This document shows, one piece after another, positions 1-56,051 of a stretch of 56,051 nucleotides of DNA (position 1 is the first letter of the stretch; each line of letters begins with the position of its first letter). Below the pieces are notes generated by a model that searched no databases, was not told where the DNA came from, and worked only from the letters and a program-made list of their open reading frames with translations. This stretch comes from a virus. The stretch spans positions 1 to 56,051 of IMG/VR virus record IMGVR_UViG_3300009163_000041. One strand, given 5' to 3'. A program made the translations under genes and the position numbers.

Positions 1-14
1 GGGCTTCGCCAACC
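1..14. repeat. Left copy of 14-bp terminal direct repeat
   Basis: The first 14 bases, GGGCTTCGCCAACC, are repeated exactly as the last 14 bases at 56038-56051. This fits a circular or terminally redundant molecule cut at an arbitrary point by assembly. It is too short to be called a biological terminal repeat with confidence. Confidence 0.6.
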
Positions 15-38
15 TGTAAACATTTCTAAAAGTAAAAG

Positions 39-494
39 TTATCTAAGTTGCAGGGCTATCCTTCTCCTCATGCGAGCCAGTCTGGATTGCTTTCTAATTA
101 TGATTTTCTTGTTATTCTTAGACTTAACCAGTCCTGCTAGTGCCAGATGATAGTATATAGTGTTGTGATCCTTCTTGAGTATCCTGCTGATGCCTACTCC
201 AGATACGCCTCGCTTGTATAGCTCGCATATAACTTCTCCTCTAAGTTTGCTGGTACTCTCGTCTCTCTTTGTAGATAGTATCAATGTAAACTGTTCTTTA
301 CTTAGCCAGTTCTTTAGGTAGTCGTGAGCCATATCTTCTGGTGTCTTGAACTTTGCCTTGGGCGTTATTACCCCTGTACCTGTTGCCATGCCCTGTGCCA
401 GCCTTTGCAATACTGCTCCCATCTTGTTTAGCTCTATCTCTAATAGGGCTACTCTTTGAGTAATTACTGCTACTCCATTCATTGATTCATTCAT
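39..494 (-). CDS. DnaA domain-IV-like helix-turn-helix protein
   Basis: A 151-residue protein with a ribosome-binding site (GGGGAAGGACA) before ATG. The N-terminal 40 residues look helical, with a heptad-like hydrophobic pattern. Residues about 80-120 (ending GISRILKKDHNTIYYHL) resemble the helix-turn-helix of DnaA domain IV, where the D-H-(N/S)-T-(I/V) signature contacts the DnaA box. The AAA+ ATPase part of DnaA is absent, so this is a DNA-binding fragment, not an initiator. The C-terminus is very basic (KKIIIRKQSRLARMRRRIA). It is the last gene of a leftward operon and overlaps its upstream neighbour by four bases (ATGA). A role in replication or regulation is inferred only. Confidence 0.7.
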   Translation of the reverse strand: MNESMNGVAVITQRVALLEIELNKMGAVLQRLAQGMATGTGVITPKAKFKTPEDMAHDYLKNWLSKEQFTLILSTKRDESTSKLRGEVICELYKRGVSGVGISRILKKDHNTIYYHLALAGLVKSKNNKKIIIRKQSRLARMRRRIALQLR

Positions 495-1003
495 TGTCCT
501 TCCCCCTTTGCCATGTTGTTGAATGCTACCTGTATAGTATCTGGTGCTGGCAATGCCAGCATACAGCTTCCATATAGGTAAGTCTCGCCTGTGTAATAAT
601 GTGGGAATATTGTTCCCCTATCTTTCTCTTTCTTAACATCTACCTCTTTTAGTCCTGCCTTTGTAAGCTCTAGGATCTGCTCGTTAAATGGTGCGTTCTG
701 TAGTCCTGCGTAGTGGATGCACTGCTCTTGTTCAAGCGTTCCCAATCTCGCCTTGTTTTCATCCCAGAATTCAAACTGCTTTAGCTCTGGGCATAGGGCT
801 ACTAACTTCTTCCAGTTCTTTCCCTTGTCTGTCATATAGTAGTAGTCACCACAAGTTTCATCCTCAAATACTGCGTGTTCGTTTTCTCTCTTGTTCTTTG
901 TCTTGATCCCCCAGATTCCAGCTATGGAAATGTATGCATCTACCATTGATGCACCAGCCAAGAGGAACTCGTCTCCTACTGTTCTCCAGATTGTGAAGTT
1001 CAT
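491..1003 (-). CDS. Hypothetical protein, 170 aa
   Basis: Not recognised. Soluble, mixed alpha/beta composition without signal peptide or membrane segment. Aromatic-rich stretches (GDYYYMTDKGKNW, IFPHYYTGETYLYG) suggest a compact fold. It overlaps both neighbours by ATGA junctions, so it is translationally coupled in the 0.04-4.1 kb leftward operon. Confidence 0.75.
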   Translation of the reverse strand: MNFTIWRTVGDEFLLAGASMVDAYISIAGIWGIKTKNKRENEHAVFEDETCGDYYYMTDKGKNWKKLVALCPELKQFEFWDENKARLGTLEQEQCIHYAGLQNAPFNEQILELTKAGLKEVDVKKEKDRGTIFPHYYTGETYLYGSCMLALPAPDTIQVAFNNMAKGEGQ

Positions 1004-1257
1004 AGGTCTTCTAGGATGCTGATGAACTTAGGCGTTACAGCTCTCCCAGTTTTCTCAAGAAACTTATCCATATGCTCCAGCCCACCCTTAATTATTTTCT
1101 TGGATGTATGATCGTAGCTAGGCCAATGCTGTTTGATCCCTGTCCTCATAAGCTGGCGCATGTAGGCCAACTGTTCCTCGTTGGCGAATAGCACCACTGC
1201 GTCTCTTGGGGTTTTCGTCTGCTTGTAGTTATATACTGATCTGAGTATTGCTGGCAT
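1000..1257 (-). CDS. Hypothetical protein, 85 aa
   Basis: Not recognised. A strong ribosome-binding site (AAGGAGG, 7 bases before ATG) sets the start, and the stop overlaps the next start (ATGA). The protein is basic and probably helical in its centre, with no membrane segment. Confidence 0.75.
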   Translation of the reverse strand: MPAILRSVYNYKQTKTPRDAVVLFANEEQLAYMRQLMRTGIKQHWPSYDHTSKKIIKGGLEHMDKFLEKTGRAVTPKFISILEDL

Positions 1258-1269
1258 TGTGATTCCTCC

Positions 1270-1383
1270 TTATATTTTCTGTATTGCTAAGTGGTAGAAC
1301 CATATAATCAAGGCGATTGGATACAACCACCAAGGCATGTTGTGTGCGTGAATAATTAGACATGCGATAAAAAGCGTCATCAT
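1270..1383 (-). CDS. Small single-pass membrane protein, 37 aa
   Basis: Very short frame starting MMTLFIACLII. Two hydrophobic stretches flank a short HAHNMPWW segment, so one or two membrane spans are possible. A ribosome-binding site (GGAGGGATAG) lies just before tandem ATG codons, inside the 3' end of the upstream glycosyltransferase gene, and the TAA stop lies in the ribosome-binding site of the next gene. The tight packing supports a real gene. Function unknown. Confidence 0.6.
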   Translation of the reverse strand: MMTLFIACLIIHAHNMPWWLYPIALIIWFYHLAIQKI

Positions 1384-2814
1384 CTATCCCTCCAAATTAA
1401 ATGTCGGCTGATTGATTTCTTCCTCAAATTTCTTCAAGTCATGCTTGGTTGGAATTTTTGAGGGTCTGCGTTGTATCATTTCGTCTGGATTATGGCAAGC
1501 GGAAACGAATGTTGTGTGTTCTGAATTGTGAATATCTTTTATCCCATGATCACGCATCAGTTCGATTCTGGTCTTGTTCCACGCCCTACTGCACTGTCTG
1601 CCGTAGTCTGTGATGTTTTTGTTGATCAAATCGCTCTTGGTAATTTTCCCATACTCATTGATTGCCTCAAGTACGCTCTGTGTCTTGGGAGTCTTTTTAT
1701 CCGTTACCAGCGAGTAGAACGCCTCTGAGAGTTGCTTTGCCTGTATCTTCCAAGTGAATTTCTCCTCTACGATTTGCCTGTTTAAATCGCCCCACAGCTT
1801 CAATTCATCGACTTGGCAGTTCTGGAGATAGTCCAGTTTCTTTAAAAAATCCTCTTTGCTGTTAAACAGGAATGGGTAATTCTTGTGGAACATTTCTGGA
1901 AATGCGTTCTTATTTGGAGCCAGCACGACCTTGCCACAGGCCATCATATCCAGCACAGACATCGACCACATGGAGTATCCGACATGGTAGGAGATCCCGA
2001 ATCGAATCGTGGATAGGAATTGGTAGTAATTGTCATGGCTCTCGAATGATTTCACCAAAAGCTTTTCGTGGTTTTCAACATTCGCTCCGTTGATATTGCT
2101 CACCCATAGTTTTCCTTTGATGTGAGGAAAGATGAAGGATGCCATGTCCTCGAATCTGCTTTCAGCCGATACCCTGTGCGGAAAACCTATCAAATCGTTG
2201 TTTATTTCGCTTTTGTGGGCTGGAATGGAGGTCTTGGGGGTGATGACCCTAGCCTTGCTGTAATCGAGCGTATATTCGCCCAATAGCTCATTTTTCATGT
2301 ACTTCAGCATGTGATCAGACTGTACGCCGATCATATGGCTGTTTTCCCACCCATCCAGAAGTCTAAGAATGTAGGATGGCTCGTAGCCCTTGCTGTCCTT
2401 GTAATCCAACCAGTTAATGTAGGAAAATACTGGGATCTCCTCCCTGCGCTTGTTCGCAAAGGCTCGCAAGGCTCCTGCATGCTCTGGGAGCATCGTCCAG
2501 ATCAGATCAATATCATGCCTGTAGGTATTAAAGTATTCGGAAATTGCGTTTGTGTCGAAGTGGAACCGTGAATTCAGAGCATCATTCACATATGGATACT
2601 TAACCAGTGTCACATTGTTTGGCTTGTTCGGCCAGCAGTGATAGTTCTCTGGTGGAACCAGTACAAAGAAATGCCAATCCTCCACCTCGTTCAGCGCAAG
2701 GATTGAGTTTTTGACAAAGATGAATCCGCTGTCTGCGCTCAGATTGAACTTGTGCGTTACCTTATCCACATTGGATGGATTTAGGTAGATCAAAACCCGA
2801 AGGTTTAACTTCAC
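1384..2814 (-). CDS. Glycosyltransferase, GT-B fold (GT4-like), with extra C-terminal domain
   Basis: A 476-residue protein beginning with GTG directly after the upstream TAA stop. The first ~370 residues look like a GT-B transferase: an N-terminal Rossmann-like half (LRVLIYLNPSNVDKVT; tracts such as DLIWTMLPEHAGALRAF) and a C-terminal donor-binding half with the family pattern HVGYSMWSMSVLDMMACGK, then VVLAPNKNAFPEMF, where GT4 enzymes recognise the nucleotide sugar. Residues about 375-476 form an additional Lys/Asn-rich, partly helical tail with no counterpart that I know of in GT4 enzymes. It stands alone among small hypothetical genes, far from the main sugar cassette. Donor and acceptor cannot be deduced. 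Confidence 0.78.
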   Translation of the reverse strand: MKLNLRVLIYLNPSNVDKVTHKFNLSADSGFIFVKNSILALNEVEDWHFFVLVPPENYHCWPNKPNNVTLVKYPYVNDALNSRFHFDTNAISEYFNTYRHDIDLIWTMLPEHAGALRAFANKRREEIPVFSYINWLDYKDSKGYEPSYILRLLDGWENSHMIGVQSDHMLKYMKNELLGEYTLDYSKARVITPKTSIPAHKSEINNDLIGFPHRVSAESRFEDMASFIFPHIKGKLWVSNINGANVENHEKLLVKSFESHDNYYQFLSTIRFGISYHVGYSMWSMSVLDMMACGKVVLAPNKNAFPEMFHKNYPFLFNSKEDFLKKLDYLQNCQVDELKLWGDLNRQIVEEKFTWKIQAKQLSEAFYSLVTDKKTPKTQSVLEAINEYGKITKSDLINKNITDYGRQCSRAWNKTRIELMRDHGIKDIHNSEHTTFVSACHNPDEMIQRRPSKIPTKHDLKKFEEEINQPTFNLEG

Positions 2815-3054
2815 TTATACAATCTCTGATTCTTTTTCGATCAATACGGTAAGCTCTACCTTGCCACTTGTTCCCCGAATATTCATCACAAATGGGAGCA
2901 TTTCGTGTAGGAATTTGTGCTTCCTGTTGGCTGTGATCCTCGCTCGCTCGACAACTGCCTTGCGAAGTTCGTCTGGAAGCTCGCCTATCCTCTTTACTGG
3001 ATGCTGTGCCGTGTTGCACAGGTTTACAAAGTCTTTTCTGCTTATGTTTCTCAT
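2815..3054 (-). CDS. Hypothetical basic protein, 79 aa
   Basis: Not recognised. Highly basic N-terminal half (MRNISRKDFVNL, VERARITANRKHKFL) and a beta-rich C-terminal end. The start overlaps the upstream stop (ATGA) and the stop abuts the GTG of the glycosyltransferase gene. Confidence 0.72.
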   Translation of the reverse strand: MRNISRKDFVNLCNTAQHPVKRIGELPDELRKAVVERARITANRKHKFLHEMLPFVMNIRGTSGKVELTVLIEKESEIV

Positions 3055-3347
3055 ACCATTTGCTCCAATTCTTCCATTCTTTCCTGCTCTTGCTCGGTTA
3101 ATGGTTCAAGCTCTCTGAATCTTTCGACTTTGAATCCCCTTTCCCTGTGGGGAGGAATCTCGCTAACTGGATTAACAAGTTCAGCAAGTGTAACAGCGAT
3201 CTCACCAGCTTCTCCATTCAACCCGACCCCAACTTCCACATCTCGAACCGTGTACACCTTGTCTTTTAAAGGTAGATTCGTGTAGTAAATCAGAATCTCT
3301 GTGGGGAACCTGTCGTCCACGCATATTACTTTTGTACCACTTACCAT
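3051..3347 (-). CDS. Hypothetical phage protein, 98 aa (beta-rich N-terminus, Glu-rich tail)
   Basis: Starts MVSGTKVICVDDRFP and continues with short beta-strand-like segments (KVYTVRDVEVGVGLNGEAG, IAVTLAELVNP). The C-terminal 25 residues are a Glu/Gln-rich helix. The layout resembles a small uncharacterised protein family common in environmental tailed phages, with a conserved CVDD then YTVR then LVEL/AELVNP order; this likeness is from memory. No clear ribosome-binding site precedes the ATG. Confidence 0.7.
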   Translation of the reverse strand: MVSGTKVICVDDRFPTEILIYYTNLPLKDKVYTVRDVEVGVGLNGEAGEIAVTLAELVNPVSEIPPHRERGFKVERFRELEPLTEQEQERMEELEQMV

Positions 3348-3370
3348 TTAATGTCTCATGGGAATCTGGT

Positions 3371-3703
3371 TTATGTATATTCTTCCATTGAAAGGGCATC
3401 GAGTGCCATCTTGCCAACCTTGGAGTCCACATCTGCTAAGACTTTAAGTGTGTCCTTTAGCCGTTTGTTTGATGCCTCAAGATGCATGACTCTGAAGTAA
3501 AGGGCTTCGTTTCTTTCCCGCATCTGCTCCAGTCCAGTTTTTAGCACCTCTGCCACTGCATTTTCCTTGGGCTGGATGTTCGTTACGCTGTCCGTAAGGC
3601 TCATGCGATAACACATAGCATCTCCGAAACAGGTTTGACAATCCTTTTTTTCGTCCTGTTTTCTGTCGATATATTCAATGATGGCTGGTGCGTCGATAAG
3701 CAT
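3371..3703 (-). CDS. Hypothetical protein, 110 aa, with cysteine pair and coiled coil
   Basis: A ribosome-binding site (AAAGGAGAAAACT) precedes ATG. Near the N-terminus a Cys-rich segment (DCQTCFGDAMC) could bind a metal, and residues about 50-95 form a likely coiled coil (EQMRERNEALYFRVMHLEAS and on). It is the second gene of the block that begins at 4132. Function unknown. Confidence 0.72.
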   Translation of the reverse strand: MLIDAPAIIEYIDRKQDEKKDCQTCFGDAMCYRMSLTDSVTNIQPKENAVAEVLKTGLEQMRERNEALYFRVMHLEASNKRLKDTLKVLADVDSKVGKMALDALSMEEYT

Positions 3704-3811
3704 AGTTTTCTCCTTTTTGGTTTTGGGGTGCGAGTCTCAGATATTGTCAAACAGATCTCATCCGTCCACCAAAAAGAAAAATATTATTCACAGGGGTTGA
3801 TTCGAATAGCA

Positions 3812-4132
3812 CTAGGCATCTACCAAGGCATCTTCGATTTCGCTTCGGATATTCTCAACCTCTTCTGCATCATAATACTCGCCGTCGATTTCTTCCGAGA
3901 TAGACTCATTCCTAATCTCAGAGTCGATCCAGTCCACCTTACCGCAACGAAAATCAGTAGGGGATAGTTCCTCTACGATCCGAGACGGTGAGTAGCGAGA
4001 GTCTCCAATTTTGACTTCTGGATAGATCTCATCCAAGAAGTCCCTGTAGCGTTGCTCTGTATCAATCGGATCTAACTCTGCTTTGACTCGTTTTTCCAGT
4101 TCAGCTTGTACTTTTTTTTCTGTGTTGTTCAT
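3812..4132 (-). CDS. Hypothetical acidic protein, 106 aa (Met-Asn-Asn group)
   Basis: Begins MNNTEKKVQ after a ribosome-binding site (AAAGAGGAATAAAACC). Strongly acidic in the second half (SEEIDGEYYDAEEVENI). No recognised domain. It shares the Met-Asn-Asn start and A-rich 5' coding end with many small genes of this phage. The 108 bases downstream (3704-3811) hold no gene that I can see. Confidence 0.72.
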   Translation of the reverse strand: MNNTEKKVQAELEKRVKAELDPIDTEQRYRDFLDEIYPEVKIGDSRYSPSRIVEELSPTDFRCGKVDWIDSEIRNESISEEIDGEYYDAEEVENIRSEIEDALVDA

Positions 4133-4149
4133 GGTTTTATTCCTCTTTG

Positions 4150-4317
4150 TTAGGCTGTTACCAGCCCTGCTTCGATGAATACCTTGGCCGTCCGACCATA
4201 GCTACCCTGTAGCGACCAAGCCAGTCCAGTGCTTACTAGGTACTGAAATAGTTCGATCACTCCAGCTTCATCCAATTCTCCGTTCTCGTAGGCTAGGATT
4301 TGATTGATGTTGTTCAT
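4150..4317 (-). CDS. Small conserved phage protein, 55 aa (DUF7417-like)
   Basis: Frame MNNINQILAYENGELDEAGV, ending GRTAKVFIEAGLVTA. The order AYENGELDE, ELFQ.LV.TGLAWSLQG, YGRTA, IEAGL is a pattern I recall from a small, widespread phage family of unknown function (DUF7417-like; not verified). A very strong ribosome-binding site (AAGGAGGTAGTAGC) precedes ATG, and the ATG overlaps the upstream stop (ATGA). Confidence 0.75.
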   Translation of the reverse strand: MNNINQILAYENGELDEAGVIELFQYLVSTGLAWSLQGSYGRTAKVFIEAGLVTA

Positions 4318-4568
4318 GCTACTACCTCCTTTTTTTTGATTTTGAAAAGATCGAATACAAAGGTTTCGAATTGATCAACATTACCGAATTTGCATCGATA
4401 CCTGTAATCACTTGTTCCCCTGTCGTATGCTTCCAGAAGTATCGACTCGTCTAATTCAACTGAAACCCAATATTGCGAGCCTTTCCGATTCGTATACAGT
4501 GATGATGGGGTAGCTTTTGAAAAACCGAGCGATTTGATGCGATTCACGATGTTTTCTGTGTTGTTCAT
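4314..4568 (-). CDS. Hypothetical protein, 84 aa (Met-Asn-Asn group)
   Basis: The start is placed at the ATG at 4568 (MNNTENIVNRI), which has a ribosome-binding site (AGAAAGGAAACCAACC); the frame is open further upstream but without a comparable site. The centre is beta-rich (YWVSVELDESILLEAYDRG) and the protein ends in a lysine-rich helix. Not recognised. Confidence 0.7.
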   Translation of the reverse strand: MNNTENIVNRIKSLGFSKATPSSLYTNRKGSQYWVSVELDESILLEAYDRGTSDYRYRCKFGNVDQFETFVFDLFKIKKKEVVA

Positions 4569-4588
4569 GGTTGGTTTCCTTTCTGAGC

Positions 4589-4762
4589 TTATATTTTGGC
4601 AAGTATTTCTGTTAAGGCTTGGGCATATCCTTTGGCGTGACCAAGTTTCTCGCCTTGGTAACAAGATCCAGCATCTTGAGCGTTCTTTTCTAGTTGAGGG
4701 ATTTGTGCCTCTGCCTCTGCCTTGTATTGCTGAATAAGTTTTTTAAGTTCTTCTGTTTTCAC
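4589..4762 (-). CDS. Small helical protein, 57 aa, GTG start
   Basis: I place the start at GTG 4762 (VKTEELKKLIQQYKAEAEAQ), because a full ribosome-binding site (AAGGAGG) lies 7 bases upstream. The in-frame ATG at 4798 has none and lies only 10 bases after the predicted -10 box. The protein is a likely antiparallel helical hairpin with a middle DAGSCYQGEKLGHAKGYA. Function unknown. Confidence 0.65.
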   Translation of the reverse strand: MKTEELKKLIQQYKAEAEAQIPQLEKNAQDAGSCYQGEKLGHAKGYAQALTEILAKI

Positions 4763-4808
4763 TTTCTGGCCTCCTTGGTTGATGGTTTGTTCATTCATTA
4801 CGCATGAG

Positions 4809-4837
4809 AGTCTATACTATGCTAACCAGCTTTGCAA
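4809..4837 (-). promoter_or_regulatory. Repeat-family sigma70-type promoter (TTGCAA-17-TAGACT)
   Basis: On the minus strand TTGCAA (4837-4832), a 17-base spacer and TAGACT (4814-4809), preceded by the A/T-rich AAAAATAAAGC tract. It drives the gene beginning at 4762. It matches the element family also seen at 5260, 6742, 7448, 7941, 8776, 15929, 16194, 42943 and 43460. Confidence 0.7.
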
Positions 4838-4840
4838 GCT

Positions 4841-5038
4841 TTATTTTTGACTTTTTTTAACTTTCTTTTTAGGCACTTCTTCGAGGAGCTTTCGGTACTG
4901 ATAGGAGTCCAGCCCCTTGTAGGATACCTTGCGGATCTCCTCCAGCACTGCTCTGGGATCTTTTGCCTTCAGTCCCTCATCTGCCTTTGATGCGATCAAA
5001 AGCAGTGTTTTGAAGTAGCTTTCTTTTGAGTTGTTCAT
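4841..5038 (-). CDS. Small basic protein, 65 aa (Met-Asn-Asn group)
   Basis: MNNSKESYFKTLLLIASKAD, ending in a lysine-rich tail (KKKVKKSQK). A GGAG motif 7 bases before ATG lies within the last codons of the upstream gene, so the two are coupled. Mostly helical; function unknown. Confidence 0.7.
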   Translation of the reverse strand: MNNSKESYFKTLLLIASKADEGLKAKDPRAVLEEIRKVSYKGLDSYQYRKLLEEVPKKKVKKSQK

Positions 5039-5040
5039 TA

Positions 5041-5235
5041 TTAAACTCCGATGAATTCCCGATAGTCGATGAAAAGATCGTCCGAGTAGCTGTACACATG
5101 GTCAGTGCGATCCTTTAGGTTTTTTACGAACAGATACCGTTTCCCAGCCTTGATGAATGGAACCTCTCCATATGGCCGATAGAACGGATAGCTGTTGAAG
5201 TTGTGGTCTGGTTGATGGGGATTTTCGTTGTTCAT
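5041..5235 (-). CDS. Small aromatic-rich protein, 64 aa (Met-Asn-Asn group)
   Basis: MNNENPHQPDHNFNSYPFYR; rich in Tyr and Phe. Ribosome-binding site AGAGAGGA before ATG and a family promoter 25 bases upstream (5260-5288). Not recognised. Confidence 0.7.
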   Translation of the reverse strand: MNNENPHQPDHNFNSYPFYRPYGEVPFIKAGKRYLFVKNLKDRTDHVYSYSDDLFIDYREFIGV

Positions 5236-5259
5236 GTTTTTTCCTCTCTTTCTATAAGC

Positions 5260-5288
5260 ACTCTACTAGATCCAAAGCCGTTTGGCAA
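5260..5288 (-). promoter_or_regulatory. Repeat-family promoter (TTGCCA-17-TAGAGT)
   Basis: TTGCCA at 5288-5283, 17-base spacer, TAGAGT at 5265-5260 on the minus strand. The -35 region contains the inverted repeat CCAAA-CGGC-TTTGG, the clearest dyad of the family and a candidate operator. Confidence 0.75.
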
Positions 5289-5291
5289 GCT

Positions 5292-5642
5292 TTATTTTTG
5301 ATTATGTTTTACCAGCGATATGACCTTGGCTGGATACTCCCATAGGGTAAAGATTGCCGACCTATTCCTTGGATCGTTTATTAGTGACTCCAGCAGTGCC
5401 TCGACTGATTCCTTGTTTGGATTGTTTGCACAAACAGGCCCGAATTTAGAGGTAATCAAATAGTGCTTTTGACCATCCTCCTCTACAATTCCAAACTGGA
5501 ATTCAAGTGGCTCAAATGATCCATGCTTTTCCTTGTGATCTGCCCTAGCCCTCACCAGTTGAGGATCTATTTTTATGGATGGATCATGCTCCCAGCATCC
5601 CCAGTCCTTAGTTTGCCGTGTGGTTGTTTCTTTAATGATCAT
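5292..5642 (-). CDS. Hypothetical protein, 116 aa
   Basis: MIIKETTTRQTKDWGCWEHD; a strong ribosome-binding site (AAAGGAGGCAAT) precedes ATG. Mixed composition, one Cys-Trp pair near the N-terminus, no membrane segment. Not recognised. Its stop codon lies directly upstream of the 5260 promoter. Confidence 0.72.
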   Translation of the reverse strand: MIIKETTTRQTKDWGCWEHDPSIKIDPQLVRARADHKEKHGSFEPLEFQFGIVEEDGQKHYLITSKFGPVCANNPNKESVEALLESLINDPRNRSAIFTLWEYPAKVISLVKHNQK

Positions 5643-5682
5643 TATTGCCTCCTTTTTGGCTTCAGAATGCCCCTAGAACTCG

Positions 5683-5922
5683 TCATGGTAGGACATACCG
5701 CCGTCCAATCGTTCCCGACTCAGTCAGAGCCAGAAAGGGCAATAAACGCCGAAACGCTGTGAATCGGAACCGTTTATCTTTCTTTCCTTTCTTGTCGTAG
5801 AGCCGAGTCTTGAACTTCTGCCCTCCGTCAGTGAATGTCTCAATGCAGGACTTGAAGTACCCGCCGTCAGACAGGATTCCAAGTGCCTCTTTCAGTTGTG
5901 ATGGTGCGATGGCTGTGTTCAT
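5683..5922 (-). CDS. Hypothetical basic protein, 79 aa
   Basis: MNTAIAPSQLKEALGILSDG; ribosome-binding site AAAGGAGGTCAC. The middle is very basic (KFKTRLYDKKGKKDKRFRF), which would suit nucleic-acid binding. Not recognised. Confidence 0.72.
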   Translation of the reverse strand: MNTAIAPSQLKEALGILSDGGYFKSCIETFTDGGQKFKTRLYDKKGKKDKRFRFTAFRRLLPFLALTESGTIGRRYVLP

Positions 5923-5932
5923 GTGACCTCCT

Positions 5933-6004
5933 TTATTTTGGTAGTGTTACTGCGAAGACAATCAGATTTCCCAATACAAAAAACAGGACGAATATAAGAT
6001 CCAT
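5933..6004 (-). CDS. Tiny hydrophobic peptide, 23 aa
   Basis: MDLIFVLFFVLGNLIVFAVT, ending LPK, is one continuous membrane-spanning segment. A near-perfect ribosome-binding site (AGAAAGGAGGTCT) precedes ATG, and the TAA stop is shared with the ribosome-binding region of the next gene. Strong initiation signals on such a short frame support a real micro-protein; function unknown. Confidence 0.55.
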   Translation of the reverse strand: MDLIFVLFFVLGNLIVFAVTLPK

Positions 6005-6015
6005 AGACCTCCTTT

Positions 6016-6381
6016 CTACCAGTACTTCTGGCCTAGTAACGCCTCGTAGTCGTTGTTGATTCCAAGCGGAAGATGATCATCCTCTGGACGCTTGGCCTCG
6101 ATCTCCCTGCACTGATCCGAAGTGAATTGTGAACTTAGGGCGATGGTGGCGACTAACTCTCCCTCCTTGTAACTGCTGGTGATCGTGCTGTACTCGCCAT
6201 TCTCAAGCTCGACCCCAACATAGGCTTTCCCGCCCTCCTGCCGTCCAATCTTTACCGTCTCACCTCGAAAGGTGATCTTAACTACTTTGGAGAGTTGTCC
6301 GTAGGGATTGAGTGCCAGATCGCCGACCTTGAGACTCTCAACATAGTGCCGACTGGGTTTGAATCGCAGTGCGTAGTTCAT
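6016..6381 (-). CDS. Hypothetical protein, 121 aa
   Basis: MNYALRFKPSRHYVESLKVG; GGAGGT ribosome-binding site. Residues 20-80 look like a small beta-barrel (SKVVKITFRGETVKIG, KAYVGVELENGEYSTI). The start follows the upstream TAA directly, so it is coupled to the 6382 gene. Confidence 0.72.
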   Translation of the reverse strand: MNYALRFKPSRHYVESLKVGDLALNPYGQLSKVVKITFRGETVKIGRQEGGKAYVGVELENGEYSTITSSYKEGELVATIALSSQFTSDQCREIEAKRPEDDHLPLGINNDYEALLGQKYW

Positions 6382-6699
6382 TTATGCAACCTCCAATTGG
6401 CGGGGGAACTCGTAGCTACGGAAGGCATGCGCTTGGTAGGCGATCTCGCCAACTTGATCGCAATACACATCAGCGACCTCGCCCTTGATGGAGACTTTCC
6501 CAGCCCTGCTGAACACCCGACGAACCGTGTAGGTGTCGTTGCTGGCTAGATCCACAGTCACCGAGTATCCATTACTCACTGGAAGACTGATTCCAGTCTC
6601 ACGGCGAATCACCCGACCGCCAGAGATGGCGAGGATGTTTCTGATTCCGATCTGCGCTACCAAGGTTTGTGCGTCACAAGCTATGAATTGATTGTTCAC
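6382..6699 (-). CDS. Conserved phage beta-rich protein, 105 aa, GTG start
   Basis: The start is placed at GTG 6699 (VNNQFIACDAQTL), with GGAGGT 6 bases upstream. The in-frame ATG at 6732 would sit only 9 bases after the -10 box and has no ribosome-binding site. The series ISGGRVIRRETGISLP, NGYSVTVDLASNDTYTV and RRVFSRAG resembles a small family common in environmental phages; this is a recollection. Function unknown. Confidence 0.72.
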   Translation of the reverse strand: MNNQFIACDAQTLVAQIGIRNILAISGGRVIRRETGISLPVSNGYSVTVDLASNDTYTVRRVFSRAGKVSIKGEVADVYCDQVGEIAYQAHAFRSYEFPRQLEVA

Positions 6700-6741
6700 T
6701 TTGTTACCTCCGTTGTTGGTTGTTTCACTCATTACCCGATC

Positions 6742-6770
6742 ACTCTATTATATTCGAAGCGGTTTGGCAA
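6742..6770 (-). promoter_or_regulatory. Repeat-family promoter (TTGCCA-17-TAGAGT)
   Basis: TTGCCA at 6770-6765, 17-base spacer beginning AACCGCTTCGAAT, TAGAGT at 6747-6742. Transcription would start next to the ATG at 6732, which supports translation from the downstream GTG. Confidence 0.75.
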
Positions 6771-6779
6771 GCACTATTT

Positions 6780-7403
6780 TTAGTGACCCCAAGAACGATA
6801 ATGAGTACCGCCCTCATGCTTGTATAGGTTGCCATAGATCGGGGATTTGATGCTGTGGCTGGTCTTGCCGTTGTAGGATCGAATCACAAGATTTACCCGA
6901 TTGATTTCATCAGTCACGAACTTATCTTTGGCTGGGGCGCATTCATCAGAACACCAGCTAGTGTCACGAACTGATATTGAGCCAATCTGCCGAAGTTTTA
7001 AACTCCGATTGCCCACAGCTACAATCTGGTAGAACTCACGATTGGTCTGATCATAGCCCCAGCTTGAATAAAGAATATCGCCAACCTTGTAAGGATTAAC
7101 GAACTCTTCCCTAGCCTTGGCGTTTTCGCCAAGTCGCTGTTGCTTTGCATTGGCCTTAGAATCAATATTTGCCTTGATTGTGGCAACATGCGCTTCCGCT
7201 TGCTCAAGATTATGAGCAAAACAATACTTTCCAATAGAATGACGGAAACGACTAGGATACTTTTGCTTTAAGGCAATAAGCCGATCCGATATAATGTTAA
7301 TATAATATCGGGATCTGGATTGATCGCCCAAATCGGAAACTCGAATCTGGTATCCTTTGTAGTTTTCGTTGCTGACTTCTTGAGTTTTAATTTCGTTGTT
7401 CAT
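6780..7403 (-). CDS. Hypothetical protein, 207 aa (Met-Asn-Asn group)
   Basis: MNNEIKTQEVSNENYKGYQI; ribosome-binding site AGAGAGGA. Two parts: an N-terminal alpha/beta half with a Lys/Ala-rich helix (about 75-105), then a beta-rich half containing NPYKVGDILYSSWGYDQTN and FYQIVAVGNRSLKLRQIGS, which recalls a family found in marine phages (from memory). Largest protein of the promoter-linked cluster. Function unknown. Confidence 0.75.
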   Translation of the reverse strand: MNNEIKTQEVSNENYKGYQIRVSDLGDQSRSRYYINIISDRLIALKQKYPSRFRHSIGKYCFAHNLEQAEAHVATIKANIDSKANAKQQRLGENAKAREEFVNPYKVGDILYSSWGYDQTNREFYQIVAVGNRSLKLRQIGSISVRDTSWCSDECAPAKDKFVTDEINRVNLVIRSYNGKTSHSIKSPIYGNLYKHEGGTHYRSWGH

Positions 7404-7437
7404 TTTGGGTTCCTCTCTTTCTTGGTTGTTTTATTTA

Positions 7438-7914
7438 TTACCCAATCACTTTATACAATTCGAAGCTGTTTGGCAAGCCTAATTCTTGGTTTACCAATTC
7501 CTTTTCCAAGCGGATCAAGATTTGGTCACGGATCTGTTGGAACGCATATGGGATGTGTCCGAGTTGATTGTGAATCGACTGAATTGCCTTTGCCGTTACC
7601 AAGTCCTCATGGTTTCCAAAGTGCTTGGCAAGAAGAACAGCGTTCTCCGTGTGTAGGTTATTTTCCTCATTCCGCTTGTGCTGTGCATGAATTGCGCTTG
7701 CTCCAGTCCTTGCCTTCGCCCTACTCTCTTGACGAATCCGAACCGCTACTGGATTGCTTTTGAGGTTGGCGATCAATGCCTTTGCCCAAGGATCAGATCC
7801 AGCCTTGATCTTGCCGTCGAGCAACTCCACCTCGGCAATATCGTTGGCTTCACAATTTGTAGATCCTTCGTTCTCCAGTTCCTGTACTCGCTGTGCGTAT
7901 GTTTTTTTGTTCAT
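7438..7914 (-). CDS. Hypothetical protein, 158 aa; C-terminus encoded by a promoter
   Basis: MNKKTYAQRVQELENEGSTN; ribosome-binding region GCGAGGAA. Mostly helical with a basic middle (RIRQESRAKARTGASAIHAQ). The last ~15 codons (LGLPNSFELYKVIG) coincide with the promoter at 7448-7476 for the next gene. In sister units the coding frame stops just before the promoter, so here a stop may have been lost. Confidence 0.7.
   Translation of the reverse strand: MNKKTYAQRVQELENEGSTNCEANDIAEVELLDGKIKAGSDPWAKALIANLKSNPVAVRIRQESRAKARTGASAIHAQHKRNEENNLHTENAVLLAKHFGNHEDLVTAKAIQSIHNQLGHIPYAFQQIRDQILIRLEKELVNQELGLPNSFELYKVIG
7448..7476 (-). promoter_or_regulatory. Repeat-family promoter inside a 3' coding end (TTGCCA-17-TAAAGT)
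   Basis: TTGCCA at 7476-7471, 17-base spacer AACAGCTTCGAATTGTA, TAAAGT at 7453-7448. It lies within the last codons of the 7438-7914 gene and drives the 6780-7403 gene. Confidence 0.7.
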
Positions 7915-7940
7915 GGTCAGTTCCTCGCTTTCTTGGTTGT

Positions 7941-7969
7941 ACTCTATCAGATGCTAATCGGCTTGGCAA
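7941..7969 (-). promoter_or_regulatory. Repeat-family promoter (TTGCCA-17-TAGAGT)
   Basis: TTGCCA at 7969-7964, 17-base spacer, TAGAGT at 7946-7941, with TAAAAATAATAC upstream. It sits 27 bases before the ATG at 7914. Confidence 0.75.
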
Positions 7970-7978
7970 GTATTATTT

Positions 7979-8260
7979 TTAGATGGATAGCGCATCGTTG
8001 GCTGTCCAGTCCTCAAATCGCAGTGCCTCCTGCTTGACTGCGCCGTTATCGGTCTGGGCGTTCACCTCGCCCCTCGTTCCCCAAGTGAATGACTCACTAT
8101 TGATGTCTGGGTCTAAGGATGGGAAGAAACGCCGTGCCTCAGATAGCGTTTTAAAGACAAACACCTTGAATTGTCCGAAGCGTCTTACAACTACTTGGAT
8201 GGGGAGTTTGTCCTGTTTGGCTAGTGATCTTAGCTCGTTTACTGATTTTTGGTTGTTCAT
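7979..8260 (-). CDS. Hypothetical protein, 93 aa (Met-Asn-Asn group)
   Basis: MNNQKSVNELRSLAKQDKLP; ribosome-binding site AAAGGAA. A basic beta-alpha region (QVVVRRFGQFKVFVFKTLSE) is followed by an acidic C-terminus. No promoter of its own is visible, so it probably shares the transcript from 8776. Confidence 0.7.
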   Translation of the reverse strand: MNNQKSVNELRSLAKQDKLPIQVVVRRFGQFKVFVFKTLSEARRFFPSLDPDINSESFTWGTRGEVNAQTDNGAVKQEALRFEDWTANDALSI

Positions 8261-8286
8261 GTTGGCGGTTCCTTTCTTTGTTAGGG

Positions 8287-8487
8287 TTAGAGCCAGCCGT
8301 TCAGTGCGTACCAGCTAATATCGCTTTTGATGAAAGCCAGTCTCTGCTTTGGATTTAGTCTGGTATTCCGACAGTGCCTGTATCCGTCTTTGTCGAAGTA
8401 GTAGTACGATCCGTTTTCTCCTTGATGTATCAACACCCCAAGAAACTCTGCGATGGGGTTTAGGATTTCGATTGCTTGGTTGTTCAT
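8287..8487 (-). CDS. Small hypothetical protein, 66 aa (Met-Asn-Asn group)
   Basis: MNNQAIEILNPIAEFLGVLI; ribosome-binding site AGAAAGGAGCC. A beta-hairpin-like NGSYYYFDKDGYRHCRNTR lies in the middle. Not recognised. Confidence 0.7.
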   Translation of the reverse strand: MNNQAIEILNPIAEFLGVLIHQGENGSYYYFDKDGYRHCRNTRLNPKQRLAFIKSDISWYALNGWL

Positions 8488-8507
8488 TGTTATGGCTCCT
8501 TTCTTGG

Positions 8508-8753
8508 TTAGTCTGTTACTAGTTTTGCACAGGCTCCACCGTCTGGTGAAAGCCCAAGCACAACAACTCCTTCATCTTCTAGTTTCTTTAAGGTCTTGTA
8601 GTGTATGTAAACTTCACTGCTTGGGATGGCTCCAGCGGTAAGTCTTCCGATGTTTTTACCAGCAACACACCATCCACCATTTAGCTCAAGAAACTTTTCA
8701 GCTTGCTCAAGCCTCAAGCGACTTTTTAGATTTTTGAATTGTGTTTCGAACAT
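8508..8753 (-). CDS. Small hypothetical protein, 81 aa
   Basis: Start placed at ATG 8753 (MFETQFKNLKSRLRLEQAEK), which fits the promoter at 8776-8804; an upstream in-frame ATG would lie on the -10 box. The N-terminus is a basic helix; the rest includes VCLGLS-like beta segments and one Cys. It may be a small winged-helix protein, but this is weakly supported. Confidence 0.68.
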   Translation of the reverse strand: MFETQFKNLKSRLRLEQAEKFLELNGGWCVAGKNIGRLTAGAIPSSEVYIHYKTLKKLEDEGVVVLGLSPDGGACAKLVTD

Positions 8754-8775
8754 TTTGTTTTTTCTTTCTACAAGC

Positions 8776-8804
8776 ACTCTACCATATGCCTACCAGCTTG
8801 GCAA
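8776..8804 (-). promoter_or_regulatory. Repeat-family promoter (TTGCCA-17-TAGAGT)
   Basis: TTGCCA at 8804-8799, 17-base spacer AGCTGGTAGGCATATGG, TAGAGT at 8781-8776. It drives the 8753, 8487 and 8260 genes. Confidence 0.75.
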
Positions 8805-8816
8805 GTATTATTTTTT

Positions 8817-8851
8817 GATTCTGGGCAGGGGTTGAACCTACACCCAGAACC
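8817..8851 (-). other. tRNA-like acceptor/T-arm minihelix
   Basis: On the minus strand an outer 8-bp stem (GGTTCTGG with CCAGAATC, one G-U) encloses a 5-bp stem (GTAGG with CCTGC) and the 7-base loop TTCAACC, the form of a tRNA T-arm. D and anticodon arms are not found, so this is not a normal tRNA. The surrounding intergenic stretch 8805-8994 contains no gene. Confidence 0.4.
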
Positions 8852-8963
8852 AGTAATGAGTGACGGTAGTGGATTTACATTGGAACTACCTTGCTCCTTT
8901 CTTTGTCCGAGGTTTCTAATGCGATGAGAGTACGCCGAGGGGATTAAATTTGAAACACCAAGT

Positions 8964-8982
8964 ACTGTAAGAGTCTTACAGT
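8964..8982. promoter_or_regulatory. Perfect 9-bp inverted repeat downstream of 3D-domain gene
   Basis: ACTGTAAGA-G-TCTTACAGT is a perfect dyad with a 1-base centre. As RNA it could fold with 7 pairs and a 5-base loop, but no T-run follows on the minus strand, so an operator or a processing hairpin is as likely as a terminator. Confidence 0.5.
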
Positions 8983-8994
8983 TTTCGAGAGGAG

Positions 8995-9420
8995 CTAGTC
9001 TTTAACGACCCACACCGAAGCGTATTTGTGGGAGTCTGCGAAACGATCTGCTGATGATTTGCTGATGAAGAAAATATCTACGACAGGAAGTTTTCCCTTC
9101 GATGCTGTCTTCTCGATCACTGCCGTTCCTGTGTCGTGAACTTGTCTCACTCCAACGCCCTCGATCATCAGCTTTGTTCCGTAGTCGAATATCCTTGGAT
9201 CACATGCAACGCTGATTCCCTCCTTGAGCGTGTAGCCCGATGAGGATTGAAGCCTTCTTGTCCAGCAATCTTCGTTCCGATGGTAGGTGGTTAGCCTTAC
9301 CTTGATCTTTTTGGGTTCAGCCGTTTTTGATTGTCCAGTCGAAATTGAAGGCATCCCAAGGTTTCCGAAACTCGTCACGACCATCGTATTCACTAGAAGT
9401 GCAATTAAGCACTTCCGCAT
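8995..9420 (-). CDS. Secreted 3D-domain (RlpA/MltA-like) cell-wall protein
   Basis: Start placed at ATG 9420 (MRKCLIALLVNTMVVTSFGN), which gives a signal peptide of ~25-30 residues; the longer frame from 9492 would bury it. The mature part has the three-aspartate fold signature: SVACDPRIFDYGTKLMI, RQVHDTGTAVI, and PVVDIFFISKSSADRF. 3D-domain proteins relate to lytic transglycosylases (MltA, RlpA and resuscitation-promoting factors), so it may act on peptidoglycan in the periplasm. The signal peptide is encoded inside the 3' end of the epimerase gene in another frame (~104-base overlap). Confidence 0.75.
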   Translation of the reverse strand: MRKCLIALLVNTMVVTSFGNLGMPSISTGQSKTAEPKKIKVRLTTYHRNEDCWTRRLQSSSGYTLKEGISVACDPRIFDYGTKLMIEGVGVRQVHDTGTAVIEKTASKGKLPVVDIFFISKSSADRFADSHKYASVWVVKD

Positions 9421-9736
9421 AGTTACCCCATAGCGCAGTGAAACCGTGCCATAAGTGAGGCGGGATTGTGAGGGTTTGTTTTTTGTGTTCACTTAATATA
9501 TATGACCAGCTTAAGTTGCGGTCTGGGCAGTAAATGCCAACTAGAATCGTGCCTTTTATACAGCAAAACCTGTCAACTTGGAATTTGTGTAGATGCCAAG
9601 CCTTGATTACATTGGGAGCTACCCCAGTTACATAAACCTGTTTAATCTCACCGTCTTGCGATTTCCGTGCTATTTCATATAGCATACCCCTACCGTCTAG
9701 ATGAAGCTTCTTTTCCTCGAAGTATGGATCGCTCAT
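9317..9736 (-). CDS. RmlC-like cupin, dTDP-4-dehydrorhamnose 3,5-epimerase family
   Basis: 139 residues with a cupin layout: AWHLHKFQVDRFCCIKGTIL (conserved His and Lys region), then LTIPPHLWHGFTALWGNYAE, which matches the PxGxxHGF-type strand of RmlC-type epimerases, and a C-terminal SSEYDGRDEFRKPWD typical of the family. RmlC makes dTDP-sugars such as rhamnose; this shorter relative could be an epimerase or a sugar-binding cupin. It fits with the five glycosyltransferases in the genome. It overlaps the upstream stop (ATGA). Confidence 0.78.
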   Translation of the reverse strand: MSDPYFEEKKLHLDGRGMLYEIARKSQDGEIKQVYVTGVAPNVIKAWHLHKFQVDRFCCIKGTILVGIYCPDRNLSWSYILSEHKKQTLTIPPHLWHGFTALWGNYAEVLNCTSSEYDGRDEFRKPWDAFNFDWTIKNG

Positions 9737-10041
9737 TTCTTTGCCTTTTTACAGAATTCCACACTGTATTCAATACCCTTTACGAATGCCCAATTCAGTA
9801 GAGCTTTTTCGTCTTTTAGAATTCCGACCCTAGCCATTTTCAACAATACGGCCTTGGCGTTATCTGGAATATCCACATCCAGCTCAACCATCTTTATTTT
9901 TCTGGTTGCGAGTATTTTGATAGCTGGGAGATCTTTTTTAGGATCTTTGGGTTTGTCGGTTGTTGCCCAAGCTTTCTCGCCCATTTTGACTCGTTTAATT
10001 GCTCTTTTGATTTCTTCTTTTTTTTGCTCATTCTTCTTCAC
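9733..10041 (-). CDS. Hypothetical lysine-rich protein, 102 aa, GTG start
   Basis: GTG start with AGGAGG upstream, inside the preceding gene. Extremely Lys-rich first 50 residues (KKNEQKKEEIKRAIKRVKMG), then an alpha/beta tail. Probably nucleic-acid associated or structural; not recognised. Confidence 0.7.
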   Translation of the reverse strand: MKKNEQKKEEIKRAIKRVKMGEKAWATTDKPKDPKKDLPAIKILATRKIKMVELDVDIPDNAKAVLLKMARVGILKDEKALLNWAFVKGIEYSVEFCKKAKK

Positions 10042-10246
10042 CTTCTGTTTCCTCCTTTGTTTCGGGTAAGTATCCCCAGTTGTTTATGCGCTTGTAAGTC
10101 TTTATAGCCGTGTCTTCAATAAAGGATGGGTCAACTACCTCTCCGTTCTCCGTCTTCGATTCTAGCACCCTTGTGGCTCCATTTTGGCATGCTAATTTGG
10201 CATAGTACCGTTTCCCATTCTGATTGAACCAGATGACGGTACTCAT
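10028..10246 (-). CDS. Small hypothetical protein, 72 aa
   Basis: MSTVIWFNQNGKRYYAKLAC; beta-rich start and a Glu-rich tail (ETKEETEGEEE). ATGA overlap with the HNH gene. Not recognised. Confidence 0.7.
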   Translation of the reverse strand: MSTVIWFNQNGKRYYAKLACQNGATRVLESKTENGEVVDPSFIEDTAIKTYKRINNWGYLPETKEETEGEEE

Positions 10247-10548
10247 CTCTTAACCAGATAATCTTTTGCATAAGCCCAAGCTGGGTTCATATGAATCTTA
10301 ATATGACACTCAAAGCACACCGCCAAGAAAAACTCTACCTCGTTGAGCCTGTCCCCAAATCTCCCCCTGCGATGGTGAATTTGAGTCGCAATTTTACATT
10401 GGCACACTTGGCAGACTGGCGTGTTGCCTAGAAACTTCTCTCGCACATCAGAATAAACCTCGTTCTGCTTTCGTCTCTTGGTAGAAACTCGGCGTAGTTT
10501 CCCGCCTCGCTTGAGTGGGGTTTTGCGCTTGATGGGAGAGCGTTTCAT
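10243..10548 (-). CDS. HNH-type nuclease-like zinc protein, 101 aa
   Basis: Start at ATG 10548 (MKRSPIKRKTPLKRGGK), which overlaps the upstream stop (ATGA); a very basic N-terminus precedes the motif. CQVCQCK (CxxC), then QIHHRRGRFGDRL (His-His), and VCFECHIKIH (CxxCH with His) match the phage HNH/Ren-like proteins often encoded beside recombination genes. These nick or cut DNA; packaging or recombination roles are possible. The metal site looks complete. Confidence 0.78.
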   Translation of the reverse strand: MKRSPIKRKTPLKRGGKLRRVSTKRRKQNEVYSDVREKFLGNTPVCQVCQCKIATQIHHRRGRFGDRLNEVEFFLAVCFECHIKIHMNPAWAYAKDYLVKR

Positions 10549-10718
10549 TTTTGTCTTAATAAAAAACAATAAGCATATAAAAGACAAAATAGTCCATCAT
10601 ACCATTGAAAATCGTGCCATCTAAGACTTCTGGAAATGATAATCCAAATAAAAGTGAAATGTATAAACCACGCTATTTTTTCAGCGAGCATATCTATAAA
10701 ATTAAATATGTTTTTCAT
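10545..10718 (-). CDS. Small membrane protein, 57 aa
   Basis: MKNIFNFIDMLAEKIAWFIH begins a protein with two hydrophobic spans (around residues 14-28 and 43-54) separated by SRSLRWHDFQWYDG. Its start and stop overlap the neighbouring genes by ATGA, which supports it although no homologue is recognised. Confidence 0.6.
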   Translation of the reverse strand: MKNIFNFIDMLAEKIAWFIHFTFIWIIISRSLRWHDFQWYDGLFCLLYAYCFLLRQK

Positions 10719-10789
10719 CGGTCAAAGAACGGCAGAATCAATCCTAGCAAGCCGAGGGCGGTAAGAATGATTGGGAAGCATTCGTTCAT
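10715..10789 (-). CDS. Tiny single-span membrane peptide, 24 aa
   Basis: MNECFPIILTALGLLGLILP, ending FFDR, is one hydrophobic span. ATGA overlap at both ends places it in a coupled chain of four membrane or small genes. Function unknown. Confidence 0.55.
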   Translation of the reverse strand: MNECFPIILTALGLLGLILPFFDR

Positions 10790-10920
10790 TTCAATAGTTT
10801 GGATATGGATTCAAACATCCAGACAAATACATAAACAAGAATAATGCATGCCCAAAATGTTATATTTATAAGTACAATTCCAAGCACAATTCCAATCCCA
10901 ATCTTTAGTCCTAGTATCAT
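10786..10920 (-). CDS. Small membrane protein, 44 aa
   Basis: MILGLKIGIGIVLGIVLINI continues with a second hydrophobic run ending VFVWMFESISKLLK: one long or two short spans. Overlaps the upstream stop (ATGA) and the downstream start (ATGA). Confidence 0.6.
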   Translation of the reverse strand: MILGLKIGIGIVLGIVLINITFWACIILVYVFVWMFESISKLLK

Positions 10921-11150
10921 TTTTTTCTTTTGGCTGTTTCCTTGAAGTAAGCCTCCCACTCCATACAAGCCTTGAGTCCCTCTGCCTTATCGGTAAATCG
11001 CCACTTGAATTCAGGTGGTATTCCACCGAAACCAAATCTCGAACCCATTGGATTGACCGAAGATCCAGTATCAATCATAAGATTCCAGCATCCCTCGTCC
11101 TGCTCCAAGAAAACCTTATAGTTTGTTATAAAGCTCGACAATGGGTTCAA
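10917..11150 (-). CDS. Hypothetical protein, 77 aa
   Basis: MNPLSSFITNYKVFLEQDEG, with a Gly/Pro-rich middle (SRFGFGGIPPEFK) and a Lys-rich end. Starts within the end of the 11116 gene and ends on the ATGA of the membrane-protein chain. Not recognised. Confidence 0.62.
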   Translation of the reverse strand: MNPLSSFITNYKVFLEQDEGCWNLMIDTGSSVNPMGSRFGFGGIPPEFKWRFTDKAEGLKACMEWEAYFKETAKRKK

Positions 11151-11739
11151 GATCTTTTTTGATTAGTTGTTTGCGTTCTTCCGACCATTTATCAACAGGC
11201 ATCTTTCTGGATTCCTGCTTCAGCCACCGCACACCCTCTTGCGACCAAGCAACAAGATTGAATGATGGAGAAACTAGCTCATCGTCGATCTCGTTGTATT
11301 CAGCAAGAGTCTTTCGCATATTGATCCGTAGCTCTGAAACAGTCCACTCGTTCTCATTGGCCTTCTCAAGCCACTTCTTTTGTTCCGAGATTTCCAATGC
11401 GGCCACTTCACGATGATGTGACCAAGATAAGGTTTGAAACCGATTCTGTGCGGGAACCTTTGATGAAACGAAATTACAAGCCTTCAAGTAATCCTGCCGA
11501 TGCTTTGTCACTGCTTCTGCTTGGCTGTACTTCTGACCGTAGGTATGCTCACCGAAAACAAGCCAATCCCCAATCCACCAATTTAGGCTGGATTCCATGC
11601 CTGTAAGAACCTTCCCTACATCTAGCCATTTCTCGATTGTGTGCTTGCCTTCGATGACCAGTTCCATTGGCTTGAACTGAAAGCCGTCTAGGGTAAGTCC
11701 CATGGGTTGTGTAATTGTTATTTCATTTTCGTTTTTCAT
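11116..11739 (-). CDS. LmbU-like / phage DNA-associated protein, 207 aa
   Basis: After an N-terminal beta part, the segment LNWWIGDWLVFGEHTYGQKY with RHQDYLKACNFVSSKV resembles a domain known from actinobacterial LmbU-type regulators and phage proteins; the likeness is from memory. Lysine/tryptophan-rich C-terminal helices follow. It lies between the putative HTH regulator (11723) and the membrane chain. A regulatory role is plausible but unproven. Confidence 0.6.
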   Translation of the reverse strand: MKNENEITITQPMGLTLDGFQFKPMELVIEGKHTIEKWLDVGKVLTGMESSLNWWIGDWLVFGEHTYGQKYSQAEAVTKHRQDYLKACNFVSSKVPAQNRFQTLSWSHHREVAALEISEQKKWLEKANENEWTVSELRINMRKTLAEYNEIDDELVSPSFNLVAWSQEGVRWLKQESRKMPVDKWSEERKQLIKKDLEPIVELYNKL

Positions 11740-12253
11740 GTTTTATTTTCCTATGGTTTGCGAGTCTATAAGATTCTCTCGATAGTTGAGATTTCATAAG
11801 TCTCGGCGGGGATAAGTCAAGCTTTTCGCAAAGTGAAACAAGTTGCTTGTCGAGAGCCTGCTTAGAAACTCCATACTTCTTTGCCAGATCGGTGAGAGTA
11901 ATTCCTTGCCGAAGTCTAATACCAGTAGCACAGGCATAAAGATCTGCCGTCTTTCTAGGGTTGGATGAGTCCACAATTGAACATATGACCTGTGCGATAG
12001 CCTCCCAGACCTTTTCTGAAAGCTGACTTTCAACATACTGGGTGAGGGCTTCTTGTACCGTGATAGACTTATTGGAACTGTGAATTGCCGACAGGTAGAT
12101 TTTTTCCACGACAATACGAAACTCCGATAGTGTTTTTGGAATTGGTTCTCTGAATGAGTGAATTGATTCACGAATTGAGTCTTCTATTGTATCGATGTTT
12201 TTTGATGGATCATCGTAATAACTAGCCGAATTGGAATCTGCTGGATCTTCCAT
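11723..12253 (-). CDS. Helix-turn-helix regulator, 176 aa
   Basis: Start placed at ATG 12253 (MEDPADSNSASYYDDPSKNI), 10 bases after the -10 box of the promoter at 12264-12291; a longer frame from 12286 would begin upstream of the transcription start. Residues ~115-150 contain ITLTDLAKKYGVSKQALDKQ, a clear helix-turn-helix of the sigma/RpoD or bacterial regulator type. The N-terminal half is Ser/Glu-rich. The dyad that overlaps its -35 box suggests autoregulation. A sigma-like role cannot be excluded. Confidence 0.7.
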   Translation of the reverse strand: MEDPADSNSASYYDDPSKNIDTIEDSIRESIHSFREPIPKTLSEFRIVVEKIYLSAIHSSNKSITVQEALTQYVESQLSEKVWEAIAQVICSIVDSSNPRKTADLYACATGIRLRQGITLTDLAKKYGVSKQALDKQLVSLCEKLDLSPPRLMKSQLSRESYRLANHRKIKHEKRK

Positions 12254-12263
12254 GAGGTTGATT

Positions 12264-12305
12264 TTTATACAACATATAGATCCCATGTAAACACATTTTG
12301 TGTTT
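12264..12305 (-). promoter_or_regulatory. Promoter TTTACA-16-TATAAA with overlapping operator dyad
   Basis: On the minus strand TTTACA (12291-12286), a 16-base spacer and TATAAA (12269-12264). Overlapping the -35 box is the inverted repeat AAACACA-TTT-TGTGTTT (12289-12305). It drives the helix-turn-helix gene, so a repressor-type autoregulatory operator is a fair inference. Confidence 0.6.
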
Positions 12306-13005
12306 ATTCATATGGGCTTCCAGCATCCACCCATGCGTAGCGATCCTTGTAACCCAGCCGTTTCCAAGCTGGATCACTTTGGCATGATGACTGGCTAGGC
12401 TTTGGTTTAATTTTAACCTCAACCGTACCTTCGCATTTGTTTAGCCAGTTCACAATAAATCTAAGGGTCATTCTGCGCCCCTGTCTTGTGGCAAGCCAAG
12501 CTTTCATTTTGCGAAGTTCGTCCTCAACTTTTACGCCTCGCTTCCGATGCTCCTCTAATACTTTAGTTAGCTTATCTTGATCATTATCTGTATTAGTATT
12601 ATCAATGCTATTACTATTGCTATTGCTACACACATCGTTTGGACAATGACTAGACACTAGCTCTTCTAATCTGTTGTTAGACTTACTCTTACGCCATTCA
12701 GCCTTTTTTGACTCCTCCCGAATCATTCTGCGACAGAACGCCATTCCATCACTAGCTCTTGCATATACCCCAGCCTCAACGAGTTCCCTATCGAGAGCCG
12801 TAACCTCATCAGAAGAGAGGTGGAGTTTTCGCTCCAACTGCTCCCTTGTGATGGGGCTAGAGTCTGCATTCAATAAGTACCCCCGACGAGGGCTGTTATG
12901 CATGATTAGGAGAAGCTCAAACCAAAAGCCCCTAGCCGATATAGACAAGTGATGTGTGTCACTTGCCCAATCGGAAGGAAAGAATTTAAAGTAAGGTAGC
13001 TTCAA
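12304..13005 (-). CDS. Replication-initiator-like winged-helix protein, 233 aa
   Basis: TTG start overlapping the upstream TGA (TTGA). The first ~110 residues (KLPYFKFFPSDWASDTHHLS, ARGFWFELLLIMHNSPRRGY, ITREQLERKLHLSSDEVTALDR) match the N-terminal winged helix of phage replication proteins of the Lin1244/DnaD or DnaT type. A low-complexity Asn/Ser/Asp linker follows (around NSNSNSIDNTNTDNDQ) and then a basic C-terminal region. Together with ERF and the exonuclease it forms the replication/recombination cluster. A DNA- or helicase-loader function is likely. Confidence 0.78.
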   Translation of the reverse strand: MKLPYFKFFPSDWASDTHHLSISARGFWFELLLIMHNSPRRGYLLNADSSPITREQLERKLHLSSDEVTALDRELVEAGVYARASDGMAFCRRMIREESKKAEWRKSKSNNRLEELVSSHCPNDVCSNSNSNSIDNTNTDNDQDKLTKVLEEHRKRGVKVEDELRKMKAWLATRQGRRMTLRFIVNWLNKCEGTVEVKIKPKPSQSSCQSDPAWKRLGYKDRYAWVDAGSPYE

Positions 13006-13769
13006 TTGATATGTGGGTAATACTTATTAGCCCACTGCCAATACGCCAGAATTCCGAGGAACGCTGGCTTTGCTTTTGCCAATTCCTGTTCGTCCCATTT
13101 GTGAAGCTTGATCTGCAAGTCTTCCGTGGAACTAAACAGGATGTTCGCACAGGCCACATCTTCACCCAGTGCCAGCCGATAGGCCGACAACTGAATGCAG
13201 TACGAGTCCCATGCCGTCAATTTCTTGCCCTTGGGATCAGAAGTTTTAAGGTCAAGCAAAGTGCGCTCTCCCTTTGTCGTTCCATCCTTTAGGTATGCGA
13301 GTGTATCGAATCTTCCAGCGAATCCGTACTCTTTACAGATCACCACAGATTCAGATTGCTCAATCGACAAGATGTTTTCCGACTTCCACTCCAGAAGCAT
13401 CTCGACCCGCTTTTTATCTAGATCAGTCTGCTCCTCAAGCTTAATGGTATCCAAGCCTTCCCACAAAGAGTGGATATGTGTACCCTTTTCCATGGCCTCA
13501 CGGCTCTGGGCATTAGAGTCTTCATCCACCCTTTCGATGAATTGGTCATCAGTTTCTCCACGAATCCTCTGAAGGGTAAGCAGTGAAAGCGCAAACCTTT
13601 CCCGCTTGTAGTTTTCTAGGCCGTAGTTCTTGCTGGCAGACATGGCGGTAGTTACCGATGGGAAAGCCCTACAAGGTCTTGCCATCCGTAGCCCACCCTC
13701 AACTGCCATTCCATACTGGTCATAGAAGTGACCAAACCCCTGTTTCTGTGCTGGTATGATTGTAGCCAT
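13002..13769 (-). CDS. PD-(D/E)XK exonuclease, RecB-like
   Basis: 255 residues. EYGFAGRFDTL (Asp155), LLDLKTSD (Asp173, Lys175) and CIQLSAYRLA (Gln193) form the RecB-type nuclease motif series G.AGR.D - D.K - Q..AY. These enzymes process DNA ends for single-strand annealing and are frequently paired, as here, with an ERF-type annealing protein. The start is the first ATG after the ERF gene, one base from its stop. Confidence 0.85.
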   Translation of the reverse strand: MATIIPAQKQGFGHFYDQYGMAVEGGLRMARPCRAFPSVTTAMSASKNYGLENYKRERFALSLLTLQRIRGETDDQFIERVDEDSNAQSREAMEKGTHIHSLWEGLDTIKLEEQTDLDKKRVEMLLEWKSENILSIEQSESVVICKEYGFAGRFDTLAYLKDGTTKGERTLLDLKTSDPKGKKLTAWDSYCIQLSAYRLALGEDVACANILFSSTEDLQIKLHKWDEQELAKAKPAFLGILAYWQWANKYYPHIN

Positions 13770-13770
13770 T

Positions 13771-14505
13771 TTAGAACGCCTCCGTTTCGTTTAGATCATC
13801 GACATCGTTTGCGGCCGTATCCAAGGCATCGCGAAGCTTCTGGGAAGCATCATCGATTTTGCCCTTGAATGGTTGTGGGTTCCACTCACGAATCCACCAA
13901 TCCAAGCTCTTTGGAGGTAGATTGCCCAAGGCAGTGCCTTTGTTCTTACCGAAGTGAATCACTACTCCTCGCCAGTCTTCACCGCTTTTAGAGCCATTTA
14001 CAGGCGATTTTTCGCTATTCCCTTCAGTAGTGTGGCTCTCGACTGGCTGTTCCAGTTCGATCTTGGGTGCTGGCTTGGCTTTGATTACTGGCTGTGCCTG
14101 TCCTCGACCCATCGCCATTTCACCGTCATCATCCTCCTCTGCGACTACTCCGACCATAGATGCCAAGGCATACCGCCGTGCGTAGGTGATGGCAGACCCG
14201 ATTGCTTGCGGATCGTTCTTAATAGGATTAACTGGATAGACTCCACGCAACCACTGTCCCGACGAATGAAGCAGAGTCGTTACCAGTGCCGTCTGGCCGT
14301 TGATGATCGTTGTGGGTTGAGTCACCACAAGGTCATTCGCTACCAGCGCAGATTTACAGGCATCCACTACCGAGCCAAAGTCTGCGTATTTCGACTTGAA
14401 GAATGGGTTGTCATTCTGCTTTTTGGCAACCTTCATCTTATCCCAAGCACTGATCAGTGCCTTAGAGATCAGATCTGTTTTTTCTGATTGTAACTGCATT
14501 TCCAT
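13771..14505 (-). CDS. erf: ERF-family single-strand annealing protein
   Basis: 244 residues. ISKALISAWDKMKVAKKQND, then NPFFKSKYADFGSVVDACKS, LVVTQP, and PVNPIKNDPQAIGSAITYARRYALASMVG with VAEEDDDGE are the defining blocks of the ERF superfamily (P22 Erf). A low-complexity Pro/Lys/Glu linker leads to a C-terminal part with GKNKGTALGNLPPKSLDWWI. It promotes recombination and genome circularisation or repair and pairs with the RecB-like exonuclease downstream. Confidence 0.9.
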   Translation of the reverse strand: MEMQLQSEKTDLISKALISAWDKMKVAKKQNDNPFFKSKYADFGSVVDACKSALVANDLVVTQPTTIINGQTALVTTLLHSSGQWLRGVYPVNPIKNDPQAIGSAITYARRYALASMVGVVAEEDDDGEMAMGRGQAQPVIKAKPAPKIELEQPVESHTTEGNSEKSPVNGSKSGEDWRGVVIHFGKNKGTALGNLPPKSLDWWIREWNPQPFKGKIDDASQKLRDALDTAANDVDDLNETEAF

Positions 14506-14515
14506 ATTTTCTCCT

Positions 14516-14833
14516 TTATGATTTTAATTCTCTAGTCTGAAAGAATCCAGCCAACTCTGGCTCTTCATCCATCAGAATCCTTGCATAGCGTGAGGAATAG
14601 TTGTTGTTAAGCTTAAAGTCTGGATCGGTTGTTTCCAATGCCCTGTGGAATCGGACAACCTCCACGATGGCTTTAATTCCATAGTGATTCCAGCCCTTGC
14701 GCCTCAACTGTAATGCCCGATCTCGAAGAGCCGTGTAAACCTGTGGGTTTTCAGCGTGAAACTCTTGAAACTTGGCCTCAAGCCGTGATTCGTCTTCGAA
14801 TCCAAGCTCGCACTGTTCCGCAACCTCAAGCAT
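14516..14833 (-). CDS. Hypothetical phage replication-cluster protein, 105 aa
   Basis: Start placed at ATG 14833 (MLEVAEQCELGFEDE) with AGAAGG upstream. The middle (LRRKGWNHYGIKAIVEVVRF) followed by KLNNNYSSRYARILMDEEPE is a pattern I recognise from small proteins near phage recombination genes; function unknown. It lies directly before erf in the operon. Confidence 0.7.
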   Translation of the reverse strand: MLEVAEQCELGFEDESRLEAKFQEFHAENPQVYTALRDRALQLRRKGWNHYGIKAIVEVVRFHRALETTDPDFKLNNNYSSRYARILMDEEPELAGFFQTRELKS

Positions 14834-14975
14834 GGATTTTTGCCTTCTCGAAGTGTTTTTTCCAACGGATTTTAGCATTCAATCGGTTCGCCTTTGTTTT
14901 AGCGTCTGATCTTTTGCTTCCACCCTTGGCTCCAATCGAAGCCATATATTTTCTGATTAGTGTATTTGGTTCCAT
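14826..14975 (-). CDS. Small basic DNA-binding-like protein, 49 aa
   Basis: Start placed at ATG 14975 (MEPNTLIRKYMASIGAKGGS), which has a ribosome-binding site (AAAGGAGAACAC). The Gly-Gly-Ser and Lys/Arg-rich tail resembles a common family of short basic phage and plasmid proteins (KGGS...AK..NR..AKIRW). Possible DNA binding. Confidence 0.65.
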   Translation of the reverse strand: MEPNTLIRKYMASIGAKGGSKRSDAKTKANRLNAKIRWKKHFEKAKIHA

Positions 14976-14985
14976 GTGTTCTCCT

Positions 14986-15201
14986 TTATGCAGAGCCGTT
15001 TTGACTTTGACAAGTGTTTTCTTGTCCAAGATCAAATATGGCTTGCGTTGCCTGTCCTACTGCCTTTGCCAATTCAGTCTGCCCAGAATGAATGGCTTCC
15101 GACACCTTGCAGAAATGTTCCCGCAAGATTTTGTTTTCTTTTTTGAGTCTGGAGTTCTCTTCCTCCAGCTTTAGCTCAAACTGTTCTGCCTCGTATCTCA
15201 T
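14986..15201 (-). CDS. Small coiled-coil protein, 71 aa
   Basis: Start placed at ATG 15201 (MRYEAEQFELKLEEENSRLK) after GGAGGAAATCAA. The first 45 residues form a continuous coiled coil, ending in a cysteine-containing tail. Overlaps the upstream stop (ATGA). Confidence 0.68.
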   Translation of the reverse strand: MRYEAEQFELKLEEENSRLKKENKILREHFCKVSEAIHSGQTELAKAVGQATQAIFDLGQENTCQSQNGSA

Positions 15202-15485
15202 TTGATTTCCTCCGTATGTTTTGCGGTAAGACATTTGATCTCGTCCAAGAGTTCAAACAGTCTCCCATATTTAGGGTCATTTACTGGAAGCTCCTCCCAG
15301 TATGTCATCGCACTGAACCACGCACCATTAACACTCCAGCAGAGGTTTTTGATTATCGTAGTTGCGCTTTGGCGGGTAGGGTTTTCCGACAGCTTGCCTC
15401 GCATGGTACGAGCCAAAATCGTAGCCAGCCCAATAGGCGAGTCCGTCAGCTTCTTTGATTTGTTTCTCCGTTTGGTCGTGTTCAT
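15198..15485 (-). CDS. Hypothetical protein, 95 aa
   Basis: MNTTKRRNKSKKLTDSPIGL; highly basic N-terminus and an acidic end (LLDEIKCLTAKHTEEIK). The first ~50 codons overlap the 15328-15633 gene in another frame, so the true start may lie at an internal Met near 15308 (MTYWEELPVND); evidence for either start is weak. Confidence 0.5.
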   Translation of the reverse strand: MNTTKRRNKSKKLTDSPIGLATILARTMRGKLSENPTRQSATTIIKNLCWSVNGAWFSAMTYWEELPVNDPKYGRLFELLDEIKCLTAKHTEEIK

Positions 15486-15633
15486 ATTCTAGATCCCAAC
15501 ATTTCCTTCCTATGTAGTATCCGAGGGCGAAAGCCTGTCTCTCGACCTCAGATGTTTTCAGTGATCCATAACCATCCCCCACCTTTGGAGGATTGTAAGG
15601 ATGTTTAGTAACATCTTTGTTCTGCTGTGACAT
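15328..15633 (-). CDS. Hypothetical protein, 101 aa
   Basis: Start placed at ATG 15633 (MSQQNKDVTKHPYNPP). Tyr/Gly-rich sequence (YYIGRKCWDLEYEHDQTEKQ, AYWAGYDFGSYHARQAVG). It overlaps the next gene by ~158 bases in a different frame, unusual for this compact genome. Confidence 0.62.
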   Translation of the reverse strand: MSQQNKDVTKHPYNPPKVGDGYGSLKTSEVERQAFALGYYIGRKCWDLEYEHDQTEKQIKEADGLAYWAGYDFGSYHARQAVGKPYPPKRNYDNQKPLLEC

Positions 15634-15922
15634 GTGTTCTATCGAAGACCACATTCTCCGCAATTTCAATCATTCCTTTAGATGGCTTTTTTACTAAAGT
15701 ATCACCGTCATAAATCTCTAGGCCGTCGATCCACATTTCATGCCCCTCCGACTCCCAGCTAGAACGCTTATCACTGCCTCGCATCCCCCAGAATTCATAT
15801 GACCCGATGCCTACCCTCTCCCTGTAACAGCGATGAAACGCTACGCCGACACAGTTGTACTCTTTGCCCTCAAATTGAAATTTGAGTTCGTCAAAATATA
15901 TTTCATGTTCTTGTGAGTTCAT
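15605..15922 (-). CDS. Hypothetical protein, 105 aa, probably leaderless
   Basis: MNSQEHEIYFDELKFQFEGK; beta-rich, with YNCVGVAFHRCYRERVGIG. No ribosome-binding site: the -10 box ends 6 bases before ATG, so the transcript would start at or next to the start codon. Not recognised. Confidence 0.68.
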   Translation of the reverse strand: MNSQEHEIYFDELKFQFEGKEYNCVGVAFHRCYRERVGIGSYEFWGMRGSDKRSSWESEGHEMWIDGLEIYDGDTLVKKPSKGMIEIAENVVFDRTHVTAEQRCY

Positions 15923-15928
15923 GGTTAG

Positions 15929-15957
15929 TTCCTACAGATTACGATGCGGATTGGCAA
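15929..15957 (-). promoter_or_regulatory. Repeat-family promoter, leaderless type (TTGCCA-17-TAGGAA)
   Basis: TTGCCA at 15957-15952, 17-base spacer and a weak -10 TAGGAA at 15934-15929, 6 bases before the ATG at 15922. Confidence 0.55.
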
Positions 15958-16187
15958 GAATTATTTTGCTCCCTTGCCTTTATAACTTTTTTGGCGCATT
16001 TCGGACAAGTTGGCAGTCCGTTCTGGTCTTCAATCGAAAGATCGTAACAAATGTATTTCCCACTGATTTTACAACCAAACGATCCGTTGACCAAGGCATG
16101 GGTATGATAAGCCCAGTCCCAATTCTTTTTGAAGAAGGGATGGTCGCTCATATTCCCACCAGTCTGATAGATCTCTATTTGGTTCAT
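15939..16187 (-). CDS. Hypothetical zinc-ribbon-like protein, 82 aa, probably leaderless
   Basis: MNQIEIYQTGGNMSDHPFFK; near the end CYDLSIEDQNGLPTCPKCAK has a CxxC pair and may bind zinc. The -10 box ends 6 bases before ATG and no ribosome-binding site is visible. Confidence 0.66.
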   Translation of the reverse strand: MNQIEIYQTGGNMSDHPFFKKNWDWAYHTHALVNGSFGCKISGKYICYDLSIEDQNGLPTCPKCAKKVIKAREQNNSCQSAS

Positions 16188-16193
16188 GGCTAT

Positions 16194-16222
16194 ACCCTAT
16201 ACGATACCAACCAGCTTTGCAA
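16194..16222 (-). promoter_or_regulatory. Repeat-family promoter, leaderless type (TTGCAA-17-TAGGGT)
   Basis: TTGCAA at 16222-16217, 17-base spacer AGCTGGTTGGTATCGTA, TAGGGT at 16199-16194; only 6 bases (ATAGCC) separate it from ATG 16187. Confidence 0.65.
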
Positions 16223-16270
16223 GCATTATTTTAGGCTTGCGTAAGGCATTGATGACATCAGCCTAACGGT

Positions 16271-16618
16271 ATGGCATCAAAGCTTGAGGCGAAATTCCTG
16301 TTCTACTGGAGATCATCCAATGGTACTTCCTTGGAGGTTGAGTACCGATTCTGCCCAGAGCGCAAGTGGAGATCAGACTTTGCCGATGTAAACGCCAAGT
16401 GCCTTTTCGAGATCGAGGGCGGTCAGTGGATTATGGGCAGACATCAGCGGGGATCTGGATTCGCCAAGGATGCCGAGAAGTATAATGTGGCAAGCTATCT
16501 GGGATGGAAAGTATTCCGAATCACCCCCTCGATGCTTACCCTAGACTATGTGGAAGATCTAATCAGAATTTGCCGAGGTCTTGCGGTTTCAAACAGCTTT
16601 ATTTCTGGGAAGCACTAG
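16271..16618 (+). CDS. PD-(D/E)XK (DUF559/VSR-like) endonuclease, 115 aa
   Basis: One of very few plus-strand genes. MASKLEAKFLFYWRSSNGTS, then EVEYRFCPERKWRSDFADVN, CLFEIEGGQW and GRHQRGSGFAKDAEKYNVAS fit the small VSR/DUF559-type nuclease fold, with Asp36 and Glu47-x-Glu49 as candidate metal ligands. Usual size for this group. It converges on and overlaps the end of the 16599 gene. No clear ribosome-binding site or promoter is seen upstream. Confidence 0.75.
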   Translation: MASKLEAKFLFYWRSSNGTSLEVEYRFCPERKWRSDFADVNAKCLFEIEGGQWIMGRHQRGSGFAKDAEKYNVASYLGWKVFRITPSMLTLDYVEDLIRICRGLAVSNSFISGKH

Positions 16619-16895
16619 GCTTGTTCACTACTCGATAATGATTGATCGGCATAATCCTTCTTCCTGTGACATCTACAATTCTGAACTTCTTGACTTCCAG
16701 AATTCCTTTCTTGCACATATCGGCCAGCATAAGATGTCTGCCACCACCCCTTGTATAAGTTAATCCAAAGTTCTCCATTACCTCTCCAACTTTTACCCAT
16801 TCTGGGGGAACATTGTCCTCTAGAGTTTGAATGTATCCAATAAGCGTAGAAGCCCACTTGCCTTCGATTGGCTTGTTCGGCTTTCTTTGCTTCAT
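16599..16895 (-). CDS. Winged-helix-like hypothetical protein, 98 aa
   Basis: MKQRKPNKPIEGKWASTLIG; WVKVGEVMENFGLTY then GGGRHLMLADMCKKGILEVK has the helix-helix-wing order of small phage winged-helix proteins. Starts on the upstream stop (ATGA) and its 3' end overlaps the plus-strand nuclease by 20 bases. Confidence 0.62.
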   Translation of the reverse strand: MKQRKPNKPIEGKWASTLIGYIQTLEDNVPPEWVKVGEVMENFGLTYTRGGGRHLMLADMCKKGILEVKKFRIVDVTGRRIMPINHYRVVNKPSASQK

Positions 16896-17626
16896 ATAAT
16901 CTTAAAGTCAGTAGATACAATCCAATCACCACTTACTTTTCTGGCTTGATGCACAATGAATCCTCCGTTGTTTAGTAACAATCCATACACAAATCCGTTC
17001 TCTTGAGCAAGCGAAGAAATTGTGGCTCTGTTGTACTCGTAATCAAGACGGCAAAGGCACCCAGCGATCCAGCCCTGCCGAGGGGTCAAGCCCTCAACGG
17101 TTGCCTGCTGAATAGTGTGACAATGCCCCATCACGATATTCTCTCCGTAACCTTGCAGAGTTTTGCGAATTGCCATAGCTCCGTGGGCATACCCATGCAG
17201 AAATAAAAGCCTGCCCTCACGATGAATTCCTTTTCTTTTGTCGTATGGGTAAATTATCGTTCCCTGCTTCTTGCACAAATCCTCGATTTCATTCACTCCG
17301 TTTTGGGCTGCGTCCCGCTTCAGGCCATCCTCAACATCGTTATCTGCCAGATCCCATAAACGCTCACAATGATTTCCCCTCAGATAAACATTCGGCTTCC
17401 ATTCTTTTAGAAATTCCATTCCCATCGCCACATCGTCTGCGATGCTATCTGCCTTCTCTGCGTTGCCTGCTTTTTTGCGAAGGCAACGAAAGTCAAAAAG
17501 ATCGCCTCCAAAAATCTTTACATCTGGCTTAAAAGACTTGGTGAATTCGTATAGCTTTTTAACGACAGACTGATCTGCCATATCGCCGTGAAGATCAAAT
17601 GAAGCGATGAACTTACGATGCTTCAT
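16892..17626 (-). CDS. Calcineurin-like metallophosphoesterase, 244 aa
   Basis: Start placed at ATG 17626 (MKHRKFIASFDLHGDMADQS) rather than a TTG three codons upstream. Motifs in order: DLHGD (D-x-H), FGGDLFDF (GGD), YLRGNHCER (GNH), LFLHGYAHG and VMGHCHT (GHxH). These are the metal-binding blocks of calcineurin-like phosphoesterases, which in phages act on phosphorylated nucleic acids or nucleotides. The full catalytic set is present. Substrate unknown. Confidence 0.85.
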   Translation of the reverse strand: MKHRKFIASFDLHGDMADQSVVKKLYEFTKSFKPDVKIFGGDLFDFRCLRKKAGNAEKADSIADDVAMGMEFLKEWKPNVYLRGNHCERLWDLADNDVEDGLKRDAAQNGVNEIEDLCKKQGTIIYPYDKRKGIHREGRLLFLHGYAHGAMAIRKTLQGYGENIVMGHCHTIQQATVEGLTPRQGWIAGCLCRLDYEYNRATISSLAQENGFVYGLLLNNGGFIVHQARKVSGDWIVSTDFKII

Positions 17627-17627
17627 T

Positions 17628-17897
17628 TTATCCAAGTAGCTTTATGATTTTCTTGCGGAGGTAGGTCGCACTTTTCTTGGACTTTGCATCCTGTACTAGT
17701 TCGCAGGCTTTTTCCGCAAAAGCAAGGTAATAGTTGGCTAAATCTAAGATTTCCTGCATGATCTCACCCATTAGTGGCTTCTCTTCCAGCTTGGTTTGGT
17801 ACTTGGAGTATCCCTTTAGGTACTTGTCATACATTAAGCCCTGCATCTTTTTCGATAGCCTCCTGCCGTGAGCCAGCCTGTCCTTTGGGATTTTCAA
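17628..17897 (-). CDS. MazG-like / phage pyrophosphatase-like helical protein, 89 aa
   Basis: TTG start overlapping the endolysin stop (TTGA). DRLAHGRRLSKKMQGLMYDK precedes KPLMGEIMQEILDLANYYLA, whose E-x-x-x-E-x-x-D arrangement resembles the metal site of all-alpha NTP pyrophosphatases. Shorter than classical MazG. A nucleotide-pool role is a hypothesis only. Confidence 0.45.
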   Translation of the reverse strand: MKIPKDRLAHGRRLSKKMQGLMYDKYLKGYSKYQTKLEEKPLMGEIMQEILDLANYYLAFAEKACELVQDAKSKKSATYLRKKIIKLLG

Positions 17898-18382
17898 CGA
17901 AGCCCTCTCCCGCCAACCGTTCTCCCAATGCCCTTTAATCGATCTACAATGGGGCTAAAAATGCTCTTAGTCTTGCCAGAGGACGCTTGTGCCAGCTCTC
18001 GCCAGCTTGCAAAGTTTGCATCTTCAAGATGAGGCAATTCCCAAGATATGGCTCTAAGCCCAAACTCCCTGCCAATTCGCTGTGCTTTTAGATAGCTTGC
18101 GGTATCATCCCAAGATGTTTCCTTTCCCTTTACAGGAACATAGTCTATCGCCCTTCCGTAGTTGTGAAAGCTCTGACCTCCTTTGGCATTTGTTATAATT
18201 TTGCCACCCATCGTTCTTCCGTGCCTATATAGTTTGTCTTGATCTTCATTGGATCGAAACCCGCAATACACCAGAATCTTTAATCCTTCTGCACCACACT
18301 CCTCATACCAGCGAATCACTCTTTCCTTGAAGTCTGGTTGTAGTCCGTCAAATACTTTATAGCTTCTTTCCTCGTAGTTCAT
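17894..18382 (-). CDS. Endolysin, peptidase M15 (D-Ala-D-Ala/L-Ala-D-Glu) family
   Basis: 162 residues. KILVYCGFRSNEDQDKLYRH, then GQSFHNYGRAIDYVP (His73, Asp80 of the SxHxxGxAxD motif) and WELPHLE (His118) are the zinc ligands of M15C peptidases used as phage endolysins. No signal peptide, so it needs the holin to reach the peptidoglycan. The ATG overlaps the lipoprotein stop (ATGA). The C-terminal ~35 residues are a basic extension. Confidence 0.88.
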   Translation of the reverse strand: MNYEERSYKVFDGLQPDFKERVIRWYEECGAEGLKILVYCGFRSNEDQDKLYRHGRTMGGKIITNAKGGQSFHNYGRAIDYVPVKGKETSWDDTASYLKAQRIGREFGLRAISWELPHLEDANFASWRELAQASSGKTKSIFSPIVDRLKGIGRTVGGRGLR

Positions 18383-18612
18383 TTATTACGCTCTACTTCG
18401 AGTTGATATTGAAGTTCGTTAATTGTTTGAAGAGCATCCCTCGCCCAGCCTTTCACATCATCGTTGGACTTCATCACTTCTTTAAAGCGATAGTCCGTAG
18501 TGAGAAAGGTTACTGTGTCTGTGGGAAGAAATTGCGAGTCTGTGTTAGCGCAACCACCAAGGAATGCCGTTACTACCAGAGAACAGGCGATCAATTCGAT
18601 CTTTGTTCTCAT
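18379..18612 (-). CDS. Spanin-like outer-membrane lipoprotein, 77 aa
   Basis: Start placed at ATG 18612 (MRTKIELIACSLVVTAFLGG followed by Cys), a lipoprotein signal peptide with lipobox LGGC; the frame is open further upstream but only the internal start gives this signal. The mature part ends in a helix (LQTINELQYQLEVERNK). It begins inside the 18545-18706 gene in another frame and overlaps the endolysin start. This is an Rz1-like arrangement; function inferred. Confidence 0.68.
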   Translation of the reverse strand: MRTKIELIACSLVVTAFLGGCANTDSQFLPTDTVTFLTTDYRFKEVMKSNDDVKGWARDALQTINELQYQLEVERNK

Positions 18613-18706
18613 TCCGCTTTTTTCTGATCTCGGATTCTTTTTGTTCCTTTGTAGTCGGCCAAAGCCGAAGAAGCAGGTCAATTATGGCTCCGATTAAGCG
18701 AATCAC
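18545..18706 (-). CDS. Inner-membrane spanin-like protein, 53 aa, GTG start
   Basis: A short frame from GTG (VIRLIGAIIDLLLRLWPTTK) that overlaps the holin stop (GTGA). The first ~16 residues are a membrane anchor, then a Lys/Glu helical stretch (KEQKESEIRKKRNENKD). The lipoprotein gene starts within it in a shifted frame, as Rz1 does within Rz. It is short for an i-spanin, so the role is tentative. Confidence 0.6.
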   Translation of the reverse strand: MIRLIGAIIDLLLRLWPTTKEQKESEIRKKRNENKDRIDRLFSGSNGIPWWLR

Positions 18707-18882
18707 TTTTGATCTATATGAAGTCCGATAGCCTTTAGAAAGAAAACCACTTTTTCTAAAATGCTATCATCAGCGGGAGTGGGGGTCAGCTTCACAATAA
18801 TCCGAGCAAGGATAACCACCGCCCCAGCCACAGCCACAATTGAACCAAAGTTTTCAGTCGCCCAAGAGATAATGTTATTCAT
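18703..18882 (-). CDS. Holin-like membrane protein, 59 aa
   Basis: Start placed at ATG 18882 (MNNIISWATENFGSIVAVAG), giving one strong membrane span (GSIVAVAGAVVILARIIV) and a cytoplasmic-like tail SILEKVVFFLKAIGLHIDQK. It has the order and size of a small holin next to an M15 endolysin. The TTGACA motif 14 bases upstream recurs before several late genes. Class (pinholin or holin) cannot be decided. Confidence 0.65.
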   Translation of the reverse strand: MNNIISWATENFGSIVAVAGAVVILARIIVKLTPTPADDSILEKVVFFLKAIGLHIDQK

Positions 18883-18913
18883 ATATACTTCTGGGGTGTC
18901 AATATGATATGTC

Positions 18914-19948
18914 CTATGCGTTGAAGTTAATATACTTGCGTGGCCTCCAGCGAATATGTCCCACGAATTCTCCATCTAACTCGTGATATGCCTCATGAAT
19001 CTCTATTTCATCCGTTCTCTTGCCATCCTCTCCGACTTTTCTTTTTACATGGCTACAAAGAATATGCGGAATCACGCACATTTTTATATCGGCTGGATGC
19101 CATCTGCTCCAGCATAAAAACAAGTCTTGAGTTCCTTTTAGTTCATACCCCTCAAAGGTAGCTAGAGAGAGAGCTTTCTTGTTCATCATGGTACAACCAA
19201 GGCCAACCCAATCCGTAGGGAGTATTGCCCCTCGCCCGATGGCTGGATAAGCAGAATCTAGCCACCCCCTTTGCCTCCATCCCTTTGACTGAAGCTCAAA
19301 TATGTTCCCCTTGGGGGGACAAGATTTTATCTTTTTATTTAGTTCTTCCCACTCATTTAGTTCTGAATCTTTTGGCTTTTCCTTCTTTTCAAAAAGCTCC
19401 TTACTTCGTTCTTCTCGCTTTTTTATTTGTTTTTTTAGTTCTGCTGGAATAGTTCGTTCTTCTTGCTTAAAGTCTTCTGCAATGTGATGCTGTGGACTTC
19501 CCCTTCCACCTAAGAACTGACCATTTGGATAAGTAACCATTGCAATCCCATAGTATCCATCATCAAACTCAAGTGCCTGCAAAAGAACCTTGAGTGCATT
19601 AGGGGGAACAAGAACATCGCTTTCTATTGACCAGAATATGTCCGAGTCTAGTTCTCTGGCTAAAGAAAAAGCCTTCTGCTGAATTCTTGCTATGATTAGC
19701 TGGGCATCGTCTTTATAGGCTTTTTGAGAGTCTTCGACACCGATTGACTTTATAATATGAGTTGTCCATCCAGCTTGATCTGCCCTTGCCCTAATAGCTC
19801 TGCACTTTTCCTCGCATTCGTCTGAGGTGTCCGTGCTTACTATAATATTACCAGAAAATCCTTTTACAGATGCAATAAAATGCTCAAGCCAAGAATCAAC
19901 AGAGTAACACCATCCTTTTGTAAAATATACCCCGACACATATCTTCAT
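18914..19948 (-). CDS. Glycosyltransferase, GT-A type, 344 aa
   Basis: MKICVGVYFTKGWCYSVDSW, with SVKGFSGNIIVSTDTSDECE, and later DIFWSIESDVLVPPNALKVL, in which E-S-D looks like the DxD-type metal/nucleotide-sugar site. DWVGLGCTMMNKKAL and LKGTQDLFLCWSRWHPADIK resemble the acceptor side of large GT2/GT-A enzymes. A Lys/Glu-rich coiled region (about 165-205) interrupts the core. It directly follows the large Ser/Thr-rich tail gene, suggesting that protein as acceptor. Donor unknown. Confidence 0.72.
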   Translation of the reverse strand: MKICVGVYFTKGWCYSVDSWLEHFIASVKGFSGNIIVSTDTSDECEEKCRAIRARADQAGWTTHIIKSIGVEDSQKAYKDDAQLIIARIQQKAFSLARELDSDIFWSIESDVLVPPNALKVLLQALEFDDGYYGIAMVTYPNGQFLGGRGSPQHHIAEDFKQEERTIPAELKKQIKKREERSKELFEKKEKPKDSELNEWEELNKKIKSCPPKGNIFELQSKGWRQRGWLDSAYPAIGRGAILPTDWVGLGCTMMNKKALSLATFEGYELKGTQDLFLCWSRWHPADIKMCVIPHILCSHVKRKVGEDGKRTDEIEIHEAYHELDGEFVGHIRWRPRKYINFNA

Positions 19949-22401
19949 ACATCTATATATGTACTTCCAATATAGCTTGTAAAGTTAAAAATAGTATTGC
20001 TATATGATGCTCCAGTATCCCAAAATCTTATTGTTCTTGAATCATATCCAGAAGCTCCAATCCAATCTTGGGCATAACCTCCTAAGAATTGAATTCCTAT
20101 TGAATCTTCAGGAATTTCCCCTTTTCTGCGAAATACATTCATTGGTCTTAAAACCATAAAATTACTCGCACTAAATGTAGCGTCGGCATATGTAGTTGTA
20201 TAGCTACTAGTAGAAAAAGAATCAATCTCCGTTATTATTTCTGTGACATAATATGCACAAGGTAATAGTGATATAAAAAGATCATCACTTTCACCTGTAA
20301 ATACTCCCGAATTGCCTATGGTTACCCAATCTGGAAGACTTCTTACTGATTTATTTGGAGAAACAAATATGCCTTTAATAATTTGAAAAGCAGAATATGC
20401 TGAATTTACATCATTGTATCCCACAGAATCTGCATCTGAAAATGTAATTCCCCTATAAATAGTTGTTGACGCACCATTTGGCATAACTCTTGTTATGCTG
20501 GCATTTGTATAAGCAACTGCCCATGTTGTGTAAGCTGTAAATGATGTATCAGTTATGCTCGATGATTCTGGAAGTATAAAAGTTGCAACAAATGGATCAC
20601 TTATATTTGCTACGCCAGCAAGGATTTTTCTCGTAAATGTTGTTTCTGTTGTTTCTTCTGTATTGGAAATTTCCGATATTATAGTAGTAAATGTATCTCC
20701 AATACCAAAAGCTGGAAACTCATAATCTTTATATGCCTTACTATTTAAAATTGAAAATATTCCATTATTTTTGCTTAAATTTGAAGCATTATATGTAATT
20801 CTATTTTTAAAATAATATATTTTTGGCTGTTCACTAAATGACATTTGACCACCGCTTACTGCCACATTAGAATATATATTTCCATAGCCCGCCCAATTTT
20901 CATCATTGATAATAGTTGGACTGTAGACAGTCTGGGAAGCAGGGAATAGTGAATCAATAATGGTCTTTGTAAACGCAAGCTCTGCGGAACCTTTCCAACT
21001 TTCAAAACGAAAAATACAAGATTCTCCTTCAATAGTAGTAATACCTTCAGATTGACCATTATTTACTGTATAATAATTTGTACTTCTAAAAGTGCTGAGA
21101 GGTGCTAAAAAGGTCTTCTCTATTGTAGCATATGTTAAAGTTGTTTTACTTATTGTCGTAAATAACATACTTGAATCAACAAACTCTCCCTGTTCTTGCA
21201 AGACTCCGTTCATTTGTGTTTGCACAGTCGCAGTGGTTATAACAGTTCTTGTTGTTATATAGTTAGTACCTACCATGCTAGATGGGTAACTATACATTTC
21301 AAAAGTGCTTTGCTGTGTAGCTCTGCTTGTGTAGTTTGTGCTTTCGGATGCAAAATCTCCATTGTTTCCGTCATATAAGTAATCCAGTATTCTTTCTGAT
21401 GCATCTGATGAATATGAGATTGTTGTATATTCATTTGTTAGTGTAGTCGTAGGAAAGGAACTTGTGCTAGAGAATATGTTTTCTGTCGCAGAAGTAGGCA
21501 TATTGTCTGTGAACTCTTGATTGTTATTTGTTATGACTGTATTAGAGAATGTTGAGATATCTGTTCCGCTAAAAAAATCAGTGTTTGGAGAGCTTAAAAA
21601 ACAAGCATACGGACTAATTTGCTCCCCATCTGCGTTTGTGTCCGTAATTAACGTATAATCACTATTGTTGCTATTGATACCTGTTCCAATATGATGATTT
21701 ATGTCGGTTGTTACAGATTTTGTTGTCTGAAATTCAATGGCAGTATTTGCTGTTTGTCCTATTATAGTTGATATATTGTAAACGGTTTCCAAGAAAGTAT
21801 AGTTGGTGTTAGCTTGTTGTGTTACTACTATTACTATAGTAGTAGATTCTGTAGTAAAGGATGGGGCGGTATATGTTGTGCCTTGAAGTGTATCAAAAAA
21901 AGATGGTACTGCATTGTATGCGCCCCCAGTCGTGTCGGTTCCATCCCAAGATGTGCTAAATCCTGCACCAATTCGACTTATATAGCCACCAAAATGAGCG
22001 ACAGTAAAAGCTCCCTCCACACTAGCCCCGAAGCTGAAGCTATCGGTAAATTCATATCCACCGACAGCATACAATCCAGTATAGTATGAATATGGCGCAG
22101 CAGAACTAGTAGTCATCTCAAAGCTAAAGGCATCAACACCTATAGTTCCAAAAGCTGAGTCAATTGGATCATTTAGTAAATTAATTAATTCCTCAGCCAC
22201 ACTATAAGTTATGTATCCATTGAAGTCTGTGCTGAAACTACTAACCGCAATTGCATAAAGTGTTTCGAATGTATTATTACTAGTTATTGTGTTATTTTCT
22301 TCTGCACGAGTATATTTATTACTTACACTAGAACTAAATGCACTTACTGACTGTGCATAAATAGAAAACGGACTAAAGTATGTGGTAAGATGTGTATACA
22401 T
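19945..22401 (-). CDS. Large Ser/Thr/Tyr-rich tail or adhesin-like protein, 818 aa
   Basis: Start placed at ATG 22401 (MYTHLTTYFSPFSIYAQSVS), on the upstream stop (TAATG). Low-complexity beta-type sequence, extremely rich in Ser, Thr, Asn and Tyr (for example TTSSAAPYSYYTGLYAVGGY, TTESTTIVIVVTQQANTNYT). No catalytic motif or collagen repeat. Last of the tail genes and followed by a glycosyltransferase gene, so a receptor-binding or tail-tip fibre decorated with sugar is plausible; this is inference. The 5' end lies at 22.4 kb, the AT-rich part of the genome. Confidence 0.65.
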   Translation of the reverse strand: MYTHLTTYFSPFSIYAQSVSAFSSSVSNKYTRAEENNTITSNNTFETLYAIAVSSFSTDFNGYITYSVAEELINLLNDPIDSAFGTIGVDAFSFEMTTSSAAPYSYYTGLYAVGGYEFTDSFSFGASVEGAFTVAHFGGYISRIGAGFSTSWDGTDTTGGAYNAVPSFFDTLQGTTYTAPSFTTESTTIVIVVTQQANTNYTFLETVYNISTIIGQTANTAIEFQTTKSVTTDINHHIGTGINSNNSDYTLITDTNADGEQISPYACFLSSPNTDFFSGTDISTFSNTVITNNNQEFTDNMPTSATENIFSSTSSFPTTTLTNEYTTISYSSDASERILDYLYDGNNGDFASESTNYTSRATQQSTFEMYSYPSSMVGTNYITTRTVITTATVQTQMNGVLQEQGEFVDSSMLFTTISKTTLTYATIEKTFLAPLSTFRSTNYYTVNNGQSEGITTIEGESCIFRFESWKGSAELAFTKTIIDSLFPASQTVYSPTIINDENWAGYGNIYSNVAVSGGQMSFSEQPKIYYFKNRITYNASNLSKNNGIFSILNSKAYKDYEFPAFGIGDTFTTIISEISNTEETTETTFTRKILAGVANISDPFVATFILPESSSITDTSFTAYTTWAVAYTNASITRVMPNGASTTIYRGITFSDADSVGYNDVNSAYSAFQIIKGIFVSPNKSVRSLPDWVTIGNSGVFTGESDDLFISLLPCAYYVTEIITEIDSFSTSSYTTTYADATFSASNFMVLRPMNVFRRKGEIPEDSIGIQFLGGYAQDWIGASGYDSRTIRFWDTGASYSNTIFNFTSYIGSTYIDV

Positions 22402-22988
22402 TATGATGCAAATACCCAAGAGTACCAAGAACGATACGGAAGCTGACCAAACTGAACTCCCGCTATTGTTTCTTTTATCATTTCTTGAGGAATCGCCATA
22501 ATGGGAGATGTGCCTATTGTTCTATAGGGTGTTAATTCATTATCTATATAGTAAAGACTAACTTTGAATGAAATTGGAGCAACTTCTGGCGTGGTCTCAA
22601 CTGGCTCTGGTGGAGATGCTTCTATTTTAACTTCTGCTTCTTGGATTTGTTTTCCATCGGTTGTGCATTCTAAATTAACATAGCCCATCTGTAGTGAAAA
22701 TGTCGTTGCTGTATTGTTTTGAATAATTCCATTGATAGTGCCAGCTCTAATTCCAAACCAAGGGGCACTTACTGTTCCACCAAGATATATTTGATATGGG
22801 TAAGTTATATTTATTGAAGAAGTTGCTTTTTGAGGTGAGTTGATAGAAATAGTAGTTCCCCCAGAACCTCTTTTGAATGTTCCACCTACTACAGAATTTA
22901 TCTGCGACTCACGAATGGAATCAACGATCCCATTGATCATATCTGCCGTGATTTTTTCTCCAACTTGATATTTTCTTAATGCTGGCAT
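22401..22988 (-). CDS. Tail-tip protein, 195 aa
   Basis: Start placed at ATG 22988 (MPALRKYQVGEKITADMING), which fits a short helical start ITADMINGIVDSIRES; beta-rich afterwards (INITYPYQIYLGGTVSAPWF). This helical-start then beta layout is common in small baseplate or tail-tip subunits. No homologue identified. Confidence 0.6.
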   Translation of the reverse strand: MPALRKYQVGEKITADMINGIVDSIRESQINSVVGGTFKRGSGGTTISINSPQKATSSINITYPYQIYLGGTVSAPWFGIRAGTINGIIQNNTATTFSLQMGYVNLECTTDGKQIQEAEVKIEASPPEPVETTPEVAPISFKVSLYYIDNELTPYRTIGTSPIMAIPQEMIKETIAGVQFGQLPYRSWYSWVFAS

Positions 22989-22989
22989 A

Positions 22990-23742
22990 TTATGATGCTG
23001 GAGGAGCTGAAACAGGGGTTCCGTATATGTATTCGTTCCATCCATTCCTATCTGAAGCTCTAAACTCTTGAGTTACATTGTATGTAGTTCCCTGCTTTCT
23101 GTATGTTATACTTGTACATAGCCAGTTTTTGCCAGTTTGAATAGTCGGAAAACCAGATGTTCCAGACATTATCTTTCCAACTTTAGAGAGGTCTGGCCTT
23201 GTCGTAGTTGAATAAGATCTGCAATATGAAATGTTTGGGTTAAGATAAGACTGGACACCAAATAGATTTCTTTTTGCATTTCTTGTAAATCCAAGAAACT
23301 CTCCATCTTCGGAAAATAATGCACCTCCAGATGTTGATGTTTCGCCCTGCGTAACAACACCTCCAGAAAACTCCACGATGCTATCTGAATTATCGTGGCT
23401 TACAATAAAGTTATAGTTTGAAGCTATTGGCTCTTCTCCTGTGGAGCCAATAAGACTTGACTCAACTACTGCTGAAGCCGATGGTGCGACAGCACTAGAA
23501 GCTCTTCCTTCATATTGTATTGAATATTCTGTAAAGTTTCCAGATTGTGCAGATATTGAAAAGCCGACAACAGATAGAGATTGACCATCTACGGACTTTG
23601 TTGTGCCAATAGGGGGTGGAGCATATGAAGATCCAACCTTTGCAATTATCTTTTCAACATACTTTGCAATTCCATCATTTGAGACAGAATAAGATGTTTC
23701 GCTTAGTAGTCCGTCAACATATCCGATGTATGTAGCACTCAT
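22990..23742 (-). CDS. Tail structural protein, 250 aa (paralogue A)
   Basis: MSATYIGYVDGLLSETSYSV; beta-rich, Ser/Thr-rich. Shares a motif order with its downstream neighbour: EEPIAS, then GG.VT..., GGALFSEDGEFLGFTRNAKR, NLFGVQSYLNP and Y.RSY. Tandem paralogues of this kind usually form ring subunits of the tail tip. Overlaps the neighbour's start by one base. Confidence 0.65.
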   Translation of the reverse strand: MSATYIGYVDGLLSETSYSVSNDGIAKYVEKIIAKVGSSYAPPPIGTTKSVDGQSLSVVGFSISAQSGNFTEYSIQYEGRASSAVAPSASAVVESSLIGSTGEEPIASNYNFIVSHDNSDSIVEFSGGVVTQGETSTSGGALFSEDGEFLGFTRNAKRNLFGVQSYLNPNISYCRSYSTTTRPDLSKVGKIMSGTSGFPTIQTGKNWLCTSITYRKQGTTYNVTQEFRASDRNGWNEYIYGTPVSAPPAS

Positions 23743-24482
23743 TATGCAGTATAGTAAATGGTATTATTCCAACCACTAAAACCACTTGATAGATATTCTT
23801 CCGTAATTTCGTATGAGTTACCGCCCCCCCTCCAAGTTAGGCCAGTAAGCATCCAATTTCTTCCGCTTGCAATTGTAGGCTGATCTCCAGATGGATTTGA
23901 ATATATATAGGCAAGTTTCGCAGTAAAGGAAGAAGATGGTGGAGAATTTTGCGTATATGTTCTCCTGTATGTCACTCTTGGAGAAAGAAAGCTTTGAACT
24001 CCCGTAAAGTTATTTGTGGCTGTTTTGCTAAATGCAACAAATAATCCGTCAGCATTAAAGATTGCACCTCCAGTTCCTCCGCTTCCCTCAGTAGTTGCAC
24101 CACCAGAGGCTTGTACGATAGAAGTTGTAAATGCACCTGTAGATGCCGTAAATGCTGGATGTGAAGCGATTGGCTCTTCTTGAGCAGTTGCAACAACCTC
24201 ATAGATTGAGAGATCTGTTGCCCCAGAGGTTGATCCTGCACTGCTATCTCCACCTTGATATGTTTTTGATACTTCCGCTATTCCGTCTTTAATTCTTATT
24301 TCAATAGTCGAAAGGCATACCGTGGTTCCGTTTGTAGTAGTTGATGATCCAATTACTCCTGTTACTTGATTTCCATTTTGATAAGCCACAACGGATGTGT
24401 ATGAGACTTTTCCAGACTTATCATACGAAATCTGCTCGCTTAAAGTGACGGGAAATACGCCTCTAAATACAGGAACTGGCAT
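23742..24482 (-). CDS. Tail structural protein, 246 aa (paralogue B)
   Basis: MPVPVFRGVFPVTLSEQISY; has the same block order EEPIAS, GGAIFNADGLFVAFSKTATN, NFTGVQSFLSPRVTYRRTY as the protein encoded at 22990-23742, so the two arose by duplication. Directly follows the tape measure gene, where lambda-type phages encode distal tail proteins. Confidence 0.65.
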   Translation of the reverse strand: MPVPVFRGVFPVTLSEQISYDKSGKVSYTSVVAYQNGNQVTGVIGSSTTTNGTTVCLSTIEIRIKDGIAEVSKTYQGGDSSAGSTSGATDLSIYEVVATAQEEPIASHPAFTASTGAFTTSIVQASGGATTEGSGGTGGAIFNADGLFVAFSKTATNNFTGVQSFLSPRVTYRRTYTQNSPPSSSFTAKLAYIYSNPSGDQPTIASGRNWMLTGLTWRGGGNSYEITEEYLSSGFSGWNNTIYYTA

Positions 24483-24484
24483 AA

Positions 24485-26632
24485 TTATCTCGCAAGGGTT
24501 GCAGTTTGTGAGGTATTGTCTTTTCTGTCTAGCTTTTTATCTAGATTTTTCAAGATTTCAGTTTGCATTTTTGATTGGTCTAGTTGTTTTTGGTTAATAT
24601 TCAAAAGTGGATTACCGCCAAAAGCACCACCACCTCCACCTATTCTTTGTAGGCTGGAAACTCCCTCGGATGCGTTGCCACCACTCATAGACTTTACCTT
24701 TGCTCCTAAAACTTCTGCTCCAACAACATCTCCCGCTCCCTCTGCACTTGCCTTGCCAGCAACGGCAATAGCAGAAAGCATCCCTTTATATTTTGCAAGC
24801 TGATCAGTAACCTCCTTCGATTGTTCTCCAAATTTAATATTAGCCCCAATAAGTGCATCTACTCCAGTTTTAACTCCGTTAAATGCCTCTTTAGCACCAA
24901 GGGCAATTTGATTAATTCCTTCATTTGCACTTCTTGAGTTTATCTGAAACTCTCCAAGACCAAACTGAACTCCATTCTCTAGCTTTTCCTTGAGTAGATT
25001 CCCAAATTCTTTTTGATCTGGAAGTGATTTATCAGATGCTAAAACACTTGCTGATGCAATTGCACCTCCGATTGCTCCACCCCTTGCAAATCCCTTTCCG
25101 ATAGTTGCAAAGTTTTTAAATAAAGAGTCAAATGCCTTGGTTGCATATAGTACGGCAAACTCAATACCTGTCTGAAAATATGCAATAGGGGTCTCAAATG
25201 CCCTCAAAAGCATAGCTCCAACGACCTTTGCGAAGCCAGTAAACACATCAATGAGGCCACTTGAAAGACCTTCTAGTGCGTCCGTGGAAAGAAGTTTATT
25301 TAGATAAGCAGATACAAATTTAGCTGTTCGCTCAAATAAGTCTTTAAATACAATTACAGATGTCTCAAATGTTGCTTTTAAAAGATCAAGAAGCATACCA
25401 CTTTTAAAGGCACCAGTAAGAACTTCTATTCCGAATCTAATCTGTTGCCCTAGTTTTGCTCCAAATCCAGCCAGTATATCTCCACCCTCAAAAAGCTTAA
25501 AAAGCTCAAGGATTGAAGGAGCTACTGCTCCAGCCATTTCAACAAAGAAACCACGAAAGAATGAACCAGAGTCACGAAGTTTTGCTGAAATCTTTGAGAA
25601 ATTATCTGCATTTCTTGCAAGAGATTGACCAAGCTGAGATTGTTTTGTGCCTAGCTCTGCAAATCCAGCCTCTTTGAATATTCCTTTTAGGGATGCCCCT
25701 GCTCTTCCAAAAATCGCAAATGAAGCAGCGGTTTGTTCTGCCGATGTGGAGAGACTTGATATTGCTTTCCCAATGACCATAAACTGTTGTTCTGGGGTCA
25801 TCTTCATCAAATCGTCCACATTCAGTTTTAGACGAGCTAACATATCATTTGTTGGCTCTCCGTCTGCGTTTACTCCAGTTAAAGCTCTCTGCATATTCTG
25901 TAATGCAACAGCACCAGACATTGAACTAACTCCAGAGTTTTTTAATAACTTCTGCAAATCAACAAGGAAGGGAATGCTTGCACCAGTTCTACCAGCAAGA
26001 TTCTTCATCTCGTCGCCCATCTCGATCGCACTCAATATTCCAATCTTAAAGAATCTATCTAAAGCACCAAAAGCAAGGCCAAGACCTCCAACCGCCACCC
26101 CAACTGGTTTTAATATGTTTAAAAAGCCACGAAAAGCACTTGAAACAGCACCGCCAACGGATGCAGTTGCACTTTTAGCCATATTTGTAAGACCACTTGC
26201 TACCGATGAAATTCCAGATAAGGCACTTTTTGTTGCTCCAGATATGGCTTGTAGTGCTTTTGCAGTTCCAAAAATAGAAACTCCAGCAACAATAGCAGAA
26301 GCTCCAATAACCTTAAATGTTGTAGGAATCTTTGAAAGCACATCCCCAACTTGAGATGCAAATGTTTTCAAATTGTTAAATCCATCTGAAACTCTTTTTA
26401 ATGCTGTTGGGAGTGCATTAAAAATAGACTGCAAATCTTTTGCCCCTTTTGCGATTATACTGATCCTCTCAGACACCCCAGTAACAAAATCAAAAACTTT
26501 CCATGTAGTTTTTGCTATATTCCCAACGGCACTTAATGAGCTTCCAAAAGACGCAAGCTTTGCCTTTGCGTTATCAATTCCAGAAGTAAATTTAGATACA
26601 TCAACCGAGATTGATCCTTGTGCTGTTTTCAT
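24485..26632 (-). CDS. Tape measure protein, 715 aa
   Basis: MKTAQGSISVDVSKFTSGID; long alternation of hydrophobic Ala/Gly-rich helices (GASAIVAGVSIFGTAKALQA, SASVGGAVSSAFRGFLNI) and amphipathic helices (FAKVVGAMLLRAFETPIAYF). Size, composition and position after the tail-chaperone genes identify the tape measure protein, which sets tail length. From the family rule of about 0.15 nm per residue the tail would be near 105 nm. Confidence 0.88.
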   Translation of the reverse strand: MKTAQGSISVDVSKFTSGIDNAKAKLASFGSSLSAVGNIAKTTWKVFDFVTGVSERISIIAKGAKDLQSIFNALPTALKRVSDGFNNLKTFASQVGDVLSKIPTTFKVIGASAIVAGVSIFGTAKALQAISGATKSALSGISSVASGLTNMAKSATASVGGAVSSAFRGFLNILKPVGVAVGGLGLAFGALDRFFKIGILSAIEMGDEMKNLAGRTGASIPFLVDLQKLLKNSGVSSMSGAVALQNMQRALTGVNADGEPTNDMLARLKLNVDDLMKMTPEQQFMVIGKAISSLSTSAEQTAASFAIFGRAGASLKGIFKEAGFAELGTKQSQLGQSLARNADNFSKISAKLRDSGSFFRGFFVEMAGAVAPSILELFKLFEGGDILAGFGAKLGQQIRFGIEVLTGAFKSGMLLDLLKATFETSVIVFKDLFERTAKFVSAYLNKLLSTDALEGLSSGLIDVFTGFAKVVGAMLLRAFETPIAYFQTGIEFAVLYATKAFDSLFKNFATIGKGFARGGAIGGAIASASVLASDKSLPDQKEFGNLLKEKLENGVQFGLGEFQINSRSANEGINQIALGAKEAFNGVKTGVDALIGANIKFGEQSKEVTDQLAKYKGMLSAIAVAGKASAEGAGDVVGAEVLGAKVKSMSGGNASEGVSSLQRIGGGGGAFGGNPLLNINQKQLDQSKMQTEILKNLDKKLDRKDNTSQTATLAR

Positions 26633-27000
26633 TAGAATTTAGAAAATGCCACCTCCAAGGCTTTATCAAGCTCCTCTTGCTTTCTTTCTGCCAAGAGCCT
26701 AGCCATAACGCTAGAAGCTTGGTTGCGTTTATTTTTTACAAAATTACGGCCAGCCCAAACTACATCTGGAGTTTTCCATTGATTTGTGATAAACCATTTT
26801 TTCTTATTAAAGCTGAACCATTCCTTGCCGTTTCTGCCCTTGCTCAATACTGCCTCTGTTCCCATGGCCTTTCTCCAAGCCTCCTTGCCCATTTTATTGA
26901 GCCTTTCAGAAGATCCAGACAGACTTTTAGCCACATCGTCCTTGAGTGCGTCAAGTCCATATAGTAGCTCCTTATCGTTCCATGTAACTGATATATTCAT
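26632..27000 (-). CDS. Small tail protein next to tape measure, 122 aa
   Basis: MNISVTWNDKELLYGLDALK; basic, helical, with WRKAMGTEAVLSKGRNGKEW and FVKNKRNQASSVMARLLAER. It overlaps the end of the frameshifted chaperone product (ATGA) and the tape measure start. Size and basic helical character suit a small tail component; not identified. Confidence 0.65.
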   Translation of the reverse strand: MNISVTWNDKELLYGLDALKDDVAKSLSGSSERLNKMGKEAWRKAMGTEAVLSKGRNGKEWFSFNKKKWFITNQWKTPDVVWAGRNFVKNKRNQASSVMARLLAERKQEELDKALEVAFSKF

Positions 27001-27610
27001 ATCCCTATCTGTCTTTCTATGTCAGCTTTCCTTTTTACTTGATCGCTTCCCCACTCTGTACTTATTCCGTTCATTCTCCATATACAGTGCTGATACTGGA
27101 ATCCCCTAGAAAGCGGAAGTTCGTCCAGTATGAACTCTTCCGACCATCCTGTTTGGGAGGCCAGAGTGATCACATACGAAGCGACCCACTCTGGCTCTGC
27201 TAGTTTGGGGAGTCTCCTCCGCTTGAATTGTTACTATCCTTGGGGGATGCAATTGCAAGACCAGAAGAGGTAATAATCTCCTCAATCATTTTGCCAGCCT
27301 CGTTTAAGTCCGAAACATTCAGCTTATCAGCCCACTCAAGAACAGAACCCCAAAACTTCTCTTTACTATATGAATTCACTCGAACTTGCACAATCGGGGC
27401 ACAGTGAATATAGATAAAGGAAAGAATATCAAACTCTGGATTTTCGCTTTCGCCACCTGTAATCAGCTTATTCCCTACTTTTTTGCATATAAGAAGCGAT
27501 CCAGCCGTGAATGGACGCAGTTTCAAGTCTCTGATGCTTGATTCCTTGGGAACAAAGGCATCAGATCGTGTTTGGCTTAATGCTTCCTCGTCATTTAATA
27601 GATCATTCAT
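26997..27610 (-). CDS. Tail assembly chaperone, -1 frameshift fusion product (GT-like)
   Basis: The zero-frame gene (27200-27610, 136 residues) ends at CCC-AAA-C then TAG. A -1 slip at that heptamer opens 68 further residues starting LAEPEWVASYVITLASQTGW with SEEFILDELPLSRGFQYQHC, ending IERQIGI with TGA at 26997. This is the classic lambda G/GT-type arrangement used to set the ratio of two chaperones that assist tape measure assembly. The extension contains the W...LP...G..Y.H pattern seen in GT-type extensions. Confidence 0.85.
27200..27610 (-). CDS. Tail assembly chaperone, short form (G-like), 136 aa
   Basis: MNDLLNDEEALSQTRSDAFV, PKESSIRDLKLRPFTAGSLL, a cytoplasmic helix-rich protein located directly before the tape measure, as G is in lambda. 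The C-terminal part DSNNSSGGDSPN is a flexible linker that precedes the frameshift site. Confidence 0.8.
   Translation of the reverse strand: MNDLLNDEEALSQTRSDAFVPKESSIRDLKLRPFTAGSLLICKKVGNKLITGGESENPEFDILSFIYIHCAPIVQVRVNSYSKEKFWGSVLEWADKLNVSDLNEAGKMIEEIITSSGLAIASPKDSNNSSGGDSPN
27203..27209 (-). promoter_or_regulatory. -1 ribosomal frameshift heptamer CCCAAAC
   Basis: Reading on the minus strand the slippery heptamer CCCAAAC (pattern XXXYYYZ) lies in frame just before the TAG stop (27202-27200). The -1 frame stays open for 68 codons beyond. No pseudoknot was searched for. Confidence 0.82.
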
Positions 27611-27984
27611 AGTTTTTTCATTATCCTTTTCTTTTCTTCTGCACTTGCATTTTTAGGGTAAAGTAAAACTTTATCTCCATATCTGACTCGCACCATAGGA
27701 ATAGATTGTTTAATGGTATCTAGTAGCCGATCACGATTATGAGCATATGCCCAAAGATAAGCTAGTGGCTCTTCAGAATTCATCTTTTCAAGGCCACCCT
27801 TCCACTTGTTTGCATCTGTTGTTACTAGACCATTTGAATCATCAAAAAGAAAAGTTACATCCGTTTTTCCATTTTCCTCAACACAGCAAGAGCCTTGATC
27901 TTTAAGCTTGTGTCCAACTGTTAGTAAAGCACAAGCTAACTTAATATTGTTTGTGACGTAAATATAATCGCCAGAATTTAGCAT
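27607..27984 (-). CDS. Hypothetical tail-region protein, 125 aa
   Basis: MLNSGDYIYVTNNIKLACAL; contains GSCCVEENGKTDVTFLFDD and many Lys residues at the end (ASAEEKKRIMKKL). Overlaps the chaperone start (ATGA). Not recognised. Confidence 0.65.
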   Translation of the reverse strand: MLNSGDYIYVTNNIKLACALLTVGHKLKDQGSCCVEENGKTDVTFLFDDSNGLVTTDANKWKGGLEKMNSEEPLAYLWAYAHNRDRLLDTIKQSIPMVRVRYGDKVLLYPKNASAEEKKRIMKKL

Positions 27985-28024
27985 AGGAATCTCGGTGGGA
28001 ATCTGTTTAGGGTTTAATTAAGCA

Positions 28025-28387
28025 TTAAGAAATACCATCACGAACAACAATTTTGTATTTAATTTTTACAAAATCTTCTGATGATTTTGTTGCGGTAACT
28101 TCCTCTACAACATAAGCTCCAGAAATAGTTGAAAAACCTGTCAGTCCAGCATTAGAGGGAGTAAGTGTTCCACCCTGCGTTACGGAGTTAGTTGCCGTTG
28201 CATATCCCTCAAGGCTATACTCATCTTTTTTGCCAGTATAGGCAACTGCTGCCGTGCCACCGCTGATATTCTTTGCTTCAACTTTATTTGAAGAAGAGCT
28301 TACTGAAATATTTGTAGCAATCATTGTGGCTTCGCCAGTCAAAATACCAAAGCTAGTTGCTGTTCCCTTAATAATTGCTACTGCCAT
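28025..28387 (-). CDS. Tail tube-like protein, 120 aa
   Basis: MAVAIIKGTATSFGILTGEA; alternating Thr/Val/Ser beta strands with AVAYTGKKDEYSLEGYATAT typical of small tail tube subunits. Paired with a similar-size gene at 28392. No database comparison was made. Confidence 0.65.
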   Translation of the reverse strand: MAVAIIKGTATSFGILTGEATMIATNISVSSSSNKVEAKNISGGTAAVAYTGKKDEYSLEGYATATNSVTQGGTLTPSNAGLTGFSTISGAYVVEEVTATKSSEDFVKIKYKIVVRDGIS

Positions 28388-28391
28388 AAAA

Positions 28392-28751
28392 TTAGCTCGT
28401 TTGTCCTAAGTTAGCCCATCCACTTGCGGATAATTGCACTTCGGCAAATCCATCATTGGTAAATGTTCTTGAGGAAGATTCAATATACAGAGAGGTTTGG
28501 CCTCCAGTTAAAAATGTGTTTGCAGCTGCACTAACCAATTCACCAATTCCAGCAGATGCAGAACCGCTAACAATTGTCATAGAAATTGATGTGTTCGGAT
28601 TTGAAATAGCAACTGCCTTAAAAGTTCCGTTGCCACCCATAAGCTCAACTGGATCACATTTGATGGTTTGCTCAAATGAGCGAACAACGGCACTATTAAA
28701 GTCCGTAGTTCCAAAAGAGAGAGTGGTTAAACCGATAGTTGTGAGAGCCAT
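28392..28751 (-). CDS. Tail tube-like protein, 119 aa
   Basis: MALTTIGLTTLSFGTTDFNS; Thr/Ser-rich beta protein, similar in size and character to the downstream neighbour, so the two may be duplicated tube or tube-related proteins. TTGACA stands 16 bases before ATG and no ribosome-binding site is seen. Confidence 0.62.
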   Translation of the reverse strand: MALTTIGLTTLSFGTTDFNSAVVRSFEQTIKCDPVELMGGNGTFKAVAISNPNTSISMTIVSGSASAGIGELVSAAANTFLTGGQTSLYIESSSRTFTNDGFAEVQLSASGWANLGQTS

Positions 28752-28769
28752 TCTAGTTTACTATTTGTG

Positions 28770-28994
28770 TCAACCTTTACGCACGAGCATTTCTTTGATT
28801 ACTTCCCAAGAAACCGTCATAATTGCACCGACAACGGCTATCATGCCTAAAGCCTTGTGCTTCAATGCCTCAAGAACAGATACCCTATTTGATAGATCAG
28901 CAAAGTTTGAAAGAGACTTTTCCACCATACTACACAACTGCACCTGCCTTTCCTCCATTCTTGCGAGCCGTTCTTTGATGGTTATCTCAGTCAT
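28770..28994 (-). CDS. XhlA-like (hemolysin/holin accessory) membrane protein, 74 aa
   Basis: Start placed at ATG 28994 (MTEITIKERLARMEERQVQL), which overlaps the upstream stop (ATGA). An N-terminal coiled coil (RLARMEERQ ... NRVSVLEALKHKAL) precedes one membrane span (GMIAVVGAIMTVSWEVI) and a basic end. This is the layout of the XhlA family, which assists phage lysis or holin function. It lies unexpectedly within the tail module. Confidence 0.7.
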   Translation of the reverse strand: MTEITIKERLARMEERQVQLCSMVEKSLSNFADLSNRVSVLEALKHKALGMIAVVGAIMTVSWEVIKEMLVRKG

Positions 28995-29164
28995 TTTTTC
29001 CACCAGTCTGCACCATCTGGAATATGAGCTAGGATGGCTTTCTGTGCTTCTCTGAGGCTCGTAGTGAGGTGAACGGCTGGCTTTCCGTCAATGTAGCCTA
29101 ACGATATGAAGCCCTCGTCTAAAAGGTACTGCAGGGCTTGGCAGGCTTGGTCGTCCTTGCTCAT
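28991..29164 (-). CDS. Small hypothetical protein, 57 aa
   Basis: Start placed at ATG 29164 (MSKDDQACQALQYLLDEGFI), overlapping the lipoprotein stop (ATGA). Helix then beta, probably a small winged-helix-like fold, ending DGADWWKK. Function unknown. Confidence 0.62.
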   Translation of the reverse strand: MSKDDQACQALQYLLDEGFISLGYIDGKPAVHLTTSLREAQKAILAHIPDGADWWKK

Positions 29165-29286
29165 TTGCTGGGAGTTCGGCCTGCGTCCTCGGCAGCTTGC
29201 ATATCGCTGTAGTTCGGCAGTCCTGTGTTGTCCGTCTTTGGAGAACATGAGCAGAGCAAGAGGGTGATGAGGAGGAGGAGGGGCAT
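29161..29286 (-). CDS. Short lipoprotein, 41 aa
   Basis: Start placed at ATG 29286 (MPLLLLITLLLCSCSPKTDN), which shares bases with the preceding stop (TAATG). The N-terminus is a lipoprotein signal ending LCSC, leaving ~29 mature residues. Next to the XhlA-like gene, so a second lysis or envelope unit is possible. Confidence 0.6.
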   Translation of the reverse strand: MPLLLLITLLLCSCSPKTDNTGLPNYSDMQAAEDAGRTPSK

Positions 29287-30053
29287 TACTGGACATCGAG
29301 AAGCCAATGTGTTGATTGAAGAATTGCAGATGGCGAGCTTGTGGGAAGGGATGAAGAGTTTGAACAATGAATCTCTGGACCAAATCTATTTGTACTTGTA
29401 TCGTTGGTTGGCCCACCAGTTAGGGTTAGCAAAGGAGTCTGCCCTATGTTTATCGCTGGGTTAGTTTGTGAATCTGCTCCATATAGATAGATGTTTCCTG
29501 CTCCGTCCGATTCAATTACCACACCAAAAAAGCGATTGTCAGATGACGCAAGGCCAAAACCATTTGTTAGCGTTGTGTAGGAAGTTGGGGTTAAGTAAGA
29601 CGAATTAAACCCAATTAGCCTTGCTTGGATAACCCCAGATTGCAGGGCAAATTCAGCACCAAAACCCTTAATTGTAAGGCCATTAACCCCTGCCAATGGG
29701 GCATCAGTAGCATTTCCAGTACCTCCAAATACAATTCTGATGACAGAGTTTGTACTTGCTAAATTCATCATCCCACCAATCGAAAATCTAATTCTCTTTG
29801 AATAATCAATTTTACCAGCACTTGCCGTCATTAGTGCGGAAGTTGGGTCGAAGTAACCTGCTTTAGATGTTCCATTTGCCGCGGTGCCAGCATTTAAATT
29901 TATGTTAAAACCGCCAGTATTTCCTATTGAAGCCACGCCACCAGTGCCAGTTACTTTTGTGTAAGAACCAGCCAATCCAACCCGATACATCTTCATTCGC
30001 CCAGAGGCAAAAAGAAAGCTATCGATGTTGCTAGGATTCCTAACGAGAGGCAT
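29286..30053 (-). CDS. Minor virion structural protein, 255 aa
   Basis: MPLVRNPSNIDSFLFASGRM; Gly/Ser/Asn-rich beta protein (GNTGGFNINLNAGTAANGTS, GAGNIYLYGADSQTNPAINI). Looks like a jelly-roll or galectin-type domain such as used in tail fibres, with a GLTIKGFGAEFALQSG stretch. Not identified. Confidence 0.6.
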   Translation of the reverse strand: MPLVRNPSNIDSFLFASGRMKMYRVGLAGSYTKVTGTGGVASIGNTGGFNINLNAGTAANGTSKAGYFDPTSALMTASAGKIDYSKRIRFSIGGMMNLASTNSVIRIVFGGTGNATDAPLAGVNGLTIKGFGAEFALQSGVIQARLIGFNSSYLTPTSYTTLTNGFGLASSDNRFFGVVIESDGAGNIYLYGADSQTNPAINIGQTPLLTLTGGPTNDTSTNRFGPEIHCSNSSSLPTSSPSAILQSTHWLLDVQ

Positions 30054-30063
30054 CTTCCCCTCC

Positions 30064-31833
30064 TTAGCTAACTTCCGTCACCCGCGCAGTCCCAGCGGTG
30101 GCGAACACAGCCGAGTGGGTGATCGTCGTTTGGTGGTTTGGCACTTCGTAATAATCCCCCGCCGATAGGCGCACTTGATAGGCGATGGTGGTGCATGTTG
30201 CCCCAGCGCAGATATGCAAATTACCCGCCCCCTCGTTGAAAATTGTCAGCACTTCCCTTGTCGCATTATAATTAGCCAGCACGGTAGAGGCGGTTGTGCT
30301 GGTAAAGTTAGAGGTGGTGACTGCCGTGCCTTGAACGGCGAAGGTGTTGGCGGTGACTGAGCCAGAGATGGGCGGGAGGGAGGAGATGGTGACGCTGTTG
30401 CCGATGGTGACTGTGCCAGCGATGCTTAGTGGAGTGCCAGTAGTCCCATACTCTGTGCCAGAATCATTTATTAGGGAAACGCCAATTCGATTTCCGTTTC
30501 CAAAGTTTTCTCCGCTTTTGCCAATCTGAATTGGAACAAATGTATTTTCAAAAGACTCTTTCCCAAAAACATTTGCCGTCACCGTGCCAGAGATGGGCAG
30601 AGGGTTAGTTTGAGACAACATCTCACCATCTGAACCATTCTCTTGAGGAATCCAAAGCACCGACCTAATTGTATTTAGGTCTACATCCGAAATGCCCGCA
30701 ACAACACTTTCGAAGCCAGAAGGATCAGCAAATATGGCAGGGAGGGAGCCGATGGTGACGCTGTTGCCGATGGTTACACTTGCAATAGATACTGGCTGAG
30801 TGGCTGGGAAATTAAGAATCGATGTAGAGCCTGTAACTACTGCTGTGCCGAAGGTGACAGATGCTTGGGTAAAGGTTACCGAGGGAGTACCGCTGATTGA
30901 AGCTGTAACAGAACCAATTTGTGCTGTTCCTGCTGCAATGGTGACTCCGTGAGTCGCAATCTGCGTAAAAGTGACAGACGGAGTTCCGATAATGCTTGTT
31001 GAGCCAGTAATAACTGCAGTTCCGAATGTGACCGATGCCTGCGTAAAAGTAACAGTTTGTGTCGCTGGGAAATTAAGAATAGAAGCCGAGCCAGTTATTA
31101 CCGCTGTCCCAAAAGTAATAGAAGGTGTTCCAGAGATGCTTGCAGTAACTGAACCAATCTGGGCTGTTCCAGCACCAATTGTTACACCATGCGTAGCAAT
31201 TTGCGTAAATGTTACTGATGGAGTTCCAATGATACTGGTAGAACCTGTGATTACTGCAGTCCCAAAGGTAACAGAAGCTTGAGAAAATGTGACAGATTGA
31301 GATGCTGGAAAGTTTAATACAGATACAGACCCAGTAATTGTAGGCTGACTAAATGTTACAGATGCTTGCGCAAATGTAACTGTCTGCGTGGCTGGAAAAT
31401 TAAGAATTGATGTTGAACCAGTTACTACCGCTGTACCGAAAGTAACAGAAGCTTGAGAAAATGTGACAGAAGGAGTTCCAGATATAGTAGCTGTAACACT
31501 TCCACCAATGGTAACAGACGAATTTGCTATAGTAACTCCGTGTGTAACGATTGATCCAATGGTTACAGTACCACCGATTGTAACAGCAGATGCCCGAAGC
31601 TGTGTGTCCGTAAGGCCACCAGTAATCGTTACTTGACCTAGTGTAACCGTAATGTTTTCTAGAGCATTTAAGGTATTTGGTCCCAGCTCCACACCAGAAA
31701 CCGCCGTTGCTATATCTGTAATACCTTGCGTGCCGAAGGATATAACCGTATGTGCTGGGATATGAGAGTTACTTACAAGAATCGTTGAAAGCGTGGTTAA
31801 AGACTGATTCCCATCACGAATTGGTAGTGGCAT
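30064..31833 (-). CDS. Beta-solenoid repeat protein, 589 aa (fibre-like)
   Basis: Start placed at ATG 31833 (MPLPIRDGNQSLTTLSTILV). Residues ~60-370 consist of Val/Thr/Ser repeats such as SVTFGTAVITGSTSI, GTPSVTFTQIATHGVTIG and ILNFPATQTVTF; an ~80-residue unit occurs twice with near-identical protein sequence. The C-terminal third has a different, non-repeated beta fold (ANYNATREVLTIFNEGAGNL ...). Typical of an elongated tail or capsid fibre. No enzymatic motif. Serine and threonine are very frequent. Confidence 0.72.
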   Translation of the reverse strand: MPLPIRDGNQSLTTLSTILVSNSHIPAHTVISFGTQGITDIATAVSGVELGPNTLNALENITVTLGQVTITGGLTDTQLRASAVTIGGTVTIGSIVTHGVTIANSSVTIGGSVTATISGTPSVTFSQASVTFGTAVVTGSTSILNFPATQTVTFAQASVTFSQPTITGSVSVLNFPASQSVTFSQASVTFGTAVITGSTSIIGTPSVTFTQIATHGVTIGAGTAQIGSVTASISGTPSITFGTAVITGSASILNFPATQTVTFTQASVTFGTAVITGSTSIIGTPSVTFTQIATHGVTIAAGTAQIGSVTASISGTPSVTFTQASVTFGTAVVTGSTSILNFPATQPVSIASVTIGNSVTIGSLPAIFADPSGFESVVAGISDVDLNTIRSVLWIPQENGSDGEMLSQTNPLPISGTVTANVFGKESFENTFVPIQIGKSGENFGNGNRIGVSLINDSGTEYGTTGTPLSIAGTVTIGNSVTISSLPPISGSVTANTFAVQGTAVTTSNFTSTTASTVLANYNATREVLTIFNEGAGNLHICAGATCTTIAYQVRLSAGDYYEVPNHQTTITHSAVFATAGTARVTEVS

Positions 31834-31850
31834 ATAGGTATTCCCCTTTG

Positions 31851-32348
31851 TCAAATAACCGCTAGGTACTGTGAGTTCAGATAGTCGCTAAAGTCAAGCT
31901 CTGAAACTCCATCACCAGTAGGATCTGGTGTAACGATGGCAGAAATGACCAATCCCCTATTCCAAGCTGTTTTAGCTATTTGTATAGTAGGAGTTTGCGA
32001 AGAAATCCTAGCCATATAAACATGAAGGTCAATTGAGTTGTCTTGAATCTCAAACTGAAGGCTTTGCCCAGCTCCATAAAGAGAAGCAAAAATATCCAGA
32101 TAGGTAGAATCAAAGGTGCTGGCCGATACCTTTGCCGAGGTGTCTGAATAATCCACAGAAACTTCCATCTCATACACACCGCTGTAAGGTGTGACTAGCT
32201 GGCCTACTGGCTTTGCGGAAATTGCAATATAAGGAAAAAGCTTCGCACCTATCCGTGTAGTTGTATAAACATTTACACCTGTTACGGCAGAAAATAGGGA
32301 AGCTACGGATTGCTCAAGCTGATAGTCTGGTGAATTCGAAATACTCAT
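31851..32348 (-). CDS. Tail completion-like protein, 165 aa (paralogue)
   Basis: MSISNSPDYQLEQSVASLFS; contains TGVNVYTTTRIGAKLFPYIA which aligns with the protein encoded upstream at 32345, so they are duplicates. Position between head completion and tube genes suits a tail terminator/head-tail connector. Confidence 0.62.
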   Translation of the reverse strand: MSISNSPDYQLEQSVASLFSAVTGVNVYTTTRIGAKLFPYIAISAKPVGQLVTPYSGVYEMEVSVDYSDTSAKVSASTFDSTYLDIFASLYGAGQSLQFEIQDNSIDLHVYMARISSQTPTIQIAKTAWNRGLVISAIVTPDPTGDGVSELDFSDYLNSQYLAVI

Positions 32349-32770
32349 TTAGAAGTCACCTTTATATCCATAATAATATCTTTAGCCCAAGTCCGTGTCG
32401 GTGCTACAATTCTCTGCCCGATGCTTTTAATGTTTGCTATGTAAAACTCAAGATTCGCTGAAGCTGTAGTCATTTGTGAGGCTAGGTTCGGGTCTGTATA
32501 AAATGCCTGCTGAATCTCAAAGAACTTTGAGTCATATCCTTGATTTGAGGATGTATCAGCCCTAGCTACATAAGATATTGTAGCAGTAAGATCAAAAATA
32601 CCTGTGAACGGAGCAATCTCTTCAGAGTTAATTTTAGCACTTATAGCTACAAACGGAAGAAGCCTTACGCTATCTACTGTAGATGTAAAAATATTTACCC
32701 CAGTAACACTCGCCGTGGTAATGGCGGTTGCTAGGGAATTCTCTACATCTTTCTCAATTGAAGTGGTCAT
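32345..32770 (-). CDS. Tail completion-like protein, 141 aa (paralogue)
   Basis: MTTSIEKDVENSLATAITTA; TGVNIFTSTVDSVRLLPFVA parallels the downstream paralogue. Overlaps it by ATGA. Function inferred from position. Confidence 0.62.
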   Translation of the reverse strand: MTTSIEKDVENSLATAITTASVTGVNIFTSTVDSVRLLPFVAISAKINSEEIAPFTGIFDLTATISYVARADTSSNQGYDSKFFEIQQAFYTDPNLASQMTTASANLEFYIANIKSIGQRIVAPTRTWAKDIIMDIKVTSK

Positions 32771-33090
32771 CCAGTTGTAATTTCAGCCACATCAATGTTA
32801 TACGAAACTCCATCAGCCGATATAGTCCAGCGAGCAACCATTCGCTCTGTCGCCCCAACCGTGCAAAGAGATCCCACCACAGGAGGAGCAGACACCACAG
32901 AAGCAGGCACGATGAGAGTTTGGGTGATGTTATAGACCTCTCCTCCGACTTCCAGTTCAGAAGTAAAAGATAGGTCAGTTACAGAAGCGGAAACGGCATT
33001 GGTAGCCAAGCCAGTAACCACGGTATAAAGATCGCTGATTAGCTCGTTTAGGTCTGTTCCAAAAATAGTGGTATCTAATCGTCCTGCCAT
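32767..33090 (-). CDS. Head-tail connector-like protein, 107 aa
   Basis: MAGRLDTTIFGTDLNELISD; beta-rich with a short N-terminal helix. Follows the sugar cassette. TTGACA lies 16 bases before ATG and no ribosome-binding site is visible. The intergenic 33091-33186 holds no gene. Confidence 0.58.
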   Translation of the reverse strand: MAGRLDTTIFGTDLNELISDLYTVVTGLATNAVSASVTDLSFTSELEVGGEVYNITQTLIVPASVVSAPPVVGSLCTVGATERMVARWTISADGVSYNIDVAEITTG

Positions 33091-33186
33091 ATTACATATA
33101 TAGCTCTGTCAATTTCGCGCCCCACAACCCCACCAGTAAGCCTATCAGAGCGTTTCTAGGGGCATTTCTGAGCGATTTTAGGCCAT

Positions 33187-33849
33187 TTAAAGGGTAATAA
33201 TATTCGCCCCAAGCGTGTAGTCGTCTTGATATACTCCTGTTGGCACTAGGTCATAAGACTCCCTAACGGCAGAAGCTATTATGGCTGGAGATGAATTTAT
33301 CCCAAGAAAGTTCCTAGCCCTTTGAATAAGAAAGGGCATATAGGCAACTGAACTGCAACTTATCGCCCTCAGTCCGTTAATATCAAGCTCGTTCGGACAT
33401 AAGACTACTAGATTTTCCTTTCCGTATATTCCAATAGCTTTTTTGATCACAGCCATTGGATCGTGCCTAACCATCTGACTTATGCCAAAAGGAGCAACAA
33501 GGTCATAAACTCCAAGGTCTGGAGCCATCCAAATATTATCTAAGACGATCCTTTCATCAACCGCCTCTGGAAACTCGCCTCCAAACACAAATTTTTCCCA
33601 TCTTCTATCGCTTGCCCTGTATTCCTCATAAAGCAAAGGCCACACTTCCCTGTTGAACACATAGTCAAACTTTTCATAGGCATCGTTAATTTTCTTATGC
33701 TTTACATAGGTTGTGCATTTTAAAATATCCGCATATTCATCCTTGCACTCAAAAAATACCTCGTCGCCCCTATCTGCAAACAGCTTCGCCAACGGCAACA
33801 TTCTTAATATGTCGCCCAATCTCTGGTGATATTGTATTAGAACTTTCAC
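33187..33849 (-). CDS. GT9-like glycosyltransferase, 220 aa (short)
   Basis: MKVLIQYHQRLGDILRMLPL, then LAKLFADRGDEVFFECKDEY, is the N-terminal signature of ADP-heptose:LPS heptosyltransferase-type (GT9) enzymes (R.GD.....P). The C-terminal part NSSPAIIASAVRESYDLVP with FLGINSSPAI resembles the sugar-binding half, but the length is about two thirds of normal. It overlaps the exostosin/radical-SAM gene (ATGA). Whether it is active is unclear. Confidence 0.72.
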   Translation of the reverse strand: MKVLIQYHQRLGDILRMLPLAKLFADRGDEVFFECKDEYADILKCTTYVKHKKINDAYEKFDYVFNREVWPLLYEEYRASDRRWEKFVFGGEFPEAVDERIVLDNIWMAPDLGVYDLVAPFGISQMVRHDPMAVIKKAIGIYGKENLVVLCPNELDINGLRAISCSSVAYMPFLIQRARNFLGINSSPAIIASAVRESYDLVPTGVYQDDYTLGANIITL

Positions 33850-35699
33850 CCAGCAAAATATTCGGTAACTTTATGCTCCAATGCTTTTTCGGCTTCAAGC
33901 AACTGGATCTTCCTGCCCTTCGTATCTCTAGACTTTATTGCCAAGTCTGCATTACTTTTAGTATAGGTATCCAACTGCTCATTATCCATAGATCCTCGCA
34001 GTCTTGCTGGCACTCCGCATCCTGTGCAGAAATGCTTAATCTGACCCTCGAATTCTCGAATTGGCTTTTTCCACCACCCCTCAACTACTGGATGTCCGTT
34101 GTCTGTTCCCCTCGCAAGATCGAAAGAAGCTGCGACCTCACAAAAATACGCCCTTAGATTCCCCTTGTTCTGAACGATTGATGCAGACCATTCCCTATTT
34201 ACATCACATCCAGCGATCTTCTCCCACATCTCCTTTTCTGGATATAGGTCTTTTACTGCCGTAAGCAAAGGTGCGTGATGCGAGTTTCCGACATAATATC
34301 CTCCGTTGAATCCACGCTGATTGACCATTACATTGTGAAGATCTTTAAGCTTTTCATTTGCCCTTTCCTCGTTATGAGGATTTAGATTTAAGCCTCCGAA
34401 TGTCTTTTCAATTACCTCACGATGCTTAAAGTAGTTGTTTGTCCATAGTCCCCTTTGGTGCTGATTCGGAATCTCCTCACGAAATACCTCGCATAGCTTT
34501 TCAAACTGCGTATGCACACAGGGATTACCCCCGATCATGGCAATAATTCCCCCAAAATCCTTGAGACTGCGAAGTGCTAAACGGAAGTTTTCTGGGGTCA
34601 TCTCCCATAGCGAGTCTTGATTTTTAAGAAGGCGAGTGCAGTTAGAGCAAGCCAAATCGCACTTGTTCGTCACATCCACGCAGATAATGTGCATATGCTC
34701 TGGGCTTCTCATCTTGCCAATAGCAATATCGGCGTAAGATTGACTCTCAAGATTCTCGGCTACTTTTTCCATAATAAAATCCTTTTCAAATATATGTCTA
34801 TCTTTGACTATGTTTTTCTGCTTTTCTTTAATCTCACCAATAGATAGCCGTTGGATAAAGTCAGTCAAGCCAAACAAGTGCCGTTCCTCTGTGACATAGC
34901 AATACTTGCTCCAATCAATTTTGTCTCCAAATGGAAGCACATATTCGTCTGATACCAGTATCGGTATTGAGCCATTGAGTAAAGCCTCTGCGAATCGAAA
35001 CGACCATCTTCCGTACCCAGCAGGACATAAGGTGAATACCGACCTAGCCATAAGATCGTGGTAGGTGATTTCTCCTAGCTTCTGATTAACCTCTAGTGGA
35101 GTTCCAATCACAACTTTATCGCTTTCAAATCTTCTCTTAAACTCCAGCAATCTCCCTCCACGGATATGATCTGGAGGAAGGTGAAGCTGGGTCATGCTTC
35201 CCATAAATGAAAGCAGAATGTCCCTTTCAACGCTCTGATGTTTTATAGGCTGGGATTGATAGGGTAAAATCGCTATATCCTGCTTGTGTAGGCTTGCCAA
35301 TGACTCAAGTACAATTAGAATAAAGCGATTATCCATCCAACTATACTTTTTATCGTAAGCTCGAAGTGGGTTGGCTTCGTGCGTCATCTCGTACTTTGAC
35401 TCTGCTCTTTGTCCTACATCTCCAGTTGAAACAAGGATATGCCTTCCCCTGTGAAGATAGGCACAATGATTTACAAGAAGTTCTGGATCGACATTTGCGA
35501 ACTGCAATCCAGCCGTGAACATAGGGACAAAGAAAAAATCGGCTTCGTCTGGGTCTTTCGTTTCGTATTTCTTGAAGAAGCTATAGAAATCCACCAAGTA
35601 CTGAAGATGTGGGTAGAGTCTGTTTAGCTCTGCATAAAATAGATTTCTCTGCCATATCTCATTTGATAATATGAGATCGTGGTAGATAAATATTTTCAT
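33846..35699 (-). CDS. Exostosin (GT47-like) / radical SAM fusion protein, 617 aa
   Basis: Residues 1-~325: an exostosin-type glycosyltransferase with VFTLCPAGYGRWSFRFAEAL followed by LNGSIPILVSDEYVLPF, the donor-site signature of GT47. Residues ~335-617: a radical SAM domain with the iron-sulfur motif CDLACSNC (Cys347, Cys351, Cys354), IGGNPC in the place of the SAM-binding GGEP motif, and a C-terminal Cys set (Cys498, Cys520, HFCTGC 558-561) that may hold an auxiliary cluster. I do not know of such a fusion in phages. It may modify the sugar or the protein to which sugar is added; this is inference. Joined by overlaps to the methyltransferase and GT9 genes. Confidence 0.82.
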   Translation of the reverse strand: MKIFIYHDLILSNEIWQRNLFYAELNRLYPHLQYLVDFYSFFKKYETKDPDEADFFFVPMFTAGLQFANVDPELLVNHCAYLHRGRHILVSTGDVGQRAESKYEMTHEANPLRAYDKKYSWMDNRFILIVLESLASLHKQDIAILPYQSQPIKHQSVERDILLSFMGSMTQLHLPPDHIRGGRLLEFKRRFESDKVVIGTPLEVNQKLGEITYHDLMARSVFTLCPAGYGRWSFRFAEALLNGSIPILVSDEYVLPFGDKIDWSKYCYVTEERHLFGLTDFIQRLSIGEIKEKQKNIVKDRHIFEKDFIMEKVAENLESQSYADIAIGKMRSPEHMHIICVDVTNKCDLACSNCTRLLKNQDSLWEMTPENFRLALRSLKDFGGIIAMIGGNPCVHTQFEKLCEVFREEIPNQHQRGLWTNNYFKHREVIEKTFGGLNLNPHNEERANEKLKDLHNVMVNQRGFNGGYYVGNSHHAPLLTAVKDLYPEKEMWEKIAGCDVNREWSASIVQNKGNLRAYFCEVAASFDLARGTDNGHPVVEGWWKKPIREFEGQIKHFCTGCGVPARLRGSMDNEQLDTYTKSNADLAIKSRDTKGRKIQLLEAEKALEHKVTEYFAG

Positions 35700-36244
35700 T
35701 TAATCTTTAACCAGCAATCTCGTATAATTTCTGGGGCTTCAACAAGCTCATCCACGGCACGAATTACTCCGCTATGTGCCAAAATATAGTCATGCCCAGC
35801 AAGTATTCCTCCATTTTTAACCTTTGGCATCCAAGCAAGAATGTCTGCCTTTACCGATTCGTACCTGTGGTCTGCGTCTATAAAAACCGCATCCAGAGAT
35901 TGGTCTGCATACATTTTTGAGGCCGAAACGCTGTCAGTCCTAATCGGATTGATAAGATTTATAACTGGCCGAAGATTATCGATAAATGTTCCGAAAAGAG
36001 AGTTTTCCTTTATGTCGCTCATATCCTTATGCTCGTCTGAGCCAGACCAAGTATCTACGACATCAATGCGTAGCTTTTTGTGTTGTGCCTCAACCGCAAG
36101 ATAAGATGTGCTTGCCCCCTTCCATGCCCCAACCTCCACGATATGACCTCCCTCTGGAACAGATTCAACGATTCTCTTGTAAATATCTTGATAGTTAAAC
36201 CACTTCTCTCCAAATTTATCATCCATCCAGTAGTGCTGAATCAC
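35696..36244 (-). CDS. Class I SAM-dependent methyltransferase (Methyltransf_24-like), 182 aa
   Basis: GTG start overlapping the upstream TGA (GTGA). GGHIVEVGAWKGASTSYLAV (SAM-binding GxGxG-type motif), LRIDVVDTWSGSDEHKDM, then DAVFIDADHRYESVKADILA and GGILAGHDYI are the blocks of O-methyltransferases acting on sugars or phenolics (macrocin-O-methyltransferase-like). Placed inside the sugar cassette, it probably methylates a sugar. Confidence 0.8.
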   Translation of the reverse strand: MIQHYWMDDKFGEKWFNYQDIYKRIVESVPEGGHIVEVGAWKGASTSYLAVEAQHKKLRIDVVDTWSGSDEHKDMSDIKENSLFGTFIDNLRPVINLINPIRTDSVSASKMYADQSLDAVFIDADHRYESVKADILAWMPKVKNGGILAGHDYILAHSGVIRAVDELVEAPEIIRDCWLKIK

Positions 36245-37920
36245 TTGTTTCGTTGCTCAAATATCTTTTTACCAAGATCGTAGTTTGCAACTGCATTATG
36301 CTTTTGGAATACCTCGTCCTGCGGTGCGTTTGTAAAGAATGGGTTATTATGTTTAAAAACCAAGTCTCGTCCGTCCACTTGAATTTCTTTTGTCCGTAGC
36401 GTGAACTCGTTATCAGAAAAGATGCCACTACATTCTGCGTATTCTGGTGCGAATAAATTGCCTCCCAAGTAGTCAAGAGTAGGCTTTGTGCAGATTGCGA
36501 TGCACAGAAGATCGTCTTTTCTATATCCGTCTGATACCGCAAGGACAGCAGGCTTTGTAGGGTCTGGAAGTCTTTTTCGGATTTCCTCATCCCATCCCAG
36601 CGGAGGAACAAAATCATCAGATACTTGAACGATATACTTGCCCTTTGCCTGCTTTGCACAGGCGTTCCAAGCACCCACACACTTTCCATTCGGAGTTATG
36701 ATCTTCTCATTTCCTCCATACTCATCTGCATCTACATCTACCCCTAGAATGTGCTGAATCTTGTTAGGCTGTTTTGCCATCGCCAGCCAAGCCCATCTTG
36801 CACCTTGAAATCCAGTAGGTCTTGCCGTTGCGTGGCATAGCGTAATATCAACCTCACCAAAGTTTTTAACTTTATCTTCTTGCAAAAACTTAACCAAAGC
36901 CTCATCGCCTAATACTCTTGCACAACGCTCATAAAGGTCTGGAGCCTCCCACTTGTAAATAGCTTCTTTTGTAGTCCAGTATGCGATATTAGGAATTGGA
37001 ATTGAACAGGCTGAACGAGCAAGAGCAAGTGCTTCTATGTAGTGTTTTCGAGTGTAGTAATCCTCTGCAATGTAGAATAGTGCCTCGATTCTATGTGGGG
37101 CGAGTGCGTATGCACGAAAAAGCTCCTCACGCTTTGCTACTGGGTCAGAAAGAGAGCGACCAACAATAGTGTGACATTGAACACGAAGAATTGGATCAAG
37201 TGTTGCGTCAGCTAATGCAGTTTTTGCGTGTTGCATCGCTTGATCATACTTTCCAGACAAAAAGTATTCCTCTGCTTTGTAAAAGCGAAACAGATAATTT
37301 TCACGGATAGCTTCGTCTAAAATCCTGTGGTTTCTCGTTACGCTTGAGCCTTTGTGATCTATCGGTGCGTGAGTGATGAGACCAGTGTGTGTTCCAAGTG
37401 CCTTTGCACCTTCTGTGGATGTTGGCTTTAGTTGTTCGTGAACTGGATATTTCCATTTGAACTTTTTATTACGAGTTATGCGTTCACGGACAGGACACAG
37501 GCCAGCCAGAGGAACGGAATATCCAGCAAAAATGCAGTCGTGATCAGTTACCTTTTCGGCTATCGCAAAGAAAGCTTTTTCAGATCCTTCTGGCAGAATA
37601 TCGTCTGCATCAAACCACATACAGAACTCTTTCGTGCAGGCTTCTAGTGCCGTGTTTCTTGCGTCTGCAAAATTATCCAGATGCTCCCAATGACTAGTAT
37701 CATCTTTATTTTTATAGACTACTACTTTTGCCCCAAGCTTACTTGCTATTTCATTAAGAATCGGAAGCCCTTCTTCCGTGTGCTTGCCCATCGCAGAGCA
37801 AAGCACGATTTCGTCTGGCTTTAGTGCCTTGAAAGACTCCAAGGCTCTTGTGATATACTTGGATGCACACTCCCTAGATACGATTGCGTAAAGGGATAGG
37901 GTAAATGGGAATCTGTCCAT
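36241..37920 (-). CDS. Two-domain glycosyltransferase (GT2-like) with TPR-like middle, 559 aa
   Basis: Residues 1-~200: GT-A domain with the metal/nucleotide-sugar site FCMWFDADDILPEG (Asp104-x-Asp). Residues ~205-310: helical repeats (KAEEYFLSGKYDQAMQHAKT, YIAEDYYTRKHYIEALALAR) of TPR type. Residues ~355-559: a second GT-A-like domain (VGAWNACAKQAKGKYIVQVS, then DDFVPPLGWDEEIRK). Large multi-domain enzymes of this type in phages have been linked to glycan synthesis on virions or hosts. First gene of the cassette, 38 bases after the T-run of the capsid terminator. Confidence 0.8.
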   Translation of the reverse strand: MDRFPFTLSLYAIVSRECASKYITRALESFKALKPDEIVLCSAMGKHTEEGLPILNEIASKLGAKVVVYKNKDDTSHWEHLDNFADARNTALEACTKEFCMWFDADDILPEGSEKAFFAIAEKVTDHDCIFAGYSVPLAGLCPVRERITRNKKFKWKYPVHEQLKPTSTEGAKALGTHTGLITHAPIDHKGSSVTRNHRILDEAIRENYLFRFYKAEEYFLSGKYDQAMQHAKTALADATLDPILRVQCHTIVGRSLSDPVAKREELFRAYALAPHRIEALFYIAEDYYTRKHYIEALALARSACSIPIPNIAYWTTKEAIYKWEAPDLYERCARVLGDEALVKFLQEDKVKNFGEVDITLCHATARPTGFQGARWAWLAMAKQPNKIQHILGVDVDADEYGGNEKIITPNGKCVGAWNACAKQAKGKYIVQVSDDFVPPLGWDEEIRKRLPDPTKPAVLAVSDGYRKDDLLCIAICTKPTLDYLGGNLFAPEYAECSGIFSDNEFTLRTKEIQVDGRDLVFKHNNPFFTNAPQDEVFQKHNAVANYDLGKKIFEQRNK

Positions 37921-37956
37921 GCTTTTAACTTAACAATGACGCATACTGTGGCAAGC

Positions 37957-37999
37957 AAAAAAGAAAAAGGGGGACAGGACTTTCGCCCCATCCCCCTTT
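37957..37999 (-). terminator. Rho-independent terminator after the major capsid gene
   Basis: On the minus strand AAAGGGGG (37999-37992) pairs with CCCCCTTT (37973-37966), followed by a T-rich run TTTTTCTTTTTT. It separates the highly expressed head genes from the sugar cassette. Confidence 0.8.
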
Positions 38000-38020
38000 C
38001 TCTATGAACTAACCAACCAA

Positions 38021-38983
38021 TTACGAAGCGGAGTAAGAGGTCGTGATCAACTGCATCGCAGTAGAGTCGATGACCTTGACCACACGATTCGAACGCACCC
38101 GAAGGATGTTCGAACGGCGACCTTCATCACGATAGCTCTCAGCAACGAAAGGAGCAGAAGCATCTTCGCTCCAGACAATCGTGCGACCCGCACCACCAGA
38201 GGCGAAATCGCCACCAGCAGTTTGACCAACCGCCACATAGGTTGTGGGGAAGATGAACGAACCGCTGAAGGTCTGACCTTTAGCCGCGCTGTTCTTAGCC
38301 GCTTTTCCAACCAACACTTTTTCAACGCCAGCCGCTTGAGCGATTTCAACTTCCGACAACAGACGGCGAGAGTCAGTCGCAACAACACCGAAGAACTGAT
38401 TCTGTGTCAGCGGAGAACGCCGAACGAGATCAAATACTTCTTGATTCATAACAACCGTGTTGGCGATCACACCCTGCTTCAGCAAACGCTGTTTAGCAGC
38501 TGCGACATCGGCCACAAAGTTAATCGTGGAGAGGTTGGTAACAGTGTAGTTGACCAAAGCGGCGGTTGCGGTGAAGGTGCTGGCATTAAATAGGGTTGTC
38601 GCACATTCGGCTTCGTGCCCAATTTGAATGTTGCGGAGAAGAATCTTCGCAGTTTCAGTCTCCAAACCGAAGAAGCGAGATACATCCGAAGCCAACGCAT
38701 CTGGTACAACCTCTTCCAAGCCGTATTCCACGCATGTGAAATTATCGTTATCGAACGCCCTCGAAGAGCGAGGATATGAGCTGCCGGGAGCCACCAAGGA
38801 GGCATCGCTGTTCAAAAGTTCAGCGTTGCCCAAGTTAAGCTTGAGGTACTGTCCAGCACGAACTGGGCTGTTGTAGATCGGGAACAAATCGGTTCCGATA
38901 AATCCCTGATCTGCTTGGCTGGCCTGAATGACCGCCGTTGTGATGTCGCCACGAAGAGTGGCGTTAGAGGTTAGATAAGACAT
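38021..38983 (-). CDS. Major capsid protein, 320 aa
   Basis: MSYLTSNATLRGDITTAVIQ, QASQADQGFIGTDLFPIYNS and, near the end, FVAESYRDEGRRSNILRVRS. HK97-fold, lambda gpE-like by position and composition. Ribosome-binding site AAAGGA, comparatively GC-rich codons and the following terminator all point to high expression. It follows the decoration protein gene. Confidence 0.88.
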   Translation of the reverse strand: MSYLTSNATLRGDITTAVIQASQADQGFIGTDLFPIYNSPVRAGQYLKLNLGNAELLNSDASLVAPGSSYPRSSRAFDNDNFTCVEYGLEEVVPDALASDVSRFFGLETETAKILLRNIQIGHEAECATTLFNASTFTATAALVNYTVTNLSTINFVADVAAAKQRLLKQGVIANTVVMNQEVFDLVRRSPLTQNQFFGVVATDSRRLLSEVEIAQAAGVEKVLVGKAAKNSAAKGQTFSGSFIFPTTYVAVGQTAGGDFASGGAGRTIVWSEDASAPFVAESYRDEGRRSNILRVRSNRVVKVIDSTAMQLITTSYSAS

Positions 38984-39001
38984 TTTTTTGTATTCCTTTC
39001 T

Positions 39002-39355
39002 TTAGCGGGTGTAGAACACTTCGATGACATCGCCAGACGCACCAGCGTTCCGAACGACACCAGCAGTGATTGCGCCACCAGCAGTGGAGGTTGAAACTTG
39101 ACCATTGATCGCTTGATAAACGAGCGATCCAGCCGTCACCAAGCTCGCACAACGAGCAAAGTTCGAGTTTTGGAAGAGTTTAACAAAGCCAACAGAACCG
39201 CTAACCACATCCTGCTGAAGAACGCCGATAGCGTTTCCTGCCGTGGTTGCGACCTGTGCCGTGTTGTCAGTAGTAGTCATGCTGACGATGCTGTTGGCCG
39301 TCACCGTAGAAGCGAAAGCCAGCGAGGCAAAGCCAGAATCAAATTGAGTTGCCAT
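39002..39355 (-). CDS. Capsid decoration protein, 117 aa (DUF2190/gpD-like)
   Basis: MATQFDSGFASLAFASTVTA; Ala/Val/Ser/Thr-rich beta protein with many glycines (ITAGVVRNAGASGDVIEVFY) typical of head-stabilising proteins between protease and capsid genes. Ribosome-binding site AAAGGT. Confidence 0.78.
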   Translation of the reverse strand: MATQFDSGFASLAFASTVTANSIVSMTTTDNTAQVATTAGNAIGVLQQDVVSGSVGFVKLFQNSNFARCASLVTAGSLVYQAINGQVSTSTAGGAITAGVVRNAGASGDVIEVFYTR

Positions 39356-39373
39356 AGTTTTGTTTACCTTTCT

Positions 39374-40903
39374 TTAGAAGCTTTTGCTAAAGCCACCAGC
39401 GGAAAGCTCTTTCCGATATTGTTCTGTGTATTTTCCAACACAAAGACGAAGAGCTTCGCCCTTGGAGATGTTATTTGCTTTCATCTCAAAATTGACTAGT
39501 TCCGAAAAGGTTTCTGGCTTTTTCTCGTTAACAGCGGGAGCCGAATGAGAAATAGGAGCCGACACCATCTTGGAGAGTTCGGTGCGGATTTCATTCAGCA
39601 CACCAGAAAGCTCGATCTTGCCAGCCTCAACAGCAGACATTTCAGCTTTTTCTTCTCTCTTTTTCTTGGCCTGTTCCGAATAAGGAAATGCACCCATATC
39701 CTCAGTAGGATTACCTTCAGCACCTTTCTTATCGATTTTAACAGCAGGAGCAGAAGCTTTTTCATCAACAACAGCTTCAGTCGAAGGATTCATTTTGGCT
39801 TCGAGGGCAGATAGGCGGGTAGCAAATTCTTCCATATACTTCCCGAAATCTTCCATGTTATAAGAAGGTGCAACCTTCTTTTCGGTGGTGTCAGTCGTAG
39901 TTTCCATATTACTCAAATTAACCTTGTCAACTACTATACGACCAGAATCCGCTGAAAATAAACCTGTTGGGTTAGAAGCGGGGTGCTGAACTAGGTCTGC
40001 GGAGTACAATTCAGAACACCTCGCAAGGTCAAAATTTGACCCATTTAGCTCTGATTCTCCACTGAACGAAATCGAAATCCCAAACGCATCTGGGATCTCG
40101 GAGGCCAGATCCATGTAATATTTTGCACGATCTTGGCGACTCTTGAGAAAAGTCAAATCAGCGAGAAGTTTGCTTCCGCTTTCGTCAATTCTGAAGTTCG
40201 TGAGTTTGCCGATAATATCAGCAATCCCTGCTCCGTGATTTTCATTTACCTTTACTCCACCCTTAAATTGCTCTGCACAATTCTTAACCTGTTCTAGGGT
40301 GGTGCCGTCAATTTCAAGCTGATGGCCTTTTGCCATGCCTGTAGTTAATACCGAAACTCCTTTTAGGGTCATATTATCGCCCTCCTCGTAGTTATAATTT
40401 TTCTTTTTAGATGCACCCTGTCCTTGAATAACTGCTGTGGGAATCGTTCCCGCTGGCGCACCGCCACCAGAAGTTCCTCCAGCAGAGGTCATCAGATCCT
40501 CTTCTTCGTACTCAGAGGTAGATCTTCCAATGGCTGGCTCAATATCCGTAGAATCGCTTCCCGACTCGCTATTGTTTTGTAGATCCTCTTCATTATTATC
40601 AAAAATCTCAGATGCAATTTCAGCACGATCAGAGGCATCGGGGAACAGCCCAATCATGCCCTCATCAGCCACGAAACGACCCATAAACTCTGCAAATGTC
40701 TCGTCCTCGCTAGGAGTTAAAAGAGTGCTATCAGATGCCAAATTCTTCTTTTTCTGCTTCTTTTTGGTTTCCCTAAAGATGCTTGCCCCTACTGCATACC
40801 GCTGTTTATTATCCGTATAGTCCTTAACGGCAGTGGAGTTACCCATGAATTTTGACATGAAATCAGCGAGATTCTCGCCTTTTTTGGGGGTAGGTAGGGG
40901 CAT
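39374..40903 (-). CDS. Prohead protease with scaffold domain, 509 aa
   Basis: N-terminal ~90 residues hold two related helical motifs (LADFMSKFMGNSTAVKDY ... QRYAVGASIF and FAEFMGRFVADEGMIG ... EIASEIF). Residues ~180-330 are the protease: NENHGAGIADIIGKLTNFRI, LLADLTFLKSRQDRAKYYMD, IPDAFGISISFSGE and LVQHPASNPTG. The last ~180 residues are an Ala/Glu/Lys-rich coiled scaffold. A nested scaffold start at Met of METTTDTTEKK (about 39904) is possible, since TTGACA lies 17 bases before it. TTGACA also lies 14 bases before the gene's own ATG. Confidence 0.82.
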   Translation of the reverse strand: MPLPTPKKGENLADFMSKFMGNSTAVKDYTDNKQRYAVGASIFRETKKKQKKKNLASDSTLLTPSEDETFAEFMGRFVADEGMIGLFPDASDRAEIASEIFDNNEEDLQNNSESGSDSTDIEPAIGRSTSEYEEEDLMTSAGGTSGGGAPAGTIPTAVIQGQGASKKKNYNYEEGDNMTLKGVSVLTTGMAKGHQLEIDGTTLEQVKNCAEQFKGGVKVNENHGAGIADIIGKLTNFRIDESGSKLLADLTFLKSRQDRAKYYMDLASEIPDAFGISISFSGESELNGSNFDLARCSELYSADLVQHPASNPTGLFSADSGRIVVDKVNLSNMETTTDTTEKKVAPSYNMEDFGKYMEEFATRLSALEAKMNPSTEAVVDEKASAPAVKIDKKGAEGNPTEDMGAFPYSEQAKKKREEKAEMSAVEAGKIELSGVLNEIRTELSKMVSAPISHSAPAVNEKKPETFSELVNFEMKANNISKGEALRLCVGKYTEQYRKELSAGGFSKSF

Positions 40904-40950
40904 ACACCATCAAAAAGTGTCAACTGCTATATGTGTAGTATCTTGACAGG

Positions 40951-41712
40951 TTGGGCAGTATTGTGCCCCTTTCGATAAATCACCTATTAGCTTTAGATTG
41001 GAAAACTTGGGTATGCAGAAATAATCCAGCCGATGCAAGCCCAGTAAGTATTTTTGCTTTTAGTGATGGTGTGACAACTCAAAACAAGACACTTTGGGAT
41101 GGGCTTCCTGTTGTTTGGCAACATCCAACAACGGCAACAACACTTTCAATTGTAACTACAGCCACTACTGCGGATACAGGCGGGAAGATTTTAATAAACG
41201 GCCTAGATTCAAATTGGAACGCAATTACAGAATCCATTACTCTTAACGGAGTCACTCCAGTTGCTACCACGAATTCATTTATTAGAGTAAATGGATTGTC
41301 GATGACCGCACCAGCCAGCGGTGGAACTACGAATGTTGGAACAATTACAGCAAAGGCAAACTCAACTACTTTTGCACAGATCAATCCCACCATCGGAAGA
41401 ACGCAAGCTGGTATATATTCTGTTCCTAATGGATATACTTTGTATGTTTATTCTGTCGATTGTTATAGCGGTGATGCTGGGAGTGGAACAAATTATGTCA
41501 CATTTAATGTTGCGGTAACCCCCAATGCATCTCCTACGCCAGTAACTTTTGATCTTCTTCAGACAACTTGGCTTGGTAACTTTTCAGTTCAAAGGATTGT
41601 TCCCCAAATTCAATACCAGAAAACAGATATTGAGTGGCAGTTTAAAGTAAATAGCGGAACGCAAAGCGTCAGCCTTATCGTGCAGGGAATGTTGCTGAAG
41701 AACGCAGACTAG
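40951..41712 (+). CDS. Virion surface/fibre-like protein on the plus strand, 253 aa or less
   Basis: Frame open from TTG 40951; GTG at 40963 (VPLSINHLLALDWKTW) is an alternative start with GGTTGGG upstream. Beta-rich sequence (TGGKILINGLDSNWNAITES, ITLNGVTPVATTNSFIRVNG, TIGRTQAGIYSVPNGYTLYV) of a type I associate with virion structural proteins of aquatic phages. The only virion gene on this strand. Its stop overlaps the stop of the 41709 membrane gene on the other strand. Confidence 0.7.
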   Translation: MGSIVPLSINHLLALDWKTWVCRNNPADASPVSIFAFSDGVTTQNKTLWDGLPVVWQHPTTATTLSIVTTATTADTGGKILINGLDSNWNAITESITLNGVTPVATTNSFIRVNGLSMTAPASGGTTNVGTITAKANSTTFAQINPTIGRTQAGIYSVPNGYTLYVYSVDCYSGDAGSGTNYVTFNVAVTPNASPTPVTFDLLQTTWLGNFSVQRIVPQIQYQKTDIEWQFKVNSGTQSVSLIVQGMLLKNAD

Positions 41713-41804
41713 AATAATTTAAAGACAAAATGGATCACCAGCATATAAAAAAAGCTGGCTAGAATCCACCCGATGCAAATATGTTTTAGATCTCGATAGT
41801 TCAT
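41709..41804 (-). CDS. Tiny membrane protein, 31 aa
   Basis: MNYRDLKHICIGWILASFFY, then MLVIHFVFKLF: a single hydrophobic span. A ribosome-binding site (GGAGGAAGC) precedes ATG and the ATG overlaps the upstream stop (ATGA). Its TAG overlaps the stop of the plus-strand gene. Confidence 0.55.
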   Translation of the reverse strand: MNYRDLKHICIGWILASFFYMLVIHFVFKLF

Positions 41805-42022
41805 GCTTCCTCCTGTATTGCCAGATCCGCTAGTTTGTTCTCGATCTTGGTCTTAACGGCAACGATTGCGCCGTACTCTGTTTCGGATTCCACATTATGA
41901 GGCCATACCCTTCTGCCGTCCCTACCTAGCAGTACCCAGCTATCCGTATCTACTTCTACCGCCCTGTCGCATTTAAGGACAGCCTTCAGATCGTCTGGAA
42001 GATTTAAAACAATTGTGTTCAT
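41801..42022 (-). CDS. Small hypothetical protein, 73 aa
   Basis: MNTIVLNLPDDLKAVLKCDR; ribosome-binding site AAGGAGGCAAC. Mixed alpha/beta, with DTDSWVLLGRDGRRVWPHNV. Not recognised. Confidence 0.7.
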   Translation of the reverse strand: MNTIVLNLPDDLKAVLKCDRAVEVDTDSWVLLGRDGRRVWPHNVESETEYGAIVAVKTKIENKLADLAIQEEA

Positions 42023-42031
42023 GTTGCCTCC

Positions 42032-42307
42032 TTATACTGGCAGAAGACTTGCGATCTTCTGCTCAAGAGTCGTTTCCGCTACTGCCGTGCAACTACAGGT
42101 CTTGGGATCAACCTCGAATACCCGATAGAGTACTTCAATCACCTTGTAATAGCCAGCCTTTGCCTTGGTTGGCTTATCGCCTGTGATTGCCCACAGCAGA
42201 TATTGACGGACATTACTGTTCTGGGAACCGTACAACTGGAATATTCTGGACGGCAGAATACCCAATTGGTTGATTGCTTTCAATGCTCTCTCTTGTTTGC
42301 TGTTCAT
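42032..42307 (-). CDS. Small hypothetical protein, 91 aa
   Basis: MNSKQERALKAINQLGILPS; ribosome-binding site AAAGGAC. Helical, with QLYGSQNSNVRQYLLWAITG and a CSC pair. Not recognised. Confidence 0.7.
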   Translation of the reverse strand: MNSKQERALKAINQLGILPSRIFQLYGSQNSNVRQYLLWAITGDKPTKAKAGYYKVIEVLYRVFEVDPKTCSCTAVAETTLEQKIASLLPV

Positions 42308-42337
42308 GGTTTTTGTCCTTTCTTGGTTTCGGGTTGC

Positions 42338-42553
42338 TTACCAAAAGTTCGACAGGAGTTTTTCCTCTTCCTCTTTACTTGCAATATGGAAGCTGTCCTT
42401 ATCGACTTGATCCACAAGCTTTGGATCTTCTTTTAGCCACCTATTGCGAGCGTTTTTATAGGCATCCCTACGGCTGATGCCAGACGCAGTGTTCCATCCA
42501 CCATCCTTAAAGAAGTAGGTGTAGCTTTTAATTTTTTTAACTTGGTTGTTCAT
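42338..42553 (-). CDS. Small hypothetical protein, 71 aa (Met-Asn-Asn group)
   Basis: MNNQVKKIKSYTYFFKDGGW; ribosome-binding site GAAAGGAAT. Lys-rich N-terminal part, acidic C-terminal part (SKEEEEKLLSNFW). Function unknown. Confidence 0.7.
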   Translation of the reverse strand: MNNQVKKIKSYTYFFKDGGWNTASGISRRDAYKNARNRWLKEDPKLVDQVDKDSFHIASKEEEEKLLSNFW

Positions 42554-42571
42554 TGTTATATTCCTTTCTAG

Positions 42572-42913
42572 TTAAACCGCCAATTGCAGATTCCGATCCT
42601 CGATGTATTTGACGAAGTGAGCGATGGTCTGATCGTAGTTTTTGGAGGCCAACTCATCCAGCACACTCTGACTGAATCGTTTTGCCGTCTTGATGAATTG
42701 CTTTACACCATTAAAAGCCACATAGCTTTCGACTACATACCCGACCTCCTGCCGTTTCTCGACTGCCTTTACCGACAAGTAGTAGCCACGCTCTTCGTTT
42801 TTTGAGCTGAAGTAATTCACCCCACCCTTGCTGTAGAACAGATTGACTTTGTAGTAGTGGTTGGGCTTTGCCTCGATTGGGATTTCTTTGATGGTTTTTG
42901 TTTGGTTGTTCAT
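42572..42913 (-). CDS. Hypothetical protein, 113 aa (Met-Asn-Asn group)
   Basis: MNNQTKTIKEIPIEAKPNHY; ribosome-binding site AGAAAGGAAA. Beta-rich first half, helical second half (SQSVLDELASKNYDQTIAHF). Driven by the promoter at 42943-42971. Confidence 0.7.
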   Translation of the reverse strand: MNNQTKTIKEIPIEAKPNHYYKVNLFYSKGGVNYFSSKNEERGYYLSVKAVEKRQEVGYVVESYVAFNGVKQFIKTAKRFSQSVLDELASKNYDQTIAHFVKYIEDRNLQLAV

Positions 42914-42940
42914 GGTTTCGTTTCCTTTCTTATTGTGGCA

Positions 42941-43453
42941 CTAGATTACATTATCCAGAGCCGTTTGGCAAGAAGAATCTTTAGTTGGCTTGACGCATTT
43001 TTTGTAAACTTCTGGGTGAAACTCCTTCAGGTACTCAAGCTCATTTCTTGTTGTCTCAAGCTCGCCCCTGTTTAGGTTTAATTCGTATTGAGCGTGATGG
43101 GTGAGTTCGTGAACAAGCGCACATAGGATCTGAATTTCCCTGTCCACCTTCAGCCCTGTTGTGGCTTTTTTGGAAACATTCAACGATTTTTTATCGTATA
43201 AATACAGATCATCTCTTGTGCCAATACAGGTATTGGGAGCGAGATATTTACCGCACTCCACTTGATTCCTGTAATATCTGGATCTGCTGTAACTACCGCT
43301 AAAGATGTATTCGGTAGTGGTGAAGTCCACGGAAGGATATTTGACCTGTAGCCAGCTTACCGCTTTTTCAATGAATGCTGGGATTTGATCTACAAGCCCT
43401 CTTGGTACTGAGTTTCGAATGGTTACTTTGGGGTTGGTTTGGTTGTTTGTCAT
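42941..43453 (-). CDS. Zinc metallopeptidase-like protein (HELTHH), 170 aa, leaderless
   Basis: Start placed at ATG 43453 (MTNNQTNPKVTIRNSVPRGL), 6 bases after the -10 box, so the transcript is probably leaderless. ILCALVHELTHHAQYELNLN carries HExxH, the zinc-binding motif of metallopeptidases, with a downstream Glu (RGELETTRNELEYL) as candidate third ligand. Its last codons (CQTALDNVI) are encoded within the promoter of the next gene. Confidence 0.72.
   Translation of the reverse strand: MTNNQTNPKVTIRNSVPRGLVDQIPAFIEKAVSWLQVKYPSVDFTTTEYIFSGSYSRSRYYRNQVECGKYLAPNTCIGTRDDLYLYDKKSLNVSKKATTGLKVDREIQILCALVHELTHHAQYELNLNRGELETTRNELEYLKEFHPEVYKKCVKPTKDSSCQTALDNVI
42943..42971 (-). promoter_or_regulatory. 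Repeat-family promoter inside a 3' coding end (TTGCCA-17-TAATCT)
   Basis: TTGCCA at 42971-42966, 17-base spacer AACGGCTCTGGATAATG, TAATCT at 42948-42943. It overlaps the end of the metallopeptidase gene and drives the 42913 gene. Confidence 0.65.
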
Positions 43454-43459
43454 GGTGGT

Positions 43460-43488
43460 ACTGTACATCATTCCAACCCGCTTGGCAA
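43460..43488 (-). promoter_or_regulatory. Repeat-family promoter, leaderless type (TTGCCA-17-TACAGT)
   Basis: TTGCCA at 43488-43483, 17-base spacer AGCGGGTTGGAATGATG, TACAGT at 43465-43460; 6 bases (ACCACC) then ATG 43453. Preceded by AAATAATGC. Confidence 0.72.
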
Positions 43489-43535
43489 GCATTATTTAAT
43501 CTTTTTTTACCCTCTAAAATTATTTTATTTTGTTG

Positions 43536-43564
43536 TTGACTTCGAAGCCGTTTGGCAGTACACT
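43536..43564 (+). promoter_or_regulatory. Plus-strand promoter TTGACT-17-TACACT, leaderless type
   Basis: TTGACT (43536-43541), 17-base spacer TCGAAGCCGTTTGGCAG, TACACT (43559-43564), then 6 bases CCTCCC and ATG 43571. Its spacer holds the same TTCGAAGC-GTTTGGCA sequence found, in the other orientation relative to its gene, in the minus-strand promoters. Confidence 0.7.
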
Positions 43565-43570
43565 CCTCCC

Positions 43571-44422
43571 ATGATCAAAAACATCCAAGACATCCAAAAG
43601 CTGAAACCCACCGAAATTCGCAAGCTCTCGAAAGCCGAACTGGAGGAGATCGTTCCTCTTATTCGTGCCGAGTACAAAAGATATAAGTCGTTCGCCAGTC
43701 TCATTGAAAATGATTCCGAACGGCATGAAGCTGTAAATACAGAATTTCGGCTAGATGAGTTGTATCGTGCTGGGCAGAGTCGCTTGGAGAAGTATGCCAA
43801 GGAAGAGCGCAAGGCTCTTCGTGAGTCCAAGCAGAATTCCAAGGAGATTGAGCGCAAGCGGATCGAGGATCTTGCCTCCACTCTCCGCAAGAACTTGGTT
43901 CCTGTTGAGAATGCTCTTGTTAAATCAATCATTGAGCGTGACAACATCCGACTCGGAAAACAGGAAGAATTCTTCAAGTCGCTTCCCACCCCCTATGTGG
44001 TCAAATTCATTTATGGCTACTCGGACAAGAAGGATGAATTCGACTACAGCGTTTTCAGCCAAGAGTATCGCCGTTTCTGGGAAACGGAACGGTTGGCAAA
44101 CGACTTTCCTCTTCGCAGGGAGCAAGTCACCAAGAAGTTAGAACTGGACGCAAAGATCGAAAAAGATGCAAAAGACTATGCCAAGATTGCCTGTGACGAG
44201 TTTGCGTTCAAGATCGTGCAGAAAACAGAGAAGGAGATCAAAGAGCGTGGCACTGATGACAAGATCGTTTCGACCTCCTACGAGGGTAATGTGAATCCTT
44301 GGGATGGCGGTCAGGTGATCGTCACCACGACCAAGGGCAAGTATGTCTGGAACACCAAGGTCATCCTGAACTTCTCGAAGTACGGACTACCCTTCAACCA
44401 GTGGCCGACTCGGTTGGCCTAG
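43571..44422 (+). CDS. Hypothetical plus-strand coiled-coil protein, 283 aa
   Basis: Start placed at ATG 43571 (MIKNIQDIQKLKPTEIRKLS); it directly follows the -10 box, so a leaderless transcript is likely, and longer frames would start upstream of the promoter. Lys/Glu-rich helices fill residues 1-140 (RLEKYAKEERKALRESKQNS, KEIERKRIEDLASTLRKN), then a more globular C-terminal part (GQVIVTTTKGKYVWNTKVIL). Not recognised. Its stop overlaps that of the 44419 gene. Confidence 0.75.
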   Translation: MIKNIQDIQKLKPTEIRKLSKAELEEIVPLIRAEYKRYKSFASLIENDSERHEAVNTEFRLDELYRAGQSRLEKYAKEERKALRESKQNSKEIERKRIEDLASTLRKNLVPVENALVKSIIERDNIRLGKQEEFFKSLPTPYVVKFIYGYSDKKDEFDYSVFSQEYRRFWETERLANDFPLRREQVTKKLELDAKIEKDAKDYAKIACDEFAFKIVQKTEKEIKERGTDDKIVSTSYEGNVNPWDGGQVIVTTTKGKYVWNTKVILNFSKYGLPFNQWPTRLA

Positions 44423-44541
44423 TCCTTCTTGGAATCTTTGGTCTTCTTGATCTCTTTGAGTGCTTCGATCATGTTGTCCAGAGATTTGTCATCACGGCTG
44501 GACAATTCATCTGCCAGTGGATCAGTCGAAGAGGTTGCCAT
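44419..44541 (-). CDS. Small acidic/basic helical protein, 40 aa
   Basis: MATSSTDPLADELSSRDDKS, ending MIEALKEIKKTKDSKKD. AAAGG lies 7 bases before ATG; it overlaps the 3' end of the large multidomain gene by 20 bases and the plus-strand gene's stop. Function unknown. Confidence 0.55.
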   Translation of the reverse strand: MATSSTDPLADELSSRDDKSLDNMIEALKEIKKTKDSKKD

Positions 44542-47500
44542 GGGTTGCCTTTACTGGAGCAGTGCCTTTGCTCCGATCTGCGTTTCCGTCAAGAGAGTAA
44601 CCGATGTCGGCTATCTCCTCAGAGGTAATTTTGTTCCAAGTGTTCCTAGCTTGTTGGGCTGATCCCTTGATGTAATTGTAGGGAACATAGCGTCCATTGG
44701 GTTTATTGAATCGCTTGGAAGCTCTGGTCAAAGCCACTTTATCATCCACATCCACATGAACTATCCCGATTTTATATCCAACCGATTTTAGAGTTTTTGC
44801 CATGTCTGCAACCTTATTAGAGTTTTTACCAGTGATGTCGATCAAAAGATTGTGATTTTCCATAACTGCCCTTGGGAATACGATCTTCTCGGATATAAGC
44901 GCAGACTCCTCATGGAACGCACCAGCATTCCAGCCCTCAAATCCTTTTGACTTACCCTTAACGGAATCTGGATCGATCTTAGTTGTTTCTTTTCCGTTTA
45001 GGATCTTTTCTGCAAATGGTCTTCCAGTAGTCGTTTTCCCGCTGGCTGGAGATCCCATGAGAATTACTGCAATAGGATTGTCCGACTTGGCTTTGGGATT
45101 CAGTTCGCTTTCAATAACGGAATCCTTCCACGCCTTGTGTTCTGGGGTTGGGTTTTCAAATGTTTCTACGATGTCTTTCTTCTGGATGTATCGCTTGGGA
45201 TCTCTCAGCGACCAATGGGTTACTGGGGCATTCTCCGAACCCTCTGCTTCGGCAACTTCCTTTTGCAATTTGGCCATCTTTTCAATTGTTATTTTAGTTT
45301 TTGGCTCTGCATTTAGTCTTTCAATCTCTTTTTCAATTTCATCAATTGTAGTGCTTGTTTCGGATTCTTCCTCGCCTTTGGATGATTTCCCCTTTGCCTT
45401 TCCCTTGGCTCCTCCACCGCCCCCCCCACCCTTCCCAGACCATCTTCCCTTTTCATCCCTTGGCTGATCTGGATTGTAAAACTCGATTTTCTCTCCGTTG
45501 TATTGGAAAACGAATGATTCGATTGCTACCGCTTCGTCAAACTGGAATCCCTCGGAACCATCATCTGGAAGTTCAATCACGATGGGTACATAAATCAACT
45601 TACTTCCATCTGCCAACTCTTTTGTCGCCACAGGGGATGGTTTGGGGCCGTTCTCGTAAACATATTTCCTAATCGAATCGACCTCGAAGATCTGCATTTT
45701 TTTGATGGCACTTGGAGATACTGCGCCGTCCTTGGTAAAGATTTTTGACACAGCCGCCAGCCCAGTTTTGCCCATCTTTTGAGCCTTGGTTGTTGGGATG
45801 TTGTCGGCAACGCTTTTAAATCCATCTGCCAATACGCTGATAATCCCGATCATTTGCCTCCCGCCAATCTTGGGCGATGACCCAGAACGCAGTACGCCGT
45901 ACTCCATGGCTAGATCCAAACTGTCCGTGCTGTACACCTTGCCACCACCCCAAACGCCACTTTTAGAGGGTTTTAGGCCGTCTCTTCGTATGTCTTTAAG
46001 CACATCTGCTGAAGTTCCGTGATAAAGGGTAGTTGCCTCCCCAGTCTTTTTGCTTGCCTCCGCTGGATTATCTTGCGCCCACCTTGGGGTGGGTGTAGCT
46101 CCTTCAGCTATTGCTCCACCCCCAGTCCACTTTCCAGAGTTATCTCTCTGTTGGTTTGGATCGTAGAAGTCTATCGCTTGATAGCTCCTGTAATAATTAC
46201 GCCCTCCCCATCGTTGTACTCCGAGGCGAACACGATTCGGGAAAGATCGCTCATAGTTGTCGATGATTGATTTGTAGGCTTTTTTTCCTGCAATCCTTGT
46301 GTCTCCACCGATGAACTCTCCGACTCCCCTGACTGCTTCTGATTTTCCATTTATTGCTCCTAGAAATTTGGCAACATTAGCGGTCAACTGCGATCCTTGG
46401 TCTAGGATTGTTACGCTAGTCTTGGCTCTGTCGCCTACCATTGTTCTAAAACTAATCCCATTGTCTGACAATATTTTTCTGACCTCATCCATTGGCCTGT
46501 CTGCTGAGATTTTATGCAGAATATCGGGACCGTCCTTCTTCTTCTGAAAGGCGACAACTGCCTTTTGGTTTAGGCTCGCCCCCAGCTTGGATGCCGTGTA
46601 TTTAAGTTGATCAAAGTCCTTCACTCCCTTTACATCGATCTTAATCGAATTCTCTGCCCCATCTTCCCAGTCACCCACCCCAGACTCGACCTTCCCATTC
46701 ATGTCTTGCTTTTTGATGGCATCTCTTGCGATGCTAACGGCTCTCGCATGTTCGGGCGAATCGATCATCTTTTTCGCCTCTTCGTAATTCATGTTCTCTT
46801 TAATGTTTGGAGAGACAAGGATTTCACCGCCAGAACCACCACTACCAGTCCACTTGCCAGATGCATCTCTCTCTTGGTTTGGATCGTAGGCGAAAGTAGT
46901 TACCTCAAATGTCTTCTTTCCCTCAATCTCTTCACGAATGGCAACTGCAATTGCATCTGCCAAGTAGTCTGCCACATCGTCCATGTCTGGATCTTTTTCG
47001 AGCGTTACAACATTACGGTTTGCCGACATGGGGCGAACCCCGATTCCCTTGCGTACTATGTTTGATACTTGCCTACCGCCTTCAACTTTTCTGTATTCGG
47101 CTACTGCACCTTTTACGAATCCCCTAAATGCAGATTGACCAGCAACTATACCCCCTAGTTGTGGGTTAATTAAGGCTCCAATAAGAATCTTATACCGATC
47201 TCCGTGTGCGCTTTTTATTGCCTCAATGCCTCCTTGAGATCCGATGCTGATCGTTCTAGCAATCCCACGCAAAAACTGCTGGCCGTTGTCACTAGCAAGC
47301 CAATTTTTGATCTGATAGGCTTTAGAAGCCCCATATTGGGTAGCCATCTTAGCTCCATTCGCAATAGCTGTAACGCCCTTTATAGCCCCTTTTACGCTCG
47401 ATTTTGCCATATCTAGGGCTGGATTTCCCCTTTGAGCCTTCTCGATGAGCTTGCCCTTGAACCCACCGCCACCACCACTCCATTTGCCAGACTCGTCTCT

Positions 47501-47947
47501 TTCCTGTGATGGATCGTAAAGCAGTGTTGCCCCTTGTTCCTTTAGGGCTAATAGATCTGCCTTTAATTGTTCGAAGTTGGTCTTGTCGGTAATCGGACCC
47601 CCAACTATCCATGCATCGCAAGTTCTCAGTGAGGCGCATTTAAAATCAAAGATTTCGCAGTAACCCAGATCGCCAGCTTGCTCAACTTCCTTTGCATCCA
47701 TCCCAATCCCCTTTGTAATACATCCGATAAGCCTTGTTGTCTGGTTGAATCCAGCGCAGTTCCCGCAACGCATCGTCTTGGCTTCTTTAACCGATCCACC
47801 AAAGATCTTTGCTTTCGCCGTCCAGTATTCCTCATTCGGCTCCTTGGGATTGGCGGGGCCGTAATGTGCTACATCAATAGCCTTCTGCCGATTGGCTAGG
47901 TTGGTTTTGATGTCCTGTGTTGGGAGTGGACACTTACTCTCAGCCAT
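44522..47947 (-). CDS. Multidomain minor head protein with four repeated linkers, ART-like and zeta-kinase-like domains, 1141 aa
   Basis: Residues 1-143: Cys-rich (MRCGNCAGFNQTT, IGCITKG, GYCEIFDFKCASLRTC), probable zinc site. At residues 144, 354, 595 and 824 stands a 14-15-residue linker of the form YDPNQxRDxSGKWxG. Between linkers: a Gly/Ala-rich hydrophobic helical region (160-350), an alpha/beta unit (375-590), an ADP-ribosyltransferase-like unit (TTLYHGTSADVLKDI, GGGKVYSTDS; 636-~800) and a P-loop kinase resembling zeta toxins (VILMGSPASGKTTTGR, 961-976; LLIDITGKNS; VHVDVDDK). It sits directly after portal, as minor head and capsid-injected proteins do. Intact, not obviously frameshifted. 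Confidence 0.8.
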   Translation of the reverse strand: MAESKCPLPTQDIKTNLANRQKAIDVAHYGPANPKEPNEEYWTAKAKIFGGSVKEAKTMRCGNCAGFNQTTRLIGCITKGIGMDAKEVEQAGDLGYCEIFDFKCASLRTCDAWIVGGPITDKTNFEQLKADLLALKEQGATLLYDPSQERDESGKWSGGGGGFKGKLIEKAQRGNPALDMAKSSVKGAIKGVTAIANGAKMATQYGASKAYQIKNWLASDNGQQFLRGIARTISIGSQGGIEAIKSAHGDRYKILIGALINPQLGGIVAGQSAFRGFVKGAVAEYRKVEGGRQVSNIVRKGIGVRPMSANRNVVTLEKDPDMDDVADYLADAIAVAIREEIEGKKTFEVTTFAYDPNQERDASGKWTGSGGSGGEILVSPNIKENMNYEEAKKMIDSPEHARAVSIARDAIKKQDMNGKVESGVGDWEDGAENSIKIDVKGVKDFDQLKYTASKLGASLNQKAVVAFQKKKDGPDILHKISADRPMDEVRKILSDNGISFRTMVGDRAKTSVTILDQGSQLTANVAKFLGAINGKSEAVRGVGEFIGGDTRIAGKKAYKSIIDNYERSFPNRVRLGVQRWGGRNYYRSYQAIDFYDPNQQRDNSGKWTGGGAIAEGATPTPRWAQDNPAEASKKTGEATTLYHGTSADVLKDIRRDGLKPSKSGVWGGGKVYSTDSLDLAMEYGVLRSGSSPKIGGRQMIGIISVLADGFKSVADNIPTTKAQKMGKTGLAAVSKIFTKDGAVSPSAIKKMQIFEVDSIRKYVYENGPKPSPVATKELADGSKLIYVPIVIELPDDGSEGFQFDEAVAIESFVFQYNGEKIEFYNPDQPRDEKGRWSGKGGGGGGGAKGKAKGKSSKGEEESETSTTIDEIEKEIERLNAEPKTKITIEKMAKLQKEVAEAEGSENAPVTHWSLRDPKRYIQKKDIVETFENPTPEHKAWKDSVIESELNPKAKSDNPIAVILMGSPASGKTTTGRPFAEKILNGKETTKIDPDSVKGKSKGFEGWNAGAFHEESALISEKIVFPRAVMENHNLLIDITGKNSNKVADMAKTLKSVGYKIGIVHVDVDDKVALTRASKRFNKPNGRYVPYNYIKGSAQQARNTWNKITSEEIADIGYSLDGNADRSKGTAPVKATHGNLFD

Positions 47948-49956
47948 TATTCGCTCCGTGCTTTGTCCAGTTGACCGACAATCTTTTTAGCCCTTGATAG
48001 TCCAGCATCACCGCCCCATCCCATGTATGCTTGCCATCCTTTGCCTTGTTCGCTCCATGTCGAACCCTTCTTGTCCACTTCATGCCGTGAAAGGAAGCTG
48101 TAAATCCTACGCCAAGTGCGGGGAGAAAGCTTTTTGCGTCCGATAATGTCCCTAGCTCTTGCGATTCCAACCTGTGTCATTCCACGCTGGCTGGCTGGCT
48201 TTTCAGCTCTTACCCGCAAGGCAGACTTGGCAGACTCGACCATCCCATCACTAGGGTAAAGATCAATATCAGAGATGCTCTGCATCTCGATTGCGTCCAG
48301 TACCATTTCTGCATCTTGTGTTGTAAATTCTTTTGATGTGCTTGTGCGCCTTGCCCTAGATGGAACATAATCATCCTCTAAGTGCTGTTGCTTTATCTTT
48401 GCTACTTCTTCTTTAGGCTGTTGATCTGGAGCCTGTGGCTGTTCTTCTGGTGCTGGTACTGGTGCTTGCGCCTGTGGGAACGCTGGCATTGATGGCTTGA
48501 AAGCCTCGGAAATAGATTCGATTGGCACATCCATCTCTTTTGAAAGATCCTTGGCAAACTTAACCTCATAGGCTCGTTGCCGTAGTGCCTCTTCATAGTC
48601 CTCTCCTTTAGCTCCGTACACCTCAGCAGCCGTTCTTAGCCCCGCCTTAAACTCGCTGATATTTGCTTGTGAATCGCGGCCTACATCAATGGTGCTATCT
48701 GAAGGGTAAATCCACTTGCCCTTTGTGAAATTGCTATTGGGCGGGATTTTGCCCCTAGAAATTCCGTCTGCGATTACCAAGTTCTTGATCTTATCAAAGA
48801 AGCGATCTTCTAGGATATTCTGCCAACGCTTGAATGTGCGTGAGGCCAGAGCCATCTCAAGTCGTACAGTTGGACCCCCAAGCTTGGAGAGATCGTAGCA
48901 GAATCCGAATGGAAGATTAAAGGCCAAGGCAATCATGTGAACGATCAGATCCACATACCCTTGAAAAGCTGAAGATGGGCGATTGCTTTCAAACATTTTC
49001 ATCTCAGAGCCAGTAGGGATATAGTTAATTTGACCCCTCTGCATGTTTTCAATGTTCATCGTATTACCATACGAATCTGTCTGCGCTTGGTTAAAGTAGG
49101 ATGCGGGATCGTCGGAAGATCCTGTCGCATTCGAAATTGTCATAATTCGGAAAGCCGCGTTTTTTACGGCAAGGTTTTCTGCATCCATGGTTTCAGCAAG
49201 ATCCTTGCAATAGTTAATAACAGAGGCCAGATGACTACGACCACGAACCTCATCCAGCCGTAGGGGATCGTAAATAAATAGGAAAGACGATGCGGGTACT
49301 TCTTGTGCGTCCGTATAGAAATTGCCCTGCGTCCGTCGATAAACTTTGTATGATTCAGTGCGTCCGAATTTGTCAAACTTAACTCCACCAATGTATTCTT
49401 GGCTAGAGGTTGGGTTGTCGAACATGCCTCCGATGCGATCAGCCTCTACGGCTTGAATTCGAATATCACTGTTAGGATCTACTTGATCTCCAATTGACCT
49501 CTCTCTAGTGATCACGAACCCAACATCGCCGTCACGAAGTACAGAACGAAGAGCAAGATGAGACAAGGCGTGGAAATTATTCCTACCAAAAAAGTCGCAC
49601 TTCCTTCCCCAAGCCGACCAGTAATCCTCATATATCTGATCGATATTTCTATCTCCAGTTCGAGACATATATCTGAAATTACCAAGGGCATACTGCGAGA
49701 ATTTCAAAAGGATAGATCGGATGATTGGATTGTTGTCTTCCAGATCACGACCAGCTTTAATCAATTCAATACGCTCAAATGTGGAATTGTATCCCTCACC
49801 ACCAGACAATGGCCGTGATGGCAATCTGTCTCTAAGGGGATATGCTCCAGCGAATCTTGTTAATTCGGTGAGCTTGCACTTATCGGCAAGTCTTTTTACC
49901 CCGAATTTGGGATTAATCGCAGTAAGAGCTTTTTCAAAAAAATTCAGACTAGGCAT
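47947..49956 (-). CDS. Portal protein, lambda gpB-like, 669 aa
   Basis: MPSLNFFEKALTAINPKFGV; AGRDLEDNNPIIRSILLKFS, DIYEDYWSAWGRKCDF-like and HALSHLALRSVLRDGDVGFV match the lambda-type portal family. The C-terminal ~170 residues (from about 490) are Pro/Gln-rich and then a helical RARRTSTSKEFTTQDAEMVL end, possibly an additional domain. Forms the dodecameric DNA channel at one capsid vertex. Start overlaps none; it follows a 141-residue gene. Confidence 0.88.
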   Translation of the reverse strand: MPSLNFFEKALTAINPKFGVKRLADKCKLTELTRFAGAYPLRDRLPSRPLSGGEGYNSTFERIELIKAGRDLEDNNPIIRSILLKFSQYALGNFRYMSRTGDRNIDQIYEDYWSAWGRKCDFFGRNNFHALSHLALRSVLRDGDVGFVITRERSIGDQVDPNSDIRIQAVEADRIGGMFDNPTSSQEYIGGVKFDKFGRTESYKVYRRTQGNFYTDAQEVPASSFLFIYDPLRLDEVRGRSHLASVINYCKDLAETMDAENLAVKNAAFRIMTISNATGSSDDPASYFNQAQTDSYGNTMNIENMQRGQINYIPTGSEMKMFESNRPSSAFQGYVDLIVHMIALAFNLPFGFCYDLSKLGGPTVRLEMALASRTFKRWQNILEDRFFDKIKNLVIADGISRGKIPPNSNFTKGKWIYPSDSTIDVGRDSQANISEFKAGLRTAAEVYGAKGEDYEEALRQRAYEVKFAKDLSKEMDVPIESISEAFKPSMPAFPQAQAPVPAPEEQPQAPDQQPKEEVAKIKQQHLEDDYVPSRARRTSTSKEFTTQDAEMVLDAIEMQSISDIDLYPSDGMVESAKSALRVRAEKPASQRGMTQVGIARARDIIGRKKLSPRTWRRIYSFLSRHEVDKKGSTWSEQGKGWQAYMGWGGDAGLSRAKKIVGQLDKARSE

Positions 49957-49959
49957 AAA

Positions 49960-50385
49960 TTATTTCTTTTGACAACTGCCCTGCTCGTATGGCTTAACCC
50001 CTGCGACTGGCTCGTATCCTTCCCAGCATCTTCCCTCTTCTTTGCCCATGTTTTCATTTGTAGCCTTTTTTCTCGGAATCTCAATATTAAACCCAAGCTT
50101 CTCAATATATTGGAGAGCATCATCGTAATAGTGTGCAACAATATTTGTGTCGGTTGTTGGGGGTATCTTGGTATTCACTTGGTAAGCCCTAGCAATACCT
50201 TCTTTAGATTGTTTTAAAAGCTCTTCTTTTATGCGGTAATATTCAGCTTTATCTTCTTCGTTTGAAGGATGCTCTGCCCTTGTAATCTTATGAGAAAGAT
50301 CCATGAGTTGTTTAAATAGTGTGATTGCCTTGCTTGAATCTCCAAGCATTACAAGGGCTTTATCAATCAAGTTTAGTATTTTCAT
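49960..50385 (-). CDS. Hypothetical protein with C-terminal CW-GY-KPY-GSC motif, 141 aa
   Basis: MKILNLIDKALVMLGDSSKA; helical first 110 residues, then GRCWEGYEPVAGVKPYEQGS with a final Cys-Gln-Lys-Lys. This short Cys-flanked tail recurs in proteins of large phages and giant viruses as I recall, where its role is unknown. Adjacent to the ferritin-like gene. Confidence 0.65.
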   Translation of the reverse strand: MKILNLIDKALVMLGDSSKAITLFKQLMDLSHKITRAEHPSNEEDKAEYYRIKEELLKQSKEGIARAYQVNTKIPPTTDTNIVAHYYDDALQYIEKLGFNIEIPRKKATNENMGKEEGRCWEGYEPVAGVKPYEQGSCQKK

Positions 50386-50386
50386 A

Positions 50387-50860
50387 TTATTGAAGTGTTA
50401 ATAAGTACTTTAGCCTGTTTAATTCACCTACCACTCCGTCTCGTAGATTGAGCAAATCGGTGTCGGATGGCTTTACGCTCCGTGTGAATTCGCCCATTAA
50501 AAAGTCGATTGTCTGATTTGCAAGAGTAACTCCAGCTCCATCTGCAAGATTCATAAGAGAGATATTGAAGTTGTTGTTTGCGTAAGCTCTTCCATATCTT
50601 CCGAAATATGTCTCAAGAAGTTCGTCAATTGAATTGCCTAGGATCTCGTAAATCTTGCCAAAACTCTTATGATGACTGAAGCTTTTGGTCTGCCAGTGAT
50701 ATATTCGGAATTGATTCTGAGTGTAAAGTAACTGCATTACAATGACTTCCGCATTGTTCTTTGGGGAAATCTCTGTCAAAACCTCTACTGGAGCTTTAAC
50801 AATTTCAAAATCGTTTTTCATCTTATCCACTTTTTCAATCATTTTATCGAGATGATTCAT
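50387..50860 (-). CDS. Ferritin-like (DUF5856-type) phage protein, 157 aa
   Basis: MNHLDKMIEKVDKMKNDFEI; the core VMQLLYTQNQFRIYHWQTKS, FSHHKSFGKIYEILGNSIDE and LLETYFGRYGRAY resembles the Dps/ferritin-like DUF5856 family known from phages (from memory). A helical bundle is likely. Lies between gpW-like and portal genes. Confidence 0.68.
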   Translation of the reverse strand: MNHLDKMIEKVDKMKNDFEIVKAPVEVLTEISPKNNAEVIVMQLLYTQNQFRIYHWQTKSFSHHKSFGKIYEILGNSIDELLETYFGRYGRAYANNNFNISLMNLADGAGVTLANQTIDFLMGEFTRSVKPSDTDLLNLRDGVVGELNRLKYLLTLQ

Positions 50861-50886
50861 ATTTATCGCTATTTATATCAACTAGA

Positions 50887-51144
50887 TTAATTTCTGCCAC
50901 CCCTTGAATAGTCTGGGAAAGTGCGATTGATTCTGGCTCTTGAGCCACCCAAGCGATTGATAGCCGCCGTGCATTCCATGACTGTATTCTGTAGCTCCTG
51001 TAAATTTGCTCTTGTAAGTTGTCTTCCACCAATGCTATATGATGCTCCAGTCTTTAGGATGGCTTCGATTGCTGTTAGGGTTTCTGTTCGAATTTGTGTA
51101 ACTGTGGCTAGGTCTAAGCCGTAATATACACCTTGAATAGCCAT
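50887..51144 (-). CDS. gpW-like head-tail joining protein, 85 aa
   Basis: MAIQGVYYGLDLATVTQIRT, with ILKTGASYSIGGRQLTRANL and QELQNTVMECTAAINRLGG: the helix-hairpin-helix outline of gpW, and the terminase-W-portal order matches lambda. TTGACA lies 13 bases before ATG and no ribosome-binding site is seen. Confidence 0.75.
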   Translation of the reverse strand: MAIQGVYYGLDLATVTQIRTETLTAIEAILKTGASYSIGGRQLTRANLQELQNTVMECTAAINRLGGSRARINRTFPDYSRGGRN

Positions 51145-51159
51145 GCTTTTGTATAGCTG

Positions 51160-51342
51160 TCAACTCTTGCGCTTATATTTACGCCGTTGTTTTACTCGCT
51201 TCCAGATAACTTCATTTTTATCAAGACTAATTGAGATGTACATCATTTTGCTATAAAACCCATACCCAAGCCCTGTGACCATCATAAAATAACTGAATAT
51301 ATGGCCGATGCTATAAAACATATAGGATAGAATTGTATTCAT
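51160..51342 (-). CDS. Small membrane protein, 60 aa
   Basis: MNTILSYMFYSIGHIFSYFM; one or two hydrophobic spans, then a highly basic tail (WKRVKQRRKYKRKS). Starts on the terminase stop (ATGA). Function unknown. Confidence 0.65.
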   Translation of the reverse strand: MNTILSYMFYSIGHIFSYFMMVTGLGYGFYSKMMYISISLDKNEVIWKRVKQRRKYKRKS

Positions 51343-53132
51343 TCTTTAACCTCTTCAATTTCAATTTTGTCATCTTGAGGCACTGGCATGCATCCCGACA
51401 ACATGGCTCCAACTAGGTTCATGCATTCTGCGTCCATCAAATGGTTGTCTTTGCGAATTCTGTGCCACACCATTTTAGTCCTTCCAGAAAGGGGATTATA
51501 CTTTGCCCTCTTTACCTCTGCGCTTAAATGACTGTGCCAGTCTTCGGGGCAATCGTCTGGTATTTCCCATTTCGACATCTTGCCATTCTTTAACAAGCTT
51601 AACATGTCTTTCACAGATGGATTTGACCATCGAATGACAGGGCATTTAGATTTAATTAGCCCTTCTGCCTGTGCTGTTCTTCCAGTTCCAGATAGAGGAT
51701 CTCCCCAGTTTATTGTGCTGTATGGTCTTATCATTCGTCCAGTTGGCGTGATGTGAACGAACTGCGCCGAGTCAGATCCAAGCAAACAAGTCCATCCCCA
51801 CTTACAGGATTGAAAGTAAACCTCTCTGGTATTTGAACCGCTATCGCAAAATACCATTTTGTCTGTTACTTTCCAGTCTAGTTGCAAGGCTCGCAACGCA
51901 TCCCATGATTCTAGCCTTCCACACCATTCCAGCTTTGACTCTCCATTGTTTTTCCATCCACGCACGACTACCCACATGTGAAACCCCTTCGCTTCTTGGA
52001 TGTCTGCTGTGATGATTCGCTTTTCGCAACCCTCAAACTTCTCGCCCATCTTATATCCAGATCCAGATATTTTTGTCTGATTCTCCTCCTCGACCTCTAC
52101 CCAAGGCTGGGCAAGCACTGAATTGACGAAGTTCTGTAATCCCATGACGCTCTTCTTGTCGTTTAGGAACTGTACGCACAGCTTTCCAAATGTTTCCCAA
52201 GGGGAATAGATGCCCGAAAGGTGGTAGGATTTCACTTGAGGCTCTGGATTAAGGTTTGTTGGCTTCCATTTGCCCATTCTAAGCATCTTTGTCTTGTGAC
52301 CATCAGTTATCCTTCCTTTGCACGAAACGCACTCATAATAGGCACTGGAGCGCACTTTTTCGTTATCCCACTCACCATCTGCGTTCTTGGCATTCTCATC
52401 CCATTTTACTTGAGGCCAAGTAAGAACCTGTTCTTCGTTACAAAAGGGACATGGAACATAATAGTACCTCTGATCTCCTCTCTTGAAGCTTTGCCAGATA
52501 TGGCCGTAATCTGTAGTTGGAGTGGATGTTTGTACCGTAAGTGATAAGGGGTAAGTTTTCGTCCTAACCTCTGCCAACTGAATTGAATTGGCTTCCTTAG
52601 ATGTTGCCTCCGACATCTTATCAGTTTCATCGCAAATCAATAATCCTACAGAGCGTGAGGCGAGGTTGGCTGGAGAGTTACTGCCAAAAAACCAGACCGA
52701 CATTTTATCAAAATGCTGTTCCATCAGCTTGTACTTATCCAGATTCTTTGGCTTATGTCGTGCTAATGCCTCGCAATCGTCCACCATGGGCAACCAGCGA
52801 TACTCTGAGAATGATCTGGCTAGATTCTCGTTTGGCATGACCCACATGGTAGGAATAGGCTTTAAATCCAGTCTGTACGCCAGCCCAGCTAGGATCGATG
52901 TAGTTTTGGCTGTCTGCGCCCCCCAGCACAGGATCATGGTTCGCAATCGCTCGTCTCTAAAGTTCTCCAGTGGTTCACGAACATATGGGGTGAGTAGGGT
53001 TGAATACGGTCCCGCAGTCGAGGACACTCGATCTGAAAGGTAAAGATTAGACTCAGCCCACTCTGTAACCGAAAGATCCTTCTTTGGTATCCAGAATGTT
53101 TGGGCGAGAAGCTCTAGCTCTTGCGTGGTCAC
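51339..53132 (-). CDS. Terminase large subunit, lambda GpA-like, 597 aa
   Basis: Walker A region MILCWGAQTAKTTSI (71-77), Walker B LLICDETDK (164-169), then a zinc finger (PCPFCNEE and ECVSCKG) typical of GpA-type terminases, and the nuclease domain beginning near ITADIQEAKGFHMWVVVRG. Catalyses ATP-driven packaging and cutting. Its ATG is at the end of the upstream gene (ATGA). Confidence 0.92.
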   Translation of the reverse strand: MTTQELELLAQTFWIPKKDLSVTEWAESNLYLSDRVSSTAGPYSTLLTPYVREPLENFRDERLRTMILCWGAQTAKTTSILAGLAYRLDLKPIPTMWVMPNENLARSFSEYRWLPMVDDCEALARHKPKNLDKYKLMEQHFDKMSVWFFGSNSPANLASRSVGLLICDETDKMSEATSKEANSIQLAEVRTKTYPLSLTVQTSTPTTDYGHIWQSFKRGDQRYYYVPCPFCNEEQVLTWPQVKWDENAKNADGEWDNEKVRSSAYYECVSCKGRITDGHKTKMLRMGKWKPTNLNPEPQVKSYHLSGIYSPWETFGKLCVQFLNDKKSVMGLQNFVNSVLAQPWVEVEEENQTKISGSGYKMGEKFEGCEKRIITADIQEAKGFHMWVVVRGWKNNGESKLEWCGRLESWDALRALQLDWKVTDKMVFCDSGSNTREVYFQSCKWGWTCLLGSDSAQFVHITPTGRMIRPYSTINWGDPLSGTGRTAQAEGLIKSKCPVIRWSNPSVKDMLSLLKNGKMSKWEIPDDCPEDWHSHLSAEVKRAKYNPLSGRTKMVWHRIRKDNHLMDAECMNLVGAMLSGCMPVPQDDKIEIEEVKE

Positions 53133-53656
53133 AGTCTAAAATCCTCATAGATTGAAAGAAGTTTAGTTCCCATTGGGTAAAGGATCTTTTCGTCCTCTGT
53201 CTGGCAAATAACATTTCTGGGATACTTTAGAAGGTCAAATGACCAGTTCAGAAGAACATCATCCATCTGCATGTCAGTGAAAATAATGTCTCTGGCTGGA
53301 CGCATCCTCCACAGGAATTCAATCCCTGTCCTGCTAATGTTGTAGCGTTCTGGAAGATTCGGAGCGATTCCAACCCAAGAGCGCATTTTGAATCTTGAAA
53401 GCCTGTAGATCATATCTATGCAAGCTTGCTGGCTATTCCCGCAAAACCACACAGGATAGCCCTTGGCACTTAGTGTCTTTGAGTTTTTCTTTTCGGTGCT
53501 TGTGTGTGGAGAGAAAAAGAATAGATGCGGGTAGATCGTATGCCCTATGCAGTCTTCAGCTAGAAAGATCGCAGATTTTGCGTGTCTGCTTTTAGGATCT
53601 CCGCAACAGATGATGGCCGCCTCATCTGGCTTTTCATACTTATCCGAGATTCCCAT
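53129..53656 (-). CDS. Hypothetical protein between ParB-like and terminase genes, 175 aa
   Basis: Start placed at ATG 53656 (MGISDKYEKPDEAAIICCGD) rather than a TTG upstream. Cys and aromatic residues are scattered (GYPVWFCGNSQQACID, RMRPARDIIFTDMQMDD). Not recognised; a nuclease or DNA-sensing role is only suggested by neighbours. Confidence 0.6.
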   Translation of the reverse strand: MGISDKYEKPDEAAIICCGDPKSRHAKSAIFLAEDCIGHTIYPHLFFFSPHTSTEKKNSKTLSAKGYPVWFCGNSQQACIDMIYRLSRFKMRSWVGIAPNLPERYNISRTGIEFLWRMRPARDIIFTDMQMDDVLLNWSFDLLKYPRNVICQTEDEKILYPMGTKLLSIYEDFRL

Positions 53657-54239
53657 GGGTTTCGTGAACGCATGCCAATATGATATTGGCGATTCCCTCA
53701 ATTTTCTTGCTCTCCCCGATCTGCTTGACCTTCCCCATTAAATCCTTCAAATCTTTTTTTTCCACATAAAGCGGAATCATTTCCACATCGCCTGTCTCAA
53801 TTTCTTCTTTCATGTCCTCAACTTCTGGTGGCGCACCAGTAAGCATTTTTTCGATCTCCTCTTTGGAGAATCCAGTCAGTTCAATATTTAGTTCTGTTTG
53901 ATCAATCTCTTCGAGTAAGTTTTTGAGTGCTTCGTTGTCAAATTCCCCCGAAAGGTTGTTGAGTGCGAGGTTGGCGACTTTCTCCTTGTCCTCTGGTAGA
54001 TCGACTGCCCAGACATCGACTTCCGTGCGCCCCATAGCTTGGTAGATCTTAAACCTCTGATGCCCCCCAATGATCCTATTTCCAGTCCGAACATTGATCG
54101 TGATGGGTTGAATGTCTCCAAGCTCTCCAAGGCTTTTCGTGAGGCGACCCAACGCCTCTGGAGTAATTTTTCGAGGATTGTAACCAGCCCCTTGTATCTC
54201 ACTAAGCTTTAACCTCAATATCTTGGGGTACTTGTTCAT
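53640..54239 (-). CDS. ParB/Srx-like nuclease-domain protein, 199 aa
   Basis: MNKYPKILRLKLSEIQGAGY; NPRKITPEALGRLTKSL and RIIGGHQRFKIYQAMGRTEV (GGHQR, 58-62) are the ParB/sulfiredoxin-domain signature. Such proteins are common beside phage terminases. The C-terminal part after residue ~130 is acidic. Overlaps both neighbours. Confidence 0.78.
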   Translation of the reverse strand: MNKYPKILRLKLSEIQGAGYNPRKITPEALGRLTKSLGELGDIQPITINVRTGNRIIGGHQRFKIYQAMGRTEVDVWAVDLPEDKEKVANLALNNLSGEFDNEALKNLLEEIDQTELNIELTGFSKEEIEKMLTGAPPEVEDMKEEIETGDVEMIPLYVEKKDLKDLMGKVKQIGESKKIEGIANIILACVHETHGNLG

Positions 54240-54894
54240 TTGCAGTTAAAATGGTTTCATTTTCGTCCAAGTCAACATCTTTCATATCCCCCAGCTTGCC
54301 TCCTTTCGTTTTCTCAATTACTGCGATGATCTGCTTCACCCCATCAGCAATTGCATCTTTAGCAAGTTCTGGATCGCTTGGGTTCGCCCTTCTGCAAACA
54401 CTAGCCCCAAGTCCCTCCATTAGATTGCGAATGGTCATCATGTATCTGGCAAAGATGTTTCTCGCCACATCTGCATCTATCTTTGATCCCATCGCAACCT
54501 GTAACGACTCGACTTTGATCTCTGCCTCCATCCTGCTTTTCACTGCTTCACGATGCGCCTTGACCAAGCTTGGCAATTTATGGGTTTCGTTGTTTACCTG
54601 TGCATTATGCAAAATCGCATACGATACCTTTTCAGTATTTCTTGCCCTAGCCAAGCATCCATAAATATCGTCCCTAGAAAGATCGCCCTTGCTTACTGGA
54701 ACTGAAGTGTCCTTTGGGATAACAACCCCTCCAGATATGCTGTTTGAGGGAAGCTTTCCAGATCGCTCCCTGTTGTTTTCCCTCCAAGCAGTGGCGTTCT
54801 CAATCGTATCTGTTGGCATCCCCTTATTTTTAAGCTTAGAAATATAGGGCTGGGAGCATCCCCAAGCGTCTGCTATTTCCTGTAGTGTTACCAT
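54202..54894 (-). CDS. Terminase small subunit-like protein, 230 aa
   Basis: VTLQEIADAWGCSQPYISKL is a clear helix-turn-helix (Nu1-like) at the N-terminus, followed by a helical oligomerisation part (NEVKS-like stretches; VKSRMEAEIKVESLQVAMGS). Order small terminase then large terminase (with a ParB gene between) agrees with packaging function. The -10 box TATAGG ends 6 bases before ATG, so this gene may be transcribed leaderless. Confidence 0.76.
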   Translation of the reverse strand: MVTLQEIADAWGCSQPYISKLKNKGMPTDTIENATAWRENNRERSGKLPSNSISGGVVIPKDTSVPVSKGDLSRDDIYGCLARARNTEKVSYAILHNAQVNNETHKLPSLVKAHREAVKSRMEAEIKVESLQVAMGSKIDADVARNIFARYMMTIRNLMEGLGASVCRRANPSDPELAKDAIADGVKQIIAVIEKTKGGKLGDMKDVDLDENETILTANEQVPQDIEVKA

Positions 54895-54940
54895 TTAGTA
54901 CCTATAGGTTCATTATAACCCCAAACAAGACTTATTTGCC

Positions 54941-55969
54941 CTAACCCTGCTTTCTGAATACAAATACTGGCTCAGACTTGTACCCGCCTTTTGTTATTGA
55001 GCTTAACAATAGCCTAAGAGTCTCAACATGGGCTAAACCTTGCTCCAAGCATATTTTGACTGTATCGCTTTCAAGCGTTTGATGGGATTTAACATTCGCT
55101 ATATTTATGATTAGATGGCCTCCAGCCTTTAGGCCAATAAGGCAGTTCTTGATGGTTTGACCAAGAAACTTCTCGTTCCAGCTTTCCTTCGATTCAAATT
55201 TCTTATAGCTCTGGGTTTCCTCGTCAGAATATTTTTCAGTATTAAAATAGGGTGGAGAGGTGAAGCATAGGTCTAGGGTATTTGGCGTTGGCACAAAATC
55301 CTCGCTTCCGCATTTTAGGACAGTTGCATTCATGCTTGGGAAAAGCTCATTCTTCATTTTCATCAGCCCATCGAATGTTTCCGAACAAGGCTCAGTTCCA
55401 ATATACCAACCAACGACTCTGGATATTAACGCACCCAAAAGCCTTCCCCCATATCCACATGACATATCCCAAACTATTCCTCCCTTTGGGCAGTACTTTT
55501 TGTAAATTGCGCCAGCGGCTGTGGGTCTAAAGTTCGATACCCCCTGCGTTCCACTATAAGTTCTTAATGCTTTTCGTATTCCAGATTCAGAGAAATATGT
55601 GCCTCTTTTTAGCCTTCTCCTAATGGCCTTCATAAATAGCTCGTCATCAGAGTAAACCTCGAATGGGGTCTTCATTTTGTTGGATCTTACCTCCCATGAG
55701 TGGGGGAAGTACGACCAAGCCAAGGCTAGGCCATGCATGGTCATTCGTATCTTGTCTTCCTCAATGATCCCATCCCCACTTCTATCGAAGAACCCCTGTA
55801 GTTTGCCAAGCTCCTGTATTTTTTCTTTCTCTGAGAATTCGTAATATGGGAATCCCATCGATCTGTAATGTTTAAAAATATCTTCAGCGATTTTATTTAC
55901 TCCATCTTCTGAAAGATATTCCCACTGCTCTCTGCTAATTCTTCCCTCGATCAGCATGGGCAACTTCAT
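54941..55969 (-). CDS. DNA methyltransferase (amino-MTase, N4/N6), 342 aa
   Basis: MKLPMLIEGRISREQWEYLS; SAM-binding motif IVWDMSCGYGGRLLGAL (166-181), catalytic SPPY (TSPPYFNTEKYSDEETQSY, 237-255) and the C-terminal IINIANV region. TSPPY is seen mainly in N4-cytosine/N6-adenine methyltransferases. It may protect phage DNA or mark packaging sites. No cognate nuclease next to it. Confidence 0.82.
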   Translation of the reverse strand: MKLPMLIEGRISREQWEYLSEDGVNKIAEDIFKHYRSMGFPYYEFSEKEKIQELGKLQGFFDRSGDGIIEEDKIRMTMHGLALAWSYFPHSWEVRSNKMKTPFEVYSDDELFMKAIRRRLKRGTYFSESGIRKALRTYSGTQGVSNFRPTAAGAIYKKYCPKGGIVWDMSCGYGGRLLGALISRVVGWYIGTEPCSETFDGLMKMKNELFPSMNATVLKCGSEDFVPTPNTLDLCFTSPPYFNTEKYSDEETQSYKKFESKESWNEKFLGQTIKNCLIGLKAGGHLIINIANVKSHQTLESDTVKICLEQGLAHVETLRLLLSSITKGGYKSEPVFVFRKQG

Positions 55970-55994
55970 TAAATTATTATTTGTATTTTATGTT

Positions 55995-56018
55995 ATAACT
56001 TAATGTTCAGTAAGTTAT
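55995..56018. promoter_or_regulatory. 8-bp inverted repeat upstream of methyltransferase
   Basis: ATAACTTA - ATGTTCAG - TAAGTTAT; perfect 8-bp arms with an 8-base spacer, in the AT-rich leader before the ATG at 55969. Candidate operator for a regulator. Confidence 0.5.
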
Positions 56019-56037
56019 GTAGTTAACAATTTGATCG

Positions 56038-56051
56038 GGGCTTCGCCAACC
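56038..56051. repeat. Right copy of 14-bp terminal direct repeat
   Basis: Identical to bases 1-14. If circularised, the joint reads GATCGGGGCTTCGCCAACCTG, with one copy of the repeat. Confidence 0.6.

Follow-up and report, generated by a model that had tools for sequence, protein, structure and literature searches.

The 56,051-nucleotide viral record analysed here (the window) contains a gene that appears to join an exostosin-type glycosyltransferase to a radical SAM enzyme, raising the question of whether such a fusion is real and, if so, what it would make. The gene occupies positions 33846–35699 of the minus strand, where a single frame of 617 codons runs without interruption, as the first-pass annotation had claimed, and encodes a GT47 (exostosin) domain followed by a radical SAM domain. 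Since the radical SAM half usually occurs as a gene of its own, we considered that an error of assembly or frame might have joined two genes. Searching for the same architecture elsewhere recovered it in ten further viral contigs (L001–L008, L038 and L039, the L008 copy ending at the contig edge), with an identical junction at identities down to 66%, and in a Beijerinckiaceae MAG, on a contig of 270 kb (chromosomal locus L028, 50% identity); apart from this MAG, the fusion-bearing contigs come from about eight metagenomes. Values of dN/dS against near relatives, with saturated pairs left out, were 0.04–0.10 for the GT47 half and 0.01–0.03 for the radical SAM half, far below 1, and show that the gene is under strong purifying selection. 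Because the fusion recurs in other contigs and is under such selection, it is no artefact; recurrence already refutes that reading, whose probability we regard as negligible. The GT47–radical SAM fusion is thus genuine and conserved in an uncultured phage family. It was rightly described as occurring in a phage, but it is not confined to phages, given the Beijerinckiaceae chromosomal copy; a test for a single origin of the phage and chromosomal GT47 fusions gave a p-AU of 0.06.

We characterised the N-terminal half (residues 1–317; 34749–35699, minus strand) by Pfam, alignment to EXT1, conservation and Foldseek. Exostosin_GT47 (PF03016) matched residues 42–274 with an E-value of 7.5e-26 and a score of 91.5 bits, above the curated cut-off of 33.4, bearing out the exostosin signature noticed at first pass. 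This half carries the motif CPAGYGxWSFR..E, in which R235 and E238 are invariant among eight aligned fusions, and its stretch CPAGYGRWSFRFAEALLNGSIPIL aligned with CLVPRGRRLGSFRFLEAL of EXT1, placing E238 opposite the glutamate of LEAL in the EXT1 stretch SFRFLEAL. By its position in the alignment, that residue would be Glu349 of EXT1, at the donor-site helix, which is reported to be essential for the transfer of GlcA and to be shared across the family, the plant xylosyltransferase IRX10 among its members (PMC9178029). The likeness to EXT1, EXT2 and EXTL3 comprises the GT-B fold, the CPxG..SFRF.EAL signature and the donor-site glutamate (PMC9178029). With a full-length model of modest confidence (pLDDT 74.5), whose arrangement of the two domains is therefore tentative, Foldseek returned EXT1/EXT2 at the top (3.6e-12), and BtrN and SpeY appeared in the same list through the other half of the protein. 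Exostosins differ, however, in that the animal enzymes combine GT47 with GT64 rather than with a radical SAM domain, and their GT47 domains are about 15% identical to that of the fusion.

The C-terminal half (residues 318–617; 33849–34748, minus strand) was analysed by conservation, AF2 modelling and Foldseek. It contains a CxxxCxxC motif (C347, C351 and C354, within CDLACSNC), a GGNP motif and a four-cysteine site (C498, C520, C558 and C561), the last four lying exactly where they had first been placed. Pfam Radical_SAM matched residues 342–416 with an E-value of 3.8e-4, by itself below the curated cut-off. Modelled alone, this half gave a pLDDT of 92.1 and a pTM of 0.90, and Foldseek ranked SpeY (7wzv, 6.9e-10) first, followed by BtrN (4m7t, 7.9e-6), DesII and AbmM, then SuiB, MoaA and others, with TM-scores to SpeY and BtrN of 0.50–0.59. 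In a profile search against the PDB, BtrN was the best match (E=0.0048) and the only radical enzyme below 0.01. Because the best solved matches of a confident model are radical SAM enzymes, we conclude that the C-terminal half is one too, as its motif had indicated; structure prediction, proposed at first pass as a check, placed the radical half nearest to SpeY/BtrN and the full-length model nearest to EXT1/EXT2. SpeY and BtrN, the closest solved folds, are twitch radical SAM dehydrogenases that act on aminocyclitols in antibiotic biosynthesis, DesII acts on a nucleotide sugar and AbmM on a nucleoside. SpeY and BtrN have both the CxxxCxxC motif and a four-cysteine auxiliary site, but are only about 15–17% identical to the radical half and have no glycosyltransferase fused to them.

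Conservation of the cysteines was assessed across 69 relatives, 60 of them distinct. C347, C351, C354, C498, C558 and C561 are present in all 69 and C520 in 68, so the loss of the motif among homologues, which would have counted against the first reading, did not appear. Three cysteines would bind the SAM cluster and the other four, in a C-terminal extension of SpeY/BtrN fold, a single auxiliary cluster, which is the twitch pattern. The auxiliary cluster of BtrN, which catalyses a two-electron oxidation, likewise has four cysteine ligands, unlike that of MoaA, which has an open site (PMC9012708). On this analogy we hold, with moderate confidence, that the radical half would dehydrogenate its substrate rather than epimerise or dehydrate it, although the reaction type need not carry over from SpeY and BtrN, because the TM-scores are only 0.5–0.6. 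It might instead be a sugar epimerase or dehydratase resembling NeoN or AprD4 and acting on a glycan together with the glycosyltransferase; the connection to sugars and glycosyltransferases would fit equally, the near-invariant C340, C394 and C403 (67–68 of 69) could provide a hydrogen donor, and the peptide epimerase EpeE is found lower in the fold list (6e-4). As no cysteine beyond the seven cluster ligands is strictly invariant, and as the dehydrogenases SpeY and BtrN rank far above EpeE, we consider an epimerase or dehydratase unlikely.

The fusion gene belongs to a cassette of four minus-strand genes, each overlapping the next by 4 bp: a GT2 and TPR protein (GT2–TPR; 36241–37920, Pfam GT2 1.5e-10), a methyltransferase of the TylF/CmcI-like sugar O-methyltransferase type (35696–36244; Methyltransf_24, Pfam 1.4e-18, with weaker TylF and CmcI matches), the fusion itself and a conserved 220-aa protein (33187–33849) kept in nine fusion phages. 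Pfam upheld the methyltransferase and GT2 labels of the first-pass annotation, and the overlaps were as described, but its GT9-like label found no support: the 220-aa protein resembles a GT9 heptosyltransferase, or GT-B, by eye only, none of ten homologues matched any Pfam model, including Glyco_transf_9, and no PDB match was found. The cassette lies between the major head protein gene directly upstream (38021–38983, minus strand; phrog_1005, 7e-27) and the head–tail genes. In the viral contig L039, whose major head protein belongs to phrog_283 and has no significant match to that of the window, the GT2–TPR, fusion and 220-aa genes occur in the identical order. Because this order is kept despite a different head protein, the three genes travel as a module.

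Profile searches of the GT2–TPR protein against the PDB matched SunS (3.3e-7) and GmaR (9.5e-7), both of which are protein glycosyltransferases. Because of this resemblance, and because the cassette lies between capsid and head–tail genes, a virion protein is the acceptor we infer, and we give even odds to a virion glycan as the product. The cassette could also alter a host surface polysaccharide and serve superinfection exclusion, a role often assigned to phage glycosyltransferases (PMC7029224), and related chromosomal loci (L028, L029) do lie in bacterial glycan gene neighbourhoods. The same two observations that point to the virion speak against this, however, and Pfam found no flippase, polymerase or lipid-carrier transferase family in the four cassette genes; a host-surface role therefore seems rather improbable to us.

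Several other features of these genomes were observed. In two relatives, the interval that separates the major head protein from the sugar cassette holds extra proteins of 249–253 aa that have similar motifs (WADxSGN; L001:4859–5620 and L007:4226–4975), a variable decoration site; they are absent from the window. Just downstream of the head–tail genes, at 30064–31854, the window encodes a Ser/Thr-rich, repetitive protein of 596 aa that varies in length among relatives and is a candidate glycan acceptor. Between the portal and capsid genes (44522–47947) lies a 1141-aa protein with a C-terminal zeta-toxin/kinase-like domain (Pfam 9.8e-18), and a second, distant glycosyltransferase (1384–2814; Glyco_trans_1_2, 2.6e-6) is found at the opposite end of the window. 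PADLOC returned no defence-system match.

The relatives of the radical half are mostly free-standing proteins about 300 aa long. Among 57 viral loci that encode such a free copy, a GT2 gene is the immediate neighbour in 48, and a terminase gene lies within three genes of it in 48 as well, counts that are not independent because many of the contigs are closely related. Methyltransferase homologues also adjoin free radical SAM genes, and in four Beijerinckiaceae genomes a free radical SAM gene is followed by a GT2 gene. Where at least 2.5 kb of upstream sequence was available, 11 of 25 free-copy loci, again with many close relatives among the contigs, have a UDP-glucuronate decarboxylase (UXS) gene upstream; none is found near the cassette of the window itself. 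As judged by sequence, this assignment in the relatives' cassettes is firm, the L012 protein matching solved UXS at 4.8e-98 (next SDR family, 2.3e-32) and the protein adjoining the chromosomal L028 fusion at 3.2e-124 (next SDR family, 2.7e-40). In dozens of uncultured phages (L009, L012–L024, L030, L041–L085 and others), a cassette of GT2 and radical SAM genes, with an optional UDP-glucuronate decarboxylase before and methyltransferase after them, directly precedes the terminase large subunit gene.

A second kind of fusion has the reverse order, radical SAM followed by GT2, and occurs in L080/L081 (645 aa, GT2 Pfam 2.7e-27) and in a Pseudomonadota genome (L121, 733 aa). These proteins group together, separately from the GT47 fusions (support 100/99); a 66-row tree had put L080 on a long branch next to the phages with GT47 fusions, a placement we set aside when a smaller tree including L121 gave it its own clade. 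Apparent long N-terminal extensions in the chromosomal relatives L117 and L118 (frames of 530–667 aa) were likewise discarded as non-coding, GC-rich DNA, the sequences before the usual start being unrelated. Two fusion orders involving two unrelated transferase families are a strong argument for a substrate common to the radical SAM enzyme and the glycosyltransferases. The coupling of sugar transfer to radical modification proposed at first pass is strengthened by this independent GT2 fusion, by the GT2 neighbours in phages and chromosomes, and by the folds of cyclitol and sugar radical enzymes, while its reaction and acceptor are known by inference only. We consider a sugar the probable substrate of the radical half.

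Three side observations concern radical SAM proteins. Distant relatives of 30–38% identity that keep a CSNCTRLL motif (L090, L091–L093) occur in other phage backgrounds and form the outgroup of the radical SAM family. In the L083 cassette, a gene that lies between GT2 and terminase (7600–9156) encodes a B12-binding radical SAM protein, with Pfam matches at 2.6e-22 and 2.9e-11, that is possibly a sugar C-methyltransferase. In the fusion gene of the window, codon 310 (about 34770–34785, minus strand) is an in-frame ATG with AAGGA upstream at start-site spacing, and initiation there could yield the radical SAM half as a separate protein, roughly as large as the standalone family members.

Two other substrates were weighed against a sugar. 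The radical half might modify a protein or peptide side chain in the manner of a RiPP maturase, with the GT47 half glycosylating the same protein: its architecture is common to SPASM/twitch maturases, SuiB and SkfB are in the fold list, and SunS, which the GT2–TPR protein resembles, is a bacteriocin glycosyltransferase. SuiB and SkfB nevertheless rank below four radical enzymes of sugars, cyclitols and nucleosides, NCBIfam RiPP maturase models matched the N-terminal radical SAM segment only, all far under their cut-offs, and the recurrent UDP-glucuronate decarboxylase points to a sugar, leaving this reading with little probability. Hypermodification of phage bases is more improbable still. Radical SAM enzymes and glycosyltransferases do act on DNA in some phages, and the gene adjoins terminase in many relatives, but a search whose positive controls were detected found no thymidylate synthase/hydroxymethylase-family gene in any of eight phage records, the window among them and most of them fragments, and the same radical enzyme occurs in bacterial glycan loci.

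Taking sugar oxidation as the preferred reading, we propose, as an evenly poised possibility, that the fusion is bifunctional and builds glycans, one half transferring a sugar and the other oxidising a hydroxyl group of that sugar. The GT47 half, judging from its fold and donor-site glutamate, would use a nucleotide sugar as donor and pass its sugar to an acceptor. The radical half would cleave SAM at the CxxxCxxC cluster and abstract a hydrogen atom from a hydroxyl-bearing sugar carbon; the second electron would pass to an auxiliary [4Fe-4S] cluster at C498/C520/C558/C561, leaving a keto-sugar, much as the fold and cysteine pattern of BtrN, which acts on a cyclitol, would predict. Together with the GT2–TPR, methyltransferase and 220-aa genes, the outcome would be an oligosaccharide that carries modifications, O-methylation probably among them, and that is most likely attached to a virion protein.

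Known systems resemble this arrangement in part. The GT47 protein of Synechococcus phage S-SKS1, both the nearest annotated phage record and the top viral fold match, is similar to the GT47 half only (27.6% identity over 160 aa), and differs in being 281 aa long and lacking a radical SAM half. The radical SAM phage proteins of phrog_13987, which lack GT47, match the radical SAM core at E=0.0052, too weak for membership. In the chlorovirus PBCV-1, virus-encoded glycosyltransferases build the glycan on the capsid protein (PMC11571054), and the GT-B fold of its A075L xylosyltransferase appears in the fold list of the full-length model; PBCV-1, however, is a eukaryotic virus whose GT114 enzyme and other glycosyltransferases are encoded by separate genes, without a radical SAM enzyme. 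Among 50,697 phages no record covers 80% of the fusion protein, and no plasmid does; none of the best 50 viral structure matches has both halves, and a literature search found no paper describing a GT47–radical SAM fusion. Each half is a known kind of enzyme; the architecture and its phage cassette appear undescribed within the collections searched.

The association with glycosyltransferases provides a testable substrate class for a radical SAM family that has no assigned function in the libraries searched. More tentatively, these loci may represent a widespread, hitherto undescribed phage system in which radical SAM enzymes oxidise sugars on the virion during or right after glycosyl transfer, sometimes within one polypeptide of either the GT47–radical SAM or the radical SAM–GT2 kind. 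If true, this would be the first case of a viral glycan tailored by radical chemistry and the first bifunctional transferase/radical enzyme. If shown, a single compact enzyme with both activities would become available for producing oxidised sugars, and radical chemistry would join the means by which phages decorate their particles.
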